Source: a virus. From it: a stretch of DNA of 48,523 bases. A program made the position numbers and the translations under genes. Where the stretch lies: positions 1 to 48,523 of the IMG/VR virus record IMGVR_UViG_3300037119_003930, one strand, 5' to 3'. Positions 1-48,523 of the stretch are shown piece after piece. The notes beneath the pieces are model-generated. The model had not been told where the DNA came from and searched no databases. It saw only the letters and a list, made by a program, of their open reading frames with translations. The stretch's first letter is position 1, and each line of letters starts with the position of its first letter.

Positions 1-1
1 G

Positions 2-808
2 CACTACCTGCCGTCCCGGGTCTGGCTGGAGGAGCGGCGCCGGAAGTGGGGTGAGGGCTCCCCCCTCTGGTTGTCGAAGGTGGAGGGCCGGTTCCCCCCG
101 GACGCGAGTTCTGGCGTCATCCTCTGGTCCTGGCTGCGGGCCTGCGCGACCGATGCCAAGATCGGCCCCCTCCGGGTTCCCGTCCAACTGGGGATCGACG
201 TGGCCGGGTCCGAACTGGGCGACGAGACCGTCATCTGGGAACGGATGGGCGGGAAGCTCGGCAGGCGCTGGTCTGTCCAGTCCTCCGACCCGGAAGATGT
301 CCTCCGGAAATGTGAGGAGGCGATCCTGGAGGCTCACCCGGCCCGAGTGAAGGTCGACTCCATCGGCGTCGGCTTCGGGATTGTGGGAGGGCTCCGGCGC
401 TCTTTCCCTGACCTGGACGTGGTAGCGGTCAACGTGGCCGAGGCTGCCCCCGACCCGGAGAACTACACGAACCTCCGGGCCTGGCTGTGGTGGGAGGTGG
501 GGCGCCGCCTCTTCCAGGACCAGGTCGTGGACCTCTCCGGCCCTGACCTGGAGGACCAGTCGGAGGCGGCCCGTATCCGGCGACTGGAGATCGAGGAGTT
601 GATGAACCAACTGGCGATCCCGCAGTACAAGGAGATCAACGGGCGCATCCAGATCGAGTCGAAGGACGATATCCGGAAGCGTCTGGGTGGGGACTCCCCG
701 GACGACGCCGACGCCTGCCTGCTCGCCTATTTTGACCCGCCCAGTACCTTCGGGGTCACGTCCCAGGACTGGGATGAGGTCCTATCCGGTGAGGACTCCT
801 TCCGATGA
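2..808 (+). CDS. Terminase large subunit, C-terminal part (5' truncated by window)
   Basis: The reading frame is open from the left edge, so the N-terminal ATPase domain lies outside. What remains is the RNase H-like nuclease that cuts concatemeric DNA during headful or cos packaging. Visible features are the conserved LSKVEGRFP stretch that links ATPase and nuclease, an acidic strand IDVAGSELGDE (first metal-binding Asp), a second strand KVDSIGVGFGIV, and a late acidic DSPDDADACLLAYF motif. These match the order of catalytic acids in phage terminase nucleases. An HNH gene follows, a common arrangement next to terminases. I am sure of the family from motif order; the exact subfamily is not determined. 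Confidence 0.9.
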   Translation, partial: HYLPSRVWLEERRRKWGEGSPLWLSKVEGRFPPDASSGVILWSWLRACATDAKIGPLRVPVQLGIDVAGSELGDETVIWERMGGKLGRRWSVQSSDPEDVLRKCEEAILEAHPARVKVDSIGVGFGIVGGLRRSFPDLDVVAVNVAEAAPDPENYTNLRAWLWWEVGRRLFQDQVVDLSGPDLEDQSEAARIRRLEIEELMNQLAIPQYKEINGRIQIESKDDIRKRLGGDSPDDADACLLAYFDPPSTFGVTSQDWDEVLSGEDSFR

Positions 809-823
809 TTTAGTCTTCTGGTC

Positions 824-1444
824 GTGGCAGACCAGGTGATCTACAACGGGCGGACCTTCTACCGGGTCGGGCGCTACTTCATCGACGGGGACCGGGTAGC
901 CCTGCACCGGCAGGTCTGGGAGGACCTCCACGGCCCCATCCCCCCTGGCTGGCATATCCACCACATCGACCACAACTGGCTGAACAATGCCCCGGAGAAC
1001 CTGGAGGCCCTCCCCGGTCCGGAGCATGTCCGACGCCACGTCCTGGAGCGCTACCAGGACCCGGAGACCCGGGCCCGGGTCGCTGCCCAACTTGCCTCAG
1101 TTCGGGAGGAGGCCGCCGCCTGGCACCGGTCCCCGGAGGGAAGGGCCTGGCACTCCCAGCACGGCACTCAGATGTGGACCCCGGAGGGCCGGGCCCGGAT
1201 GGCGAAGACGAAGCCCTGCGAGGTCTGCGGCCAGGACTTCACCGCCTACCACCGGGACGCCCGGATGTGCTCCCGGGCCTGCTACCAGCGCGCTGCGAAG
1301 GCCGACCGTCGCTACGAGACCCTGGGACGGTCCTGTACGTTCTGCGGGGCTGAGTACCTGACCAACCGCCACAGGCCCACAGAGACCTGCTCTCGGTCCT
1401 GTGGGGCGAGACTGCGACACGCCCGAGCTAGGGGGGAACGATGA
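824..1444 (+). CDS. HNH endonuclease with zinc-ribbon C-terminus
   Basis: A 206-residue protein starting at GTG 824. Around residue 47 it has the HNH core HIHHIDHNWLNNAPENLE, with the two adjacent His, the Asn-rich turn and the PENL motif of HNH nucleases from phages. The C-terminal half carries two CxxC..CSR(A/S)C zinc-binding repeats, which probably help DNA binding. Its position directly after the large terminase fits either a homing endonuclease or the HNH proteins that assist terminase in packaging of HK97-like phages; the sequence does not decide between these. Its stop overlaps the next ATG. Confidence 0.85.
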   Translation: MADQVIYNGRTFYRVGRYFIDGDRVALHRQVWEDLHGPIPPGWHIHHIDHNWLNNAPENLEALPGPEHVRRHVLERYQDPETRARVAAQLASVREEAAAWHRSPEGRAWHSQHGTQMWTPEGRARMAKTKPCEVCGQDFTAYHRDARMCSRACYQRAAKADRRYETLGRSCTFCGAEYLTNRHRPTETCSRSCGARLRHARARGER

Positions 1445-1614
1445 TGACGACCACGGTGGTCCTGGACCGCACCGACTCCCCGGACCCGAACCAGTACGTC
1501 TTCACCGGGGACTATCACGTCGTGGTCCAACTCCCCGAGCAGGTCTGGCAGGACCTGGAGGAACCGGACCGGATCACGGTGCAGATCGCCCCTGGCGACA
1601 CGCTGAACACCTGA
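1441..1614 (+). CDS. Small hypothetical protein (57 aa)
   Basis: The start ATG overlaps the HNH stop codon and the stop overlaps the next ATG, so it sits in a tightly coupled head operon. The product is acidic, with alternating hydrophobic and charged residues (YHVVVQLPEQVWQDLEE). No family is recognised. GC3 bias and translational coupling on both sides support a real gene. Confidence 0.6.
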   Translation: MMTTTVVLDRTDSPDPNQYVFTGDYHVVVQLPEQVWQDLEEPDRITVQIAPGDTLNT

Positions 1615-1808
1615 TGACCCTGGAGGAGTCCCGCGCCGCCCACCCCTCGAACTATGGTCGGGTCCACGAGCGATACGTGGCAGCGTTCTCGCTCGGCCCC
1701 GGGCCGGAGGTGCCAACCTCCCCGGTCGAGCCCCGGCCCGGGGCCCTCATCCTCCAGTTCCCGGACCCCTGCATCCCCGAATGCATCCCCGGCGACGAGC
1801 AGGGTTAG
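1614..1808 (+). CDS. Small hypothetical protein (64 aa)
   Basis: ATG overlaps the previous stop by one base (TGATG). The C-terminus is proline rich and its codons contain two copies of the TGCATCCCCG element (1770 and 1782), so this end of the gene doubles as the regulatory region for the portal gene. No domain is recognised. Coding status rests on coupling and codon use, so confidence is moderate. Confidence 0.5.
   Translation: MTLEESRAAHPSNYGRVHERYVAAFSLGPGPEVPTSPVEPRPGALILQFPDPCIPECIPGDEQG
1770..1791 (+). promoter_or_regulatory. Class B late element, double copy, upstream of portal
   Basis: TGCATCCCCG occurs at 1770-1779 and again at 1782-1791, 12 bases apart. The first copy starts 42 bases before the GTG of the portal gene, the same distance as at other late genes. 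A TTAGGG sequence lies where a -10 box would be (1803-1808). Function as a late promoter element is inferred from the repeated placement. Confidence 0.55.
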
Positions 1809-1811
1809 GGC

Positions 1812-3713
1812 GTGGCAGACCGGCAGCCCCTGGACGCGTACTCGCCCCTCGGGCACTACATGGCCGTGTCAGGGGCCTCCCGGGCACCGGTCTCCTCCTG
1901 GGTCCCCGTGGAGGACCGCAGGCGCCTCTCCGCGTACTACGTCCTCGACGCGTACCGGAAGAACAGCACCAGGAACCTCCTGCGCCGGGCCACCTGGGTC
2001 CGCCGCCAGAAGCAACGGGAGTACGGCGACCCCTCACTCCTGACGAAGCGGGTCCGGTCCGGGGTCCTGGGCGACGACTTCGAGCTTGTCCTGCCAGGAG
2101 CCGACGACGACCTGGGGGACGCCCCGGACCTCCCCCCACGCCCCGACCCGGTACCGGACGACGCGGACGAGATCGACCGGCGGGTGTTCACCGTGGCCGA
2201 GGCCAGATGGAAGGACCTGGCGAACCGCACGATCGACGAGTGGGAGGAGGCCGTCCAGGACCAGCCCTTCCTCCAGGAACGCCAGCAGGAACTTCGGGAC
2301 TGGGCCGACCGGGTCCTCCTCGCCCCCCTCATGGTGGAGGCCGAGGACGACTGCGTGAACCTGGGCGACACCATCTACGCCCTGTTCCCCCAACCGGGGG
2401 ACTGGCCCCGGGTCGAAATCTACGAACCGGACGGGTACTTCCCGGTCCTGGACACGAAGCGCGACGGGTACCCGACGAAGGTCCACCTGGCCTGGGAGAT
2501 CGAGGAGCGACTGCCGGACCAGACCACCAAGCGGTTCGTGGAGCGGTACACCTGGGAACTGGTCGAGATCGCCACGATGCAGGACGTGGAGGACGTGACC
2601 TCCGACGCCACCGGCAACATCGCCGTGTCCGGCGACGACGGGACGATCCGGGCCGGTAGGCGCTACCCCTGGGCGGAGACGGAGGAGGGCGAGGAGGCGG
2701 CGGTCTCCACCGAGACCTGTCTGTTCACCCGGGGCAAGTGGGAACTGGACGCGAAGACACTGTCGAAGGTCCCCGACCTGGACCTGGGGGCCGCGGTCGA
2801 GAAGGAGCAGATCGACCTCGAATGTGACTTCCTCCCGTTCGTCCACATCCCGAACACCCCCGCCTCCAGGGACCACTTCGGGCAAGGCTCCCTGACCCTG
2901 GTGGCGCAGATCATCGACGACATCGGGCAGACCGACACGGACCTGATGGAGACGGCCCGGCTCGTCGCGGCCCCGGCGATCGCCCTCTCCGGGGCGGAGG
3001 CGAAGGACCAGACGATCCGACCCCTGACGATCTTCAACCTGGGCAAGGACGGGGCGATGACCCTCCTCGACCTGTCCGTGGGCCTCGAAAAGGTCATGGC
3101 CTTCGCCGACCGGCTCGCGGACCGTCTCTTCGTCAACTCGCAGGTCCCGGCCACCCTGGTCGGGAAGGTCAACTCCTCCGACGCCCCCTCCGGCATCGCG
3201 ATGCTCCTGGACGCCGCCCCCTTCGCCCAGTTGATCGGGACCCTCCGGATGGCCCGGGAGCCGAAGTACCGGCTCCTCCTGAAGTTCGCGCAGCGCATGG
3301 CCCAGACCGCCGGGGTCCTCCCCCCGGGCCCCACCCCGGAGGCCATGGTCGCCTTCGGGTCCTTCCTGCCTCTGGACAAGGGTCAGGTGGTGGATCACGT
3401 CGTGGCCCTCCTCCAGGCGAAGGCCATCTCCCGGGCCACCGGGATCGCGCTCCTGGTCGCAGGCGGCTTCACGATCGAGGACGCCCGCAGGGAGATCACG
3501 CAGATCGAGTCGACTGACTTCGAGGGCGCCAAGAACCTGGCCGACGCCACCGGGTCCGAGGAGGCCGCCGCCGAGTACCTGCACCGGGTCCTGCCGGAAC
3601 CGGAGGAACCGGAGGCCGGGGCTCAGCCACCGGGGGTGGAGCTTCCCCCGGGCCCGAACGAACCTCCCCCGGGGGGCCCTGAAGCCGAACCACCGGTCCC
3701 GCCACCGGCCTAA
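1812..3713 (+). CDS. Portal protein
   Basis: A 633-residue protein that forms the dodecameric DNA gate at the capsid vertex. Size and position after terminase fit phage portals. It has the portal-type mixed alpha/beta body with an acidic insert (about residues 93-120), a stretch DRLFVNSQVPATLVGKV followed by a serine/glycine loop and a long helical segment typical of the portal stem and crown, and a proline-rich C-terminal tail (about residues 596-633). Start GTG 1812 follows the class B element at the usual distance. Family assignment rests on gene order plus these features. Confidence 0.85.
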   Translation: MADRQPLDAYSPLGHYMAVSGASRAPVSSWVPVEDRRRLSAYYVLDAYRKNSTRNLLRRATWVRRQKQREYGDPSLLTKRVRSGVLGDDFELVLPGADDDLGDAPDLPPRPDPVPDDADEIDRRVFTVAEARWKDLANRTIDEWEEAVQDQPFLQERQQELRDWADRVLLAPLMVEAEDDCVNLGDTIYALFPQPGDWPRVEIYEPDGYFPVLDTKRDGYPTKVHLAWEIEERLPDQTTKRFVERYTWELVEIATMQDVEDVTSDATGNIAVSGDDGTIRAGRRYPWAETEEGEEAAVSTETCLFTRGKWELDAKTLSKVPDLDLGAAVEKEQIDLECDFLPFVHIPNTPASRDHFGQGSLTLVAQIIDDIGQTDTDLMETARLVAAPAIALSGAEAKDQTIRPLTIFNLGKDGAMTLLDLSVGLEKVMAFADRLADRLFVNSQVPATLVGKVNSSDAPSGIAMLLDAAPFAQLIGTLRMAREPKYRLLLKFAQRMAQTAGVLPPGPTPEAMVAFGSFLPLDKGQVVDHVVALLQAKAISRATGIALLVAGGFTIEDARREITQIESTDFEGAKNLADATGSEEAAAEYLHRVLPEPEEPEAGAQPPGVELPPGPNEPPPGGPEAEPPVPPPA

Positions 3714-3722
3714 GGTCGGCGG

Positions 3723-4274
3723 GTGACCGTCATCGTCGGGGTCGTCTCCGGGAAACGGGTCGTCCTCGGGTCTGATTCGGTCCTGACCGACGACTCCCAC
3801 AGCGTGATGCACGCCCAGAAGGTCCACAGCATCCCCCTGAAGAACGGGCCCGGGTTCGTGCTCCTCGGCTGTGCCGGGTTCGCGGCCGCGCAAGGGGTCC
3901 TGGTCCGGCACCTGAAGCCCCGCCCCCCGGGCAAGAAGGGGCTGGGCCCCTGGGCGCAGGCCCTGGCGGAGGAGGCCTCGGACATGCTCCTGGAACGCCA
4001 CGTCACCGCCGGGGAGGAGGAAGGGCACTGTGCGGCCCTGGACGCCCTCCTGGCCTACGGGGGGAACCTCTGGTGCCTGTCCCATCAACTCGCCACCCCG
4101 GTCGGGTCCTACGTGGCGATCGGGTCCGGGGCGATGGCGGCCTCCGGGGCCCTGCACGCCCTGGCGGTCTCCGCGCCCCATCTCCTCCCGGAGCCCCGGG
4201 TCACGTACGCGGTGGAGGCGGCTGCGGCCTCCCACCTGGAGATCAGGGGCCCCGTCCAACTCCACTCCACGTAG
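3723..4274 (+). CDS. HslV/proteasome-like Ntn hydrolase, possible capsid maturation protease
   Basis: A 183-residue protein closely resembling the HslV protease subunit. After Met removal the N-terminus is Thr1, as in the proteasome and HslV; Asp17 is in the expected GSD position, Lys32 lies in an AQKVHSI strand like the KxxxI strand of HslV, and YVAIGSG matches the IAIGSG loop with the catalytic-site Ser. The C-terminal helix resembles the HslV EKALDIA helix. No HslU unfoldase is nearby. It lies exactly between portal and scaffold, where most phages carry the prohead protease, so I infer that it processes scaffold or capsid. An alternative is a host-directed protease. Confidence 0.8.
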   Translation: MTVIVGVVSGKRVVLGSDSVLTDDSHSVMHAQKVHSIPLKNGPGFVLLGCAGFAAAQGVLVRHLKPRPPGKKGLGPWAQALAEEASDMLLERHVTAGEEEGHCAALDALLAYGGNLWCLSHQLATPVGSYVAIGSGAMAASGALHALAVSAPHLLPEPRVTYAVEAAAASHLEIRGPVQLHST

Positions 4275-4311
4275 ACAGGGGTAGACAGGTCTAGGCAGGT
4301 TGGTGTAGGGT
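4272..4311 (+). promoter_or_regulatory. Class A promoter, leaderless, for 4318 gene
   Basis: TAGACA occurs twice (4272 and 4282); the second is 18 bases before TAGGGT (4306-4311), and six bases later comes the ATG. The spacer carries the AGGTC repeats of the class A family. There is no Shine-Dalgarno sequence. Confidence 0.7.
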
Positions 4312-4317
4312 GGGGGC

Positions 4318-5118
4318 ATGACCACGACAAGCACCTCCCAGTTCACCCACTCCTCTGTCACCAAGCCCGGGTTCATCCGCATCCAGGCCTCCTGCCACCG
4401 CTGCGGCGGGACCGGCGGCTGGTCCGGCTGGCCCGGGTACACCTGCTTCCGCTGCGGCGGGAACGGCATGGAGCCCAACGGCGAGCGGGTCTACGCCTAC
4501 CCCTCCTCCTGGACCCCGGAGCAGATCAACGAGCACGCAGAGGCCCGGGAGGACCGCCGGATCAAGAACGCCGAGCGTAAGGTCGCCCGGGAGCAGGCCA
4601 AGTACGAGGCCTACCTGGGGACCCTGACCGCCGAGCAGGTCCAGGCCCTGGAAGAGGACCTCGATCAGGACCTGGTCACCACGTTCATCCTGGACATCCG
4701 CTACAAGGCACGCCGCTACATGGACCTGTCCGATCGCCAGTTGGACGCCCTGGTCCAGGCAGTCACCCGGCAGAAGTCCTGGAAGGCCGACAGGGCCACC
4801 GAGGAGGCCCGGAAGCTGGAGGCCGCCGAGGCCGCCCTGCCTGTCCCGACCGGCCGCCTGGTCATCGAGGGGGAAATCCTCACCCTGAAGGTCGTGGAGA
4901 ACGACTTCGGCTCCACCCTCAAGATGCTGGTCCAGTCGGCTGACGGCTGGAAGGTCTGGGGCACAGTCCCCTCCTCCCTCCCGGCCCAGGAGCTTCGGGG
5001 CTGCATCATCCGGTTCACTGCCACGATCGAGGCCTCCCAGGACGACCCCAAGTTCGGCTTCTTCAAGCGACCGGCCAAGGCCGAGGTCATCGGGGAGACT
5101 GAGGAGGACGGTATCTGA
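4318..5118 (+). CDS. DnaJ-type zinc-finger protein with OB-like C-terminus
   Basis: 266 residues. Residues about 26-50 contain two CxxCGGxG motifs (CHRCGGTGG and CFRCGGNGM), the zinc-binding unit of DnaJ. A charged helical or coiled-coil middle (about 70-165) follows. The C-terminus (about 180-255) has alternating beta strands (GRLVIEGEILTLKVVEN, then KVWGTVP, then IIRFTATIEAS) resembling an OB fold of single-stranded DNA binding proteins. It has its own leaderless class A promoter and its own terminator, so it is an independent unit within the head operon. A role in DNA metabolism rather than capsid structure is likely, but no exact family is recognised. Confidence 0.7.
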   Translation: MTTTSTSQFTHSSVTKPGFIRIQASCHRCGGTGGWSGWPGYTCFRCGGNGMEPNGERVYAYPSSWTPEQINEHAEAREDRRIKNAERKVAREQAKYEAYLGTLTAEQVQALEEDLDQDLVTTFILDIRYKARRYMDLSDRQLDALVQAVTRQKSWKADRATEEARKLEAAEAALPVPTGRLVIEGEILTLKVVENDFGSTLKMLVQSADGWKVWGTVPSSLPAQELRGCIIRFTATIEASQDDPKFGFFKRPAKAEVIGETEEDGI

Positions 5119-5145
5119 CCAACCCTGACTGAACTACCCTGAACC

Positions 5146-5183
5146 AACCGGCCCGGTCCTCGTCGTGGGGGACCGGGCCGGTT
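5146..5183 (+). terminator. Strong GC-rich intrinsic terminator after zinc-finger gene
   Basis: A perfect 14-base-pair stem (AACCGGCCCGGTCC with its complement) and a 10-base loop, followed by a weak T run (GCGTTTCC). It ends the 4318 transcript before the scaffold gene. Confidence 0.8.
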
Positions 5184-5196
5184 CGCGTTTCCGGAC

Positions 5197-5206
5197 TGCA
5201 TCCCCG
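5197..5206 (+). promoter_or_regulatory. Class B late element upstream of scaffold
   Basis: TGCATCCCCG begins 43 bases before the scaffold ATG and directly follows the terminator hairpin, as expected of an element that restarts late transcription. Confidence 0.55.
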
Positions 5207-5239
5207 CGAACCGGCAGGCCGTCCCGCATTCTGTCTCCG

Positions 5240-5896
5240 ATGTCAGACCCGAACCCCCATGAAGAACCGAACCAGGGCAAGCCCCCGGTAGCCCCGGAGC
5301 CCGTCCCCTCGAAGCCGGAACCCAAGCCGGAACCGAAGGGGGTCTCCCAGGCCGAGCACGACCGGGCCATCGAGGCCGCGAAGAAGTCCGCAGCCAAGCA
5401 GGCCCAGAACGAGATCGACGCGTTCTTCGCCGAGCAGAAGAGGCTCCAGGACGAGGCCGCGATGGACGAGGCCGGAAGGGCCAAGGCCGAAGCGGACCGG
5501 CTGAAGCAGGAGGCCGCCGCGGACCGGGCCGCCGCCGCCGAGATGCTCCATGCCGCGAAGGTACGGGCCAAGCTCAGTGTGGCCGGGGTGCCGGAGACCG
5601 CCCTGGACCGGGCCGTGAACCTGGTCACGGTCTCCCCCGGGGCCACGGACGAGGAGATCGACGCGGACATCAAGAAGCTGAAGGACACCGATGTCCCAGC
5701 CCTGTTCGCCGTCCAGGCTCCCCCTGCCGGAGGAGGTCCGGGTGTGAAGCCCGGGAACCGTCCCCCTGGTGGGCAACCCCCGCCGTCCGGTATCGAAGCA
5801 GGCCGGGCCAAGGCCCGGGAAGAAGCCGAAGCCGCCAAGTCCATCAACCCGCTCGACCGTTTCCAGCGTGTCGGCGGACCCGTCGGAGGAACCTGA
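5240..5896 (+). CDS. Scaffolding protein
   Basis: 218 residues between portal/protease genes and the capsid genes. The N-terminus is Pro/Glu/Lys rich, the middle (about 35-110) is a long charged alpha-helix of Ala, Glu, Lys and Arg suited to a coiled coil, and the C-terminus is Gly/Pro rich and then helical. This composition and position are standard for phage scaffolds that guide procapsid assembly. ATG 5240 is chosen because it lies 43 bases after the class B element; the open frame upstream runs back into the terminator. Confidence 0.8.
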   Translation: MSDPNPHEEPNQGKPPVAPEPVPSKPEPKPEPKGVSQAEHDRAIEAAKKSAAKQAQNEIDAFFAEQKRLQDEAAMDEAGRAKAEADRLKQEAAADRAAAAEMLHAAKVRAKLSVAGVPETALDRAVNLVTVSPGATDEEIDADIKKLKDTDVPALFAVQAPPAGGGPGVKPGNRPPGGQPPPSGIEAGRAKAREEAEAAKSINPLDRFQRVGGPVGGT

Positions 5897-5899
5897 CCC

Positions 5900-6313
5900 A
5901 TGTCGATCCAGCCCCGCACGAAGCGCACCATCGTCACCGGGACCAACTTCTCGTGGGTGGCCCCCGGTGGCATCAACGCCCTGAAGGACATGGACTCGGT
6001 CGTGCTCGACCGGTCCACGTTCGACTTCGTGACCGCCTTCCCCAACGGGTACCTGCCCTCCGGCATCACCCTGGGCAAGGTCACCGCCACCGGCCTGTAC
6101 GGGCTCTACGCCGACGCCGGGGCCGGTGGCCTCGACACGGCGGTGGGCTTCCTGGGCGCCGACGTGGAGATCGACAGTCTCCTGGCCGCCACCGTGGACG
6201 AACTGGTCCCCCTGTACTGGCACGGCGAGGTGGACGAGTCCAACCTGCCCACCGGCCACGGCCTGACCACCGCCGCGAAGACGGACCTGGCCGCCAAGTT
6301 CCGGTTCGTCTGA
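5900..6313 (+). CDS. Head decoration protein (lambda gpD-like)
   Basis: 137 residues, directly before the major capsid gene. Glycine-rich beta segments (LPSGITLGKVTATGLYGLYAD, split by a GAGG turn) and the ending HGLTTAAKTDL..KFRFV resemble trimeric decoration proteins that cap the capsid's three-fold sites and stabilise it against DNA pressure. It starts three bases after the scaffold stop. Confidence 0.7.
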   Translation: MSIQPRTKRTIVTGTNFSWVAPGGINALKDMDSVVLDRSTFDFVTAFPNGYLPSGITLGKVTATGLYGLYADAGAGGLDTAVGFLGADVEIDSLLAATVDELVPLYWHGEVDESNLPTGHGLTTAAKTDLAAKFRFV

Positions 6314-6364
6314 TCCTCCTGATCCCCATCCGCACCCCCGACCTGACCCTGGAGAAACCACAAC

Positions 6365-7417
6365 ATGGCTGATTACGTGACCGACGTGATCGATGTCCCG
6401 GAGCTTGTCGGGTACGTCCGTGAGCAGACGCAGAACAGCGACATCTTCGCCGGGGTCCTCCCGACGATCGATGTGGACGACATCGAGTACGAGCTTCAGA
6501 ACATCGACACCCGGGCGTCGATGCAGGTCGCCAAGTACCGGTCGTGGGACACGGCGCCGCCCCTCGGGAAGCGCCCCGGTATCACCATCATCGGTGGTGA
6601 GATTCCTCCCCTCGGCCTGTCGATGCGACTGGGCGAGAAGGACATCGCCCGGATCAACAAGCTCCGGGCCGGTGTCACGGAGGAGGGGGGCCAGGCGGCC
6701 CTCCGGTCCATCTACGACGACGCGGTCAACATGGTGAAGGCCGTCTACAACCGCATCTCGTGGGCGCAGATCGACCTCCTCCTGGACGGGATCGTCACGA
6801 TCGAGTCCTCGATCATCGGCCCGGACAACGCCATCCAGGCCGACTTCAGCCTCCCCGGCACCCACGTCGTGACCGCAGGCACCCTCTGGTCCGACACCGC
6901 CGCCTCCACCCCGGTCACGAACCTGGCCGCCTGGCAGAAGGTGTTCCGGTCCCACAACGGTGGGGCGAACCCCCTGTTCTGGATGGTCTCCTCGCAGATC
7001 GTGGCCGAACTGGGGCTGAACGCCCAGGTCCGGAACCTGTCCCCGTCCACCGCTGACGGCGGGGTCCGGGGGATCGTGACCGAGCAGACCGTCGCCCAGG
7101 TCATGTCCGCCCACAACATCGCCCCCATGGTGGTCGTGGACGACGAGCTTCCGGCCGTGGACGGTTCCGGCCTGGCCCGGGTCCTCCCGGAGCGCAAGGT
7201 CATCGGTGTGGGCTCCGGTCTGGGCAACACCATCTTCGGGACCTCCCCGAACGCCGGGATGCTGGCAGGCAAGGGCTTCCTGGCCTACTCGGACGCCAAG
7301 GGCGTCGTCGCCTACGTGGAGGAGTCGATCCGGCCCGCCGCGATGCTCACCACTGGCGAGGCCGTGGCGCTCCCGGTCCTCCGGGACCCGAACGCCCTGT
7401 TCGTCGCGACCGTCTGA
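6365..7417 (+). CDS. Major capsid protein (lambda gpE-like)
   Basis: 350 residues with the size, order and body of the gpE-type HK97-fold capsid family: an N-terminal arm, an E-loop/P-domain region (QVAKYRSWDTAPPLGKRPG), a spine helix with ALRSIYDDAVNMVKAVYNRI, and a C-terminal A domain with VPERKVIGVGSGLGNTIFG-type strands followed by GEAVALPVLRDPNALFVATV-like closing strands. A classical Shine-Dalgarno (GGAG, 6351-6354) precedes ATG, in contrast to the leaderless genes, consistent with high expression from a long late mRNA. Confidence 0.9.
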   Translation: MADYVTDVIDVPELVGYVREQTQNSDIFAGVLPTIDVDDIEYELQNIDTRASMQVAKYRSWDTAPPLGKRPGITIIGGEIPPLGLSMRLGEKDIARINKLRAGVTEEGGQAALRSIYDDAVNMVKAVYNRISWAQIDLLLDGIVTIESSIIGPDNAIQADFSLPGTHVVTAGTLWSDTAASTPVTNLAAWQKVFRSHNGGANPLFWMVSSQIVAELGLNAQVRNLSPSTADGGVRGIVTEQTVAQVMSAHNIAPMVVVDDELPAVDGSGLARVLPERKVIGVGSGLGNTIFGTSPNAGMLAGKGFLAYSDAKGVVAYVEESIRPAAMLTTGEAVALPVLRDPNALFVATV

Positions 7418-7429
7418 TCGGAGACCCTG

Positions 7430-7666
7430 ATGGCTGACCTGAAGCACAACGTCGAGGTGGATGGGGTCTGGTTCGGCCCGGACTACCCGGACGCCAAGCC
7501 CAACGCCGAGCAGGCGAAGGCCCTGAAGTCCGAGCACCTGTACGCCGATGACCCGGAGGCCTTCGACCCGGAGGCCGAGCCGGTCGCGGAGCCCCTGATC
7601 GGGGAGTCCAAGGACGCCCCCGCAGCGAAGACGGCGGCACCTCCGAAGCCCGACACCAAGGGCTGA
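7430..7666 (+). CDS. Small hypothetical head-region protein (78 aa)
   Basis: Acidic protein with an N-terminal beta-like part (HNVEVDGVWFGPDYPD) and a low-complexity Ala/Pro/Glu tail. It lies just after the major capsid gene, where many siphoviruses carry small head-completion proteins. No family is recognised. A similarly composed small gene (25671) precedes the tail tube gene. Confidence 0.6.
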   Translation: MADLKHNVEVDGVWFGPDYPDAKPNAEQAKALKSEHLYADDPEAFDPEAEPVAEPLIGESKDAPAAKTAAPPKPDTKG

Positions 7667-7669
7667 CCC

Positions 7670-8077
7670 GTGGCGTCCCCCGAGACGCTGGTCAAGATCG
7701 AGCAGGTCCGGGACCACGTCGGCTCCGAACCGGATGACCTCGCAGTAGAGGACGCCCTGACCCGCCAGGAGGACGATGTCCTCCGGGCCGCCCTGTCGAT
7801 CCTGCTGCGCCGTCGCGCCGACCTGATCTCCTCCCCCGGGAAGCTGTCGGTCGACCAGGACTACTCCCGGGAGACCACCAAGGTTCAACTGGACGCCCTG
7901 AACGAGAGGATCGCGGAGGTCCTCCGGCTGATCGACCTGGAGGACGGGGTCGAGGGGGACGAGGACGCGAGTGCCCTCCCTGCCGTGTCCGTGGCCCGGC
8001 TGGACCCGGACGAGGTCTCCGCACTGGACGCCGAGTGGCCCGTCTCAGAACGGGCCCTCTCCTCGGGCTGGTGGTGA
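7670..8077 (+). CDS. Putative head-tail adaptor protein
   Basis: 135 residues from GTG 7670. Mostly alpha-helical, with a conserved-looking core DALTRQEDDVLRAALSILLRRRADLI and a second helix LDALNERIAEVLRLIDLED, resembling the helical bundle of head-tail adaptors (HK97 gp6/SPP1 gp15 type). Position after the capsid supports this, but no diagnostic motif exists. Its stop overlaps the next GTG. Confidence 0.5.
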   Translation: MASPETLVKIEQVRDHVGSEPDDLAVEDALTRQEDDVLRAALSILLRRRADLISSPGKLSVDQDYSRETTKVQLDALNERIAEVLRLIDLEDGVEGDEDASALPAVSVARLDPDEVSALDAEWPVSERALSSGWW

Positions 8078-8142
8078 TCCTCTTCGTGTCCGCGTGCGTC
8101 GTGGTCCTCCTCTGGGAGTACGTCTGGGAGTGGTACCGGTGA
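8074..8142 (+). CDS. 22-residue membrane peptide
   Basis: A tiny ORF (GTG 8074, stop 8140-8142) whose start overlaps the stop of 7670 and whose stop overlaps the GTG at 8139, each as GTGA. The product is almost wholly hydrophobic (VILFVSACVVVLLWEYVWEWYR) and would be a single membrane segment with an aromatic end. The double overlap is the pattern of real genes here. Function is unknown; it may serve only as a translational coupling bridge. Confidence 0.45.
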   Translation: MILFVSACVVVLLWEYVWEWYR

Positions 8143-8756
8143 CCGCCCGGGTGGACTTCCACATCCGGCCCGGGGTCGACTACGTCCACACGATCACGTT
8201 CCAGGGCCTCACGCTGCCCGAGGTCGATTTCCTCACGGAGGTCCGGTCCAGGGGTCGGCGGCTCCTCCTGGCGCCAAATACGGTGCTCTCAGCGCCTTCT
8301 ACGCTCGTGGTCACCGCGGACTCCTCCGAGACCGATGACCTGGCGACCGGGGTCGGTTCGGTCACGATCGTGGACCAGGACGGGCAGACCTGGGCCGAGG
8401 GCATCGCGGACATCGCGAACGAGGGCGACGGGGCGGAGACCTCCACGGTGCCCCCCTCCCCTGACCTGGAGGAGGAGACCGTCCAGGCCATCACCGTCCA
8501 GGGGATCGCGGTCCCCGGTCCCCCCGGGGAGGACGGGGTCACCTCGGAGCAACTCACCCTGGTCCACGTCCAGGCCATCGCGGCCGCGGAATGGCGGATC
8601 GCCCACACGTTCACGAAGGTCCTGGCCGTCACCGTCGTGGACTCCTTCCACGAGGAGGTCGAACCGGACGTGGACCTGGACGAGTCCGGGGAGGTCGTGA
8701 TCCGGGCCAACGGCGCGTTCTCCGGTGAGGCCTATCTGATCGGCATCCCCGCGTAG
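8139..8756 (+). CDS. Hypothetical structural protein (205 aa)
   Basis: GTG 8139 overlaps the mini-ORF stop. The protein is beta rich with acidic segments; its N-terminal half (DFHIRPGVDYVHTITFQG..., DQDGQTWAEGIAD) resembles small beta-sandwich domains of phage structural proteins, and VPGPPGEDG looks like a short collagen-like hinge. The C-terminal half (VQAIAAAEWRIAHTFTKV..., GEVVIRANGAFSGEAYLI) is beta again. It probably belongs to a fibre or baseplate attachment. No family is named. Confidence 0.55.
   Translation: MTARVDFHIRPGVDYVHTITFQGLTLPEVDFLTEVRSRGRRLLLAPNTVLSAPSTLVVTADSSETDDLATGVGSVTIVDQDGQTWAEGIADIANEGDGAETSTVPPSPDLEEETVQAITVQGIAVPGPPGEDGVTSEQLTLVHVQAIAAAEWRIAHTFTKVLAVTVVDSFHEEVEPDVDLDESGEVVIRANGAFSGEAYLIGIPA
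8742..8751 (+). promoter_or_regulatory. Class B-like late element upstream of 8784 gene
   Basis: GGCATCCCCG, one base from the consensus TGCATCCCCG, 42 bases before ATG 8784 and inside the 3' end of the previous gene. Confidence 0.45.
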
Positions 8757-8783
8757 CCGCGGGCAGGAAGGGACACTCGGACC

Positions 8784-9911
8784 ATGTCGCGGAAGAAGCT
8801 CACCTCCCAGGAACTGAACTGGCTCGAACTGCTGGAACTGAAGCTCCAGCTTTCCGGCTCGGACCCTGGCTCCCACGGCGGTGAGGGCTCCGTCTACATG
8901 CACTCCGGGAACCACCGGCTCATGGTCCACAACGGGACCGCGTTCGCCGGTCTGGCCTGGGCCTCGGAGGTCTCCGGGGCCTACACCGACGAGAACGCCA
9001 GGGACGCGCTCGCGGCAGCCCTGGTCGGTGGGACCGGGATCACGATCACCCCGAATGACGGGGCCGACACGATCACGGTCGCTACCACGATCACCCAGTA
9101 CAACGACGAGGCCGCGCAGGACGCCGTCGGCGCCATGCTCGTGGACTCCTCCGAGATCGACTTCACGTACACCGATGCCACCCCGGCCCTGACCGCCTCC
9201 CTGATCACCGCGTCGGTGGCCCTCTCCAAGATCGCCAACATCGCCACGGCCCGGGTCCTGGGCCGCGTGACCGCCTCCTCCGGTGTGATCGAGGAACTGA
9301 CGCAGGCACAGGTCCGGACCTTCCTGGGGACCGGCTGGATCGGCTCCTCGGAGATCACCGACGCGTCGATCGCCACCGGGGACCTGGCGAACGGGGCGGT
9401 CACCTACGCCAAGATGCAGGACGTGTCCGCGACCTCCCGGGTCCTGGGCCGGATCACCGCGGGTGCCGGGGACCCGGAGGAACTGACCGGGGCGAACGTC
9501 CGGACCATCCTGGGCACGCTGGACGCGGACACCCTGGGCGGGGACTCGAAGACCACGATCATCAACGCGGTCACCGCTGCGATCGTGGGGACCGCCCCGG
9601 GGACCCTGGACACCCTCGGGGAACTGTCCGACGCCCTGGCAGACGACGCGGCGTTCTCCACGACGGTCACCACGGCCCTGGCCGCCCGGGTCCAGGCGTT
9701 CTCCGCGACGATCGGGGACAACTCCACCACCGCGATCGCGGTCACGCACTCCCTGGGAACCCGTGACATCATCGCGTCCGTGCGGGACGTGACCACCCAC
9801 GAGTTCTACGACTGTGACGTGGTCGCCACCTCCACCACGGTCGCGACGTTCACGTTCGGTGTCGCCCCGGCCACGAACTCCCTGCGCGTCACGATCCACG
9901 CCAAGCCGTAG
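8784..9911 (+). CDS. Tail- or head-fibre protein with internal repeat
   Basis: 375 residues. After an N-terminal anchor, two copies of a fibre repeat can be aligned: ATARVLGRVTASSGVIEELT..VRTFLG and ATSRVLGRITAGAGDPEELT..VRTILG, with SKI and AKM lead-ins. Such repeats are common in trimeric phage fibre shafts. The C-terminal beta domain (VTHSLGTRDIIASVRDVTTHEF...) resembles the receptor-binding knob seen in many phages. It lies far from the tail genes, so it could decorate the head. Confidence 0.75.
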   Translation: MSRKKLTSQELNWLELLELKLQLSGSDPGSHGGEGSVYMHSGNHRLMVHNGTAFAGLAWASEVSGAYTDENARDALAAALVGGTGITITPNDGADTITVATTITQYNDEAAQDAVGAMLVDSSEIDFTYTDATPALTASLITASVALSKIANIATARVLGRVTASSGVIEELTQAQVRTFLGTGWIGSSEITDASIATGDLANGAVTYAKMQDVSATSRVLGRITAGAGDPEELTGANVRTILGTLDADTLGGDSKTTIINAVTAAIVGTAPGTLDTLGELSDALADDAAFSTTVTTALAARVQAFSATIGDNSTTAIAVTHSLGTRDIIASVRDVTTHEFYDCDVVATSTTVATFTFGVAPATNSLRVTIHAKP

Positions 9912-9914
9912 CCC

Positions 9915-11015
9915 GTGGCGAAGCGCTACCTGGGCCCCGCGGCATCCGACGCCCACCTGGGCGCCCGTATCGACCCGACCGCGGAGATCGTCGACGCGAT
10001 CACCGGGGGAGCCCTCCAGGCCACGATGGACGCGCAGGGAACCCCTGCCTTCACGGCCGTCGGGCTCGGGGCCCTGAACCAGTACTTCGTCGGGAAGCAC
10101 TCCGAGTCCGGCCCGGCCGCCTCCGCCGCTGGCAGGTCCGTCGCCCGGCTGGGTGCCAACCTCCGAGGGGCCACCGGGGTCACGAACTCCGGTAACCCGA
10201 ACGGGTACGTGGACTTCCAGGCCACCGCCACCGCCACGGACTCTGCTACCCCGATGGACTTCCGGGTCGCCCTCCCGGGGACCGGGGTCACTCCTGCTGA
10301 ACGCCTCCGGGTCCTGTCCCTGGGGGGCATCCAAATCCCCGAGCACACCCTGCCTGCCGGGGTAGCGGACAACGCCACGGTCTCGGTCCGGGACAACGGC
10401 TCCGGGGTCACCCAGGCCGGATGGGTCATGCCCGACTCCACCTTCCGGGTCACCGCCTCGTCCTCCTGGGCGGACTTCGACACGATGCAACCCGAGACGA
10501 TCCTGGGCCCCACCGGGGCCCTGGCCGAGACCGTGGACCGGGCGGGCGGCACGATCACGAACGTCGCCACCCTGACCACACAGAAGCTGTTCCTCGTCGG
10601 GATCGCCCTGAAGGCCGGGATGACGGTCACGAACATCAGCTTCCACACCGGGGCCACCGCAGCCGGAACCCCGACGAACTGGTGGTTCGCGCTGTACAGC
10701 TACCACGCCACCGCCCCGGTCCTCCTCCGGCAGACCGCCGATCAGACCACGACCGCGATGGCCGCCAACACCCCGTTCACGAAGGCCCTCACGTCCCCCT
10801 ACGTGATCACGGCCTCCGGGATGTACTACCTGGGGATCATGGTGAAGGCGACCACGGTCCCGACCCTCCTGGTCTCCTCCCCGAACGCCCTGGTCGCCTC
10901 GATGGCGCCGATCCTCCAGGGGAACACCGCGGACACCGGTCTGACCACGACCGCGCCGAACCCCGCGGGGGCGATCACCTCTGCGAACACCCGGGCCTAC
11001 GCCTGGGTCACCTGA
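9915..11015 (+). CDS. Putative fibre / receptor-binding protein
   Basis: 366 residues from GTG 9915, three bases after the previous stop. The N-terminus is a short helical anchor; the middle (about 80-150) has shaft-like repeats with GVTPAERLRVLSLGGIQIPE; the C-terminus (about 200-366) is a beta-sandwich with aromatic residues (NWWFALYSYHATAPVLLRQ, GMYYLGIMVKA) that suits carbohydrate binding. This is inference from composition and context; no named family. Confidence 0.6.
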   Translation: MAKRYLGPAASDAHLGARIDPTAEIVDAITGGALQATMDAQGTPAFTAVGLGALNQYFVGKHSESGPAASAAGRSVARLGANLRGATGVTNSGNPNGYVDFQATATATDSATPMDFRVALPGTGVTPAERLRVLSLGGIQIPEHTLPAGVADNATVSVRDNGSGVTQAGWVMPDSTFRVTASSSWADFDTMQPETILGPTGALAETVDRAGGTITNVATLTTQKLFLVGIALKAGMTVTNISFHTGATAAGTPTNWWFALYSYHATAPVLLRQTADQTTTAMAANTPFTKALTSPYVITASGMYYLGIMVKATTVPTLLVSSPNALVASMAPILQGNTADTGLTTTAPNPAGAITSANTRAYAWVT

Positions 11016-11032
11016 CCGTCTAACGTCCGGCC

Positions 11033-12067
11033 ATGCCCAACGCCATCGGTGTATGCACAGCAGGAGGGTGGCTCGGGGCCACCGACGATCAGGTCAAATG
11101 GGATGTCGACAAGATCGCGGAGACCGGGTTCAAGTGGGTCCGCTGGGACTGGTCCTGGGTGGGGATCGAGTTGAAGCAGGGGCAGGTCTGGGGGGCGCCC
11201 CTGGAGCGCCGGATCAAGGTGGCCGAGTGGATCAGGAACGCCGGGATGCACTCCCTCCCGGTCCTCGGTTACACACCGTCGTTCTACCGCCGCCCTGCCC
11301 TCGCCACCTTCGGCTCGAAGGCCCCTCCCGCGGAGCAGCACTACGACGCCTGGGGCCGCTACGTGGCGGCCTGTGTGGAGGCCGGGGAGTCGCAGGGGGT
11401 CATCCGGTTCGAGCACTGGAACGAGTCGAACCACGAGCCGTTCTGGAAGTACCCCTCCGTGGAGGACCAGGCGAACATGCTCCGGGTGGCGAAGCAGGCG
11501 ATGGCGGCCACGAACTCGAAGGCCCGGATCGTCCTGGGCGCGTTCGCCCCCGGGAAGACACGCCCGGTAGAGGCTCAGCCTGGCCGGTACCAGGGGATCA
11601 ACATGCGGGACTACGTGCGCTGGTGGTACGAGGCCGGACACAAGGACCTGGTCGATGCCTGGTCGATCCACCCGTACTCGACGGACCACCCGGAGGAGCG
11701 CTTCGACTGGTCGGTGATGACCACCCAGTACGACGACATCCGGGCCACGATGAAGAAGTACGGGCACGGCTTCCTGAAGGTCTGGGGCACCGAGTTCGGG
11801 TACACGACCCAACCGCATGACGCCGGGGGCCGCCCGCAGAGGACACAGGACCAGCAGGCCGACCTCCTGGTGAAGCAGGTCTCCCTCTGGCAGACGAAGA
11901 CAGGGGCCGGGCCCGGGTTCATCTTCAACTGGCGGGACTTCCCGGCTGGGACGAAGGCGAACCCGAACGCGGTGAACGGCCTGGGGATCGTGACGGACCG
12001 GACCTCCTCCGCCCCGAACGGCCGGTTCAAGAAGGCCCGGGAGGCCCTCCGCGCCCACCTCACCTAG
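11033..12067 (+). CDS. Glycoside hydrolase, clan A-like (TIM barrel)
   Basis: 344 residues. The protein opens with a barrel-strand pattern (GFKWVRWDWSWVGIE) and has both catalytic glutamates of retaining clan A glycosidases: acid/base Glu131 in FEHWNESNHEPF and nucleophile Glu254 in VWGTEFGYT, with the WSIHPYS strand between them, as in GH39/GH5-type enzymes. There is no signal peptide or fibre stalk, so it is either a virion subunit held by neighbours or released at lysis. It probably cleaves host surface polysaccharide. The family number cannot be fixed by eye. Confidence 0.75.
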   Translation: MPNAIGVCTAGGWLGATDDQVKWDVDKIAETGFKWVRWDWSWVGIELKQGQVWGAPLERRIKVAEWIRNAGMHSLPVLGYTPSFYRRPALATFGSKAPPAEQHYDAWGRYVAACVEAGESQGVIRFEHWNESNHEPFWKYPSVEDQANMLRVAKQAMAATNSKARIVLGAFAPGKTRPVEAQPGRYQGINMRDYVRWWYEAGHKDLVDAWSIHPYSTDHPEERFDWSVMTTQYDDIRATMKKYGHGFLKVWGTEFGYTTQPHDAGGRPQRTQDQQADLLVKQVSLWQTKTGAGPGFIFNWRDFPAGTKANPNAVNGLGIVTDRTSSAPNGRFKKAREALRAHLT

Positions 12068-12074
12068 ACAGGGC

Positions 12075-12103
12075 TGGACAGGTCTGGGGAAGTCTGGTTA
12101 GAT
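12075..12103 (+). promoter_or_regulatory. Class A promoter, leaderless, for 12110 gene
   Basis: TGGACA, 17-base spacer, TTAGAT (12098-12103), then GTCCCC and ATG. An additional TAGACA copy lies 10 bases upstream. Confidence 0.75.
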
Positions 12104-12109
12104 GTCCCC

Positions 12110-12442
12110 ATGACCACGACAGCAACCACCTTCACCCCGGGCGACGAGGTTGTGACCTCCCGCCGCTCCACCCCTTACGACGAGTTCGTCGCCCTGGTTA
12201 CCGGAGTCTCCCCCCGGGGAGATCGTCTGATCGTCCGCACCGAACTGGGCGGCAAGACCCTGGTCGTGGACGCCGACGCCTGCTCCCTCCTGGCTGATTA
12301 CGAGGACGCTTACGTCGAGGGCCCCACCTGCTCCCTCTGCGATGCAGTTGGTCACGGTTACCCGGGCGCCGGGCCCTGCCCTCTGGAGGACCGGGGCGCA
12401 TACGAGGCTGACCGGGACATGATCCGCTTCGGTTCCTACTGA
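12110..12442 (+). CDS. Accessory protein with CxxC motif (110 aa)
   Basis: Starts at the leaderless ATG 12110 with the codons ATGACCACGACA shared by other class A genes. The first part (PGDEVVTSRR..FVALVTGVSPRGDRLIV) is beta rich, and the last third has CSLCDAVGHGYPGAGPCPLED, a probable zinc site. It has its own promoter and terminator amid fibre genes, so it is an independently expressed accessory gene. Function is unknown. Confidence 0.65.
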   Translation: MTTTATTFTPGDEVVTSRRSTPYDEFVALVTGVSPRGDRLIVRTELGGKTLVVDADACSLLADYEDAYVEGPTCSLCDAVGHGYPGAGPCPLEDRGAYEADRDMIRFGSY

Positions 12443-12489
12443 TCTCCTGGCCGGGCCGGGCGCTCAACCGGGACCGGCCAGAAGAAACG

Positions 12490-12523
12490 AAGGGCCCTCC
12501 TGCTCCGGCAGGGGGGCCCTTCT
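12490..12523 (+). terminator. Intrinsic terminator after 12110 gene
   Basis: A stem of about 15 base pairs (GAAGGGCCC...GGGCCCTTC plus six inner pairs, one a wobble) capped by TCCG. The class B element starts on the very next base. Confidence 0.8.
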
Positions 12524-12533
12524 GCATCCCCGA
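12524..12533 (+). promoter_or_regulatory. Class B late element upstream of 12565 gene
   Basis: TGCATCCCCG, 41 bases before ATG and abutting the terminator. Its GCATCCCC can pair with GGGGATGC at the start codon. Confidence 0.55.
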
Positions 12534-12564
12534 ACAGGAGCCCCGGTAGGGCAGCATCGGGGGG

Positions 12565-14229
12565 ATGCCCGCGACCACGCCGATGACCCACCCGGGCATC
12601 CCCGGCAGTCTGATCGCCGCACAGGCGCAGCAAATCCCCATCTACCAGTCCAACGGCTGGGTCATTACCGCGGGGCCCCTGCCGGACGAGGACGAGGGGG
12701 AGATCGCCGGTAGGCACCTGGTCTGGTGGGACCTGGGGCGGACCGTGGCCCCTCTGGTCGACGGTCTGATCCCCGCCGAGTTCATCGTCGGGGGAGGCTC
12801 CGGGGGACTGGCGTTCGCGGACGTGGGCGCCATGTTCACGGGCGGCACGCACACCGGGATCACGTTCGCCTACAACTCCGGGACCCACAAGGTCAACGCC
12901 ACCGTCTCCGGAGGGGGAGGGGCGACTGACCCGGAGATCGTCCGGGACACGATCGCTGCGGCCCTGGCCGCCGGGGCTCACACCGGGATCACCGTCACCC
13001 CGAACGACGCCGGGGACTCGATCTCCCTGGCCGTGATCACCGAGTACCTCCAGGACCTGATCGCCTCCATGTTCACCGGAGGCGTACATACGAACGCCTC
13101 CGTCGCCTATAACGACACGACCGGGGTCATCAGCATCACGGCCTCCGGGGGAGGGGGAGGAACCCCGGGGCCGGACACGATCACCTCGGCCATGATCGTG
13201 AACGGGACCATCACCCGGACCGACGTGGACGCCACGATCCCCGCGTTCAACACCGACGGGTCCCTGGACGTGGCCGACGCGGCCGCCGGGGTGGAACCTG
13301 ACGCCGGGACTGCCGCCAGCCACGGGTACGTCGACTCGATCGCAGCAACGATCGTGGGCCTCATCGGGAACGTGGAGGGCAACGCGTTCTCCGGCCAGGC
13401 CGTGGACGTGTTCTCCGGGTCCTCCGTGGGTCAGGGGAACGTCGAGGACGACCTGTCGACCCTGGACATGGAGAAAGCCGACGGCGTGGTCGTCGACCAG
13501 AAGCTGAACGCCCTCTCCGACACCCACGGCATCCGGACCCCCATCGGGGACGCCGCCGGGGTCGGTACCCGGTCCCTGTACCGGGATGACTTCCGGTGGC
13601 ACGCCGACGCCACCGTCTCCGGCTCCATCGGGGAGACCCGCTGCCTGCGGGACGGGGGCTCCTCCGCCCAGGGGACGAACACCTCGTTCCGGCCCGGGGT
13701 CCTGCACCTGAACACGGGCGCCACGATCAACACCCTCTGCGTGCTCCACGCCCCGGCCCAGTCCGCGCTCAACCTGGACTCCGACTTCGACGTGGACATC
13801 TGGTTCCGCCCGGTCCTGAACGGGTTCTCCGGGTTGGATGTCCGGGCCGGTCTCTCCTCCCTCCCCACCTCGGAGACCCCGGGGGACGCCATCTTCATCC
13901 AGCACCTCTCCGCCGACTCTGCCTTCTGGCGGTTCGTGTCCCGGACCACTGCCGGAGGGGAGGCCACCCCGGTCGTCTCCACCATCGCGACCGTCTCGAA
14001 CCAGTACGTCCACCTCCGTATCCGCCGGGTCAACGCCACGCAGGTCGGCTTCTCGATGTCGACCACGTCCGGGGGTGTCGCCGGACCGATGTCCTCCGAG
14101 ACCCTGGTCACCCACGACCCGGCGACCGTGCTCGCCCGGCTCTTCATCCAGATCAAGAACACCGCCGCCTCGGCGAAGGAGGCCGACGTGGACCTCTGGC
14201 AGTCAATCTCCTGGAACCTGTACCGCTGA
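12565..14229 (+). CDS. Fibre / tail spike-type structural protein (554 aa)
   Basis: Begins with a proline-rich N-terminal anchor, then repeated segments with GAMFTGGTHTGITFAYNSGTHKVNATVSGG and relatives (about 85-200), with glycine-run spacers typical of phage fibre shafts. The middle is helical (AAATIVGLIGNVEG..). From about residue 345 it becomes a beta-sandwich (DDFRWHADATVSG...DVDIWFRPVL..YVHLRIRRVNATQVGFSMS) resembling a lectin-like jelly roll. It probably binds host glycans and may present the sulfatase encoded next, whose ATG overlaps its stop. Confidence 0.65.
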   Translation: MPATTPMTHPGIPGSLIAAQAQQIPIYQSNGWVITAGPLPDEDEGEIAGRHLVWWDLGRTVAPLVDGLIPAEFIVGGGSGGLAFADVGAMFTGGTHTGITFAYNSGTHKVNATVSGGGGATDPEIVRDTIAAALAAGAHTGITVTPNDAGDSISLAVITEYLQDLIASMFTGGVHTNASVAYNDTTGVISITASGGGGGTPGPDTITSAMIVNGTITRTDVDATIPAFNTDGSLDVADAAAGVEPDAGTAASHGYVDSIAATIVGLIGNVEGNAFSGQAVDVFSGSSVGQGNVEDDLSTLDMEKADGVVVDQKLNALSDTHGIRTPIGDAAGVGTRSLYRDDFRWHADATVSGSIGETRCLRDGGSSAQGTNTSFRPGVLHLNTGATINTLCVLHAPAQSALNLDSDFDVDIWFRPVLNGFSGLDVRAGLSSLPTSETPGDAIFIQHLSADSAFWRFVSRTTAGGEATPVVSTIATVSNQYVHLRIRRVNATQVGFSMSTTSGGVAGPMSSETLVTHDPATVLARLFIQIKNTAASAKEADVDLWQSISWNLYR

Positions 14230-15608
14230 TGGCGAACCTCCTGATCATCATGGCCGACGACATGCGGTTCGACGAGTTGGACTACATGCCGAACACCCGT
14301 CGGCTCCTCCGGGGCCGGGGGACGAACTTCACCGGCTGCCGGATCGACGTTCCTCTCTGCTCCCCGGCCCGGACCGGGCTCCTCACCGGCAAGTACGCGA
14401 TGCGGACCGTCCCGACGAAGGGACACGAGGTCACCACGCAGGGCCACCTCCCGGACACGGCTGAGCGGGACGGCAACGTGTTCAAGCGGCTCGACGTGGC
14501 CGGGTTCCGGTGCGGGGGCCTCGGGAAGATGCTCTCCGCCGCCTGGGGGGCCACCGCGAAGCCCGGGTTCACGTCTGCCGAGGGCGGGACCTGGAGGGCG
14601 ATCACCGGGGACGGGGGCTCCGGGTACGGCATCTACGAACCGAACCTGTACTCGATCACCACGGAGACCGGGGCCACGGTCACACCTGGGATGTACCAGG
14701 ACCACTACCTGACCCGGGAGGCGATCTCCTTCATGGAGGGGACCGAGCCCTGGTGCCTGTGGTACTGCCCGACCTCGAACCACTGGCCCTGGGACGAGCC
14801 TGCTCCGAACCACACCACGGAGTACGCCCTGACGAACTTCCCCCTCACCCTGGAGGCCGACGTATCCGACAAGCCCACCTGGGTCCAGGCCCAGGTCACC
14901 CCCACGGCGTCCGAACTGGCGGAGATGCAGAACGACCAGAGGAGCCGCCTCCGGGAACTGCTCGCCCTGGACGACACGGTCGGCGCCCTGGTCAACTTCG
15001 TGGACTCGACCGGCAGGGCTGACGACACGACGATCATCTTCACCTCGGACAACGGGCTGATGCTGGGGGAGCACCGGGTCATGGGAGACGCGGTAGGGGG
15101 CCGGGCCATCAAGAAGAACCTGATGTACGAACCCTCGATGCACGTCCCCCTCGTGGTCCGGGGCCCCGCCTTCCCCCGTCAGACCATCGACCTGCCCACC
15201 AACCACCAGGACATCACAGCGACCCTCCTGGCCCTCGGCGGGGCCACCGCAACCCTGGGCGACCAGGTCGGGATCAACCTGGCCTCCATCGCCGCTGACC
15301 CGACGAACAACACCTACCGGTCCAGGAAGCTCCTCCACTTCCGGGACACCGCGGGGGACGGGGACGGCTGGCCCACCTCCCACGGGATCACCACCTACCT
15401 GGATGTCCTGACCCCGTTCACCGCGGTCAAGCCCCGGAAACTGGTCCGGCACGTCGACACCTCCGGGGTGACCCTGGCCTCTCCCGACGGGTTCGAGATG
15501 TACGACCTGGACGTGGACCCTGACGAGCTTGTGAACGTCGCCTACGTCCCGGCCCGACTGGCCGAGCGGAACGCCCTCGAAAGCGCTCTGAACACCCTGC
15601 GCGCATGA
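14229..15608 (+). CDS. Type I (formylglycine) sulfatase
   Basis: 459 residues of the alkaline phosphatase/sulfatase superfamily. The N-terminal metal site NLLIIMADDMR has Asp10 and Asp11. The activation motif is C44-S-P-A-R48 followed by TGLLTGKY, matching the CxPxR..LTG signature in which Cys becomes formylglycine. A second metal site FTSDNGLMLGEH has Asp274 and Asn275, followed by a Lys/His-containing stretch. It hydrolyses sulfate esters, so the target is probably a sulfated host surface glycan. Activation needs formylglycine-generating enzyme, which must come from the host as none is seen here. There is no signal peptide; coupling to fibre genes suggests a virion role. Confidence 0.9.
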   Translation: MANLLIIMADDMRFDELDYMPNTRRLLRGRGTNFTGCRIDVPLCSPARTGLLTGKYAMRTVPTKGHEVTTQGHLPDTAERDGNVFKRLDVAGFRCGGLGKMLSAAWGATAKPGFTSAEGGTWRAITGDGGSGYGIYEPNLYSITTETGATVTPGMYQDHYLTREAISFMEGTEPWCLWYCPTSNHWPWDEPAPNHTTEYALTNFPLTLEADVSDKPTWVQAQVTPTASELAEMQNDQRSRLRELLALDDTVGALVNFVDSTGRADDTTIIFTSDNGLMLGEHRVMGDAVGGRAIKKNLMYEPSMHVPLVVRGPAFPRQTIDLPTNHQDITATLLALGGATATLGDQVGINLASIAADPTNNTYRSRKLLHFRDTAGDGDGWPTSHGITTYLDVLTPFTAVKPRKLVRHVDTSGVTLASPDGFEMYDLDVDPDELVNVAYVPARLAERNALESALNTLRA

Positions 15609-15991
15609 GTGCCGCCACCCCTGCCCGACTGCGCGCCATCGCGGACGCCCGGCTGGCCCGGTCCGACCCGGAGGACGACGCGCTGGAAGCCGCGCTCCAG
15701 GCGAAGATCGACCTGATCCTGATCGCCCGGGGGGACACGGCAGGGATCGTCGCGGCCCTGAACGCAGAGATCGTCGAGGACACGGCGGCCCTGGCTGCCG
15801 CCAACACTGCCCTGGGTCCGGCCGAGGCGCAGGCCGCAGCACAGGCCGCGACGATCGCGGACCTCCAGGACCAGGTCGAGTTGCTGCAACAGCAGATCGC
15901 GGCGGCAGTCCCCCCGGGGACCGCCGAGGACATCGCGGAGCGGGACCAGGTGGTCGCGCTCGCTGACGCCTGGGGGGTGACGATCCCGTGA
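15605..15991 (+). CDS. Coiled-coil structural protein (128 aa)
   Basis: ATG overlaps the sulfatase stop (ATGA) and its stop overlaps the next GTG. Almost entirely alpha-helical, rich in Ala, Glu, Asp and Gln, with heptads such as ADLQDQVELLQQQI. It probably forms an oligomerisation or adaptor helix for the enzyme-bearing appendage. The N-terminal coiled coil of the following protein is similar in composition, so the two may pair. Confidence 0.6.
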   Translation: MSAATPARLRAIADARLARSDPEDDALEAALQAKIDLILIARGDTAGIVAALNAEIVEDTAALAAANTALGPAEAQAAAQAATIADLQDQVELLQQQIAAAVPPGTAEDIAERDQVVALADAWGVTIP

Positions 15992-18900
15992 CCGACCTCG
16001 TCCCGGCGATCTTCGACGACTGGGCCGATCAGGTCGAGGCCTCCCCTGCGGTGGTCGACGCCCTGGTCGTGGAGGCCGAGGCGGAACTGGACGCGGCGCA
16101 GGCCATCTGGCGTGAGGCCGACGCGGAGGTCGCCGCAGCGATCGCGGAACGGGACCAGGTCCGGTCCCAGAGACTGGGCGCCGAGGCCGCCCTGGACACC
16201 CTGGTCGGGGACCAGTACTCGGTGCCGATGTCCCTGACGGTCGGCACGACGACAGTCACCGGGGACTTCACCGGGGTCCCCGGGGTCAACGGGGGCTGGG
16301 CGTCCGCGTTCGGGCTCCGGGCCGGAACCATCATCACCGGCTGGACCGACACGACCCTGACCCTGTCCCGTCCGGCCACCCTGACCGGGAACGTGACGGC
16401 CACGGTCAGGACCGGAACCATCGCGGTCCAGACCGCGGAGATCAACCGCACCACGGTCCAGGTCCAGGACCTCCAGCAGGAGTTGGCGGACCTCCAGGAC
16501 CTGACCGCGATCACCGACACGATCACGAACGGCCGGGCCGCCCTCGTGGCCGCCGGGCACTACCTGGCCCCCCGGACCGTCCTCCGGACCGCCCCCGGGT
16601 TCCCCCTGGGTGCCACCTCCCAGACCGAGAACCTCCAGGACTTCCTCGACTCGGTCCCCTCCGGTGTGGCCGGAACCCCGAAGTTCGCTCACCTCTGGTC
16701 CGGGGTCGTGTACCGGTCCGACTTCGACCTGGTCGTCGCCTCCAAGTCGTACTGGCAGATGTGGTTCGAGGGGTCCCGGATCAGCCCCGGTCAGACCGGC
16801 CTCGGGAACCGGGTCCAACTCACGGTCCAGGACTGCACGAACGTCCGGATCGACGCCCCGAAGATCAGCGGCTCCCACCCCTCCGCCGGGGCCCCGGCGT
16901 TCAACGCCACGTACGCGGGGCAGCACGGGATCGAGGTCTCCGGGGGTGTGAACGTCACGATCGACTCCCCGGACATCTACAACGTGTACGGGTCCGGCAT
17001 CCGGTATGTGCCCCTCTCCGGCACGGACCCCCTGGGTTGTGTGGTCCAGGGGACCGGCCAGGTCCAGCGCTGCGGGAACCACGCCCTCGCCATCGTCGGT
17101 GCCGACGGGTACGAGTGGAAGCAGATCGCCATGGGGGCGACCGGGAGGGAGTCCATCGCGATCGAACCCACGACCGGGGAGGTCTGCTCGAACGTCAACA
17201 TCCACGACCTGACCCTGACCGGCGCGGTCACCGATGGGGGCTACGACTCGATCCGGGCCTACGGGGTCGGCCGCTGGACGACCCTGACCCTCCGGAACAT
17301 CCTCGCCTCCGCCGCGCACGGTCCCCTCCTGGCGACCCTGGGGACCACCGCCGGGACTGCCGCCGGGCCCCTCGTGATCGACGGGAACACCGGGGGCGGG
17401 GTCCTGGTCAACTCGGACCGTGCCGCCTTCCGGGTCAACAAGGTGGCAGGGCTGACCTACACGAACAACACGCAGGCCATGGCGAAGTCCGGTGGCGCGA
17501 ACGTGATGTACGGGCTGAAGGGGACCACGATCACCGGGACGATCGTGGTCAACGCGAACACGATCACGAACAAGCTGGGGGAGGCCCTGATCGACGGGGT
17601 CACGTATCCGGCCACCACCCCCCTGTCAGTCGTGGGTCCGGCGTCGATCCCGAACCTGGTCGTCGGGGTGGACTTCACCGACATCGACTTCACGGCGACC
17701 GGGGGGATCGCCCCGTACACCTGGACCTGGGCCCCCCACTTCCTGTCCTCCCTCCCCGCGGGTGTGACCTTCACGGACGTGGGGAACGTGGGCCGTCTGG
17801 CCGGTACCCCGAACACGATCGACACGCACTCCGTGGACATCACCGTGACCGACAACGCCGGGACCGCGGTCACGATCCAGAGGGCCATCAACGTCGTGGC
17901 CGCCGGGGTCTACCGGATCACGGTCAACCCGAACGTCACGTCCCTGACCCTGGTCCGGGATCAGGTGATGGACGACGTGGTGTTCGACGTGGTCAACAAC
18001 ACCGGGGCCCCGACCTGGTCGATCTCCTCCGGGACCCTGCCCCCCGGGGTGACCTGGACGACCGTGGGTGGGGTCCGGGCCCTGCGCGGGCGCCCGACCA
18101 CGAACCAGGCCGCTGCCAACGTGGTGTTCCGGGCCGTGGACACCGACGCGGACGCGGACACCCACACGATCACGTTCGCTGTTCAGACCGCCTCCTCGAA
18201 CCCCCTGAAGGCAGGGATGTCACTCGGCATGGGCGACCACTCGTCGAACCGGGTCGACTTCCAGTTGTTCATGTCGCACATCAAGTCCCGGCGCCAGGAC
18301 CTGGTCGGCAACCAGAACCACAACCTGAAGGCGGTCCGCATCGACCTCCAGTGGACCGGCTGGGAGGGGAACGTCCACGAGCAGTACACCGCGAACCTGG
18401 GCGGCAAGCTGGACCTGATCAACTCGATCGTGGCCGAGGGGATGGTGCCCCTCCTGGGGGCCTGGTTCGTCCCGAAGTGGCTGCAACGCCGGAACATCAT
18501 CGGCATGGCGAACATGCAGGGCCGGATCATCTCCTCGAACACGATCCGGTTCGACAACCCGATCCCCCGGGGGGACTACGGGGGGATGTCAGTCTCCGGC
18601 CCGGGGACCAACGGGTTCAAGCTGCACCGCGACGGCACCATCGACGTGGCCGGGGAACCCATCCAGGCCGGGTTCCTCCCGAACCAGTTCCAGAACGACC
18701 CGGGGGACTTCATCGTCCAGGGCGGAGGGATGACCCCTTCCACGGCGACGGTGACCTTCCAGATCGGCGGGCAGAACAACACGACCGACGGCCGCCTGCC
18801 GATCAACCCGGGCCAGTACGAGGAGGCCTTCGAGTCCTTCAAGTGGCTCGCCCAGCAACTCGACCACATCTCCGGACCCCTCATGTTCGAGCTTTCTAAC

Positions 18901-19941
18901 GAGGGGAACCACGTCCCCTACTCGAAGCCCCGGTCCTACCCGGAGATGTTCTGCCGGGCCTCCATGTACCAGTACGCCGGGATCATCGTCGGGTCAGGGA
19001 ACAAGTGGGCGAGCCGGGTCGTGATCCCTGCCGGGTGCGCGGCCCGCCCGGACTCTGACAACCGCACGTTCACGTACCCGGACTTCACCTCCGGGCCGAG
19101 CTTCCTGTCCCCGGTCTCGTGGTACAAGCGCTGGCTGGACGAGATGGTCCGGCTGAAGCCCGAATGGCAGGCCTACCGGGCCCTGAAGAACATCGACGGC
19201 CTGACCGGGTCCACCGCGGACACCGACGACGCTGTCTTCTGCACGGACTACGGGACGCACTGTTACACGGAGCCCTATCGGAAGACGACCCCGATCGGGG
19301 AGAACATCGACAACGTCACGAAGCCGGGCGACGTGGCCTTCGAGAACTTCGACAAGGACCCCCCGGGCATCCACAACGCTGGCTGGAACCTGGGCACGAT
19401 CGGCGGGGTGAACTACCGGGCGAAGCTCCGGGACTGGCTGGTCCACTGCACTGAGAACGGGCCCGGCTGGGGGGAGGCGAACGACGCGAACGGCATCTGG
19501 ACCAAGGTCGGCGTCGGGTTCGTGGGCTCCCGCCCGGACATGACGGCCGGGTCTGCCAGCAAGAAACGGAACATCCTGCACCCGCACGAGGCCTTCGTGT
19601 ACGTGATGCGCGTGAACCAGGCGATCAACTACTCGACGAACACGGAGTGGCTGGGCGACAACTGGCTGTGCGGGGAGGTCATGATCGGCATCTGGTCCCT
19701 GTTCCGGGGCTTCGGCACGATCACCGACGACCCTCTGCACCAGACCCTTGCCTCCTGGTTCAAGTGGGACCCGGCGCAGATCGAGTCTCCTCCCCTGCCG
19801 ACCCGGTTCCGGCACAAGCTGAACCCGGCGACGGTGCGCGGGGAGATCAGCCGGACGACCGGCGGCCGGACAGGGCCGATGGACAACTACTTCACCTCGA
19901 AGCTCGGGTACTCCCCCGTGGACGCCCTGGCCGTACTCTGA
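15988..19941 (+). CDS. Giant spike: beta-helix, Ig-like and glycosidase-like domains
   Basis: 1317 residues from GTG 15988. In order: N-terminal coiled coil (about 10-75), a short beta region, a second heptad segment (VQVQDLQQELADLQDL, about 155-170), a parallel beta-helix with many N/G/T turns (about 190-545, including GIEVSGGVNVTIDSPDIYNV), two putative Ig-like repeats with GGIAPYTWTW and RLAGTPN motifs (about 555-735), and a C-terminal TIM-barrel-like enzyme (about 740-1200) with Glu972 in FELSNEGNH, the position of a clan A acid/base. A tail of unknown role ends the protein. It probably binds and degrades surface glycan together with the sulfatase and the 11033 enzyme. Confidence 0.7.
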   Translation: MTDLVPAIFDDWADQVEASPAVVDALVVEAEAELDAAQAIWREADAEVAAAIAERDQVRSQRLGAEAALDTLVGDQYSVPMSLTVGTTTVTGDFTGVPGVNGGWASAFGLRAGTIITGWTDTTLTLSRPATLTGNVTATVRTGTIAVQTAEINRTTVQVQDLQQELADLQDLTAITDTITNGRAALVAAGHYLAPRTVLRTAPGFPLGATSQTENLQDFLDSVPSGVAGTPKFAHLWSGVVYRSDFDLVVASKSYWQMWFEGSRISPGQTGLGNRVQLTVQDCTNVRIDAPKISGSHPSAGAPAFNATYAGQHGIEVSGGVNVTIDSPDIYNVYGSGIRYVPLSGTDPLGCVVQGTGQVQRCGNHALAIVGADGYEWKQIAMGATGRESIAIEPTTGEVCSNVNIHDLTLTGAVTDGGYDSIRAYGVGRWTTLTLRNILASAAHGPLLATLGTTAGTAAGPLVIDGNTGGGVLVNSDRAAFRVNKVAGLTYTNNTQAMAKSGGANVMYGLKGTTITGTIVVNANTITNKLGEALIDGVTYPATTPLSVVGPASIPNLVVGVDFTDIDFTATGGIAPYTWTWAPHFLSSLPAGVTFTDVGNVGRLAGTPNTIDTHSVDITVTDNAGTAVTIQRAINVVAAGVYRITVNPNVTSLTLVRDQVMDDVVFDVVNNTGAPTWSISSGTLPPGVTWTTVGGVRALRGRPTTNQAAANVVFRAVDTDADADTHTITFAVQTASSNPLKAGMSLGMGDHSSNRVDFQLFMSHIKSRRQDLVGNQNHNLKAVRIDLQWTGWEGNVHEQYTANLGGKLDLINSIVAEGMVPLLGAWFVPKWLQRRNIIGMANMQGRIISSNTIRFDNPIPRGDYGGMSVSGPGTNGFKLHRDGTIDVAGEPIQAGFLPNQFQNDPGDFIVQGGGMTPSTATVTFQIGGQNNTTDGRLPINPGQYEEAFESFKWLAQQLDHISGPLMFELSNEGNHVPYSKPRSYPEMFCRASMYQYAGIIVGSGNKWASRVVIPAGCAARPDSDNRTFTYPDFTSGPSFLSPVSWYKRWLDEMVRLKPEWQAYRALKNIDGLTGSTADTDDAVFCTDYGTHCYTEPYRKTTPIGENIDNVTKPGDVAFENFDKDPPGIHNAGWNLGTIGGVNYRAKLRDWLVHCTENGPGWGEANDANGIWTKVGVGFVGSRPDMTAGSASKKRNILHPHEAFVYVMRVNQAINYSTNTEWLGDNWLCGEVMIGIWSLFRGFGTITDDPLHQTLASWFKWDPAQIESPPLPTRFRHKLNPATVRGEISRTTGGRTGPMDNYFTSKLGYSPVDALAVL

Positions 19942-19945
19942 CCCT

Positions 19946-21856
19946 GTGCCACAACCCCGGGAACTGGAACCGGGCATCCGGGCCCTCCTGAGGCTCTACG
20001 AGGGCGCACAGGCCCGAATGGCTGAGGACCTTGCGAAAGCCCTCGGAGGCCGGGAGGCGACGAAATCACGCCGTCTCCGCTCCCTCCAGTCCGCGGTCGA
20101 CCGTGAAGTAGGGGCCCTGGAGAAAGCCCACCGCGAGTTCCTGTCCGGGCCCCTCCTGGATGCGTACCGGCTGGGGGCCCAGCAGGCCGCCGAGACCCTG
20201 GGGCACGACGTGGTCTGGACGCAGCTTCACCGGGAGGCCGCCGAGGCCCTGGCCGTCACCCGCTGGGAGGAGGTCCTGGAGGCCACCCGGTTCGTGAAGG
20301 AGGACACGAAGAGGACCCTCCGGAACCTGGCGAAGTCCGCGGCGGAACGCACCATCCTGGGGGAGGCCACCGCGTCCAAGGCTGGCCGGGACCTGGCCGA
20401 GGCCGCCCGGAAGGAAGCCGGGCTCCTGACCCTCCAGTACAAGAACGGGGCCCGGCACGCCATCTCCGACTGGGCCGACATGTCCGCCCGGACCTCCTCC
20501 GCGCTCGCGTTCAACGAGGGGACCTTCGTCCAGGCCGCGCAGGACGGCATCCGCTGGATGGAGTGCTTCGACGGCCTGGACTGCGGGCTGATCGCCCACG
20601 GGGTCCCCCCGTTCGCCAACGGGATGGTGGTCTCCCTCCAGGAGGCCCGGAACAACCCGATCGCCCACCCCCGCTGCGCCAGGTCCTGGTCACCCCGCCC
20701 CGACGCGAAGGGCCCGTCCCGGTCAGGTCTGACCCCGGACGCGTTCGAGAAGGCCGCGGAGGAGAGGGCCCGGGCCGCCGAGTTCCTGGTCACCGGGGAA
20801 CGGCGCGGCAAGTTCTCCGTGGCCCGGGAGTTGCAGAAGGCTGCCCCCCGGAGGCCGCCTCGTGCGCCCCGGGCGACCCGCGGGGAGAGGACCCCCCGGG
20901 CCCCCCGGAAGGAACCGGCGAAGACAGGCCCGGTCCGGAAGGGACCACAGGGCCCGAAGATCGACCAGTTCACCCACCTCGACGACGACATGCACGAACT
21001 GGTCCGGGACGCGGTCGAGCACGCCCAGGAGCAGATGTCGAAGGTCCACGGGTACGGGACCACGAAGATGAACCCCTCGAAGGCCATCAAGGGCCGGGGG
21101 GCCGCCCGGGAACTGGTGGACTCCCCCCACCCGGACCGGGTCCTCATCCAGGAGTTGAAGGACGCCACGAACCCGGCGAACGGCCAGTTCCTCCCCTCCC
21201 GCGGTGGGAACAACCCGATCTACGTGGAGATCAAACGCCTGGAACGGCAACTCGACCCGGTCTCCCGGATCATCCAGAACGAGGTGATGCCGGACCCGGG
21301 AACCGTGGTCCACGAACTGGGGCACTGGGCCGACATCAGCATGATGACCCCGGCCGACGAGGAGTGGGCCTCGAAGGCCGCCTGGCGGCTGCACCGGTAC
21401 GACAAGCAGTTCGCGGAGTTGGAACGGAAGGCCCTGGAGCAGCCCAACTCGTCGTTCTACCAGGAGGGGGTCCGGGACTTCCCGGACAAGATCAAGCCCA
21501 TCGTCGAGGAGTTGGTCGGCACGAAGGGGGAGGAGGCGATGCGGGCCTTCGCCCGGGTGTATGACGTGATCGTGGAGACCCCCACCTACAAGACGACGAC
21601 GGAGATCGGCGGGGACTTCTGGAAGGGGTACGCCAACACCCCGGAGGAACTGTGGGCCCGGGCCTACCACCAGTGGGTGGCGGAGCGGTCCAGGGACCCC
21701 CTGATGCGCGAGCGGATCGAGAACACGCTGGCCGGGAGGAAGCACCCGCTCGCCTCCGAGGTTGGCTACGGACATGAGCAGTGGACCTGGGAGGAGTTCG
21801 GCCCGATAGCCGACGCGATCGACGACCTGATGAGGAGTCTGGGATGGCTGACCTAG
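19946..21856 (+). CDS. MuF-type minor head protein fused to zinc metallopeptidase
   Basis: 636 residues. The N-terminal part (about 1-250) is the helical minor head (SPP1 gp7/Mu F) domain, ending with the characteristic MECFDGLDCG..IAHPRCARSW stretch of that family. A basic Arg/Pro linker (about 285-335) leads to a C-terminal domain (about 345-636) with HELGHWAD, a zincin active site (His456, Glu457, His460), and a downstream PEELWARAYHQW (Glu567/568) that fits the third zinc ligand. MuF proteins with C-terminal toxin or enzyme domains are known as injected effectors; here a protease injected with DNA is the inference. It lies far from the portal, which is unusual. Confidence 0.75.
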   Translation: MPQPRELEPGIRALLRLYEGAQARMAEDLAKALGGREATKSRRLRSLQSAVDREVGALEKAHREFLSGPLLDAYRLGAQQAAETLGHDVVWTQLHREAAEALAVTRWEEVLEATRFVKEDTKRTLRNLAKSAAERTILGEATASKAGRDLAEAARKEAGLLTLQYKNGARHAISDWADMSARTSSALAFNEGTFVQAAQDGIRWMECFDGLDCGLIAHGVPPFANGMVVSLQEARNNPIAHPRCARSWSPRPDAKGPSRSGLTPDAFEKAAEERARAAEFLVTGERRGKFSVARELQKAAPRRPPRAPRATRGERTPRAPRKEPAKTGPVRKGPQGPKIDQFTHLDDDMHELVRDAVEHAQEQMSKVHGYGTTKMNPSKAIKGRGAARELVDSPHPDRVLIQELKDATNPANGQFLPSRGGNNPIYVEIKRLERQLDPVSRIIQNEVMPDPGTVVHELGHWADISMMTPADEEWASKAAWRLHRYDKQFAELERKALEQPNSSFYQEGVRDFPDKIKPIVEELVGTKGEEAMRAFARVYDVIVETPTYKTTTEIGGDFWKGYANTPEELWARAYHQWVAERSRDPLMRERIENTLAGRKHPLASEVGYGHEQWTWEEFGPIADAIDDLMRSLGWLT

Positions 21857-21996
21857 CGGCGCGTGTCCGCGCAGCGGCGACCACGGAGGAGGCGGTGGCC
21901 CTGATGGTGGAGGAGGGGATCGACGAGTCCTGGGCGAAGTGGTTCTGCGCGGTTGAGAGGGGCGATCACCCGGGGGACCTGCTCGACCCGATCTGA
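21844..21996 (+). CDS. Small hypothetical protein (50 aa)
   Basis: ATG 21844 lies 13 bases inside the end of the MuF gene. The product is short, helical and acidic (ATTEEAVALMVEEGIDESWAKWF). The overlap suggests translational coupling. If the MuF C-terminus is toxic, a protein here would be in the place of an immunity partner, but nothing else supports that. Confidence 0.5.
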   Translation: MADLAARVRAAATTEEAVALMVEEGIDESWAKWFCAVERGDHPGDLLDPI

Positions 21997-22021
21997 CCAG
22001 GGCCTGCCGGGTCAGTCAGAT
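21993..22021 (+). promoter_or_regulatory. Degenerate class A promoter for 22035 gene
   Basis: CTGACC, a 17-base spacer containing CGGGTCAG, and TCAGAT. An AGGAG sequence precedes GTG 22035 closely, so the mRNA would have a short leader. Confidence 0.4.
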
Positions 22022-22034
22022 AAGATCAGGAGTT

Positions 22035-22478
22035 GTGAGGTTCGCTCCTGGCCCGGAGGGCTACACCGTGGGGGTCGAGGTCGATGTGATCGACACCCCG
22101 ACCATGTCCCGGACCTCCCGCGCCGACGACCCGAACTGGGTCCACCTGGACGCCCGGGGGCACCTGCACTTCCACGGGGCGGACTCCTGGGAGCCTGTGT
22201 ACGCCCCTGACTGGTGGTGCCCGGACTGCCACGAGTACCACTCCGGCGGGGTGGAGCGGTACGTCTGCTCGACCCCTGGCTGCACGGAGACGGTCCGGCC
22301 CCACTACATCGAGGTCCCTGTCCGGCAGTCCATCCCGGGCCGGAAGCACATGTACGTGATTCGCCCTGACGGGCTCCGGGTGGACCTGACCTTCGAGGAG
22401 ATCACGGTCCTTCAGGAGGTCGGCCAGGAGTGGCTCCCGGAGATGATGGAGGCGGTCGAACCGCACCGTTGGTACTGA
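22035..22478 (+). CDS. Zinc-ribbon accessory protein (147 aa)
   Basis: Starts at GTG 22035. The middle has WWCPDCHEYHSGG and YVCSTPGCTETV, two CxxC or CxxxxC knuckles that would bind one zinc; the flanks are beta rich (VGVEVDVIDTP, KHMYVIRPDGLRVDLTF). Function is unknown. It begins a small cassette (22035-23891) inserted between head and connector genes. Confidence 0.55.
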   Translation: MRFAPGPEGYTVGVEVDVIDTPTMSRTSRADDPNWVHLDARGHLHFHGADSWEPVYAPDWWCPDCHEYHSGGVERYVCSTPGCTETVRPHYIEVPVRQSIPGRKHMYVIRPDGLRVDLTFEEITVLQEVGQEWLPEMMEAVEPHRWY

Positions 22479-22485
22479 CCAGGGG

Positions 22486-22516
22486 TAGACAGGGTTAGCC
22501 AGGTCTGTGCTAGGGT
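22486..22516 (+). promoter_or_regulatory. Class A promoter, leaderless, for 22524 gene
   Basis: TAGACA, a 19-base spacer with CCAGGTCTG, TAGGGT (22511-22516), seven bases, then ATG. Confidence 0.6.
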
Positions 22517-22523
22517 GGTCCGC

Positions 22524-22715
22524 ATGACCACTCAAACCGAAGACACCTGCCACTGGTGCGAACGCATCATCGAATGGGACCTGGACCCCCGCCACCCGCA
22601 GGGCGTGGAACTGGTCCCCCTGGACCCGGTCACCGCCAAGGCCAAGGGCCCGGTCGTGAACGCCTGCATCGACTGCGCCGAGGCGTACGTCGGCAGGGCC
22701 TGGGGGGTGGCGTGA
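22524..22715 (+). CDS. Small zinc-finger protein (63 aa)
   Basis: Leaderless ATG 22524. CHWC near residue 9 and CIDC near residue 48 form a plausible four-Cys zinc site, like the treble-clef mini-proteins common in actinophages. Its stop overlaps the GTG of the next gene. An upstream in-frame GTG at 22515 lies in the promoter and is discounted. Confidence 0.65.
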
Positions 22716-23107
22716 CGAACTTCCAGCCCACCCCGGAGACTATGGCCGAGTGGGGGATCAGACCTCCCCCCTGGGACTGGCCGGAGGTCCGGGGCCTCTT
22801 CGTCGGGGGTTGCTACGCCCGGGGGATCGGCTCCTCCTTCAGGGCCCAGGCCCACGCCCACAACGAGCCGAATGACCCGTACTTCGGGTTCATCTGTGTC
22901 CGGTCCCACCGGAGACTGTTCGCTGCCTCCCGGGGCCCGGACGGGGCCTGGGTCGTGACGGACCGGCCGTCCCGGCTGATGTGGCACGAGTACGCCCACA
23001 TCCTGACCCCGGGCCACGGTCACGACGACGCCTGGCGGAAGGTCATGAAGGAGCTAGGGCAACCGCTGCCCGCTCGCTACAAGAAGCAGAGGAGAGTCGG
23101 ACGATGA
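22712..23107 (+). CDS. Zincin-type metallopeptidase-like protein (131 aa)
   Basis: GTG 22712, overlapping the previous stop. The C-terminal third contains [19 protein letters not shown]: HExxH at 92-96 and a further His at 102 with the HExxHx5H spacing, followed by [13 protein letters not shown]. The pattern resembles SprT/WLM-like small zinc peptidases that phages often encode. No signal peptide is seen, so it acts in the cytoplasm. It is the second zincin within 3 kb, after the MuF fusion. Confidence 0.65.
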
Positions 23108-23289
23108 CGAAGGACAAGTCCAGGACCCTGCCGGTGCCACCGGTCCCGGTCTCGATCGTGGTCCCCTGGGAGGTCTGGTCCCGGGTGGACCGGAAGAGGA
23201 TCGACGTGGCCCGGGTCTGCACGAACGCGATCCGGAACGCCGTGGAGATCATCGAGGACGACGACCAGCACCACCGGGATCAGGTCTAG
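23104..23289 (+). CDS. Ribbon-helix-helix (CcdA-like) protein (61 aa)
   Basis: ATG overlaps the previous stop. A beta strand ([13 protein letters not shown]) followed by two helices ([18 protein letters not shown]) is the pattern of ribbon-helix-helix DNA-binding proteins of the CcdA antitoxin group. It might autoregulate this cassette or act as an antitoxin-like partner of the preceding zincin. Assignment is by pattern only. Confidence 0.5.
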
Positions 23290-23315
23290 ACAGGAACGAT
23301 CAGGTCTGGTTAGAT
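23287..23315 (+). promoter_or_regulatory. Class A promoter, leaderless, for 23322 gene
   Basis: TAGACA, 17-base spacer with TCAGGTCTGG, TTAGAT, GTCCCC, ATG. It overlaps the stop codon of the preceding gene. Confidence 0.7.
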
Positions 23316-23321
23316 GTCCCC

Positions 23322-23891
23322 ATGACCAACAACGCATTCCTCAACGAGCACACCTACTCCTCCGGGACCAAGTTCTGGACTGTCGACTGCAACACGTGCA
23401 ACGTCAGCCTGAACAGCGGCCACCACTACGAGGAGCGTCACATCCATCAGGCCGAACTCCTCCGGTCCCAGCACCGCTGCGACGTGGTGTTCCAGGCCGA
23501 GGTCGTGGGCGGCCAGACCTTCCAGGCTGCGGTCCTCTTCGGGGACACGGTCACCACGAAGATCGTCGGTCGGCCGGAGGCCACCCACAAGATGACCTGG
23601 AACCTCGGGAACTTCCTGGCCGCCTGGAACGGCGACTCCTACTTCCGGGGTCCCCACTCCCTCTGGGCCTACCTGAAGGGCCTCGGCCTGGACGAGCGGT
23701 TCGGCCGGTGGGTCCTGGACATCACCTCCGAGACCACCGAGTGCCCGGTCTGCGGCCGGGAGGTCGGCTTCGGGAACCCGGGCCACGACATGAACGCCAA
23801 CGGCGGGTTCGACTCCCCGTACCGGGACGTGGAGGTCGGCCAGTGCTACACCCCCGGGTTCGAGCGGGAGAACTACAGCTACTTCGCCTGA
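23322..23891 (+). CDS. Zinc-binding accessory protein (189 aa)
   Basis: Leaderless ATG 23322. CNTCNVSLNSGHHYEERHIHQ near residue 23 supplies Cys and His ligands, and CPVCGREVGF near residue 143 supplies another CxxC. The region between is mixed alpha/beta. No family is recognised. It ends the accessory cassette; a class B element follows within 10 bases. Confidence 0.6.
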   Translation: MTNNAFLNEHTYSSGTKFWTVDCNTCNVSLNSGHHYEERHIHQAELLRSQHRCDVVFQAEVVGGQTFQAAVLFGDTVTTKIVGRPEATHKMTWNLGNFLAAWNGDSYFRGPHSLWAYLKGLGLDERFGRWVLDITSETTECPVCGREVGFGNPGHDMNANGGFDSPYRDVEVGQCYTPGFERENYSYFA

Positions 23892-23898
23892 CCCTCTC

Positions 23899-23908
23899 TG
23901 CATCCCCG
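23899..23908 (+). promoter_or_regulatory. Class B late element upstream of 23940 gene
   Basis: TGCATCCCCG, 41 bases before ATG, with a partial second copy (GCATCCCCC, from 23911) that can pair with GGGGGATGC over the start codon. Confidence 0.55.
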
Positions 23909-23939
23909 ATCGCATCCCCCTGCCGGGCAAGGTGGGGGG

Positions 23940-24311
23940 ATGCTTCGCGAATCCCCCATCCTCCCCATCCGCATCAAGATCAGCCCTGACGGCTCCGGCT
24001 CCATCCGGATCGGGGGCGAGGAGATCGCCGCCCAGGTCTCCGCCCTGACGTTCTACGCGGAGGGGGAGGGCCGGGCCCCGCGCCTCGCGCTGGAGGTCTG
24101 GTCGAACGACGTGGAGATCGACGGGGTCGCCATCGTGGAGGTCCCCCGGGAAGCCGGGGGGTTCGTCGAGGCCGCTGACCTGATCGAGTCCATGGACCTG
24201 GACGAGTTGAAGCGGGAGGCCGCCAACTCCCTCGGGAAGGGCCGGGTCAAGGCGTTCGACCGGGGCATCGAGATCATCGCGGAACGACTCCGGAAGGCCG
24301 GGGCCGGGTGA
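23940..24311 (+). CDS. Putative head-tail connector-region protein (123 aa)
   Basis: Starts the connector block. The N-terminus is beta rich (PIRIKISPDGSGSIRIGGEEI, ALTFYAEGEGRAPRLALEV), the C-terminus helical (DLDELKREAANSLG). No family is recognised. A function at the portal-tail interface is only suggested by gene order; its stop overlaps the next GTG. Confidence 0.5.
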   Translation: MLRESPILPIRIKISPDGSGSIRIGGEEIAAQVSALTFYAEGEGRAPRLALEVWSNDVEIDGVAIVEVPREAGGFVEAADLIESMDLDELKREAANSLGKGRVKAFDRGIEIIAERLRKAGAG

Positions 24312-24733
24312 CCGCCCCGAACCTGGAACGGGAGCGGGCCTTCGCCTCTGAGGTCCTGATCGACTCCTGCACCGTCTACGGGGACGACTCCGGGGGCGAC
24401 CCTGTCTTCGACGACGACCTGGGCCGGGTCGTGTACCCCGACGACGACGTGGTCTGGCAGGGTGACTGCTCGGTCTCGGCGAACCTGGGGATCGCCGCCG
24501 GGTACCAGGTCCGGTCCGATGATCTCCTGGCCGAATCCACCTACGTGGTCCGGGTCCCCCTGGACGCGGTGGGCCTGGCTGTCGGGCAAGTCGTGGTCAT
24601 CGACCACATCCACGTCGGAGGGGACCGGGACCTCCTCGGCCTGAACCTCACCATCGACAGCATCGGGCGACGGTCTCACGCCGTTCTCCGCCGCCTCAGG
24701 TGCTCTCTGCGTTCCCCGGCCCCACCGTCATGA
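24308..24733 (+). CDS. Head-tail connector / stopper-like protein (141 aa)
   Basis: GTG 24308. A beta-barrel-like protein with DSCTVYGDD near the start and a run of strands (DCSVSANLG, STYVVRVPLDAVGLAVGQVVVID, LNLTIDSIG) as seen in siphovirus head-closure proteins of the DUF6093 type. It would seal the portal after packaging. Order, size and topology support this. Stop overlaps the next ATG. Confidence 0.65.
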   Translation: MTAPNLERERAFASEVLIDSCTVYGDDSGGDPVFDDDLGRVVYPDDDVVWQGDCSVSANLGIAAGYQVRSDDLLAESTYVVRVPLDAVGLAVGQVVVIDHIHVGGDRDLLGLNLTIDSIGRRSHAVLRRLRCSLRSPAPPS

Positions 24734-25140
24734 GCACGCCTTACCAGGTAGCCGCGGACATGATCGCCCTGGACCTCACGACCTCGGAGCGCCGCAAGGC
24801 CCTCGTCCTGCACTACGGGGCGGTCCTCCAGACCCACGTCAAGAGGCACGCCAACAAGCCCCGGACCGGGCCCCCCGGTCCCAGGAACATCACCGGCACC
24901 TACCTGAAGTCGATCAACCGGCGGACCTACAACACCCTCGGGGCCTCCCACGCGGAGGTCGGCTCGAACGCGCCACAGGCCCGGCGGCTGGAACTGGGGT
25001 TCGAGGGCCGGGACTCCCTGAACCGGTACTACGACCAGCCCGCCTACCCCCACTTCGCCCCCGGGTACGCGGAGGTGCTGCCCGAGTTCCTGGCCGCCCT
25101 GGAAGCCCTGGGGCTCCCCACTCGGAGGACCGGCCGATGA
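24730..25140 (+). CDS. Neck/tail-completion protein (HK97 gp10-like)
   Basis: 136 residues from ATG 24730 (ATGA overlap with the previous stop). It has the HK97 gp10 pattern: an N-terminal helix, a basic loop HVKRHANKPRTGPPGP, the region ITGTYLKSINRR followed by SNAPQARRLELGFEGRD, and PHFAPGYAEVLPEFLAAL at the end. The in-frame GTG at 24700 would overlap the preceding gene more deeply and is less likely. Confidence 0.75.
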   Translation: MSTPYQVAADMIALDLTTSERRKALVLHYGAVLQTHVKRHANKPRTGPPGPRNITGTYLKSINRRTYNTLGASHAEVGSNAPQARRLELGFEGRDSLNRYYDQPAYPHFAPGYAEVLPEFLAALEALGLPTRRTGR

Positions 25141-25571
25141 GCGCCACGATGATCGACCAGCGGAAGGTCACCGACGCGCTCCTGGTCGCCCTGCGCGCAT
25201 CCACGGTCCCGGTCGGGGACGGCTACGCCCCGGAGGGCGCGGACACGATGCAGCGCTATGCCACCCTGCTCCAGATGAACGGGGCCCCCGGGTACGGCCT
25301 CTGGCCGGAGACCACCTTCTCGTTGGAGTACCGGGTCCGGTCCGTGGGGGTGGACCCCTCGAAGGTCTCCGGCAGGGTCGGGCCCCGGATGGACGCGGAG
25401 GCCACCGCGACGGTCCTCCGGAGGATCGTCCTGGACCGGTCCACGAAGATCGAGGGGACCGGCTGGCGGATCGTGGGCCGGAGGTGGTTGGGGTCGGCCA
25501 CAGACTCGGACGGCCGCACCGTGAACGTCGTGGACGACTACTCCTTCGACGTGTCACCGCGCTCCTCCTGA
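25137..25571 (+). CDS. Tail terminator-like protein (144 aa)
   Basis: ATG 25137 overlaps the previous stop. An N-terminal helix (DQRKVTDALLVALRAS), a central strand pair (FSLEYRVRSVGVD) and a helix then strand (ATVLRRIVLD...WRIVGRRWLG) match small tail terminators (lambda gpU type) that end tail tube growth. It is the last gene before the tail tube gene and its small partner. Confidence 0.65.
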   Translation: MSATMIDQRKVTDALLVALRASTVPVGDGYAPEGADTMQRYATLLQMNGAPGYGLWPETTFSLEYRVRSVGVDPSKVSGRVGPRMDAEATATVLRRIVLDRSTKIEGTGWRIVGRRWLGSATDSDGRTVNVVDDYSFDVSPRSS

Positions 25572-25601
25572 ACGGGATGCAGCACCGGAAAGTCCTCTGA
25601 A

Positions 25602-25611
25602 TGCATCCCCG
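25602..25611 (+). promoter_or_regulatory. Class B late element upstream of tail tube genes
   Basis: TGCATCCCCG in a 99-base intergenic gap. A GTG (25644) lies exactly 42 bases downstream but opens only a seven-codon ORF ending at 25667; the first real gene starts at ATG 25671 behind a GGAGG. If transcription starts near 25644 it gives a short leader here rather than a leaderless mRNA. Confidence 0.5.
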
Positions 25612-25670
25612 CGAACGGGGGGTCCGTGGCTCATCCTGACCGGGTGCCGCAGACCCGGAGGCCCTGACCG

Positions 25671-25859
25671 ATGACCCTGAACGTCAAGCTCACTCACCCG
25701 AAGATCGACGGGGAGTTCGTCGCCCACACCCAGGCGCAGATCGACCTCCTGACCGAGGCCGGTCGCGAGGGCGGTGCCTGGCGGGTCGCACCCGGCAAGG
25801 AGAACCAGGCCGCAGCGAAGGCCGCCGCGGACCCGAAGACGAACCCCACGGAGGACTGA
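25671..25859 (+). CDS. Small hypothetical protein before tail tube (62 aa)
   Basis: Acidic-basic mix with a short N-terminal beta part (TLNVKLTHPKIDGEFVAH) and an Ala/Lys/Pro tail. It resembles in layout the 78-residue protein after the capsid gene. Function unknown; three bases separate it from the tail tube gene. Confidence 0.55.
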   Translation: MTLNVKLTHPKIDGEFVAHTQAQIDLLTEAGREGGAWRVAPGKENQAAAKAAADPKTNPTED

Positions 25860-25862
25860 CCC

Positions 25863-26354
25863 ATGGCCCGCTACACCCCGGACGAACTGGAGCAGTGGCA
25901 CTTCGTCCCGTCCATCACGAACCTGGCCGCCCCCACGGTGGCCGAGGTCACCGCCGGGGAGGAGATCACCGGGGCGATCATCTCCGTGTCCGGCTTCAAG
26001 TACACCGGCACGAAGGTCGAGACGCCGGACCTGAAGTCGAGGTTCAACACCTCGGTCCCGGGCCGGTTCTCCGCGGAGGACTCCTCCATCCAGTTCTACA
26101 AGGGTGACGAGGCGACCGACGTGGAGGTCATCGTCGAGGACCTCCTGGCCGACGACACCTCCGGGTACATCGTCCGCATCCCACCGGAGGACGGGGCCCC
26201 GCAGGCCATCGCCGCCGCCACGACCTGCGCCGTGTGGCCCGTGAAGATCATGTCGAACACGGAGGACCCCCCGACCCCGGGCGAGGTCGCCAAGTTCACC
26301 GTGGACTTCGCCATCCCCCGGGCCCCGGCGAAGGCCGCCGCGATCGCCGCCTGA
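25863..26354 (+). CDS. Major tail (tube) protein
   Basis: 163 residues, followed by a terminator and the G/GT chaperones, the expected place for the tube protein. Beta-rich fold with TNLAAPTVAEVTAGEEITGAI near the N-terminus, a loop KYTGTKVETPDLKSRFNTSVPG, and strands DVEVIVEDLL, SGYIVRIP, TTCAVWPVKI, as in siphoviral tube proteins. It should be highly expressed; the hairpin after it would limit read-through. Confidence 0.8.
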   Translation: MARYTPDELEQWHFVPSITNLAAPTVAEVTAGEEITGAIISVSGFKYTGTKVETPDLKSRFNTSVPGRFSAEDSSIQFYKGDEATDVEVIVEDLLADDTSGYIVRIPPEDGAPQAIAAATTCAVWPVKIMSNTEDPPTPGEVAKFTVDFAIPRAPAKAAAIAA

Positions 26355-26427
26355 TCTGCGGTCGGCGCGTCCATCGCCTATGGGGGTCGGTGGGCGCCCG
26401 GCCGCGGGAAACCTACGCTGCATCCCT

Positions 26428-26458
26428 GACACCCTGGCGCTCCCGGTGCCAGGGTGTC
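26428..26458 (+). terminator. Hairpin after tail tube gene
   Basis: Perfect 11-base-pair stem (GACACCCTGGC with GCCAGGGTGTC), nine-base loop, followed by GCCGTTCTGT. A class B-like TGCATCCCTG overlaps its start (26419-26428). It probably reduces tail chaperone expression relative to tube protein. Confidence 0.7.
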
Positions 26459-26491
26459 GCCGTTCTGTCCTGACCCCCTGGAGCCACCCCC

Positions 26492-27064
26492 ATGTCGAAC
26501 ACCCCGCGCTCGATGAAGCGGAAGAACCGCGTCGACACGATCACGTTCCCCCTGGACCCGAACGACGCGGTGAAGCTGTACCCCCTCCAGAGGGCCCACA
26601 CGGCCGCAGGGGACGCCCTCAAGCTCCTGTCTGAAGCAGAGGACCGGGACGAGGGCGCGATCGCTAAGGCGACGACCAGGGTGGAGGAGGCCCGGGCCTC
26701 CCTCGACGAAGGCCTGAAGGACTGCCCGACGATCACGTTCCACCTCCGGGCCCTGTCCGCGGTCACGATCCAAGCCCTCCAGTCCGACCACCCGCCGACC
26801 CCGGAGCAGATCAAGGCGGCGAAGAAGTCCGACCCGGACGCGGAACCCCCGGACACGGACCCGGAGGCCTTCCCTCCGGCGATGATGGTGGCCGCCTGCA
26901 CCAAGGTCGAATGGTCCGACGGGACCGTGAGCAAGAACCTGACCCTGGAGGACGCGACGGACTTCTACGAGTCCTCCTCCTTCGGGGACCAGCAGGCGAT
27001 CATGACCGCGATCGGGCTCCTGAACCAGATGCCGTCCCGGGTGGAGTCCCTGGGAAAAGGCTGA
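26492..27064 (+). CDS. Tail assembly chaperone G (unshifted product)
   Basis: 190 residues ending six bases after the slippery heptamer. Contains a TFPLDPNDAVKLYPLQRAH start, a long helix with Glu/Ala repeats (about 45-75) and a C-terminal region (AIMTAIGLLNQMPSRVESLGKG). The classical Shine-Dalgarno CTGGAG lies upstream. Most ribosomes should make this form. Confidence 0.8.
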   Translation: MSNTPRSMKRKNRVDTITFPLDPNDAVKLYPLQRAHTAAGDALKLLSEAEDRDEGAIAKATTRVEEARASLDEGLKDCPTITFHLRALSAVTIQALQSDHPPTPEQIKAAKKSDPDAEPPDTDPEAFPPAMMVAACTKVEWSDGTVSKNLTLEDATDFYESSSFGDQQAIMTAIGLLNQMPSRVESLGKG

Positions 27065-27444
27065 GGCGGGACCCCGCCCTCCGGGCCCACGCCGATTACT
27101 GCGCGGAGAGGGGCATCCCCTTCCAGTGGTTCATGGGGGGCCCGAACGAATGGGACGACTTCAGCCGGGACCTGGCCCTGGCCTGGGACCTGAACCGGAA
27201 GCGCAGGTGCGCCACCTGCAACGAGTACGACGACGACTGGCGGAACGACAAGGGTCTGAAGCTGGAGGGCCGGAAGGCCCCGAAGGTGGTCTCCGAGTAC
27301 GTCTGCCCCGGCTGTGAGGCCATCGAGTTGAAGCAGAACGCCAGGGAAGGCCAGGAGACCCGGGAAGGCAGCAAGACGGTGCTGATCCCCCGGGGCTCCT
27401 CCGAACCTGCATCCCCGAAACGACGCCGGAGGCGGGCAACCTAG
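26492..27444 (+). CDS. Tail assembly chaperone GT fusion (via -1 frameshift)
   Basis: The upstream frame (26492-27064, 190 residues) has the layout of lambda gpG-type chaperones, and the -1 frame continues to 27444. Slippage at GGGAAAA (27052-27058) would join them as 26492-27058 plus 27058-27444, about 317 residues. The T part includes CATCNEYDDDW and CPGCEAIELK, a zinc ribbon. Such fusions set the ratio of G to GT that loads the tape measure during tail assembly. The order tube, G/GT, tape measure supports the call. The T part has no start codon of its own in a sensible place. Confidence 0.8.
27052..27058 (+). other. Programmed -1 frameshift site GGGAAAA
   Basis: In the G frame the codons are CTG GGA AAA, so the heptamer fits X XXY YYZ. 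After slippage reading continues from AGG at 27058 into the T frame. A GC-rich stretch follows, but I did not identify a specific pseudoknot. Confidence 0.8.
27418..27427 (+). promoter_or_regulatory. Class B late element upstream of tape measure
   Basis: TGCATCCCCG inside the end of the T frame, 31 bases before the tape measure ATG, thus shorter than the usual 42; the second copy at the portal has the same 30-base distance. Confidence 0.4.
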
Positions 27445-27448
27445 CGGG

Positions 27449-30400
27449 ATGGCCGCAGGCGCTTGGCGCACCATCACCGTTGCGCTGACCGCCAACACCT
27501 CCGGGTACACGGCCGGTCTCCGGACCGCCGCGGGTCAGACTGCCGCGTTCGGGAAGTCCACTGGGAAGGCCACGAAGGACGCCGCCGGGGCCTGGTCCAA
27601 GCTGGGGCTGCTCGCGAAGGGGGCCGGGATCGGCGTGGGCCTGGCCCTGGTCGCCGCCGCCAAGTCCGCCATGGACTTCGAGGCGACGATGCGGAACGTC
27701 AACTCGATCTCCCTCCTGTCCGAGAAGCAGTTCCAGGCACTGAGTGACCAGGTCATCAACCTGTCGAAGGAGTTCCCGCAGTCCGCGAACACCCTCGCCG
27801 AGGGTCTGTACGAGATCGCCTCCTCCGGCTTCCAGGGGGCGGAGGGCCTGACAGTCCTCACCGCTGCCGCGAAGGCCGCCTCCGCTGGTCTGACGACCAC
27901 TGACAACTCGGCGAAGGCCATCACCGCGGTCCTGAACGCCTACGCCCTGGAGGCCGAGGACGCGGCGTTCGTGTCCGACACCCTGTTCCAGACCGTCAAC
28001 GTGGGCGTGGTCCGCTTCGAGGAACTGACCGGGGTCATCGGTGACGTGGTCGGTACCGCAGCGGCCGCCTCGGTCGGGATCGACGAGGTCGGCCAGGCCA
28101 TCGCCACCATGACCCTCTCCGGTATCTCCGCGAACGAATCCGGCACCTCCCTCAACCGGCTCCTCCAGGCCATGATCGACCCCTCCGAGGCCCTCTCTGA
28201 TGCCCTGAAGGATGTCGGCTACGAGTCCGGCGCGGCGGCCCTCCAGGAAGACGACCTCGCCACAGTCATCGGGAAGCTGACCGAGGCCTCCCAGGGGAAC
28301 ATCGAAACCCTCCTGAAGTGGTTCCCGGAGATCAGGGCCGCCCGCGGTGCCCTCGCCCTGATGAACAACGAGGGGAAGATCTACCGGGAGACCGTGAAGA
28401 AGTGGGACGACGCCCACAAGGGTGCCGGAGCCACCCAGGTCGCCTTCGCCGAGCAGATGAAGTCGACCCGGGCCCAACTGACCCTGTTCATCAACAACCT
28501 GCGGGCCGCCGGGATCGAACTGGGAGCGAAGCTCCTCCCCTACCTGACAGGCCTGATGGAGACCCTGAAGCGGCTTGGGTCCGCGGCCCTGCCGGTCCTT
28601 CGGGCCGGGATGGAGTCCGTCACCGAGATCGCCGGGGACCTCCGGACCATCCTGGAGGAGATCGTCGGCTGGACCGAGGAGGCCGTGGAAGGTCTCGGGA
28701 CCATGGGTGGGGCCATGGTCCTCGGGGCCCTGGGCCTCCTCCTGGACGCGGTCACTGCACTGACCGGGTTCCTGGCCGACCATCCGGTCCTGATCCGGGC
28801 GATCACCGCAGCCCTGCTCGGGATGCTCGCGGTCAACGCCTGGGGGACGATCGTCGCCGGGGCCCGGACCTACGCGATGGTGCTGTCGATCCTGGTCCGG
28901 CAGGAGGCCGCCCTGGTCCTCCTGAACCACGTCAAGGCCCTGGGCAACGGAATGCTCCTCCTGGGGCAGAACGCCCAACTGGCCGGAGGCATGATCCGGG
29001 GTGGCCTGACCGGCATTCTCGCCTCCCCGGTCGGGGTGGCCGCTGGGTACGCCGCGATCGGCCTGGCGATCATCGGGGTGGGCCGGTCCTTCCAGGACGC
29101 CGGGGCTGACACCCGGGAGTGGCGGGAGCAGGTCGAAGCCGAAGTCGACGTGTCTTCCTTCGCGTCCGTGGAGGAGGCCCTGGACAAGATTCAGAAGAAG
29201 ACCGAGGACACGAAGCTCACTGTCGGGGGGTTCGCCAAGGCCCTTGCCAAGTCGGTCGTGTTCTCCTCGTACTACATCGTGAAGGGTGAGAAGACCCCGG
29301 CCCTGGACATGATCATGGATGCCAAGGCCATGAAGGACGCCGGGGACGGGCTGATCGTGTCCGCGATCGCGGTCCGGGGACAGTTCGCTGCCTACGCCGA
29401 CACCGTGAACATGTCGACGGAGGAGCTTCGGAAGCACGCCCATCAGATGGGGGTGACCGACAAGGAACTGGCGACACAGGAGGGCTGGGCCAAGGTCAAG
29501 GCCGACATCCAGGGGGCCCGGCGGGAGTTCTTCCTCGCCGCCCGGGACGCCACCTCCGCGACGGAGGCCGGGATCAGCATGGCCGAGGCCCTGCAAATCC
29601 CGGAGGACCAACTGGAGGACTTCGGGAAGGCGAACGCGGAGATGAACGCGTTCGTGGAGACCACCGGACTCCTGGGCCCCACGGTCAAGTACGTGGAGGG
29701 TCAGTCGGCAGAGTCCTACGGGAAGATGACGAAGGACGCCCAGGCCTTCATCGACACCGTCGTGTCCGCCTGGGACTCCTACGGGGACGCGATCGCGTCC
29801 TTCCAGGGTCAGCAGGAGGTCACCTCCGGGGAGATCGAGAAGTTCTACTCGTCCCACCTGAAGGGGGCGCAGTCCTTCTCGGAGAACATCCGCAAGGCGG
29901 TCACGATGGGCTACGACCCGGCCCTGATCGCGGACATCCTCCAGAAGGGCCCGGAGCAGGCCGCCCCGTTCCTCGACGCGCTGGTCTCCAACCAGGACGA
30001 ACGGTTCCGGAACATGGTCAACGCGTCAGCGCAGTACCTGGCCGAGTTCGGTCAGCAGGCCGCGGAGATGGCCCGCCTCACGAACTACGCGGTCACGTCC
30101 TCGTCCGACAAGATGACCAAGAACCTGTCGAAGGCCATGGCGATCAGCCAGTTTATCATGGCCTCCGGAGGGAAGGCCTCCTCCCAGGCGATCGCGGACG
30201 AACTGGAGATCGGGGTCTACGAGGTCGGGATCATCGCCCAGCAGTTCGGGATCACCCTGTCCGACGGTCTCAACCCGGTCCTGGAAGGCGTGGGCGCGAA
30301 GGCGATCCAGCCCCTGTACAACGCGAACCGCAGGGAGTTGAAGGCGACCGGCGGCTACATCGACCCGGCAGTCTGGGGCGACACCCGCCGGGACTCCGTC

Positions 30401-31273
30401 AACGCCGCGCTGATGCCCGGTGAGGTCGTGATCCGCAGGGAGGCCGTCCAGAAGTTCGGGGCCCGACCCCTCCTGGACCTGAACGCCGGACGGATGCCCT
30501 CGGACTGGGTGACCCCGAAGAAGTACGCCACCGGGGGGTTCGTGCTCCCGGAGGACGTGCCGAAGCCACCGGACGTGGGCCGGTTCGGGGACAAGGTCGG
30601 GTACACGGGCGCGGAGGTCATGAAGGAGGCCTACGAGAAGACCGTCGAGTACGTGAAGGAGAACGCGGCGGCGATGATGGGGGCGAACGCCCCCGGGGTG
30701 GCTGCGGCCCCGGAGGTCCTCCGGCGCTGGCTGATGCAGGCCATCAAGGTGACCGGGGTCCCCGAGAACTGGCTGAACGGCCTGATCTCCCGGGCGATGC
30801 AGGAGTCCGGGGGCAACCCCCGGGCCATCAACCTCTGGGACTCGAACGCTGCGAAGGGGGTCCCCTCGAAGGGCCTGATGCAGACGATCGAGCCCACCTT
30901 CAACGCCTACAAGCTGCCGGGCTACGGGGATATCTGGAACCCGGTCCACAACGCGGTCGCGGCGATCCGCTACATCATCGCCAGGTACGGGTCCGTGTAC
31001 AACCTGCCCCGGGGTGGCTACGCGGAGGGCGGCATGGTCCAGGCCCTGATGAAGGCCCTCCCGTTCGCCAGCTACGACACCGGGGGCCACCTGCCCCCGG
31101 GCCTGTCCCTGGCCTACAACGGGACCGGTGCCCCGGAACCGGTCGGGCAGGTCAACCCGGTGGTGAACGTGGCCGTCTACGTCGGCAACGAGAAGCTGGA
31201 CTCCCGGACGGACTACCGGATCGAGCAGAACAACCAGCGGATCGCGGTCGGGCTCCGGAAGGGTGCGCGCTGA
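27449..31273 (+). CDS. Tape measure protein with lytic transglycosylase-like domain
   Basis: 1274 residues, the second longest gene, directly after G/GT. It sets tail length and threads the tube. N-terminal 30 residues (TVALTANTSGYTAGLRTAAGQT) match the usual start of tape measures; long Ala-rich helices and hydrophobic segments (for example about 425-460 and 525-550) follow. Near the C-terminus (about 1095-1185) there is an SLT/lysozyme-like motif: AMQESGGNPRAIN with the catalytic Glu near 1118, then KGLMQTI and NAVAAIRYIIARYG. That domain would cut peptidoglycan during DNA entry. At about 1.5 angstrom per residue a tail near 190 nm is expected. Confidence 0.9.
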   Translation: MAAGAWRTITVALTANTSGYTAGLRTAAGQTAAFGKSTGKATKDAAGAWSKLGLLAKGAGIGVGLALVAAAKSAMDFEATMRNVNSISLLSEKQFQALSDQVINLSKEFPQSANTLAEGLYEIASSGFQGAEGLTVLTAAAKAASAGLTTTDNSAKAITAVLNAYALEAEDAAFVSDTLFQTVNVGVVRFEELTGVIGDVVGTAAAASVGIDEVGQAIATMTLSGISANESGTSLNRLLQAMIDPSEALSDALKDVGYESGAAALQEDDLATVIGKLTEASQGNIETLLKWFPEIRAARGALALMNNEGKIYRETVKKWDDAHKGAGATQVAFAEQMKSTRAQLTLFINNLRAAGIELGAKLLPYLTGLMETLKRLGSAALPVLRAGMESVTEIAGDLRTILEEIVGWTEEAVEGLGTMGGAMVLGALGLLLDAVTALTGFLADHPVLIRAITAALLGMLAVNAWGTIVAGARTYAMVLSILVRQEAALVLLNHVKALGNGMLLLGQNAQLAGGMIRGGLTGILASPVGVAAGYAAIGLAIIGVGRSFQDAGADTREWREQVEAEVDVSSFASVEEALDKIQKKTEDTKLTVGGFAKALAKSVVFSSYYIVKGEKTPALDMIMDAKAMKDAGDGLIVSAIAVRGQFAAYADTVNMSTEELRKHAHQMGVTDKELATQEGWAKVKADIQGARREFFLAARDATSATEAGISMAEALQIPEDQLEDFGKANAEMNAFVETTGLLGPTVKYVEGQSAESYGKMTKDAQAFIDTVVSAWDSYGDAIASFQGQQEVTSGEIEKFYSSHLKGAQSFSENIRKAVTMGYDPALIADILQKGPEQAAPFLDALVSNQDERFRNMVNASAQYLAEFGQQAAEMARLTNYAVTSSSDKMTKNLSKAMAISQFIMASGGKASSQAIADELEIGVYEVGIIAQQFGITLSDGLNPVLEGVGAKAIQPLYNANRRELKATGGYIDPAVWGDTRRDSVNAALMPGEVVIRREAVQKFGARPLLDLNAGRMPSDWVTPKKYATGGFVLPEDVPKPPDVGRFGDKVGYTGAEVMKEAYEKTVEYVKENAAAMMGANAPGVAAAPEVLRRWLMQAIKVTGVPENWLNGLISRAMQESGGNPRAINLWDSNAAKGVPSKGLMQTIEPTFNAYKLPGYGDIWNPVHNAVAAIRYIIARYGSVYNLPRGGYAEGGMVQALMKALPFASYDTGGHLPPGLSLAYNGTGAPEPVGQVNPVVNVAVYVGNEKLDSRTDYRIEQNNQRIAVGLRKGAR

Positions 31274-33153
31274 TGGCCCACTTCGTGACCCGCGTCCGGC
31301 TGAACCCGGCCGACCCCACCCAGGGCTACAAGCTGTGGTCCTCCGGCCTGGTCCAGTCGATCGGGACGGCCCCTCCGGTGGTCTGGGATGTCCCGGAGAC
31401 CTTCAGCGCCACCTCGGCCCGGGACCTGGTCATCATCGACTGGCTGACCCCCTCCGGGTACATCCTGTCCCACACCGGGAGGGTGTTCGACTTCGGCGGC
31501 GTCTCCCCGGCGGTCGGTTACCAGAACACCGGGAACTTCCACATCTGGCGGCGCCTGGTCATGAACCCGTTCGGGAACGGGGCCGGGTACGAGATGGACT
31601 TCAACGGCCGCATCTACCGGTTCGGGTCCGTGCTGCCCCCGAACGTGGGAGGGGACGCCGGGACCAACTCCTTCGGTCTGGCCGGGGGGATCAACTGGTT
31701 CGGGGACTGGGCCCGGGACCTCCACATGGACTGGGCGACGAAGCGCTACGCCATCCTCCACGGCCGCGGGATCATCTACTCCCCGTCTTTCTCGATCACG
31801 TACGACCCGGCCGACACCCGGCCCCTCCAGGACACCCGGGACCTCTACCGGTTCCTGATGTTCGTGAACCCGCAGATTCCGGTCGGGGACACCGCGGGCT
31901 ACCTGGGCACGTACACGGGCCGCATCTTCGGGTTCAACGCCGCGGAGCACATCCGGCCCTTCCCCATCTGGCCCGACCGGGACGTGGCCGTCGGGGGCGA
32001 GGTCAAGTCGGACGGCCGGGCCGGGCGGCCCCTGATCCTCCGGATCGAGCACCGGGACGGACCCCACCGGGAGATCACGGTCTCCTCCCCACCCGACCTG
32101 AACTGGATCGGGCCCACCGGCACGATCACGACCACGAACCGGCCGGAGGCACAGTGGGAGTTCCTGGACGCGGAGGGGGACGCCCCTGCGCTGACCCGCA
32201 TCCGCCTGTTCCGGGACGACCAGTACCTGGCCGGGGGGTTCGACCCGGCGACCTCCGTGGCCCTGGAGGAGTGGTCGATCACCGACGCCGCCACCTTCAG
32301 CGTGACCCCCTCCTTCGACCTCCGGAACGACACGTACCGGTTCTACGGCTGGACCCGGGACTCCGCCGGGGAGGACTCCGGGGACTGGGAGATGGTCCAG
32401 TTCACCGTCAACGTGACCCCACCCCCGACCCCCTCGATCATCGCTGCCGCGGACCCGGACTCCTGGCTGATCCACCTGACGGTCTCCGCCGGGGTGGGGA
32501 CCGCGAACGGCCTGGCCGCCCTGATCGAGTACACCGATGATCCGGACGTGGCGAACGTCGTGGACTCCGACGGGCTGTGGCAACCGGTGGTGGGCGCGAC
32601 CGCGGTCCCCTACCCGACCTCCGGGCCGAAGGTGGTCGAGCACGACGACTGGCAGGCCCCGTTCAACAGGTCACGCCGGTACCGGGCCCGGACCGTCCAG
32701 GTCAGTCCCCGGATCACCGGGGGCCTGTCCTCCGTCGCGTCGGACATCGTGGTGACCGACGAGTGGGTCCTGTCCGACCCCTCGACCGGGGCAGCGATGG
32801 AGGTCCTGGTCCGGCCACCGTTCACGTACACCCGGGACTCCGGGACCGCGGTCCACCGGACCCTGGGGAGGACCACCGCGGTGGCGACCCGTCTGGGCAT
32901 CCGGTCCGCTGAGTTCGACCTGATCGTCGCCACTGAGGACCGGGAGGAGTTCGAGGCCCTGGAGGACCTCGTGACCGGGGGCACCACCCTCCAGCTTCGT
33001 GACCCCTACCGGAGGTCCCTGTTCACCTCGATCGTCGGGACCATCTCCACGACGATGCAGGAGATCGGTCCGGCCCCGGACGAGACCACCGAGTTCGCGT
33101 TCGCGCACGAGCACACCCTGACCCTGGCCGAGGTCGCCCGGCCCGAACCGTGA
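31273..33153 (+). CDS. Minor tail protein, distal tail-type with beta domains (626 aa)
   Basis: ATG overlaps the tape measure stop. The N-terminal half has repeated tracts ending in G-R-(V/I)-(F/Y) (for example HTGRVFDFGG, FNGRIYRFGS, YTGRIFGFNA), suggesting a propeller-like repeat. The middle (about 240-380) and next part (about 380-480) look like fibronectin/Ig-type domains with W/Y-rich strands. The C-terminus (about 495-626) has the beta pattern of distal tail proteins. Order after tape measure supports a tail-tip role. Confidence 0.7.
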   Translation: MAHFVTRVRLNPADPTQGYKLWSSGLVQSIGTAPPVVWDVPETFSATSARDLVIIDWLTPSGYILSHTGRVFDFGGVSPAVGYQNTGNFHIWRRLVMNPFGNGAGYEMDFNGRIYRFGSVLPPNVGGDAGTNSFGLAGGINWFGDWARDLHMDWATKRYAILHGRGIIYSPSFSITYDPADTRPLQDTRDLYRFLMFVNPQIPVGDTAGYLGTYTGRIFGFNAAEHIRPFPIWPDRDVAVGGEVKSDGRAGRPLILRIEHRDGPHREITVSSPPDLNWIGPTGTITTTNRPEAQWEFLDAEGDAPALTRIRLFRDDQYLAGGFDPATSVALEEWSITDAATFSVTPSFDLRNDTYRFYGWTRDSAGEDSGDWEMVQFTVNVTPPPTPSIIAAADPDSWLIHLTVSAGVGTANGLAALIEYTDDPDVANVVDSDGLWQPVVGATAVPYPTSGPKVVEHDDWQAPFNRSRRYRARTVQVSPRITGGLSSVASDIVVTDEWVLSDPSTGAAMEVLVRPPFTYTRDSGTAVHRTLGRTTAVATRLGIRSAEFDLIVATEDREEFEALEDLVTGGTTLQLRDPYRRSLFTSIVGTISTTMQEIGPAPDETTEFAFAHEHTLTLAEVARPEP

Positions 33154-34265
33154 GGACCGTCAGCGAACGGTGGGTCCAGACCGCCTCCTCCGCGGACCAG
33201 AACGTGGTCGAGGTGGTCGAGGTCCTGGACGAGCAGGGGAACGTCACGCTCGAACTGGACACCGTCTCCGAGGGGTCCGTGGACGAGGACGAGTCCACGA
33301 TCGTCCGGCACGACTTCGACGTGACCGTGATCGACGAGGAGGGGGTCCTGATCCCCACCGTCGCGAACGACACACTCGCCCCCATCGCCAGGCGCCTCAG
33401 AGTGCGCCGGGGGTTCGTCTGGCCCGGTAGCCCGGCTGAGACCGTGCCGCTCGTTACAGGGTGGCTCACATCGGTCTCTGCACGTTCTGAGAGCGGCGCG
33501 GTACAGGTCACCGGCATGGACCGGATGGCCCGGCTCCAAGCCCCCTCCCCACGACCCGTCTACATCAACGCGGGACGACGCGCCGACCTGGCGATCCGGG
33601 ACCTCCTCTGGACCATCGACCCGACCATCGAGTTCGACCTGATGGAGTCCGAGTGGGTCCTGCCCCGCCTGTCCTACGAGATCGAGACCGACATCGCCTC
33701 CCAGGCCGCCGGACCTGACGGCCTGGCCGAGGCGGTCGGGGCCGAGTTGTTCGTGAACCGGGACGACGTGATGCAGATGCGCCCGGTCCCCACCGCCACC
33801 GGGCTCCCCGTCCACCGGTTCGTGGAGGGCCCCTCCTGCACCGTGGTCGCCGCGGACTGGACCTGGGACTCCGACGACATCCGGAACGGTGTGATCGTCA
33901 CGGCGCAGCACTCCTCGATGCCCTCCGCGGTTCGCGGGGAGGCCTGGGACGACGACCCCGAGTCCGAGTACTTCCGGGGTGGCACCTACGGGGAACGGGC
34001 CCGGTTCGTGTCGACCGAGAAGGCCACCACCGCGGGGCAGGCCACAGCGATGGCCCGGGGCATCCTCGAACGGGAACTGGGCGGCTCCTTCGAGATCGAC
34101 CTGGAGATCGTCCCGGACCCCTCGATCGAAGTCGGGGACGTGGTCTACGTCGACCTCCCCTCGGTGAAGAGGACCGGTCTCTACGTCGTGGCCCGGGTCG
34201 GCTTCAGCCTGGGGTCGATCGGGTCCACCGAGTCCGTGACGGTCAGGTCAGGAGTGGTCCAGTGA
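33150..34265 (+). CDS. Minor tail / baseplate hub-like protein (DUF5047-type)
   Basis: 371 residues from GTG 33150, overlapping the previous stop. The architecture, with an N-terminal strand-rich domain (RHDFDVTVIDEEGVLIPT), a GWLTSVSARSESGAVQVTGMDRMARL region and a C-terminal segment DDVMQMRPVP..., resembles actinophage tail proteins of the DUF5047 group, which relate to T4 gp27-like hubs. It should form the ring that connects tube and receptor-binding parts. Confidence 0.65.
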   Translation: MRTVSERWVQTASSADQNVVEVVEVLDEQGNVTLELDTVSEGSVDEDESTIVRHDFDVTVIDEEGVLIPTVANDTLAPIARRLRVRRGFVWPGSPAETVPLVTGWLTSVSARSESGAVQVTGMDRMARLQAPSPRPVYINAGRRADLAIRDLLWTIDPTIEFDLMESEWVLPRLSYEIETDIASQAAGPDGLAEAVGAELFVNRDDVMQMRPVPTATGLPVHRFVEGPSCTVVAADWTWDSDDIRNGVIVTAQHSSMPSAVRGEAWDDDPESEYFRGGTYGERARFVSTEKATTAGQATAMARGILERELGGSFEIDLEIVPDPSIEVGDVVYVDLPSVKRTGLYVVARVGFSLGSIGSTESVTVRSGVVQ

Positions 34266-35362
34266 AAGCCCAGACCCTCGCCAGGAAGATGAACGCCCGG
34301 AAGGGCCGACCGGCCCCGACCCTGGTCCCCCGGTACCCGGTGGTCCAGGTCAACCCGGACGACCACGTCGCCACCCTCCAGCGGCCCGACGGGTCCCGGT
34401 TCGAGGTCTACACGATGGACGGGACCCTCCCGGGCCTGGGGGACGTGGTCCCGGTCCAGTCCAACGGCGGGGACCCCTTCGTCCTCTCCACCCGGGTCCT
34501 GGTCGAAGGCACCCGGCAGTCCTCGAACTACCTGGCCGGGACCTCCGGCTGGTTCATCGGCGCGGACGGCAACGTCGAGTTCAACGACGGGGTGTTCCGG
34601 GGGGCCGTGACCGGCAACCTGTTCCGCACCGCGGAGACCGGGCCCCGCGTGGAGATCAGCGGGGACGAGGTCCGGTCCGTCCGGTACTACACGGGCCGGA
34701 CCGGCGAGGTCACCCCGGGAGCCACCTCCTCCTACGACGACTTCACGATGGCCGTGGTCGAGATGACCTCCCCGACCTTCAACCTGGGGGGCACCGACAA
34801 GTTCGCCCGGCTCCGGGTCGGCGTGGACTTCACCGACGACACCACGTTCGCGGACCTGGACGGCGACGACCTGCGGGTCAACGGGGTGTCGATCTCCACG
34901 CCCCCGTTCTCCATGAAGCGGCTGATCGGCCAGACCTTCACCTCGTCCGACACCGGGTTCGCGGCGATCCTCTTCGACGCCGATCACCTGGTCCACCACG
35001 CCTCCGCGATCTCGTACTCGGCGGGGACCTGGAGCATCTTCCGGCCCGGCATCTACGACCTGTTCGGGACCCTCGGCTGGCAGGACCTGGCGGTGAACAC
35101 CGGCTCCCGGGAGATCAGGGTGGTGGAGGACGGGTCGGAGCGGGTCCTGGACTCCCGGAACTTCGTGGCGCAGCGCCGGACCGTCCACAACTTCCACGAC
35201 ACGATCATCGCCCCGGGGGACACGTCCCTGATCAACCCCTGGACCGTCCAGTTGAAGGCCTCCCAGTACAACACGACCTCCGGCGGTACCGGCCTGACCC
35301 TGACGGGGAGGGCCTCGATCGGGCGCCGGTCCGGGGTCGATCTGACCTGGACCCCGCCCTGA
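34262..35362 (+). CDS. Minor tail protein with C-terminal jelly-roll-like domain (366 aa)
   Basis: GTG 34262 overlaps the previous stop. The N-terminus (about 1-90) has an OB/beta-barrel look (QVNPDDHVATLQRPDGSRFEVYTMDG). Middle strands DFTMAVVEMTSPTFNLGG lead to a C-terminal domain (about 215-366: FAAILFDADHLVHHASAISYS..GIYDLFGTLGWQDL...) resembling the C1q/TNF-like jelly roll of phage receptor-binding proteins. It ends the tail gene set. Confidence 0.65.
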   Translation: MKAQTLARKMNARKGRPAPTLVPRYPVVQVNPDDHVATLQRPDGSRFEVYTMDGTLPGLGDVVPVQSNGGDPFVLSTRVLVEGTRQSSNYLAGTSGWFIGADGNVEFNDGVFRGAVTGNLFRTAETGPRVEISGDEVRSVRYYTGRTGEVTPGATSSYDDFTMAVVEMTSPTFNLGGTDKFARLRVGVDFTDDTTFADLDGDDLRVNGVSISTPPFSMKRLIGQTFTSSDTGFAAILFDADHLVHHASAISYSAGTWSIFRPGIYDLFGTLGWQDLAVNTGSREIRVVEDGSERVLDSRNFVAQRRTVHNFHDTIIAPGDTSLINPWTVQLKASQYNTTSGGTGLTLTGRASIGRRSGVDLTWTPP

Positions 35363-35376
35363 TCTCAGATTAGGTA

Positions 35377-35407
35377 TTGACAGGTCTGGACAGGTCTGTG
35401 TTACAGT
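35377..35407 (+). promoter_or_regulatory. Class A promoter for structured RNA region
   Basis: A perfect TTGACA, spacer of GGTCTGGACAGGTCTGTGT, and TACAGT (35402-35407) preceded by TGT (extended -10). This is the best -35 match of the family together with 45633. Predicted start is about 35413-35415. Confidence 0.75.
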
Positions 35408-35413
35408 GGTCTG

Positions 35414-35572
35414 TGTAGGAAGCAGCACAGACCAGGTAGCAGTGACCGGAGCCGATCCCGCGATCTCGGAGCCACCCCAACGACTGCCAGGTCTGCCCGC
35501 CGCCAGTGAAAGTCTGGTCGCCAGAACGGAGCATCCCCTGACGGGGGACCGGGACCGGCGGGAGCTTCCTAC
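35414..35572 (+). ncRNA. Candidate structured RNA with three-way junction
   Basis: The predicted transcript begins with GTAGGAAGC (35415-35423), which pairs perfectly with GCTTCCTAC (35564-35572). Inside, CAGACC (35428-35433) pairs with GGTCTG (35490-35495) and extends through GG/CC and CAGT/ACTG with a small bulge; CCCGCCG (35496-35502) pairs with CGGCGGG (35556-35562). The second and third helices are directly adjacent, so the whole forms a three-way junction closed by the first helix. Each arm has further hairpins (GATC/GATC around 35453-35464, TCCCC/GGGGA near 35533-35548). No ORF of gene-like codon use lies here. An alternative 5' hairpin, GGTCTGTG/CACAGACC (35408-35433), would compete if transcription began earlier. 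Confidence 0.55.
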
Positions 35573-35896
35573 TTGACAACCGAATACGAGAGAGTCCAGC
35601 AGGACCTCGGGACCCCCGAGGCACCACTGAGCAGACCCTGTGACCCCGTCCCTGACGGCTAACGACCACGACCTCGCTCCAGGCCTCCAGTCGGTAACGC
35701 GGACTGGAATCACGATGACCGAGGCGATCCCTGAACGAAGGACGGGTGAGGGCACTGCGGTAGGTGAGTGAAGGGGGAGAACGGGAGGACCTGCGACCGG
35801 GAGCAAGGGGGGAGGTGCATCGAACCCTGGAGGACCGGAACCGGAGAACCCCGGCCCGGGGCCCTGCTGGACCCTCTCGTCTGAACCAGGAGCACT
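35573..35896 (+). other. Non-coding continuation of structured leader
   Basis: Between the three-way-junction RNA and ATG 35897 I see no convincing gene but many helices: CCTCGGG/CCCGAGG (35605-35621), CCCGTCC (35645-35651) with GGACGGG (35740-35746) enclosing TCCAGTC/GACTGGA (35686-35708), and CCCCG/CGGGG (35849-35861). It could be one long RNA with the first domain, or a 5' leader of the 35897 gene. No terminator separates them clearly. Confidence 0.45.
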
Positions 35897-36175
35897 ATGA
35901 CCACGACACTCAAGTCCACTGCCCGAGGCCTCTACGAGGTTCGCCAGGACGGAGTCCTGATCGGGCTAGTCCACCGGACCTCCCGCCAGTTCCTCACGAT
36001 GGACAACAACCCCCGCATCATCGAGCGTGACATCCGCTGGCAGGGGGAGACCACCACCGGTCGGATGACCTACAAGGTCTCCACCCGGAAGGCCGCTGTC
36101 GACATGATCGTCCAGGGTCTCCGCTGTGAGGAGGCAGGCACTCGCCACTGGGGGCACTTCCTCCCCGAGGACTAG
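35897..36175 (+). CDS. Hypothetical protein downstream of structured RNA (92 aa)
   Basis: ATG 35897 has a clear AGGAG five bases upstream, unlike the leaderless class A genes, so it is translated from a long leader. Like them it starts ATGACCACGACA. The product is basic and mixed alpha/beta: GLYEVRQDGVLIGLVHRTSRQFLTMD, later KAAVDMIVQGLRCEEAG. No family is recognised. A strong terminator follows it, so RNA region and gene form a single transcription unit. Confidence 0.65.
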   Translation: MTTTLKSTARGLYEVRQDGVLIGLVHRTSRQFLTMDNNPRIIERDIRWQGETTTGRMTYKVSTRKAAVDMIVQGLRCEEAGTRHWGHFLPED

Positions 36176-36190
36176 CCTCCGCCACAACCC

Positions 36191-36225
36191 ACCACCCCTG
36201 CTCCTCCTCCCCCGGCAGGGGTGGT
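36191..36225 (+). terminator. Intrinsic terminator after 35897 gene
   Basis: Perfect 11-base-pair stem (ACCACCCCTGC with GCAGGGGTGGT) and a pyrimidine-rich 13-base loop, followed by TTCGCG. The class B element follows 16 bases later. Confidence 0.8.
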
Positions 36226-36240
36226 TTCGCGTCCCGGGAC

Positions 36241-36250
36241 TGCATCCCCG
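36241..36250 (+). promoter_or_regulatory. Class B late element upstream of lysis genes
   Basis: TGCATCCCCG, 43 bases before the ATG of the holin-like gene and just past the terminator. Confidence 0.55.
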
Positions 36251-36283
36251 GTCGTGCCCCGGACCCCGGCGAGGCTGGGCCGC

Positions 36284-36598
36284 ATGTTCAACCTCACCAA
36301 GACAGCGGTCCTGGACACGGTCGAGCGCTGCATCCGGACCTTCGTCGGCGTCTTCGTATCCACCCTGATCGCCTCCGGCTGGGTCCCCGAGGACAACTCC
36401 CTGGCAGTCCTCTCGAACCTGTCGATCCTGTCCAAGGCCGGGTACTCCGGTCTCGCCGCCGTGGTCACGATCCTCCTGGCGTTCGTGCTCGCGGTGTTCG
36501 GCCCGAAGAACGGCACGACCTCCGTGGTCCGGGACGTGGTCGACGCGGACGTGATCCGCGCCCTCGACCCCCTGACCCCGGATGCCCCGGGGGACTGA
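36284..36598 (+). CDS. Holin-like membrane protein (r1t-type, 104 aa)
   Basis: ATG 36284. Two hydrophobic segments: VERCIRTFVGVFVSTLIASG (about 12-31) and a second of AGYSGLAAVVTILLAFVLAVF type (about 51-71), with an acidic C-terminus. The RTFVGxFVxxLIASG pattern is that of r1t-family holins, which open the membrane to release endolysin. The endolysin gene follows directly. Confidence 0.75.
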   Translation: MFNLTKTAVLDTVERCIRTFVGVFVSTLIASGWVPEDNSLAVLSNLSILSKAGYSGLAAVVTILLAFVLAVFGPKNGTTSVVRDVVDADVIRALDPLTPDAPGD

Positions 36599-36601
36599 CA
36601 A

Positions 36602-37327
36602 GTGGCGACCCTGGCCGAGACCTTCGTCCGGCTCGGGGGTCGACCACAGGACGTAGGGAGGACCGCGGACTCCCACTCCGTGGCGGCCCTGGCCGAGCCT
36701 CTCCGGTCGCGCATCTACACGGTCATCCAGGACGCCCCGGGGCATGGCCTGTCGGTCTCCTCCGGGTACCGGACCCCCTGGCAGCAGTACATGTTGCGGG
36801 CGGAGCGGGTCGGGGCGGCCCGGGCGTTCGACAGGAACTACCCGGGCTATCCCCGGACCGCCATCCCCTACTCGTCGGAGCACCAGAAGGGCAAGGCCGC
36901 CGACATGGGTGGGACGGCCCTCCAGTGGCTGATCGACCATGAGCGGGAGTACGGCCTGGAACGAACCGTCCGGGGGGAGCGTTGGCACTTCGAGGCCACC
37001 CGGACCCCGACCCGCAGGATCATCCCCTATCCGGGCTCCAGGCCCGGCGAACCCGTCGAACCGAAGGAGCCGTTCACCGTGGCGCAGTACGAGACGATCA
37101 TGAAGGAGTTGGGTGAGATCAGGGAGGCCCTGTCCCGGATCGGCGCCCGGCAGAAGGAGCAGGGTGAGGACTGGCTGGCTCCGACCCGGAAGGATGTCCG
37201 GGAGTTGCACGAGGACCTCCACGAGGACGGCACGATCGACAAGGACCGGTTGGAGCCGACGACCCGCAGGGGCCGGGAGACCAGGGAGATGGTCGGGGAA
37301 ATCCACGACCATCTGCTCGGTGGCTGA
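36602..37327 (+). CDS. Endolysin: M15 (VanY/LAS-type) peptidase
   Basis: 241 residues from GTG 36602. The catalytic domain occupies about residues 20-150: SVSSGYRTPWQQ, then zinc ligands His94 and Asp101 in SEHQKGKAADMGG (HxxGxAxD), and RWHFE with His129. This is the LAS peptidase pattern that cleaves peptide cross-links of cell wall. The C-terminal third is a charged helix (QYETIMKELGEIREALSRIG), a likely oligomerisation or wall-binding tail. No signal peptide, so release depends on the holin. Confidence 0.85.
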   Translation: MATLAETFVRLGGRPQDVGRTADSHSVAALAEPLRSRIYTVIQDAPGHGLSVSSGYRTPWQQYMLRAERVGAARAFDRNYPGYPRTAIPYSSEHQKGKAADMGGTALQWLIDHEREYGLERTVRGERWHFEATRTPTRRIIPYPGSRPGEPVEPKEPFTVAQYETIMKELGEIREALSRIGARQKEQGEDWLAPTRKDVRELHEDLHEDGTIDKDRLEPTTRRGRETREMVGEIHDHLLGG

Positions 37328-37733
37328 CCGGGCCAACGGCGCGACCCGGGACCCGTGGATTCTCTGGCTCGGTCAGATCGCCACGGTCGCGACCGCCGCC
37401 TATCTGATGCTGTCGGCCCTCACGTTCGAGCGCGGCGACGCCCTCTGGTTCACCTTCGACGTGCGCTGGTTCTACGCCGCGTCCGCGGTGGTCGGGACCC
37501 TGGCCGCCTTCTGGCGCCGTCTCCGGCTCCCCTGGCTCCTGATGCTCCTGGTCTGCACCCTGGGTCGGGCAGCGGCCCTGGTCGTCATCGGGTCGGACAC
37601 GATCTCCACCCGGGTGGCTGAACTACGGGGCGCCTTCGGCTGGGCGGTCCTCTGGGTGCTGGGGTCGTTCCCGATGTTCGCCGCGCAGGCGTCGGACATC
37701 ATCCGTGGGCGGATCGAACCGCGTGCTCGGTGA
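37320..37733 (+). CDS. Polytopic membrane protein (137 aa)
   Basis: GTG 37320 overlaps the endolysin stop. Four hydrophobic segments: WILWLGQIATVATAAYLML, WFYAASAVVGTLAAFW, PWLLMLLVCTLGRAAALVVIG, FGWAVLWVLGSFPMFAAQA. It lies in the lysis cassette, so an additional holin or antiholin is possible. No family recognised. Confidence 0.6.
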   Translation: MADRANGATRDPWILWLGQIATVATAAYLMLSALTFERGDALWFTFDVRWFYAASAVVGTLAAFWRRLRLPWLLMLLVCTLGRAAALVVIGSDTISTRVAELRGAFGWAVLWVLGSFPMFAAQASDIIRGRIEPRAR

Positions 37734-38061
37734 CCTGACGCAGGTCCTCGCGGACCTGGAGTGGCTCCGGGCCCTCCTGATCACCGGGATCACAGGCGGT
37801 GGCGGGTACGGCATCTTCCGTCTCTGGAAGCTGTTCTCCTCTGACTTCCTCACGCCCTACCGGGACGAGATGGGGGACCTGCGGGCCAGGGTCGACCAGT
37901 TGGAGCAGGCCGACGAGAAGAAGTCCTTGGCCCTGAACGAGACCCGGAAGTCGATCCGGGCCTGTGAGGAGCGGGAGCACCGACTGCGGATGGTGCTGAT
38001 CCGCAACGGTATCGAGTACCCCGAACAGGACGCCACCCCACCGAAGGAACCACCGCTGTGA
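37723..38061 (+). CDS. Membrane-anchored coiled-coil protein (lysis cassette)
   Basis: About 112 residues from GTG 37723 (GTG 37705 is also possible). An N-terminal hydrophobic segment (LRALLITGITGGGGYGIFRLW) is followed by a charged heptad region (DEMGDLRARVDQLEQADEKKSLALNE). This layout is like spanin-type or holin-accessory proteins of actinophages. The function is inferred from position only. Confidence 0.5.
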   Translation: MLGDLTQVLADLEWLRALLITGITGGGGYGIFRLWKLFSSDFLTPYRDEMGDLRARVDQLEQADEKKSLALNETRKSIRACEEREHRLRMVLIRNGIEYPEQDATPPKEPPL

Positions 38062-38474
38062 TGACCCGAGACCCCGACGACCTGTCCTCCGGCCGGAGGC
38101 TGATTCTGATCGTGGCCGCCGCGTTCGTGGTGATCTTCCTGTGGGGGTTCTTCCAGTTCGCCTACGACCGGGGGACCCGGGACGCGGCCCTGGAATTCGC
38201 CGAGCGGTCGGACTGCCGGGCGGAACTGGCGGTGGTCCTGAACAAGGCGGAGCGCCGCCAGCAGGCGGCCTTCGGTCTGGGCCTGGTCGCGGCCCTGGCC
38301 GCTGACGACCCGGGGGTCCAGGCCCGGCTCCGGGAGTTGGCCGACCAGACCCCGGACGAGGTGTTCCGGGAGCAGGTGTTGCAGATCATCGACCGGTCCG
38401 TGGAGATCAGGGAAGCGCAGGAGGAGCAGGGGGACCCGGTGAAGCGGTGCGCGGACGGGGACCCGGACAACTAG
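38058..38474 (+). CDS. Single-pass membrane protein (138 aa)
   Basis: GTG 38058 (ATG at 38061 also possible) overlaps the previous stop. One transmembrane segment, LILIVAAAFVVIFLWGFFQFAY (about 16-37), then an extracytoplasmic helical domain with ALEFAERSDCRAELAVVLNKAERRQQ. Two Cys could form a disulfide. It may act with the preceding protein in envelope disruption. Confidence 0.5.
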   Translation: MMTRDPDDLSSGRRLILIVAAAFVVIFLWGFFQFAYDRGTRDAALEFAERSDCRAELAVVLNKAERRQQAAFGLGLVAALAADDPGVQARLRELADQTPDEVFREQVLQIIDRSVEIREAQEEQGDPVKRCADGDPDN

Positions 38475-38485
38475 ATGTCAGGGAC

Positions 38486-38500
38486 GTGACGGTCCGTCAC
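38486..38500 (+). promoter_or_regulatory. Perfect 15-base dyad, putative operator
   Basis: GTGACGG-T-CCGTCAC is a perfect inverted repeat. The next bases (GTCACA, 38496-38501) are a plausible -35 with an 18-base spacer to TACCGT (38520-38525), six bases before ATG 38532. A repressor here could block that promoter. Confidence 0.45.
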
Positions 38501-38531
38501 ACAACCGCAACACGCCGACTACCGTCGCGGG

Positions 38532-39095
38532 ATGACCAAACTCCTCTGCGCCCTCTGCTTCGTCGCGTTCCTCCTCGCCTCCTGCGGCGACCCGGTAACC
38601 GGCGACAACGACGGTCCACCCCCTGACCCGGTGACCGAGCAGACCGTCGCCTCCCCGCTCCGGGCCCGCTGGGCCGAAGAGCACCAGACCGACTTCTACG
38701 AGGCGCTCTCGTGGCGCTCCATCAAGGTCTGGGTCCATGCCACGGCACTCCGCTTCGCCGTGGCCTATTCTGCGGCTGCCCCAACACCGGTACCTGACCC
38801 GGTACCCGATCCCTCCGACGCCCAGACAACGTCGCCCGGGGCCGGGTCAGGTCCGGGGGGTTCAGTCTGGGATTCCCTCGCTGCCTGTGAGTCCGGCGGT
38901 GACTGGGGCATCTCAACCGGCAACGGGTTCTACGGGGGTCTCCAGTTCACGTTGCAGTCGTGGCAGGCTGTCGGCGGACAGGGGTACCCGAACCAGGCGA
39001 CCCGGGAGGAGCAGATCAGTCGGGGCCGGGCATTGCAGGCCATCCAGGGCTGGGGAGCTTGGCCTGCGTGCTCGGCCCGACTGGGTCTCCGATAG
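38532..39095 (+). CDS. Rpf-like secreted lipoprotein (transglycosylase-like domain)
   Basis: 187 residues from ATG 38532. A lipoprotein signal (LLCALCFVAFLLASC, Cys at about 18) directs it to the membrane surface. A variable middle with a Pro-rich linker (TPVPDPVPDP) leads to a C-terminal resuscitation-promoting factor domain (about 113-187): VWDSLAACESGGDW with the catalytic Glu, NGFYGGLQFTLQSW, and a final Cys-containing helix. Rpf proteins are muralytic enzymes of actinobacteria that reactivate dormant cells. Here it could help lysis, penetrate wall or wake the host; the sequence does not tell which. Confidence 0.85.
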   Translation: MTKLLCALCFVAFLLASCGDPVTGDNDGPPPDPVTEQTVASPLRARWAEEHQTDFYEALSWRSIKVWVHATALRFAVAYSAAAPTPVPDPVPDPSDAQTTSPGAGSGPGGSVWDSLAACESGGDWGISTGNGFYGGLQFTLQSWQAVGGQGYPNQATREEQISRGRALQAIQGWGAWPACSARLGLR

Positions 39096-39099
39096 GGGC

Positions 39100-39130
39100 T
39101 AGACAGGTCTGGACAGGTCTGTGCTATGGT
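39100..39130 (+). promoter_or_regulatory. Class A promoter with short leader
   Basis: TAGACA, 19-base spacer GGTCTGGACAGGTCTGTGC, TATGGT. The predicted start is near 39137, giving a 30-base leader with GGAG before ATG 39167, unlike the leaderless members. Confidence 0.7.
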
Positions 39131-39166
39131 GGTGGGTGCTCACCTCTCAACGAAACGGAGCACGAC

Positions 39167-39961
39167 ATGCCCGACTGGCAGGACCTGGTGGCAGAAGGAC
39201 GCCGCCTGGTCAAGATGGAGGGGGAGGTTCGCTGGAAGCTCGGTGACCTCGCCCTGGAGGCGGTGCCCCTGACGCCTCCTCAGACCCCGAACTCGGCGGC
39301 GCAGGTCACCGACCGGCTGGGCCGGTTCGCCGACGAACTGGACCTGAACCTCTCGTCCCTGAAGCAGTACCGGCAGGTCGCCGGGCGCTGGCCGGAGGAG
39401 ACCCGGGTCCCCGGCGTTTCCTGGTCCGTCCACCGGGTGCTCTCGTCCCGGGAGGACCGGTTCGACCTGATCCGGTCCCGGACCACCTGGAAGAAGTCGG
39501 ACGCCCAGGAGGTCATCGGTATCAAGACGGACCACGACTCCCGGATGCACCGGCTGACCCCGGCGCAGATCGTGGAGGCGGTCCGGTCCAACCCGGACTT
39601 CGCCCGGGCCCTGGCCCGGCACACCGACACCCTGGCCGCCATCGAGGACTACGGGATCGAGGCCCGGGCCGAGAAGCACCAGGAGATCGAGGCCGAGCAC
39701 GACCGGCGCCGCAAGGGCATCCAGGATGCCGCCGCGGACCACGCCCGGAAGTGGAACGACGACCTCGCCCTGACCGAACTCCGCACGGCTGTCGACGCCC
39801 TGGGCGCGGCGATCATGCTGAAGGAGGAGTACGGGGTCGACCACCTGGACAAGGAGTCCGAACTGGTCGACCAGGTCCGGAGGCTCATCGCGGCCTACGA
39901 GTCCGGTTCCCTGACCGCAGGGGACCAGGCTTGGCTCGACTCCCTGGGGGTGGCGTCATGA
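39167..39961 (+). CDS. Putative DNA-binding regulator (264 aa)
   Basis: ATG 39167 behind GGAG. Residues about 42-66 (AAQVTDRLGRFADELDLNLSSLKQYRQVAGRW) read as a helix-turn-helix like that of actinobacterial ParB/DUF6192-type regulators; the rest is highly helical, with long charged segments (EKHQEIEAEHDRRRKGIQDAA) suitable for dimerisation. It starts the rightward non-structural block and has the family promoter, so it may be a regulator of early or middle genes. Assignment is tentative. Confidence 0.55.
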   Translation: MPDWQDLVAEGRRLVKMEGEVRWKLGDLALEAVPLTPPQTPNSAAQVTDRLGRFADELDLNLSSLKQYRQVAGRWPEETRVPGVSWSVHRVLSSREDRFDLIRSRTTWKKSDAQEVIGIKTDHDSRMHRLTPAQIVEAVRSNPDFARALARHTDTLAAIEDYGIEARAEKHQEIEAEHDRRRKGIQDAAADHARKWNDDLALTELRTAVDALGAAIMLKEEYGVDHLDKESELVDQVRRLIAAYESGSLTAGDQAWLDSLGVAS

Positions 39962-40443
39962 GCGCCGAGGGGAACATCATCGTCGAGGATGCCCTGGACC
40001 AGTACGTGGCAGCACGGAAGGCCCGGGGTGTGGACCCGACCGGTGTGAAGTGCTCGACCCTGGCGAAGTTCGCCGGGACTGACATCCGGCTGATGTCCCG
40101 GTTCCTCCAGGAGTACCGGTTGCGCCCGCCGAAGGGTGGTGGCCGGTACGTGCTCGGCTGCCAGAACTACGGCCGTGGTGGCCGCTGGCTGATCCTGGCG
40201 AAGCCGGGCTCGGACCCGAAGGTCATCCGGGAGGCCCGGGCCTCTCACGCCCGGTGGATCGCGACGGACGCGGCCCGCCGGGTGGTGACGGACCTGGCGA
40301 AGGAGCTTGCTCCTGCCCTCCAGGGCACCTACCAGTGGGAGACCATGCTGGAGATGGAGGCCGAGGCCCTGGCTGACAACCTCCGGCTGGCGGTCTCCCG
40401 GATGGACCGGGCGGTCACGTCGATCGTCGACTCCGGCGTCTGA
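39958..40443 (+). CDS. Hypothetical helical protein coupled to regulator (161 aa)
   Basis: ATG overlaps the previous stop. N-terminal region VEDALDQYVAARKARGVDPTGVKCSTLAKFAGTDIRLMS could be a winged or helix-turn-helix region with a loop GGGRYVLGCQNYGRGG; the C-terminus is helical. The pair with 39167 forms one operon ended by a strong terminator. Function unknown. Confidence 0.55.
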   Translation: MSAEGNIIVEDALDQYVAARKARGVDPTGVKCSTLAKFAGTDIRLMSRFLQEYRLRPPKGGGRYVLGCQNYGRGGRWLILAKPGSDPKVIREARASHARWIATDAARRVVTDLAKELAPALQGTYQWETMLEMEAEALADNLRLAVSRMDRAVTSIVDSGV

Positions 40444-40462
40444 CCCTCCTCCCTGCAAGTTC

Positions 40463-40494
40463 ACCGGCCCCGGGTTCCGCCACCCGGGGCCGGT
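40463..40494 (+). terminator. Intrinsic terminator after regulator operon
   Basis: Perfect 13-base-pair stem (ACCGGCCCCGGGT and complement), six-base loop, followed by TCGCGT. Confidence 0.8.
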
Positions 40495-40517
40495 TCGCGT
40501 CCGGACTCGAGGAGGAG

Positions 40518-40546
40518 TGGACAGGTCTGTCCAGGTCTGCTTAGAT
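40518..40546 (+). promoter_or_regulatory. Class A promoter, leaderless, for 40553 gene
   Basis: TGGACA, 17-base spacer, TTAGAT, GGGGTC, ATG. The -35 region forms GGACAG-GT-CTGTCC, an inverted repeat. Confidence 0.75.
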
Positions 40547-40552
40547 GGGGTC

Positions 40553-40810
40553 ATGACCAACACCCGTTACCTCCCTGACAAGGTCCTCACGACCAAGACC
40601 GGAGGCTCCGACCACCTGACCGAAGACGGTCACACCGCCCTCTGCGGCTGCCAGTCGAAGCGCTCCTTCATCCCCCGGACGGTCCGGTACTCGGCCAGGT
40701 TCTCCACCTGCTCGAAGTGCCGGAAGGCCGCGGGGCTGCCCTACATGGTCGGGGGGTCCGGCAAGCCCACCTTCGCCGACGCAGGCCCGGTATTCGGCCG
40801 GTACGCCTGA
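40553..40810 (+). CDS. Small Cys-containing protein (85 aa)
   Basis: Leaderless ATG 40553. CGCQSKRS and CSKCRKA motifs give a possible zinc site (Cys at about 31, 33, 53, 56). No further family. It follows the pattern of small zinc-ribbon accessory proteins each with its own class A promoter. Confidence 0.6.
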   Translation: MTNTRYLPDKVLTTKTGGSDHLTEDGHTALCGCQSKRSFIPRTVRYSARFSTCSKCRKAAGLPYMVGGSGKPTFADAGPVFGRYA

Positions 40811-40816
40811 CCAGGC

Positions 40817-40846
40817 CTGACCACATCCAGAGAGGACACGTAAGGT
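40817..40846 (+). promoter_or_regulatory. Degenerate class A promoter for BldC-like gene
   Basis: CTGACC, 18-base spacer, TAAGGT, seven bases, ATG 40854. This geometry decides the start: the in-frame GTG at 40845 lies inside the -10 box. Confidence 0.5.
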
Positions 40847-40853
40847 GTCGACC

Positions 40854-41042
40854 ATGACGAACGAACAGACCCTCAGCCCCGACGACCTGATCCCCATCGG
40901 GGAGGCCGCGGAGATTCTCCAGGCCTCCGTCGGGACAGTGCGGCGGTGGACCCGGGCCGGGGCCCTCCCAGTGATCCGGACCCCCGGAAACCAGAGGCGC
41001 TACCGGCGTGCCGACGTGCTCGCCCTCCTGGAGAGGCCATGA
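40854..41042 (+). CDS. BldC/MerR-type helix-turn-helix protein (62 aa)
   Basis: Residues about 12-60 read IPIGEAAEILQASVGTVRRWTRAGALPVIRTPGNQRRYRRADVLALL, a complete MerR-like winged-helix unit (quoted in pieces: IPIGEAAEIL, GTVRRW, TPGNQRRYRRADV). It lacks an effector domain, as in BldC and phage excisionases. Both a transcription regulator and an excisionase are possible; no integrase is seen in the window, which favours a regulator. Its stop overlaps the lipoprotein ATG. Confidence 0.8.
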   Translation: MTNEQTLSPDDLIPIGEAAEILQASVGTVRRWTRAGALPVIRTPGNQRRYRRADVLALLERP

Positions 41043-41338
41043 AGCCGATCAACCTCCGGGCCTGGCTGGCCGGGCCTGCCGCGCTCCTCCTCGCAGCGGC
41101 CCTGGTCGCCGGGTGCAACCAGTACAACAACGACCGGGGCCGGGGCGATGCTCCGGTGGACCGGGAGAACACGAACGACGCTCCGGCCTACGTGATCAAC
41201 TTCCCGGACAAGTTCCACAACGTGGCCGTGAAGTGCGACCCGCACGGGTTCCGCATCTTCGCCCACACCCGGGACGGGTCCCCTCCGGTGATCCTCCCCG
41301 ACGAGACCTGCAAGGGTCAGGAACGGGGAGCCCGGTGA
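41039..41338 (+). CDS. Small lipoprotein (99 aa)
   Basis: ATG 41039. A clear lipoprotein signal: basic N-terminus, hydrophobic core PAALLLAAALVAG, and Cys at about residue 22. The mature part contains two further Cys (CDPHGFRIFAHTR, DETC) that may form a disulfide. Small phage lipoproteins often block superinfection at the cell surface; that is a known role for the class, not shown here. Its stop overlaps the start of the LPVTG gene. Confidence 0.7.
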   Translation: MKPINLRAWLAGPAALLLAAALVAGCNQYNNDRGRGDAPVDRENTNDAPAYVINFPDKFHNVAVKCDPHGFRIFAHTRDGSPPVILPDETCKGQERGAR

Positions 41339-41604
41339 GCGGTTACGACACCCAACCGACCCCTTCCACGGGGCCGACCACCGAGACCTCCGTCCCCCCT
41401 GGTCCTGGTGGGTCTCCGGGGCAACCCCATAGCCCCGGGGGCCTGCCGGTGACCGGCTCGGACGGGCTCCTGCTCCTGACCGCGGTCGGGGCTCTCGCCA
41501 TCGTGGCCGGGGCCCGGATCAGATGGAACCAGTGGCAGGACCAGAAGCAGGCCCGGCGTGACCGGGACTGGGCGCGGTCACACCGCGTGCGTAGTACCCC
41601 CTAG
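41335..41604 (+). CDS. LPVTG-motif membrane protein (89 aa)
   Basis: GTG 41335. The first 50 residues are Pro/Ser/Thr/Gly rich, then LPVTG, a hydrophobic stretch (GLLLLTAVGALAIVAGA) and a basic tail. This is the layout of a sortase sorting signal, but there is no N-terminal signal peptide and the basic tail is longer (about 25 residues) than usual. It might insert as a signal-anchor protein. It is coupled to the lipoprotein gene. Confidence 0.6.
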   Translation: MSGYDTQPTPSTGPTTETSVPPGPGGSPGQPHSPGGLPVTGSDGLLLLTAVGALAIVAGARIRWNQWQDQKQARRDRDWARSHRVRSTP

Positions 41605-41613
41605 AACGGCCAA

Positions 41614-41641
41614 CGGCCGCCCGGTTGTGGCCGGGCGGCCG
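41614..41641 (+). terminator. Intrinsic terminator after LPVTG gene
   Basis: 11-base-pair stem CGGCCGCCCGG/CCGGGCGGCCG with loop TTGTGG, followed by GAGGTCAT. Confidence 0.75.
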
Positions 41642-41687
41642 GAGGTCATGACCACTACTCAACTCTCCCACGAAGGAAGCTACACCC

Positions 41688-42134
41688 ATGACCACCCCCG
41701 AAACCACCACCCCCCGCCCTGACATGGACCTGGACGGCATCATCGTCGGCACCGGGCTCCTGTACGACTGGCTCCAGACCCACCCGGAGATCGGGGAGGT
41801 CCGCCGGGCTCCCTACCAGCCCGACGAGCACGCCCTGCGGTTCTCCGTCTGGGTGTGGACCCCGGAGGAGATGGCCGCTGCGGTCCGGGTCCTGAAGGAC
41901 GGGGCCCCCCTGGGCACGATCCGGAAGGAGCAGACCGACTACGACATCCGGGTCTCCCGCATGTTCGGCGCGGTCCAGCTTGCGGTGACCTCCCTCCGGG
42001 ACACGGTCTGCGAGCGCAAGGTGGTCGGGACGAAGCAGGTCGAGACCTTCGACCCGGACGCCCCGAAGATCATGGTGGAGCAGGACATCGTCGAGTGGAA
42101 CTGCACCCCCCTGCTCGACATCCCGGAGGGATAG
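41688..42134 (+). CDS. Hypothetical protein (148 aa)
   Basis: ATG 41688 with GAAGGAAG upstream. The first 12 residues are Thr/Pro rich; the rest is mixed alpha/beta, with FSVWVWTPEEMAAAVRVLKDG and a strand-helix pattern ending in a conserved-looking MVEQDIVEWNCTPLL. No family recognised. No class A box was found directly upstream, so the promoter is unknown. Confidence 0.65.
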   Translation: MTTPETTTPRPDMDLDGIIVGTGLLYDWLQTHPEIGEVRRAPYQPDEHALRFSVWVWTPEEMAAAVRVLKDGAPLGTIRKEQTDYDIRVSRMFGAVQLAVTSLRDTVCERKVVGTKQVETFDPDAPKIMVEQDIVEWNCTPLLDIPEG

Positions 42135-42137
42135 GGC

Positions 42138-42166
42138 TGGACAGGTCTGTCCAGGTCTGCTTAGAT
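42138..42166 (+). promoter_or_regulatory. Class A promoter, leaderless, for 42173 gene
   Basis: TGGACA, the same 17-base spacer as at 40518, TTAGAT, GTCTCC, ATG. It overlaps the end of the preceding gene by only a few bases. Confidence 0.75.
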
Positions 42167-42172
42167 GTCTCC

Positions 42173-42340
42173 ATGACCGAGACCACTACACGATCCGCCT
42201 ACGCCCGGAAGACTGGCCCCGGAAACTGGATTCCTGTGATCCTCACCCACCAGGGCAACGGCCGGAACACTGAGACCCACGTCCCCGGGGTCTACGAGAC
42301 CCGCACCGAGGCCCTCCTTCGGGCGCAGGCCGAGGTCTGA
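42173..42340 (+). CDS. Small hypothetical protein (55 aa)
   Basis: Leaderless ATG 42173. Basic N-terminus, a strand pair around NWIPVILTHQGNGRNTETHVPGVYE and a helix TRTEALLRAQAEV. It heads a run of six closely packed genes into the recombination module. No function assigned. Confidence 0.6.
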   Translation: MTETTTRSAYARKTGPGNWIPVILTHQGNGRNTETHVPGVYETRTEALLRAQAEV

Positions 42341-42342
42341 AC

Positions 42343-42522
42343 ATGACTGCTGACCTGATCGAGATGCTCCTGGAGGGACCGGTGACCCTGGTCCTCCCCT
42401 CGGAGCAGGCCGCCAAGCAGGGAGGGCTCGAACTGTCGGTCCTCCTGAACCAGGCCGGGTCCCCGGTCAACGTGACCCGGTCCGCCAACCACCTGACCCT
42501 GACCCTGAGAGGCCCACGATGA
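42343..42522 (+). CDS. Small hypothetical protein (59 aa)
   Basis: ATG 42343 lies two bases after the previous stop; its stop overlaps the next ATG. Beta and helix mix (IEMLLEGPVTLVLPSEQAAKQ). No family; supported by coupling and GC3 bias. Confidence 0.55.
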   Translation: MTADLIEMLLEGPVTLVLPSEQAAKQGGLELSVLLNQAGSPVNVTRSANHLTLTLRGPR

Positions 42523-42701
42523 GCGTATTCCGGACCTACGCCCGGTCCCTGCCCCACCCCCCGCAGTTCGTGGGTGTCTGCCACGCCTGCGGCTGGGACC
42601 TGATCGACATCAACTCCGGCCCCGCGTTCTGTCCCTGCTGGGACGAGCCACCCCCCGAGTTCGACATCCCTGACCCTGACCCCCTGGAAGGCTGCCCATG
42701 A
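42519..42701 (+). CDS. Small zinc-knuckle protein (60 aa)
   Basis: CHACGWDL near residue 21 and CPCWDEPP near residue 38 suggest a four-Cys zinc site. It overlaps the genes on both sides by ATGA. Function unknown. Confidence 0.6.
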   Translation: MSVFRTYARSLPHPPQFVGVCHACGWDLIDINSGPAFCPCWDEPPPEFDIPDPDPLEGCP

Positions 42702-43267
42702 CCGACGACCTGACCGAGGACCGGCTGGCCGAGTACCCGGAGCCCCGGACCCCGGAGGAACGGGAGGCCTGGCGGATCGAGGACGACTCCGCTGCCACCT
42801 GGGCCCTCCGGAAGCTCCGGGCCTACGCCCAGGAGATCGCACGACTGGAGGCCCTGGCCTCGGAGGAACGTCGGCGGATCGCGGACTGGGAACTGGAGCG
42901 GACCAAGTCCCTGTACGGCCACCAGGCGTTCTTCGAGTCCAAGCTGATCGACTACCGCCGGAGGCTGGAACGGGAGGACCCGAAGCTCGCCCAGACGTAC
43001 CACGTCCCGGGGGGAGCGATCACCCGGCGGAAGGGCTCCCGCCGGATCGAGGTGTCCGACGAGGACACGCTTCTGGCCTGGGCCCACGCCCACGACCAGG
43101 AGGTGGTGAAGTCCTCGCCCCTGGTCTCCCAGTTCCGGGACCGGAAGGACCGCTACCGGGTGGACGAGAAGACCAGGTCCGTGGTGGACCTGGAGACCGG
43201 GGAGCAGGTCCCCGGCGTGGAGGTCCTCCGGGACCCTGACCAGTACGGAGTGAAGCCCGATGCGTGA
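42698..43267 (+). CDS. Gam / siphovirus gp157-like protein (189 aa)
   Basis: Residues about 30-105 form a long antiparallel helical hairpin (WALRKLRAYAQEIARLEALASEERRRIADWE ... HQAFFESKLIDYRRRLER, quoted in short parts) followed by a basic strand region GAITRRKGSRRIEVSDEDTLLAWA. This is the pattern of Mu Gam-like nuclease inhibitors and related gp157 proteins, which shield DNA ends. The Rad52-like gene next to it supports a recombination role. Confidence 0.65.
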   Translation: MTDDLTEDRLAEYPEPRTPEEREAWRIEDDSAATWALRKLRAYAQEIARLEALASEERRRIADWELERTKSLYGHQAFFESKLIDYRRRLEREDPKLAQTYHVPGGAITRRKGSRRIEVSDEDTLLAWAHAHDQEVVKSSPLVSQFRDRKDRYRVDEKTRSVVDLETGEQVPGVEVLRDPDQYGVKPDA

Positions 43268-43736
43268 CCTGACCAAACTCCTCTTCCCGTTCCCCTCCGC
43301 GGTCGTGGACCGGAACCCCTCCGGGTATGGCACCTACGTTGCCCACCCGATCGTGGAGCAGCGCCTGCTCGACGTGCTGGGCCCGGTGAACACCGAACTG
43401 GTGGAGGTCCTCCGGGGCTACGTCGCCCCGGCCAAGGACCACCCGGAACCCCTCCAGAACGCGATCGTCGGGGTCGTGCTCTGCATGTCCGCGGAGATCG
43501 ACGGGCGCCGGGTCCACGTCGAGGAGGTCGGGGACTGCGAGGCCCCCCACAACTGGCCGCACGACGGGGCCCGGATGAAGGACGCGTTCTCCGATGCGTA
43601 CAAGCGCTGCGCCATGCGGCTCGGCGTGGGCCTGCACCTCTGGGTGAAGAACCCGGACCAGAACTACTACATCAGCAAGAAACTCCTGAAGCAGGACGAG
43701 GGAGTCGACACCGAGACCGGGGAGGTCCCAGCATGA
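43260..43736 (+). CDS. Rad52-like single-strand annealing protein (158 aa)
   Basis: ATG 43260 overlaps the previous gene. The key region is GARMKDAFSDAYKRCAMRLGVGLHLW (about 104-129; quoted in part: DAFSDAYKRCAMRLG), which resembles the helix of the Rad52/Sak annealing family. A strand-rich N-terminal part with EEVGDCEAPHNWPHDGA fits the beta-sheet core. It would pair complementary strands in phage recombination or repair, with Gam-like protection and RusA-like resolution genes nearby. Confidence 0.7.
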   Translation: MRDLTKLLFPFPSAVVDRNPSGYGTYVAHPIVEQRLLDVLGPVNTELVEVLRGYVAPAKDHPEPLQNAIVGVVLCMSAEIDGRRVHVEEVGDCEAPHNWPHDGARMKDAFSDAYKRCAMRLGVGLHLWVKNPDQNYYISKKLLKQDEGVDTETGEVPA

Positions 43737-43837
43737 GCAAGTTCCGGAAGATCGTCGAGGTCACCCTGGCCGTCGCGGCACTCGTCGCCGCGGTGGCTGA
43801 CGTGGTGGAGAGGCTGAAGGGGGACGAGGACCTGTGA
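43733..43837 (+). CDS. 34-residue membrane peptide
   Basis: ATG 43733 to TGA 43837, overlapping genes at both ends. A hydrophobic helix (VEVTLAVAALVAAVADVV) and a charged tail. Too short for a family call; the double coupling supports reality. Confidence 0.5.
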   Translation: MSKFRKIVEVTLAVAALVAAVADVVERLKGDEDL

Positions 43838-44175
43838 GCCGACCGATCAGCCAGGCCGAGGTCGAGGAGGACATCATCCGGCTCTCGGCCCTGGCTGAAC
43901 GGGTCACCCACGAGCTACGTCGCCGGGCCCTGGACGTGGCCGAGGCGGAGGCCCTCTACCGGAGGGAGTACGCCCAGGCCTACCTCGCCGCGCAGGGTAA
44001 GACGGTGGGGGACCGGGAGGCCCGGGCCACCCTGGAGGTCCACGACGTGTACGTGGACCGGAAGCGCAAGGAGGCAATCCTGGACGCAGCGAAGGAGGCG
44101 GGACGGAACTACCGGGCCCAACTGGAGGCCCTCCGGTCCGTGAACGCCAACCTCCGGCCCCTGGTCACCCAGTGA
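43834..44175 (+). CDS. Helical protein (113 aa)
   Basis: GTG 43834 overlaps the previous stop. Strong helical prediction with charged heptads (LAERVTHELRRRALDVAEAEALYRREY) and a second helix (DRKRKEAILDAAKEAGRNYRAQL). Probably an oligomeric accessory factor of the recombination module. No named family. Confidence 0.6.
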   Translation: MSRPISQAEVEEDIIRLSALAERVTHELRRRALDVAEAEALYRREYAQAYLAAQGKTVGDREARATLEVHDVYVDRKRKEAILDAAKEAGRNYRAQLEALRSVNANLRPLVTQ

Positions 44176-44333
44176 CGGACCTGGGCCTCTGTGAGTACGG
44201 GTGGTGGTCAGGGCTGGGGGAGAACCACGAGTACGGCCAGTGCCCGAACCAGGCCACGCACATCGAGTACTGGTTCGACGAGGAGGGGGTCGAGGTGGAG
44301 GTCTGCGACGAGCATGATCGGGACAACCGGTGA
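44172..44333 (+). CDS. Small acidic protein (53 aa)
   Basis: GTG 44172 overlaps the previous stop, TGA 44333 overlaps the HNH start. LCEYGWWSG and QCPNQA with a late VCDEHD give three Cys and several His/Asp, possibly a metal site. Function unknown. Confidence 0.5.
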   Translation: MTDLGLCEYGWWSGLGENHEYGQCPNQATHIEYWFDEEGVEVEVCDEHDRDNR

Positions 44334-44650
44334 CCCTGGAGCGCCGGGAACCCCTGCGGTCAAACCCGGCCACGACCCGGGCCTGGAAGGAACGCTCCCG
44401 GAGGAGCCCGGGGAACGTGATCCCCTCCGCGTCCCGGAAGGCCGTCAGGGCCCGGTCCCGGGATCGCTGTGAGGCCGCCTGGACCGGTTGCAGTGGGTTA
44501 GCCCGGATCATGCACCACCGGGCCCCACGCCGAGGCAGGGACCACTCTCCGGCGAACCTGCTCCACGTCTGCGCCTGGTGCCACCGGATGATCCACGACA
44601 ACCCGGACCTGGCCTACCAGCGGGGGCACCTGATCCGAAGTAAGGTCTAG
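44330..44650 (+). CDS. HNH endonuclease (106 aa)
   Basis: GTG 44330. The core RCEAAWTGCSGLARIMHHRAPRR contains the first Cys and the His pair; NLLHVCAWCHRMIHDNP completes the HNH and zinc Cys sites. It is a compact free-standing nuclease at the end of the recombination module, which may be a homing element or a phage DNA-processing enzyme. Confidence 0.8.
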   Translation: MTLERREPLRSNPATTRAWKERSRRSPGNVIPSASRKAVRARSRDRCEAAWTGCSGLARIMHHRAPRRGRDHSPANLLHVCAWCHRMIHDNPDLAYQRGHLIRSKV

Positions 44651-44676
44651 ACAGACCTGGGCAGGTCTGCTTAGAT
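44648..44676 (+). promoter_or_regulatory. Class A promoter, leaderless, for 44683 gene
   Basis: TAGACA, spacer beginning GACCTGGGCAGGTCTGC, TTAGAT, GTCCAC, ATG. AGACCT-GGGC-AGGTCT forms an inverted repeat. The HNH stop codon overlaps the -35 box. Confidence 0.75.
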
Positions 44677-44682
44677 GTCCAC

Positions 44683-44919
44683 ATGAACCTCTACTCCCCT
44701 TCCGAAGCCGCCCTCATGGCCGACTGGGACGACGACTCCGAGTTCTCCTGCCACGCTGTTGGCCGGGACGCAGTCGCCCGGCCCGCCGTCATCCACGGCA
44801 TCTCCTCCCACCGCGGGGTCCTCTGCCCCGGGTGCGGTGGGGTCCTGGCCGTGGACCCGGCCATCCTGATCGGTGAAGTTGTCCCGGTCCCCTCTCACGT
44901 CGACCTCCGGAGCATCTGA
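44683..44919 (+). CDS. Small Cys-containing protein (78 aa)
   Basis: Leaderless ATG 44683. CPGCGGVLAVDP near residue 48 and a single upstream Cys give a possible zinc site. Stop overlaps the next ATG. Function unknown. Confidence 0.6.
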   Translation: MNLYSPSEAALMADWDDDSEFSCHAVGRDAVARPAVIHGISSHRGVLCPGCGGVLAVDPAILIGEVVPVPSHVDLRSI

Positions 44920-45080
44920 TGCTGAAGGACTGGGCCGAGGAGCCCTCTGACCTGGAGGAACTGGACTGGGTCTGTGAGACCTGCGGGGAGACCCTGGGCG
45001 AGCACTACGAGACTGAGCGGCAGCTTCCGGACGGCGGTGTCGTCCTGGACGTGATCTGCCCCGGCCAGGAGGGATCGTGA
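44919..45080 (+). CDS. Small zinc-ribbon-like protein (53 aa)
   Basis: ATG 44919. VCETCGETLGEHYETE and a late CPG give three Cys and a His. It overlaps genes at both ends. Function unknown. Confidence 0.5.
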   Translation: MLKDWAEEPSDLEELDWVCETCGETLGEHYETERQLPDGGVVLDVICPGQEGS

Positions 45081-45271
45081 CCGACAACCAGTTCGACATC
45101 CCGACCCTCTGGGCCCTGGTGTTCTTCGGCTGGCTGGGGCTGATGTCCCTGATCGCCATCGTCGGCGGGAACCGGGCCAAGCACCGGAGGGCCGAGCGCG
45201 CCCGGACCGGGAAGCAGGCCTGGCGTGACCGGCTCCAGGACGAGGTCAACCGGATCGAGGGCCGTGGCTAA
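45077..45271 (+). CDS. Small membrane protein (64 aa)
   Basis: GTG 45077. One hydrophobic segment (LWALVFFGWLGLMSLIAIVGG, about 11-31) and a basic helical tail. No family. Its end overlaps the RusA-like gene. Confidence 0.6.
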   Translation: MTDNQFDIPTLWALVFFGWLGLMSLIAIVGGNRAKHRRAERARTGKQAWRDRLQDEVNRIEGRG

Positions 45272-45659
45272 CTCCTGGCGGGCCCGGTCCACCGGGCTCC
45301 GGCCCCTGACGGTGAACGCCCTCGTGAACCTCCATCGGATGGAGTGGGCCCGGCTGACCGCCGCGTCCCGGGAGGAGTGGGGGTGGCTGTGGAGGAAGGC
45401 GGGGATCGGGGGGAAGGACCTGGAGCGGGTCGCCATCGACGTGTACCCGCTGCACCGGGACCGGCGCTCCCCGCAGGACGTGGCCGCCTGCGCCCCTGCC
45501 GCTAAGGCCGCCATCGACGCCCTGGTGGACGTGAAGGCGATCCGGGACGACGGTCCCCTGACCCTCCGGGAGGTCTGCTTCCAGCCCCCGCAGATCATTG
45601 GGGTCGATGGTATGGAGATCGTCGTACACCGCTTGACAGGTCTGGACAGGTCTGCTTAG
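45264..45659 (+). CDS. RusA-like Holliday junction resolvase-type protein (131 aa)
   Basis: GTG 45264. The order PLHRDRRSPQDVAACAPAAKAAIDALVDVKAIRDDGP (quoted in part: KAAIDALVDVKAIRDDGP) matches the RusA core, in which an Asp-bearing helix is followed by a D-D loop that binds metal. A strand with VAIDVYPLH precedes it. It would cleave branched DNA from recombination or packaging. Its stop codon TAG lies within the -10 box of the next promoter. Confidence 0.7.
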   Translation: MANSWRARSTGLRPLTVNALVNLHRMEWARLTAASREEWGWLWRKAGIGGKDLERVAIDVYPLHRDRRSPQDVAACAPAAKAAIDALVDVKAIRDDGPLTLREVCFQPPQIIGVDGMEIVVHRLTGLDRSA

Positions 45660-45661
45660 GT
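45633..45661 (+). promoter_or_regulatory. Class A promoter, leaderless, for 45668 gene
   Basis: Perfect TTGACA, 17-base spacer GGTCTGGACAGGTCTGC, TTAGGT, GTCCTC, ATG. It lies wholly inside the end of the RusA-like gene. Confidence 0.8.
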
Positions 45662-45667
45662 GTCCTC

Positions 45668-46087
45668 ATGACCACGACACAGACATCATCCACCACCACC
45701 CAGCACGGCCGAGTCACCATCGTCGGCCCTAACCTCCCGTCGGAGCTTTCCGACAAGGCCACCTTCCATGTCCACCAGGCCGGGTGCGCCCACCTGAAGC
45801 GTGGAGCCCTGGGCCGGGCCAAGGCCGCCGACCAGGGTGGCTGGACCATCCAGGTCAACTCCCGGTACGAGATCGAGGCCGACGTGTACGACTTCGCTCC
45901 GGCCGAGTGCGAGGGCTACGTCCTCGGTGACTACCAGGGCGAGTTCCACTTCGGGCCCTGCCTGGACTACCTGCCGGAGCAGGCCCCGAAGGCCCCGGCC
46001 CCGGAGGCCCCGGCCCCGGAGGCTCCGGCCCTGGAGGCTCCGGCCCTGGCCGAGCCCACCATGAACGCTGACGGGTTCTGGTCCTGA
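45668..46087 (+). CDS. Accessory protein with Pro/Ala/Glu repeat tail (139 aa)
   Basis: Leaderless ATG 45668 with ATGACCACGACA. The N-terminal 100 residues contain a Cys/His set (HVHQAGCAHLKRG, CEGY, FGPCLDYL) and beta strands; the C-terminus has repeated APEAP/ALEAP units (about 108-131), a flexible linker. Function unknown. Confidence 0.65.
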   Translation: MTTTQTSSTTTQHGRVTIVGPNLPSELSDKATFHVHQAGCAHLKRGALGRAKAADQGGWTIQVNSRYEIEADVYDFAPAECEGYVLGDYQGEFHFGPCLDYLPEQAPKAPAPEAPAPEAPALEAPALAEPTMNADGFWS

Positions 46088-46371
46088 ACCCCCCGGAAGC
46101 TCCCCGCCGGAAGCTGGGCCCCCCACGGGGGGTCCGCTTCTCGTACATCGGGGCGGTCCGGCGGGCCGCCGCGGACCTGGTCGATGTCCAGGAACTGTCG
46201 GTGGGATGTGACCGGTTCGCCCTGACCCTGGTCCGGCCCGGCTCCAGGACCCATGCCACCTGGGAGGTCTCCTGGCTGCGGAACGACGTGTGGGGGACTA
46301 CCGAGGCTTCGGGCGCCCGGATCGCCCTGGAGCGAGCGGAGCGGGCCTTAGGCAGGACGGTGGACTCGTGA
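46084..46371 (+). CDS. Hypothetical protein, uncertain (possibly CTG) start
   Basis: The frame is open from 46072 and ends at TGA 46371; no ATG, GTG or TTG exists before GTG 46201. CTG 46084, which overlaps the preceding stop (CTGA), would give 95 residues. Codon bias is gene-like across the whole stretch (SYIGAVRRAAADLVDVQEL, RFALTLVRPGSR). Either CTG is used or the start is GTG 46201. Confidence 0.5.
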   Translation: MNPPEAPRRKLGPPRGVRFSYIGAVRRAAADLVDVQELSVGCDRFALTLVRPGSRTHATWEVSWLRNDVWGTTEASGARIALERAERALGRTVDS

Positions 46372-46622
46372 CCCTCCAGTACCGGTTCGAGATCACCTGC
46401 CCCGCCTGCGCAGGTCCCCTGGACCACCGGGAGGGGACAGAGGAGCACGAGGTCTGCTTCTCCTCCGTGGAGGTCTGGTGCTCCGAGTGCATGGTGATCT
46501 TCCAGGTCGTGGCCGAGGTCTACGCCCTCCGGTCCATGCCCCCTGCCGGGAACCGGGAGGAGGCCCTGCGGCGCCGGGCCGGGGAGAACCTGGACGGGGT
46601 AGCCCCGGCAGTCTTCCGGTGA
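46368..46622 (+). CDS. Small zinc-ribbon protein (84 aa)
   Basis: GTG 46368 overlaps the previous stop. CPACAGPLDHREG near residue 10 and WCSECMVIF near residue 37 form a classical four-Cys zinc ribbon. It precedes the second long non-coding region. Function unknown. Confidence 0.65.
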   Translation: MTLQYRFEITCPACAGPLDHREGTEEHEVCFSSVEVWCSECMVIFQVVAEVYALRSMPPAGNREEALRRRAGENLDGVAPAVFR

Positions 46623-46629
46623 TCCTCAA

Positions 46630-46662
46630 CCCTGTGGATAACCCTGGGGACAACCTGGGGAC
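46630..46662 (+). repeat. Three 12-base direct repeats with a DnaA-box match
   Basis: CCCTGTGGATAA, CCCTGGGGACAA and CCTGGGGAC follow each other with a period of 12 bases. The first contains TGTGGATAA (46633-46641), the complement of the DnaA box TTATCCACA. They resemble iterons; whether they act in replication or only as a regulatory site is open. Confidence 0.5.
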
Positions 46663-46681
46663 TGCACGGCCTCACTCAGAG

Positions 46682-46690
46682 TGGGATAAT
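46682..46690 (+). promoter_or_regulatory. Extended -10 element TGGGATAAT
   Basis: GATAAT at 46685-46690 with a TGG extension; no good -35 was found at 17 bases upstream. It is the only AT-rich hexamer in the neighbourhood and would start transcription near 46697. Confidence 0.4.
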
Positions 46691-46696
46691 GCCACC

Positions 46697-47135
46697 GATG
46701 AGATTCGAGTCCGGGGCTGCCATGTCCTGACCGGGACGCGCAACGGCCCCCACCCGAAGGCAGGGGCCGCAGCGACGAGGTTGGACACGTCGCCCGCAGC
46801 TTACCCGCTGAACCTGCTCGAAGCAGACGACATCCGTTCGGCCCTCCGAGAGGTGGGTTCACGCGCTACGTACATGGCCCCCGGGACCACCCGGGGTAGA
46901 GCGATCAGTCCCAGACAGTCCCCGAGCAGCGAGGGGTTTCGACTGGTCCCAGGGGATCGAGCCCCTGGCGAGACACGGTCTGTTCCGCACCGGAGAAAGC
47001 GGGGAGCGTGGCAGGTCCCGAGAGGGGTCTGTTGGCGAGAGCAGGGTCGGACCACCCACAGACCTCACCGCATCAGCGAAAGCCTGTCCGTTTCCCTAGC
47101 CAAACGAATGGGTGGGTCCTCGCGCCCGGAAACAG
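46697..47135 (+). ncRNA. Second candidate structured RNA region
   Basis: A 523-base stretch between genes (46623-47145) with codon use unlike neighbours in every frame and many perfect hairpins: CGGCCCC/GGGGCCG (46744-46769), CTGCT/AGCAG (46814-46826), CCCCGGG-ACCA-CCCGGGG (46879-46896), CCAGGGG/CCCCTGG (46949-46968), GGTCTGT/ACAGACC (47026-47064), and a possible long-range closing helix TCCGGG (46710-46715) with CCCGGA (47125-47130). A frame with GTGA/ATGA overlaps (46619-47149) runs through it, so a divergent gene is the main alternative. Confidence 0.4.
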
Positions 47136-47145
47136 GAGGAGACCG

Positions 47146-47361
47146 ATGAAGTGGCAGAAACCCCCTCGGAAGATCGAACCGTGCAAGTCCTGTCCTCGCG
47201 CACCAGGGGGCATCTGCGACTGGCACCAGGGACTGATCGCTGCGCGTGAGGCCATGGAAGCCGCGGAGCAGAGGATGGCCCTGAAGAAGGACCCGGAGAC
47301 CCTGCGACTGATCGAAGCCGAGGAGGAGGCTGACCGGAAAGCCGCAGGTGAAGTACCCTGA
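47146..47361 (+). CDS. Small Cys-containing protein (71 aa)
   Basis: ATG 47146 with a strong AGGAGGAG upstream (47134-47141), so it is translated from a leader. CKSCPRAPGGICDWHQG near residue 13 gives three Cys and a His; the rest is a charged helix (AAREAMEAAEQRMALKKDPETLRLIEAEEE, quoted in part). It sits between the second RNA region and the WhiB gene, in the same operon. Confidence 0.65.
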   Translation: MKWQKPPRKIEPCKSCPRAPGGICDWHQGLIAAREAMEAAEQRMALKKDPETLRLIEAEEEADRKAAGEVP

Positions 47362-47367
47362 ACACCC

Positions 47368-48030
47368 GTGTCCAGCGAAGACGAGGACCCCGGCTGGAGG
47401 GCCCATGCCGCGTGCCTGGGCGAGGAGATCGGGATGTTCTACCCGGGCCCCCGCCAGTCGATCCTCCCCGCGCAACGAGTCTGCGCGACCTGCCCTGTCT
47501 GGAGGCCCTGCGCGGTGGAGTCCACGGTGGGGACCCCGGTCCGGGAAGCCTCGAACGGGGGCGCCTGGGCCGGGATCGGTGGGAGCGCACGCCGGGCCCT
47601 GATCCGGACCCTCCGGGACCTGGACCATCCCCCGGAGGACGAATGCGAGGACCCGGACTGCCGGTGGTGTGTGGGGCTCCGGGATCACCGGGTCCGGTTG
47701 GAGGTCGTGGTCGGGATCAGGGACCGGTCGGAGTCGGAGCGGGTCGTGTCCTTCGGGCCGAAGGCCACCCACGGCAACCGGGTCACGCACGCCCGGGGCT
47801 GCCGCTGCGCGCCCTGCCGGTTCGCTGCCTCCACGGCGGGCAAGAGGCTGAAGGTGGCCGGGTTCGATCCGGTGGAGTGGTGGGAGTGGCAGTTCTCCCC
47901 CTACGGGGACAGCACCACCACGGCGGAGTGGTTCGAGATCACGGACGAGGCCCGGGTGGACGCGGTCCTGGCCCGGGCGAAGGCGGCCTCGGCTGCCTTC
48001 CTGGAGGCCCGGTACCCACAGACCGGGTAG
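47368..48030 (+). CDS. WhiB-family iron-sulfur regulator with C-terminal extension
   Basis: 220 residues from GTG 47368. The N-terminal WhiB domain has the four cluster ligands Cys16, Cys39, Cys42 and Cys48 (AACLGEE, CATCPVWRPC) and the GAWAG turn in place of GVWGG. WhiB proteins bind a 4Fe-4S cluster and usually the primary sigma factor. Beyond residue 90 there is an unusual extension with CEDPDCRWC and HARGCRCAPCRFA, another possible metal site, and an aromatic C-terminal part. It is longer than typical WhiB proteins (80-140 residues). It may switch host or phage promoters. Confidence 0.85.
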   Translation: MSSEDEDPGWRAHAACLGEEIGMFYPGPRQSILPAQRVCATCPVWRPCAVESTVGTPVREASNGGAWAGIGGSARRALIRTLRDLDHPPEDECEDPDCRWCVGLRDHRVRLEVVVGIRDRSESERVVSFGPKATHGNRVTHARGCRCAPCRFAASTAGKRLKVAGFDPVEWWEWQFSPYGDSTTTAEWFEITDEARVDAVLARAKAASAAFLEARYPQTG

Positions 48031-48037
48031 GCAGGGC

Positions 48038-48066
48038 TGGACAGACCCGGTCAGGTCTGCTTAGAT
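48038..48066 (+). promoter_or_regulatory. Class A promoter, leaderless, for 48073 gene
   Basis: TGGACA, spacer GACCCGGTCAGGTCTGC, TTAGAT, GGGCCC, ATG. Confidence 0.75.
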
Positions 48067-48072
48067 GGGCCC

Positions 48073-48318
48073 ATGACCGATTACCGCAACTCCGAGCACC
48101 GGGTCCTGGTCCGGACCCTGCACCCCCGGCGGGGGTACCCGACCATCCTCGTCTTCGTCGAGGGGGTCGTGGTCCTGGAGGACCAGGTCTACCGGACCGA
48201 CCTCCGGCCCTGCGCCCAGGCCCTGATCGCCCAGGCCGAGGACATCGCCCTGGCCTACTCCCCCCGGCACGCCGCCGCCGAGGTCATCTACCAGACCACC
48301 ACCATGACGAGCGCCTGA
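48073..48318 (+). CDS. Small hypothetical protein (81 aa)
   Basis: Leaderless ATG 48073. Beta strands (HRVLVRTLHP, PTILVFVEGVVVLED) and a C-terminal helix (CAQALIAQAEDIALAY). No family. Stop overlaps the next ATG by one base. Confidence 0.65.
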   Translation: MTDYRNSEHRVLVRTLHPRRGYPTILVFVEGVVVLEDQVYRTDLRPCAQALIAQAEDIALAYSPRHAAAEVIYQTTTMTSA

Positions 48319-48523
48319 TGGCCCTCCACGCCGACGACATCCGGGACCGGGTCCAGACGATCGCTGACCTGGCGACCGTGGACTACGAGGGCGCCCACTC
48401 CCTGGAGGACGCCCTGCTCCTCGACACCCTGGCCGAGATCGCCCGGGACATCGGCGACAGCACCCCGTCGTTCTACCGGTTCCAGGCCCTCGCCCGGGCC
48501 GCCCTGAAGGTCTGCGACATCGA
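48318..48523 (+). CDS. Hypothetical helical protein (3' truncated by window)
   Basis: ATG 48318 overlaps the previous stop. The visible 68 residues are helical (DDIRDRVQTIADLATVDYEG, EDALLLDTLAEIARDIG). The gene runs off the right edge, so neither size nor family can be judged. Confidence 0.55.
   Translation, partial: MALHADDIRDRVQTIADLATVDYEGAHSLEDALLLDTLAEIARDIGDSTPSFYRFQALARAALKVCDI

What the first reader, a model, noticed from the sequence alone, without database searches (positions are those of the whole stretch)
35377..35896. Phage-encoded structured RNA with a closed three-way junction, driven by the strongest class A promoter
Directly seen: a 534-base gap between tail and lysis genes holds the best -35 of the window (TTGACA) and, at the predicted start, a helix strand (35415-35423) whose perfect complement is 35564-35572. 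Two further helices (35428-35433/35490-35495 and 35496-35502/35556-35562) are directly adjacent, which gives a compact three-way junction. A second domain continues to 35746 and beyond. No gene-like ORF is present. Inference: an abundant non-coding RNA or an elaborate 5' leader controlling the 35897 gene. It does not match any RNA family I can name; large phage RNAs such as GOLLD and ROOL are the nearest concept.
Basis: partly seen in the sequence, partly recalled or inferred. Interest (0 to 1): 0.9.

Follow-up and report, generated by a model that had tools for sequence, protein, structure and literature searches.

The report
New self-pairing phage RNA family
The gap between the tail and lysis genes of this phage carries a member of a previously unnamed family of folded, non-protein-coding phage RNAs, and the way its sequence has evolved indicates that two copies of the RNA stick to each other through a self-complementary loop.

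Summary
The conserved object lies just downstream, 35586-35880. It is a ~295-nt RNA of a family absent from Rfam 15, found in ~40 IMG/VR phage contigs and ~191 sequenced cluster C mycobacteriophages, where it has gone unrecognised. It was not found in the bacterial genomes or plasmids searched. Covariation supports one architecture: a 23-30 bp closing helix P1, a rod P2-P3-P4 around a near-invariant internal loop, and a hairpin P6. The tip of P6 is an octamer that is always self-complementary while its sequence switches (GUGCGCAC, GUGGCCAC, GUUGCAAC, GUCCGGAC, GCUGCAGC, GGUGCACC, GGUGCAUC). The central, adjacent nucleotides covary (GC 13 / CG 12), which cannot be pairing within one molecule. 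Two contigs differing at 7 of 274 positions differ at 4 by a GGCC-to-CCGG swap there. So it most likely works as a homodimer, or as the unit of a larger RNA assembly, as argued for GOLLD and OLE. Most members carry a promoter-like sequence upstream, two have terminators, and downstream genes are unrelated, so a free-standing RNA is favoured over a leader. Its biochemical target is unknown.

The parts
35377..35407 (+). Putative promoter: -35 TTGACA (35377-35382), -10 TACAGT (35402-35407), 19-nt spacer with the tandem repeat GACAGGTCTG x2 (35379-35398)
   Evidence: Sequence; one of six copies of the motif in this genome. Not found by the standard 16-18 spacer scan. Inferred.
35415..35572 (+).
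   Evidence: Pairings exact; MFE z -2.26; no relative found outside this phage. Lineage-specific, function unsupported.
35573..35584 (+). UUGACAACCGAA element just 5' of P1; the same UUGACAACUGAA-like sequence lies at the 5' end of many members
   Evidence: Seen in L014, L018, L024, L027, L035, L005, L001 and others. In most it pairs with the 3' flank as an extension of P1; not in the window.
35586..35880 (+). The conserved RNA (about 295 nt in this phage)
   Evidence: Family defined; structure.
35586..35611 (+). P1, 5' strand (pairs with 35855-35880)
   Evidence: score 56 against shuffled maximum 28; P1 scores 42-73 in most members with different sequences; family covariation.
35855..35880 (+). 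P1, 3' strand
35615..35617 (+). P2a 5' strand (pairs with 35773-35775)
   Evidence: 90% paired, covariation 1.07 vs 0.24 shuffled, 0/200.
35623..35623 (+). Covarying purine of GAGGYRCC; pairs with the pyrimidine 35769 of GAGYGAA (A-U in the window, G-C in others)
   Evidence: 86% paired, 0/200 shuffles.
35625..35628 (+). P2b 5' strand (pairs with 35763-35766)
   Evidence: 96% paired, covariation 0.60 vs 0.17.
35636..35638 (+). P2c 5' strand (pairs with 35750-35752)
   Evidence: 98% paired, covariation 0.64 vs 0.13.
35645..35651 (+). P3 5' strand CCCGUCC (pairs with GGACGGG 35740-35746)
   Evidence: all seven pairs have changes on both sides among relatives.
35652..35670 (+). Near-invariant internal loop, 5' side: CUGACGGCUAACGACCACG
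   Evidence: five variants among 28 aligned members. Partly a search bias, but members found with independent 3' patterns (L039-L042, L048-L051) keep it.
35672..35676 (+). P4 5' strand (pairs with 35720-35724); variable arm between 16 and 115 nt long in the family
35725..35739 (+). Near-invariant internal loop, 3' side: CGAUCCCUGAACGAA
35740..35775 (+). 3' strands of P3 (35740-35746), P2c (35750-35752), P2b (35763-35766), GAGYGAA (pyrimidine 35769), P2a (35773-35775)
35797..35838 (+). P6 hairpin: outer CC 35797-35798/GG 35837-35838, inner GGGG 35807-35810/CCCU 35825-35828, GGA and GAA flanking the octamer
   Evidence: inner helix 96% paired, every pair with double changes.
35814..35821 (+). 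Self-complementary octamer GGUGCAUC, the predicted intermolecular kissing site
   Evidence: 25/25 distinct members self-complementary; central adjacent pair GC 13 / CG 12.
35897..36175 (+). Downstream gene (92 aa, no PHROG match), start codon 16 nt after P1
   Evidence: Not homologous to genes downstream of the RNA in other phages.

Best explanation
35586-35880 encodes a free-standing phage non-coding RNA of a family not described in Rfam. It folds into a three-way junction: closing helix P1; a rod P2a-P2b-P2c-P3-P4 that presents a near-invariant internal loop; and hairpin P6. Two copies pair through the self-complementary P6 tip (kissing or 8-bp duplex), so the working form is a homodimer or the repeating unit of a larger RNA assembly. 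Shown by comparative analysis: the family, the helices and the self-complementary covariation. Strongly inferred: homodimerisation. Inferred: transcription from its own promoter in most members. Least certain step (my guess, about 0.2): the dimer presents the two invariant loops, as a symmetric pair, to a host macromolecule during lytic infection.
For: Homologues in unrelated phages: blastn to cluster C1 phages and Myrna; pattern scans, with members found by a 3' pattern carrying the whole 5' core. P1 complementarity in divergent members against shuffles. P3/P4: 90% of cells paired, covariation score 0.823 vs 0.195 shuffled and at most 0.13 slid. An unbiased scan of all column pairs recovered P1, P2a, P2b, P2c, P3, P4, P6 and the octamer. 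All are significant against shuffles, and every one of the window's own pairs in the modelled helices is canonical. Octamer 100% self-complementary in 25 distinct rows, three of four pairs with double changes. L039 and L041 differ at 7 of 274 positions, 4 of them a GGCC/CCGG swap in the octamer. The same palindrome-switch argument identified real kissing loops in OLE and GOLLD (PMC12286853). Upstream promoter-like sequences in most members, terminators in L018 and L037, no conserved neighbour gene, no conserved ORF (78).
Against: No expression or structural data. In about half the members a ribosome-binding site and start codon follow within 40 nt, so co-transcription with the next gene is possible. 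MFE folding alone is only modestly better than shuffles in the GC-rich window (z -2.8), though Issimir gives -6.4. The alignment is partly hand-anchored and the shuffle controls are not phylogeny-aware. The functional partner is unknown. L014, L030 and L037 have a rearranged P6 with shorter palindromes and were left out of the octamer counts.
Confidence: 0.8

Rival explanations
1. It is the 5' leader (cis-regulatory element) of the downstream gene.
For: In the window the start codon of the 35897 gene lies 16 nt after P1 with AGGAG before it; similar spacing in L001, L044, L008, L014, L019, L021, L030, L040, L049 and L050.
Against: Downstream proteins are unrelated between phages. L018 and L037 have terminators after P1. 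L012, L020 and L023 have tRNA or tmRNA genes nearby. Myrna has about 270 nt before the next gene. The P1 end is closed and conserved without any gene-specific pairing.
Confidence: 0.1
2. The first reader's three-way junction (35415-35572) is the functional RNA, and the conserved part is a neighbour.
For: The pairings are exact and fold stably.
Against: No homologue in 50,697 phage records or in the aligned relatives, in which the promoter-like sequence usually lies directly at P1; only marginal against shuffles.
Confidence: 0.04
3. The palindrome is a DNA site for a dimeric protein (operator), not an RNA-RNA contact.
For: Dimeric DNA-binding proteins prefer palindromes (general knowledge).
Against: The octamer always sits at the tip of the covarying P6 helix in the same GGA/GAA register and switches among at least seven sequences. 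An operator for one protein would keep its sequence. The phages are too diverse for one regulator.
Confidence: 0.03
4. It is a Y RNA-like partner of a phage Ro (TROVE) protein, which cluster C phages encode.
For: TROVE found in Issimir, Myrna, ScoobyDoobyDoo and the contig of L016.
Against: TROVE not found in the other 17 of 21 RNA-bearing records, the window included, though some are fragments. No Y RNA or other Rfam match even at E<=10.
Confidence: 0.03

Closest known systems
GOLLD RNA (phage/prophage, 14-mer nanocage)
   Same: Phage-encoded, structured, function unknown, extensive covariation; an adjacent-nucleotide palindrome switch (GC/CG) in a kissing loop (PMC12286853).
   Different: GOLLD members often exceed 800 nt against about 255-415 nt here; no sequence or covariance-model match; only occasionally near tRNAs here.
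ROOL RNA (phage/prophage, octamer nanocage)
   Same: Phage-encoded non-coding RNA that multimerises through kissing loops.
   Different: No Rfam match; different architecture (one long closing helix, a rod and one kissing hairpin).
OLE RNA (homodimer)
   Different: OLE is bacterial, about 600 nt, with known protein partners; no match here.
Retroviral dimer initiation site; phi29 pRNA
   Same: Viral RNA copies joined by loop-loop contacts (both cited as natural homomers in PMC12286853).
   Different: Analogy of mechanism only; no homology, and no evidence here of a genome-packaging role.

Membership tests
GOLLD (Rfam) | Match to the covariance model | tested here: not met
   No hit at gathering threshold or at E<=10 for the window and Issimir copies.
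GOLLD (Rfam) | Location by tRNA islands, sometimes with a tRNA in the linker | tested here: not met
   tRNA or tmRNA in only 4 of 36 loci scanned, none in the window.
ROOL (Rfam) | Match to the covariance model | tested here: not met
OLE (Rfam) | Match to the covariance model | tested here: not met
Homo-oligomeric ornate RNAs (way of working, not homology) | Covariation that keeps adjacent loop nucleotides self-complementary | tested here: met
   criterion as in PMC12286853.
Homo-oligomeric ornate RNAs (way of working, not homology) | Defined multimer in vitro (mass photometry, cryo-EM) | not testable with these tools
   Needs experiment.
Y RNA / Ro partner | Ro (TROVE) protein encoded by the same phage | tested here: not met
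   Found in 4 of 21 records; some of the others are fragments.
Y RNA / Ro partner | Y RNA covariance model match | tested here: not met
cis-regulatory leader / riboswitch | Constant type of downstream gene | tested here: not met
   The only homologous downstream proteins are the sister pair L005/L017.
tRNA/tmRNA | ARAGORN detection | tested here: not met

The most novel reading that the evidence does not exclude
A new class of phage RNA that assembles without protein into a symmetric homodimer or higher assembly, carrying two copies of an invariant loop that is its active or binding centre, and used by lytic phages of high-GC hosts during infection.
Probability: 0.6. Interest if true: 0.92.

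Novelty: new variant of a known kind. Interest (0 to 1): 0.84.

Why it matters
Only a handful of natural RNAs are known to work as homo-oligomers (GOLLD, ROOL, OLE, phi29 pRNA, retroviral dimers), and the functions of the phage ones are open. This family is smaller, has clear covariation for the self-contact, and is present in about 191 isolated mycobacteriophages that grow on laboratory Mycobacterium smegmatis. Deletion, expression and dimerisation tests are therefore directly possible. It also shows that genes annotated across it in cluster C phages need revision.

Tried and rejected
Rfam at gathering and E<=10: nothing real; Twister-sister at E 1.8 is chance. tRNA/tmRNA: none in the window. 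Relatives through the last tail protein: none. GTDB genomes: one exact-pattern hit, which lacks the rest of the RNA, so chance; plasmids none. L032, L033 and L036 match the 5' pattern but lack the 3' half and were discarded. Complementarity of the conserved loops to E. coli rRNAs: not above shuffles. Obligate Ro partner: rejected. Conserved neighbour gene: none. Antisense ORFs over the RNA in some members were considered and set aside because each frame is open in only 8-11 of 34. Mycobacteriophage review and transcriptome papers: no mention of this RNA in those searched. The highly transcribed non-coding regions of Rhodococcus phage WC1 and cluster A phages (29) were not compared in sequence. 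A covariance model was not built because the structure was already supported at pair level.

Full report
Observation. Folded alone, that junction is only mildly better than dinucleotide shuffles (z -2.3). The upstream TTGACA is part of a 22-base motif present six times in this phage, so it is a phage promoter/operator family rather than a unique strong promoter. Its 19-nt spacer to TACAGT is long.

Homologues. The first blastn search already gave the key result: only the second half of the gap has relatives, in intergenic positions of cluster C1 mycobacteriophages and Myrna. An exact 21-base pattern hit 23 IMG/VR contigs, and looser patterns brought more. A pattern taken from the 3' hairpin alone found four further contigs (L048-L051) that proved to carry the complete 5' core, which argues against a pattern artefact. 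Matches lacking the 3' half (L032, L033, L036) were dropped. In GTDB genomes one chance hit was found, and none in plasmids. Named phages with the RNA are all cluster C mycobacteriophages, about 191 records (the cluster names are from general knowledge of these phages). Genome position varies: near 20 kb in C1, 3 kb in Myrna, between tail and lysis genes here.

Structure. P1, a closing helix of 23-30 bp, has a different sequence in divergent lineages but is complementary within each molecule. Of the 30 members in that call, L012, L020 and L042 did not exceed shuffles in this simple test and L037 was marginal. P3 and P4 bracket a near-invariant loop, CUGACGGYUAACGAYCAC / GAYCCCUGAAYGAA. On alignment A2 the 12 pairs have 90% of cells paired and a covariation score of 0.823, against 0.195 for shuffles and at most 0.13 when slid; the P4 loop in A2 was replaced by TTCG so that arms of very different length could be aligned. 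A scan of all column pairs, with no structure assumed, returned P1, P3, P4, P6 and three further helices P2a, P2b and P2c, plus an isolated R-Y pair linking GAGGYRCC with GAGYGAA. Each exceeds its shuffles, and all pairs are canonical in the window copy. One sequence (L051) changes the GG/CC contact inside the invariant loop to GA/UC, a hint of a pair there. The RNA is thus a three-way junction of P1, the P2-P3-P4 rod and P6.

Self-complementary tip. The octamer at the tip of P6 is GUGCGCAC, GUGGCCAC, GUUGCAAC, GUCCGGAC, GCUGCAGC, GGUGCACC or, in the window, L040 and L048, GGUGCAUC (self-complementary with G-U pairs). All 25 distinct rows are self-complementary; the inner two pairs vary as GC 18/UA 6/CG 1 and GC 13/CG 12. 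The innermost pair joins neighbouring nucleotides and cannot form within one molecule. A parsimony count on a rough tree of the rest of the RNA gives about 12 switches among palindromes. L039 and L041, from different metagenomes, differ at 7 of 274 positions and 4 of these are a GGCC-to-CCGG swap in the octamer. L027 has a longer palindrome, and L014, L030 and L037 have rearranged tips with six-base palindromes (read by eye); these four were not in the count. The same logic was used for OLE L9.3 and GOLLD L21a, where cryo-EM shows the contact (PMC12286853).

Gene or leader. Most members have a sigma-70-like promoter whose -10 lies shortly upstream of P1 (for example L005, L016, L017, L001, L027, L035, L037), and two have intrinsic terminators after P1. 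Some members (L006, L007, L012, L019, L024, L038, L039, L043, L050) show no convincing promoter in that scan. A start codon with a ribosome-binding site follows closely in about half the members, but those proteins are unrelated, and no neighbour gene is shared beyond sister phages. No sense frame is conserved as open. Shown: the family, its structure and the self-complementary covariation. Inferred: promoter use, independence of the transcript and dimerisation. Unknown: the target.

Known or new. No Rfam family matches even at E<=10, so it is not GOLLD, ROOL, OLE or Y RNA by model. A Ro protein occurs in only 4 of 21 carriers. The literature search (open-access PubMed Central papers, no preprints) gave no description; an unpublished or subscription-only report cannot be excluded. 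In way of working it belongs with the homo-oligomeric structured RNAs; as a family it appears new.

Noticed in passing
window 12065, 35377, 39100, 40518, 42138, 45633 (+): Six copies of TTGACAGGTCTGGACAGGTCTG (up to 3 mismatches, none expected by chance): a phage-specific promoter/operator motif; at 35377 and 39100 a -10-like hexamer follows with a 19-nt spacer.
   Followed up: partly
L001 3264-3653 (Issimir gp66), L045 834-1025 (FoxtrotP1 gp66): Annotated protein genes in C1 mycobacteriophages start inside or lie within the RNA; in Issimir a better start (ATG after GAAAGGAGG) lies about 35 nt after P1.
   Followed up: partly
5' end of many members, e.g. L018 2449-2460, L027, L014; window 35573-35584: A UUGACAACUGAA-like sequence at the 5' edge; from memory it resembles the leader next to boxA in actinobacterial rRNA operons. 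Not tested.
   Followed up: no
L001, L005, L016, L017, L044 between P2 and P6; L024, L030, L038 after P3: Accessory insertions, such as GGGGAGUCAUGACCCC in Myrna-like members, enlarge the RNA to about 350-415 nt.
   Followed up: no
L012 10221-10616, L023 284-609, L020 629-712, L028 12093-12182: tmRNA or tRNA genes near the RNA in a few members.
   Followed up: partly
L005 about 3615-3810 (Myrna): A further long non-coding stretch with inverted repeats follows the RNA before gp9.
   Followed up: no
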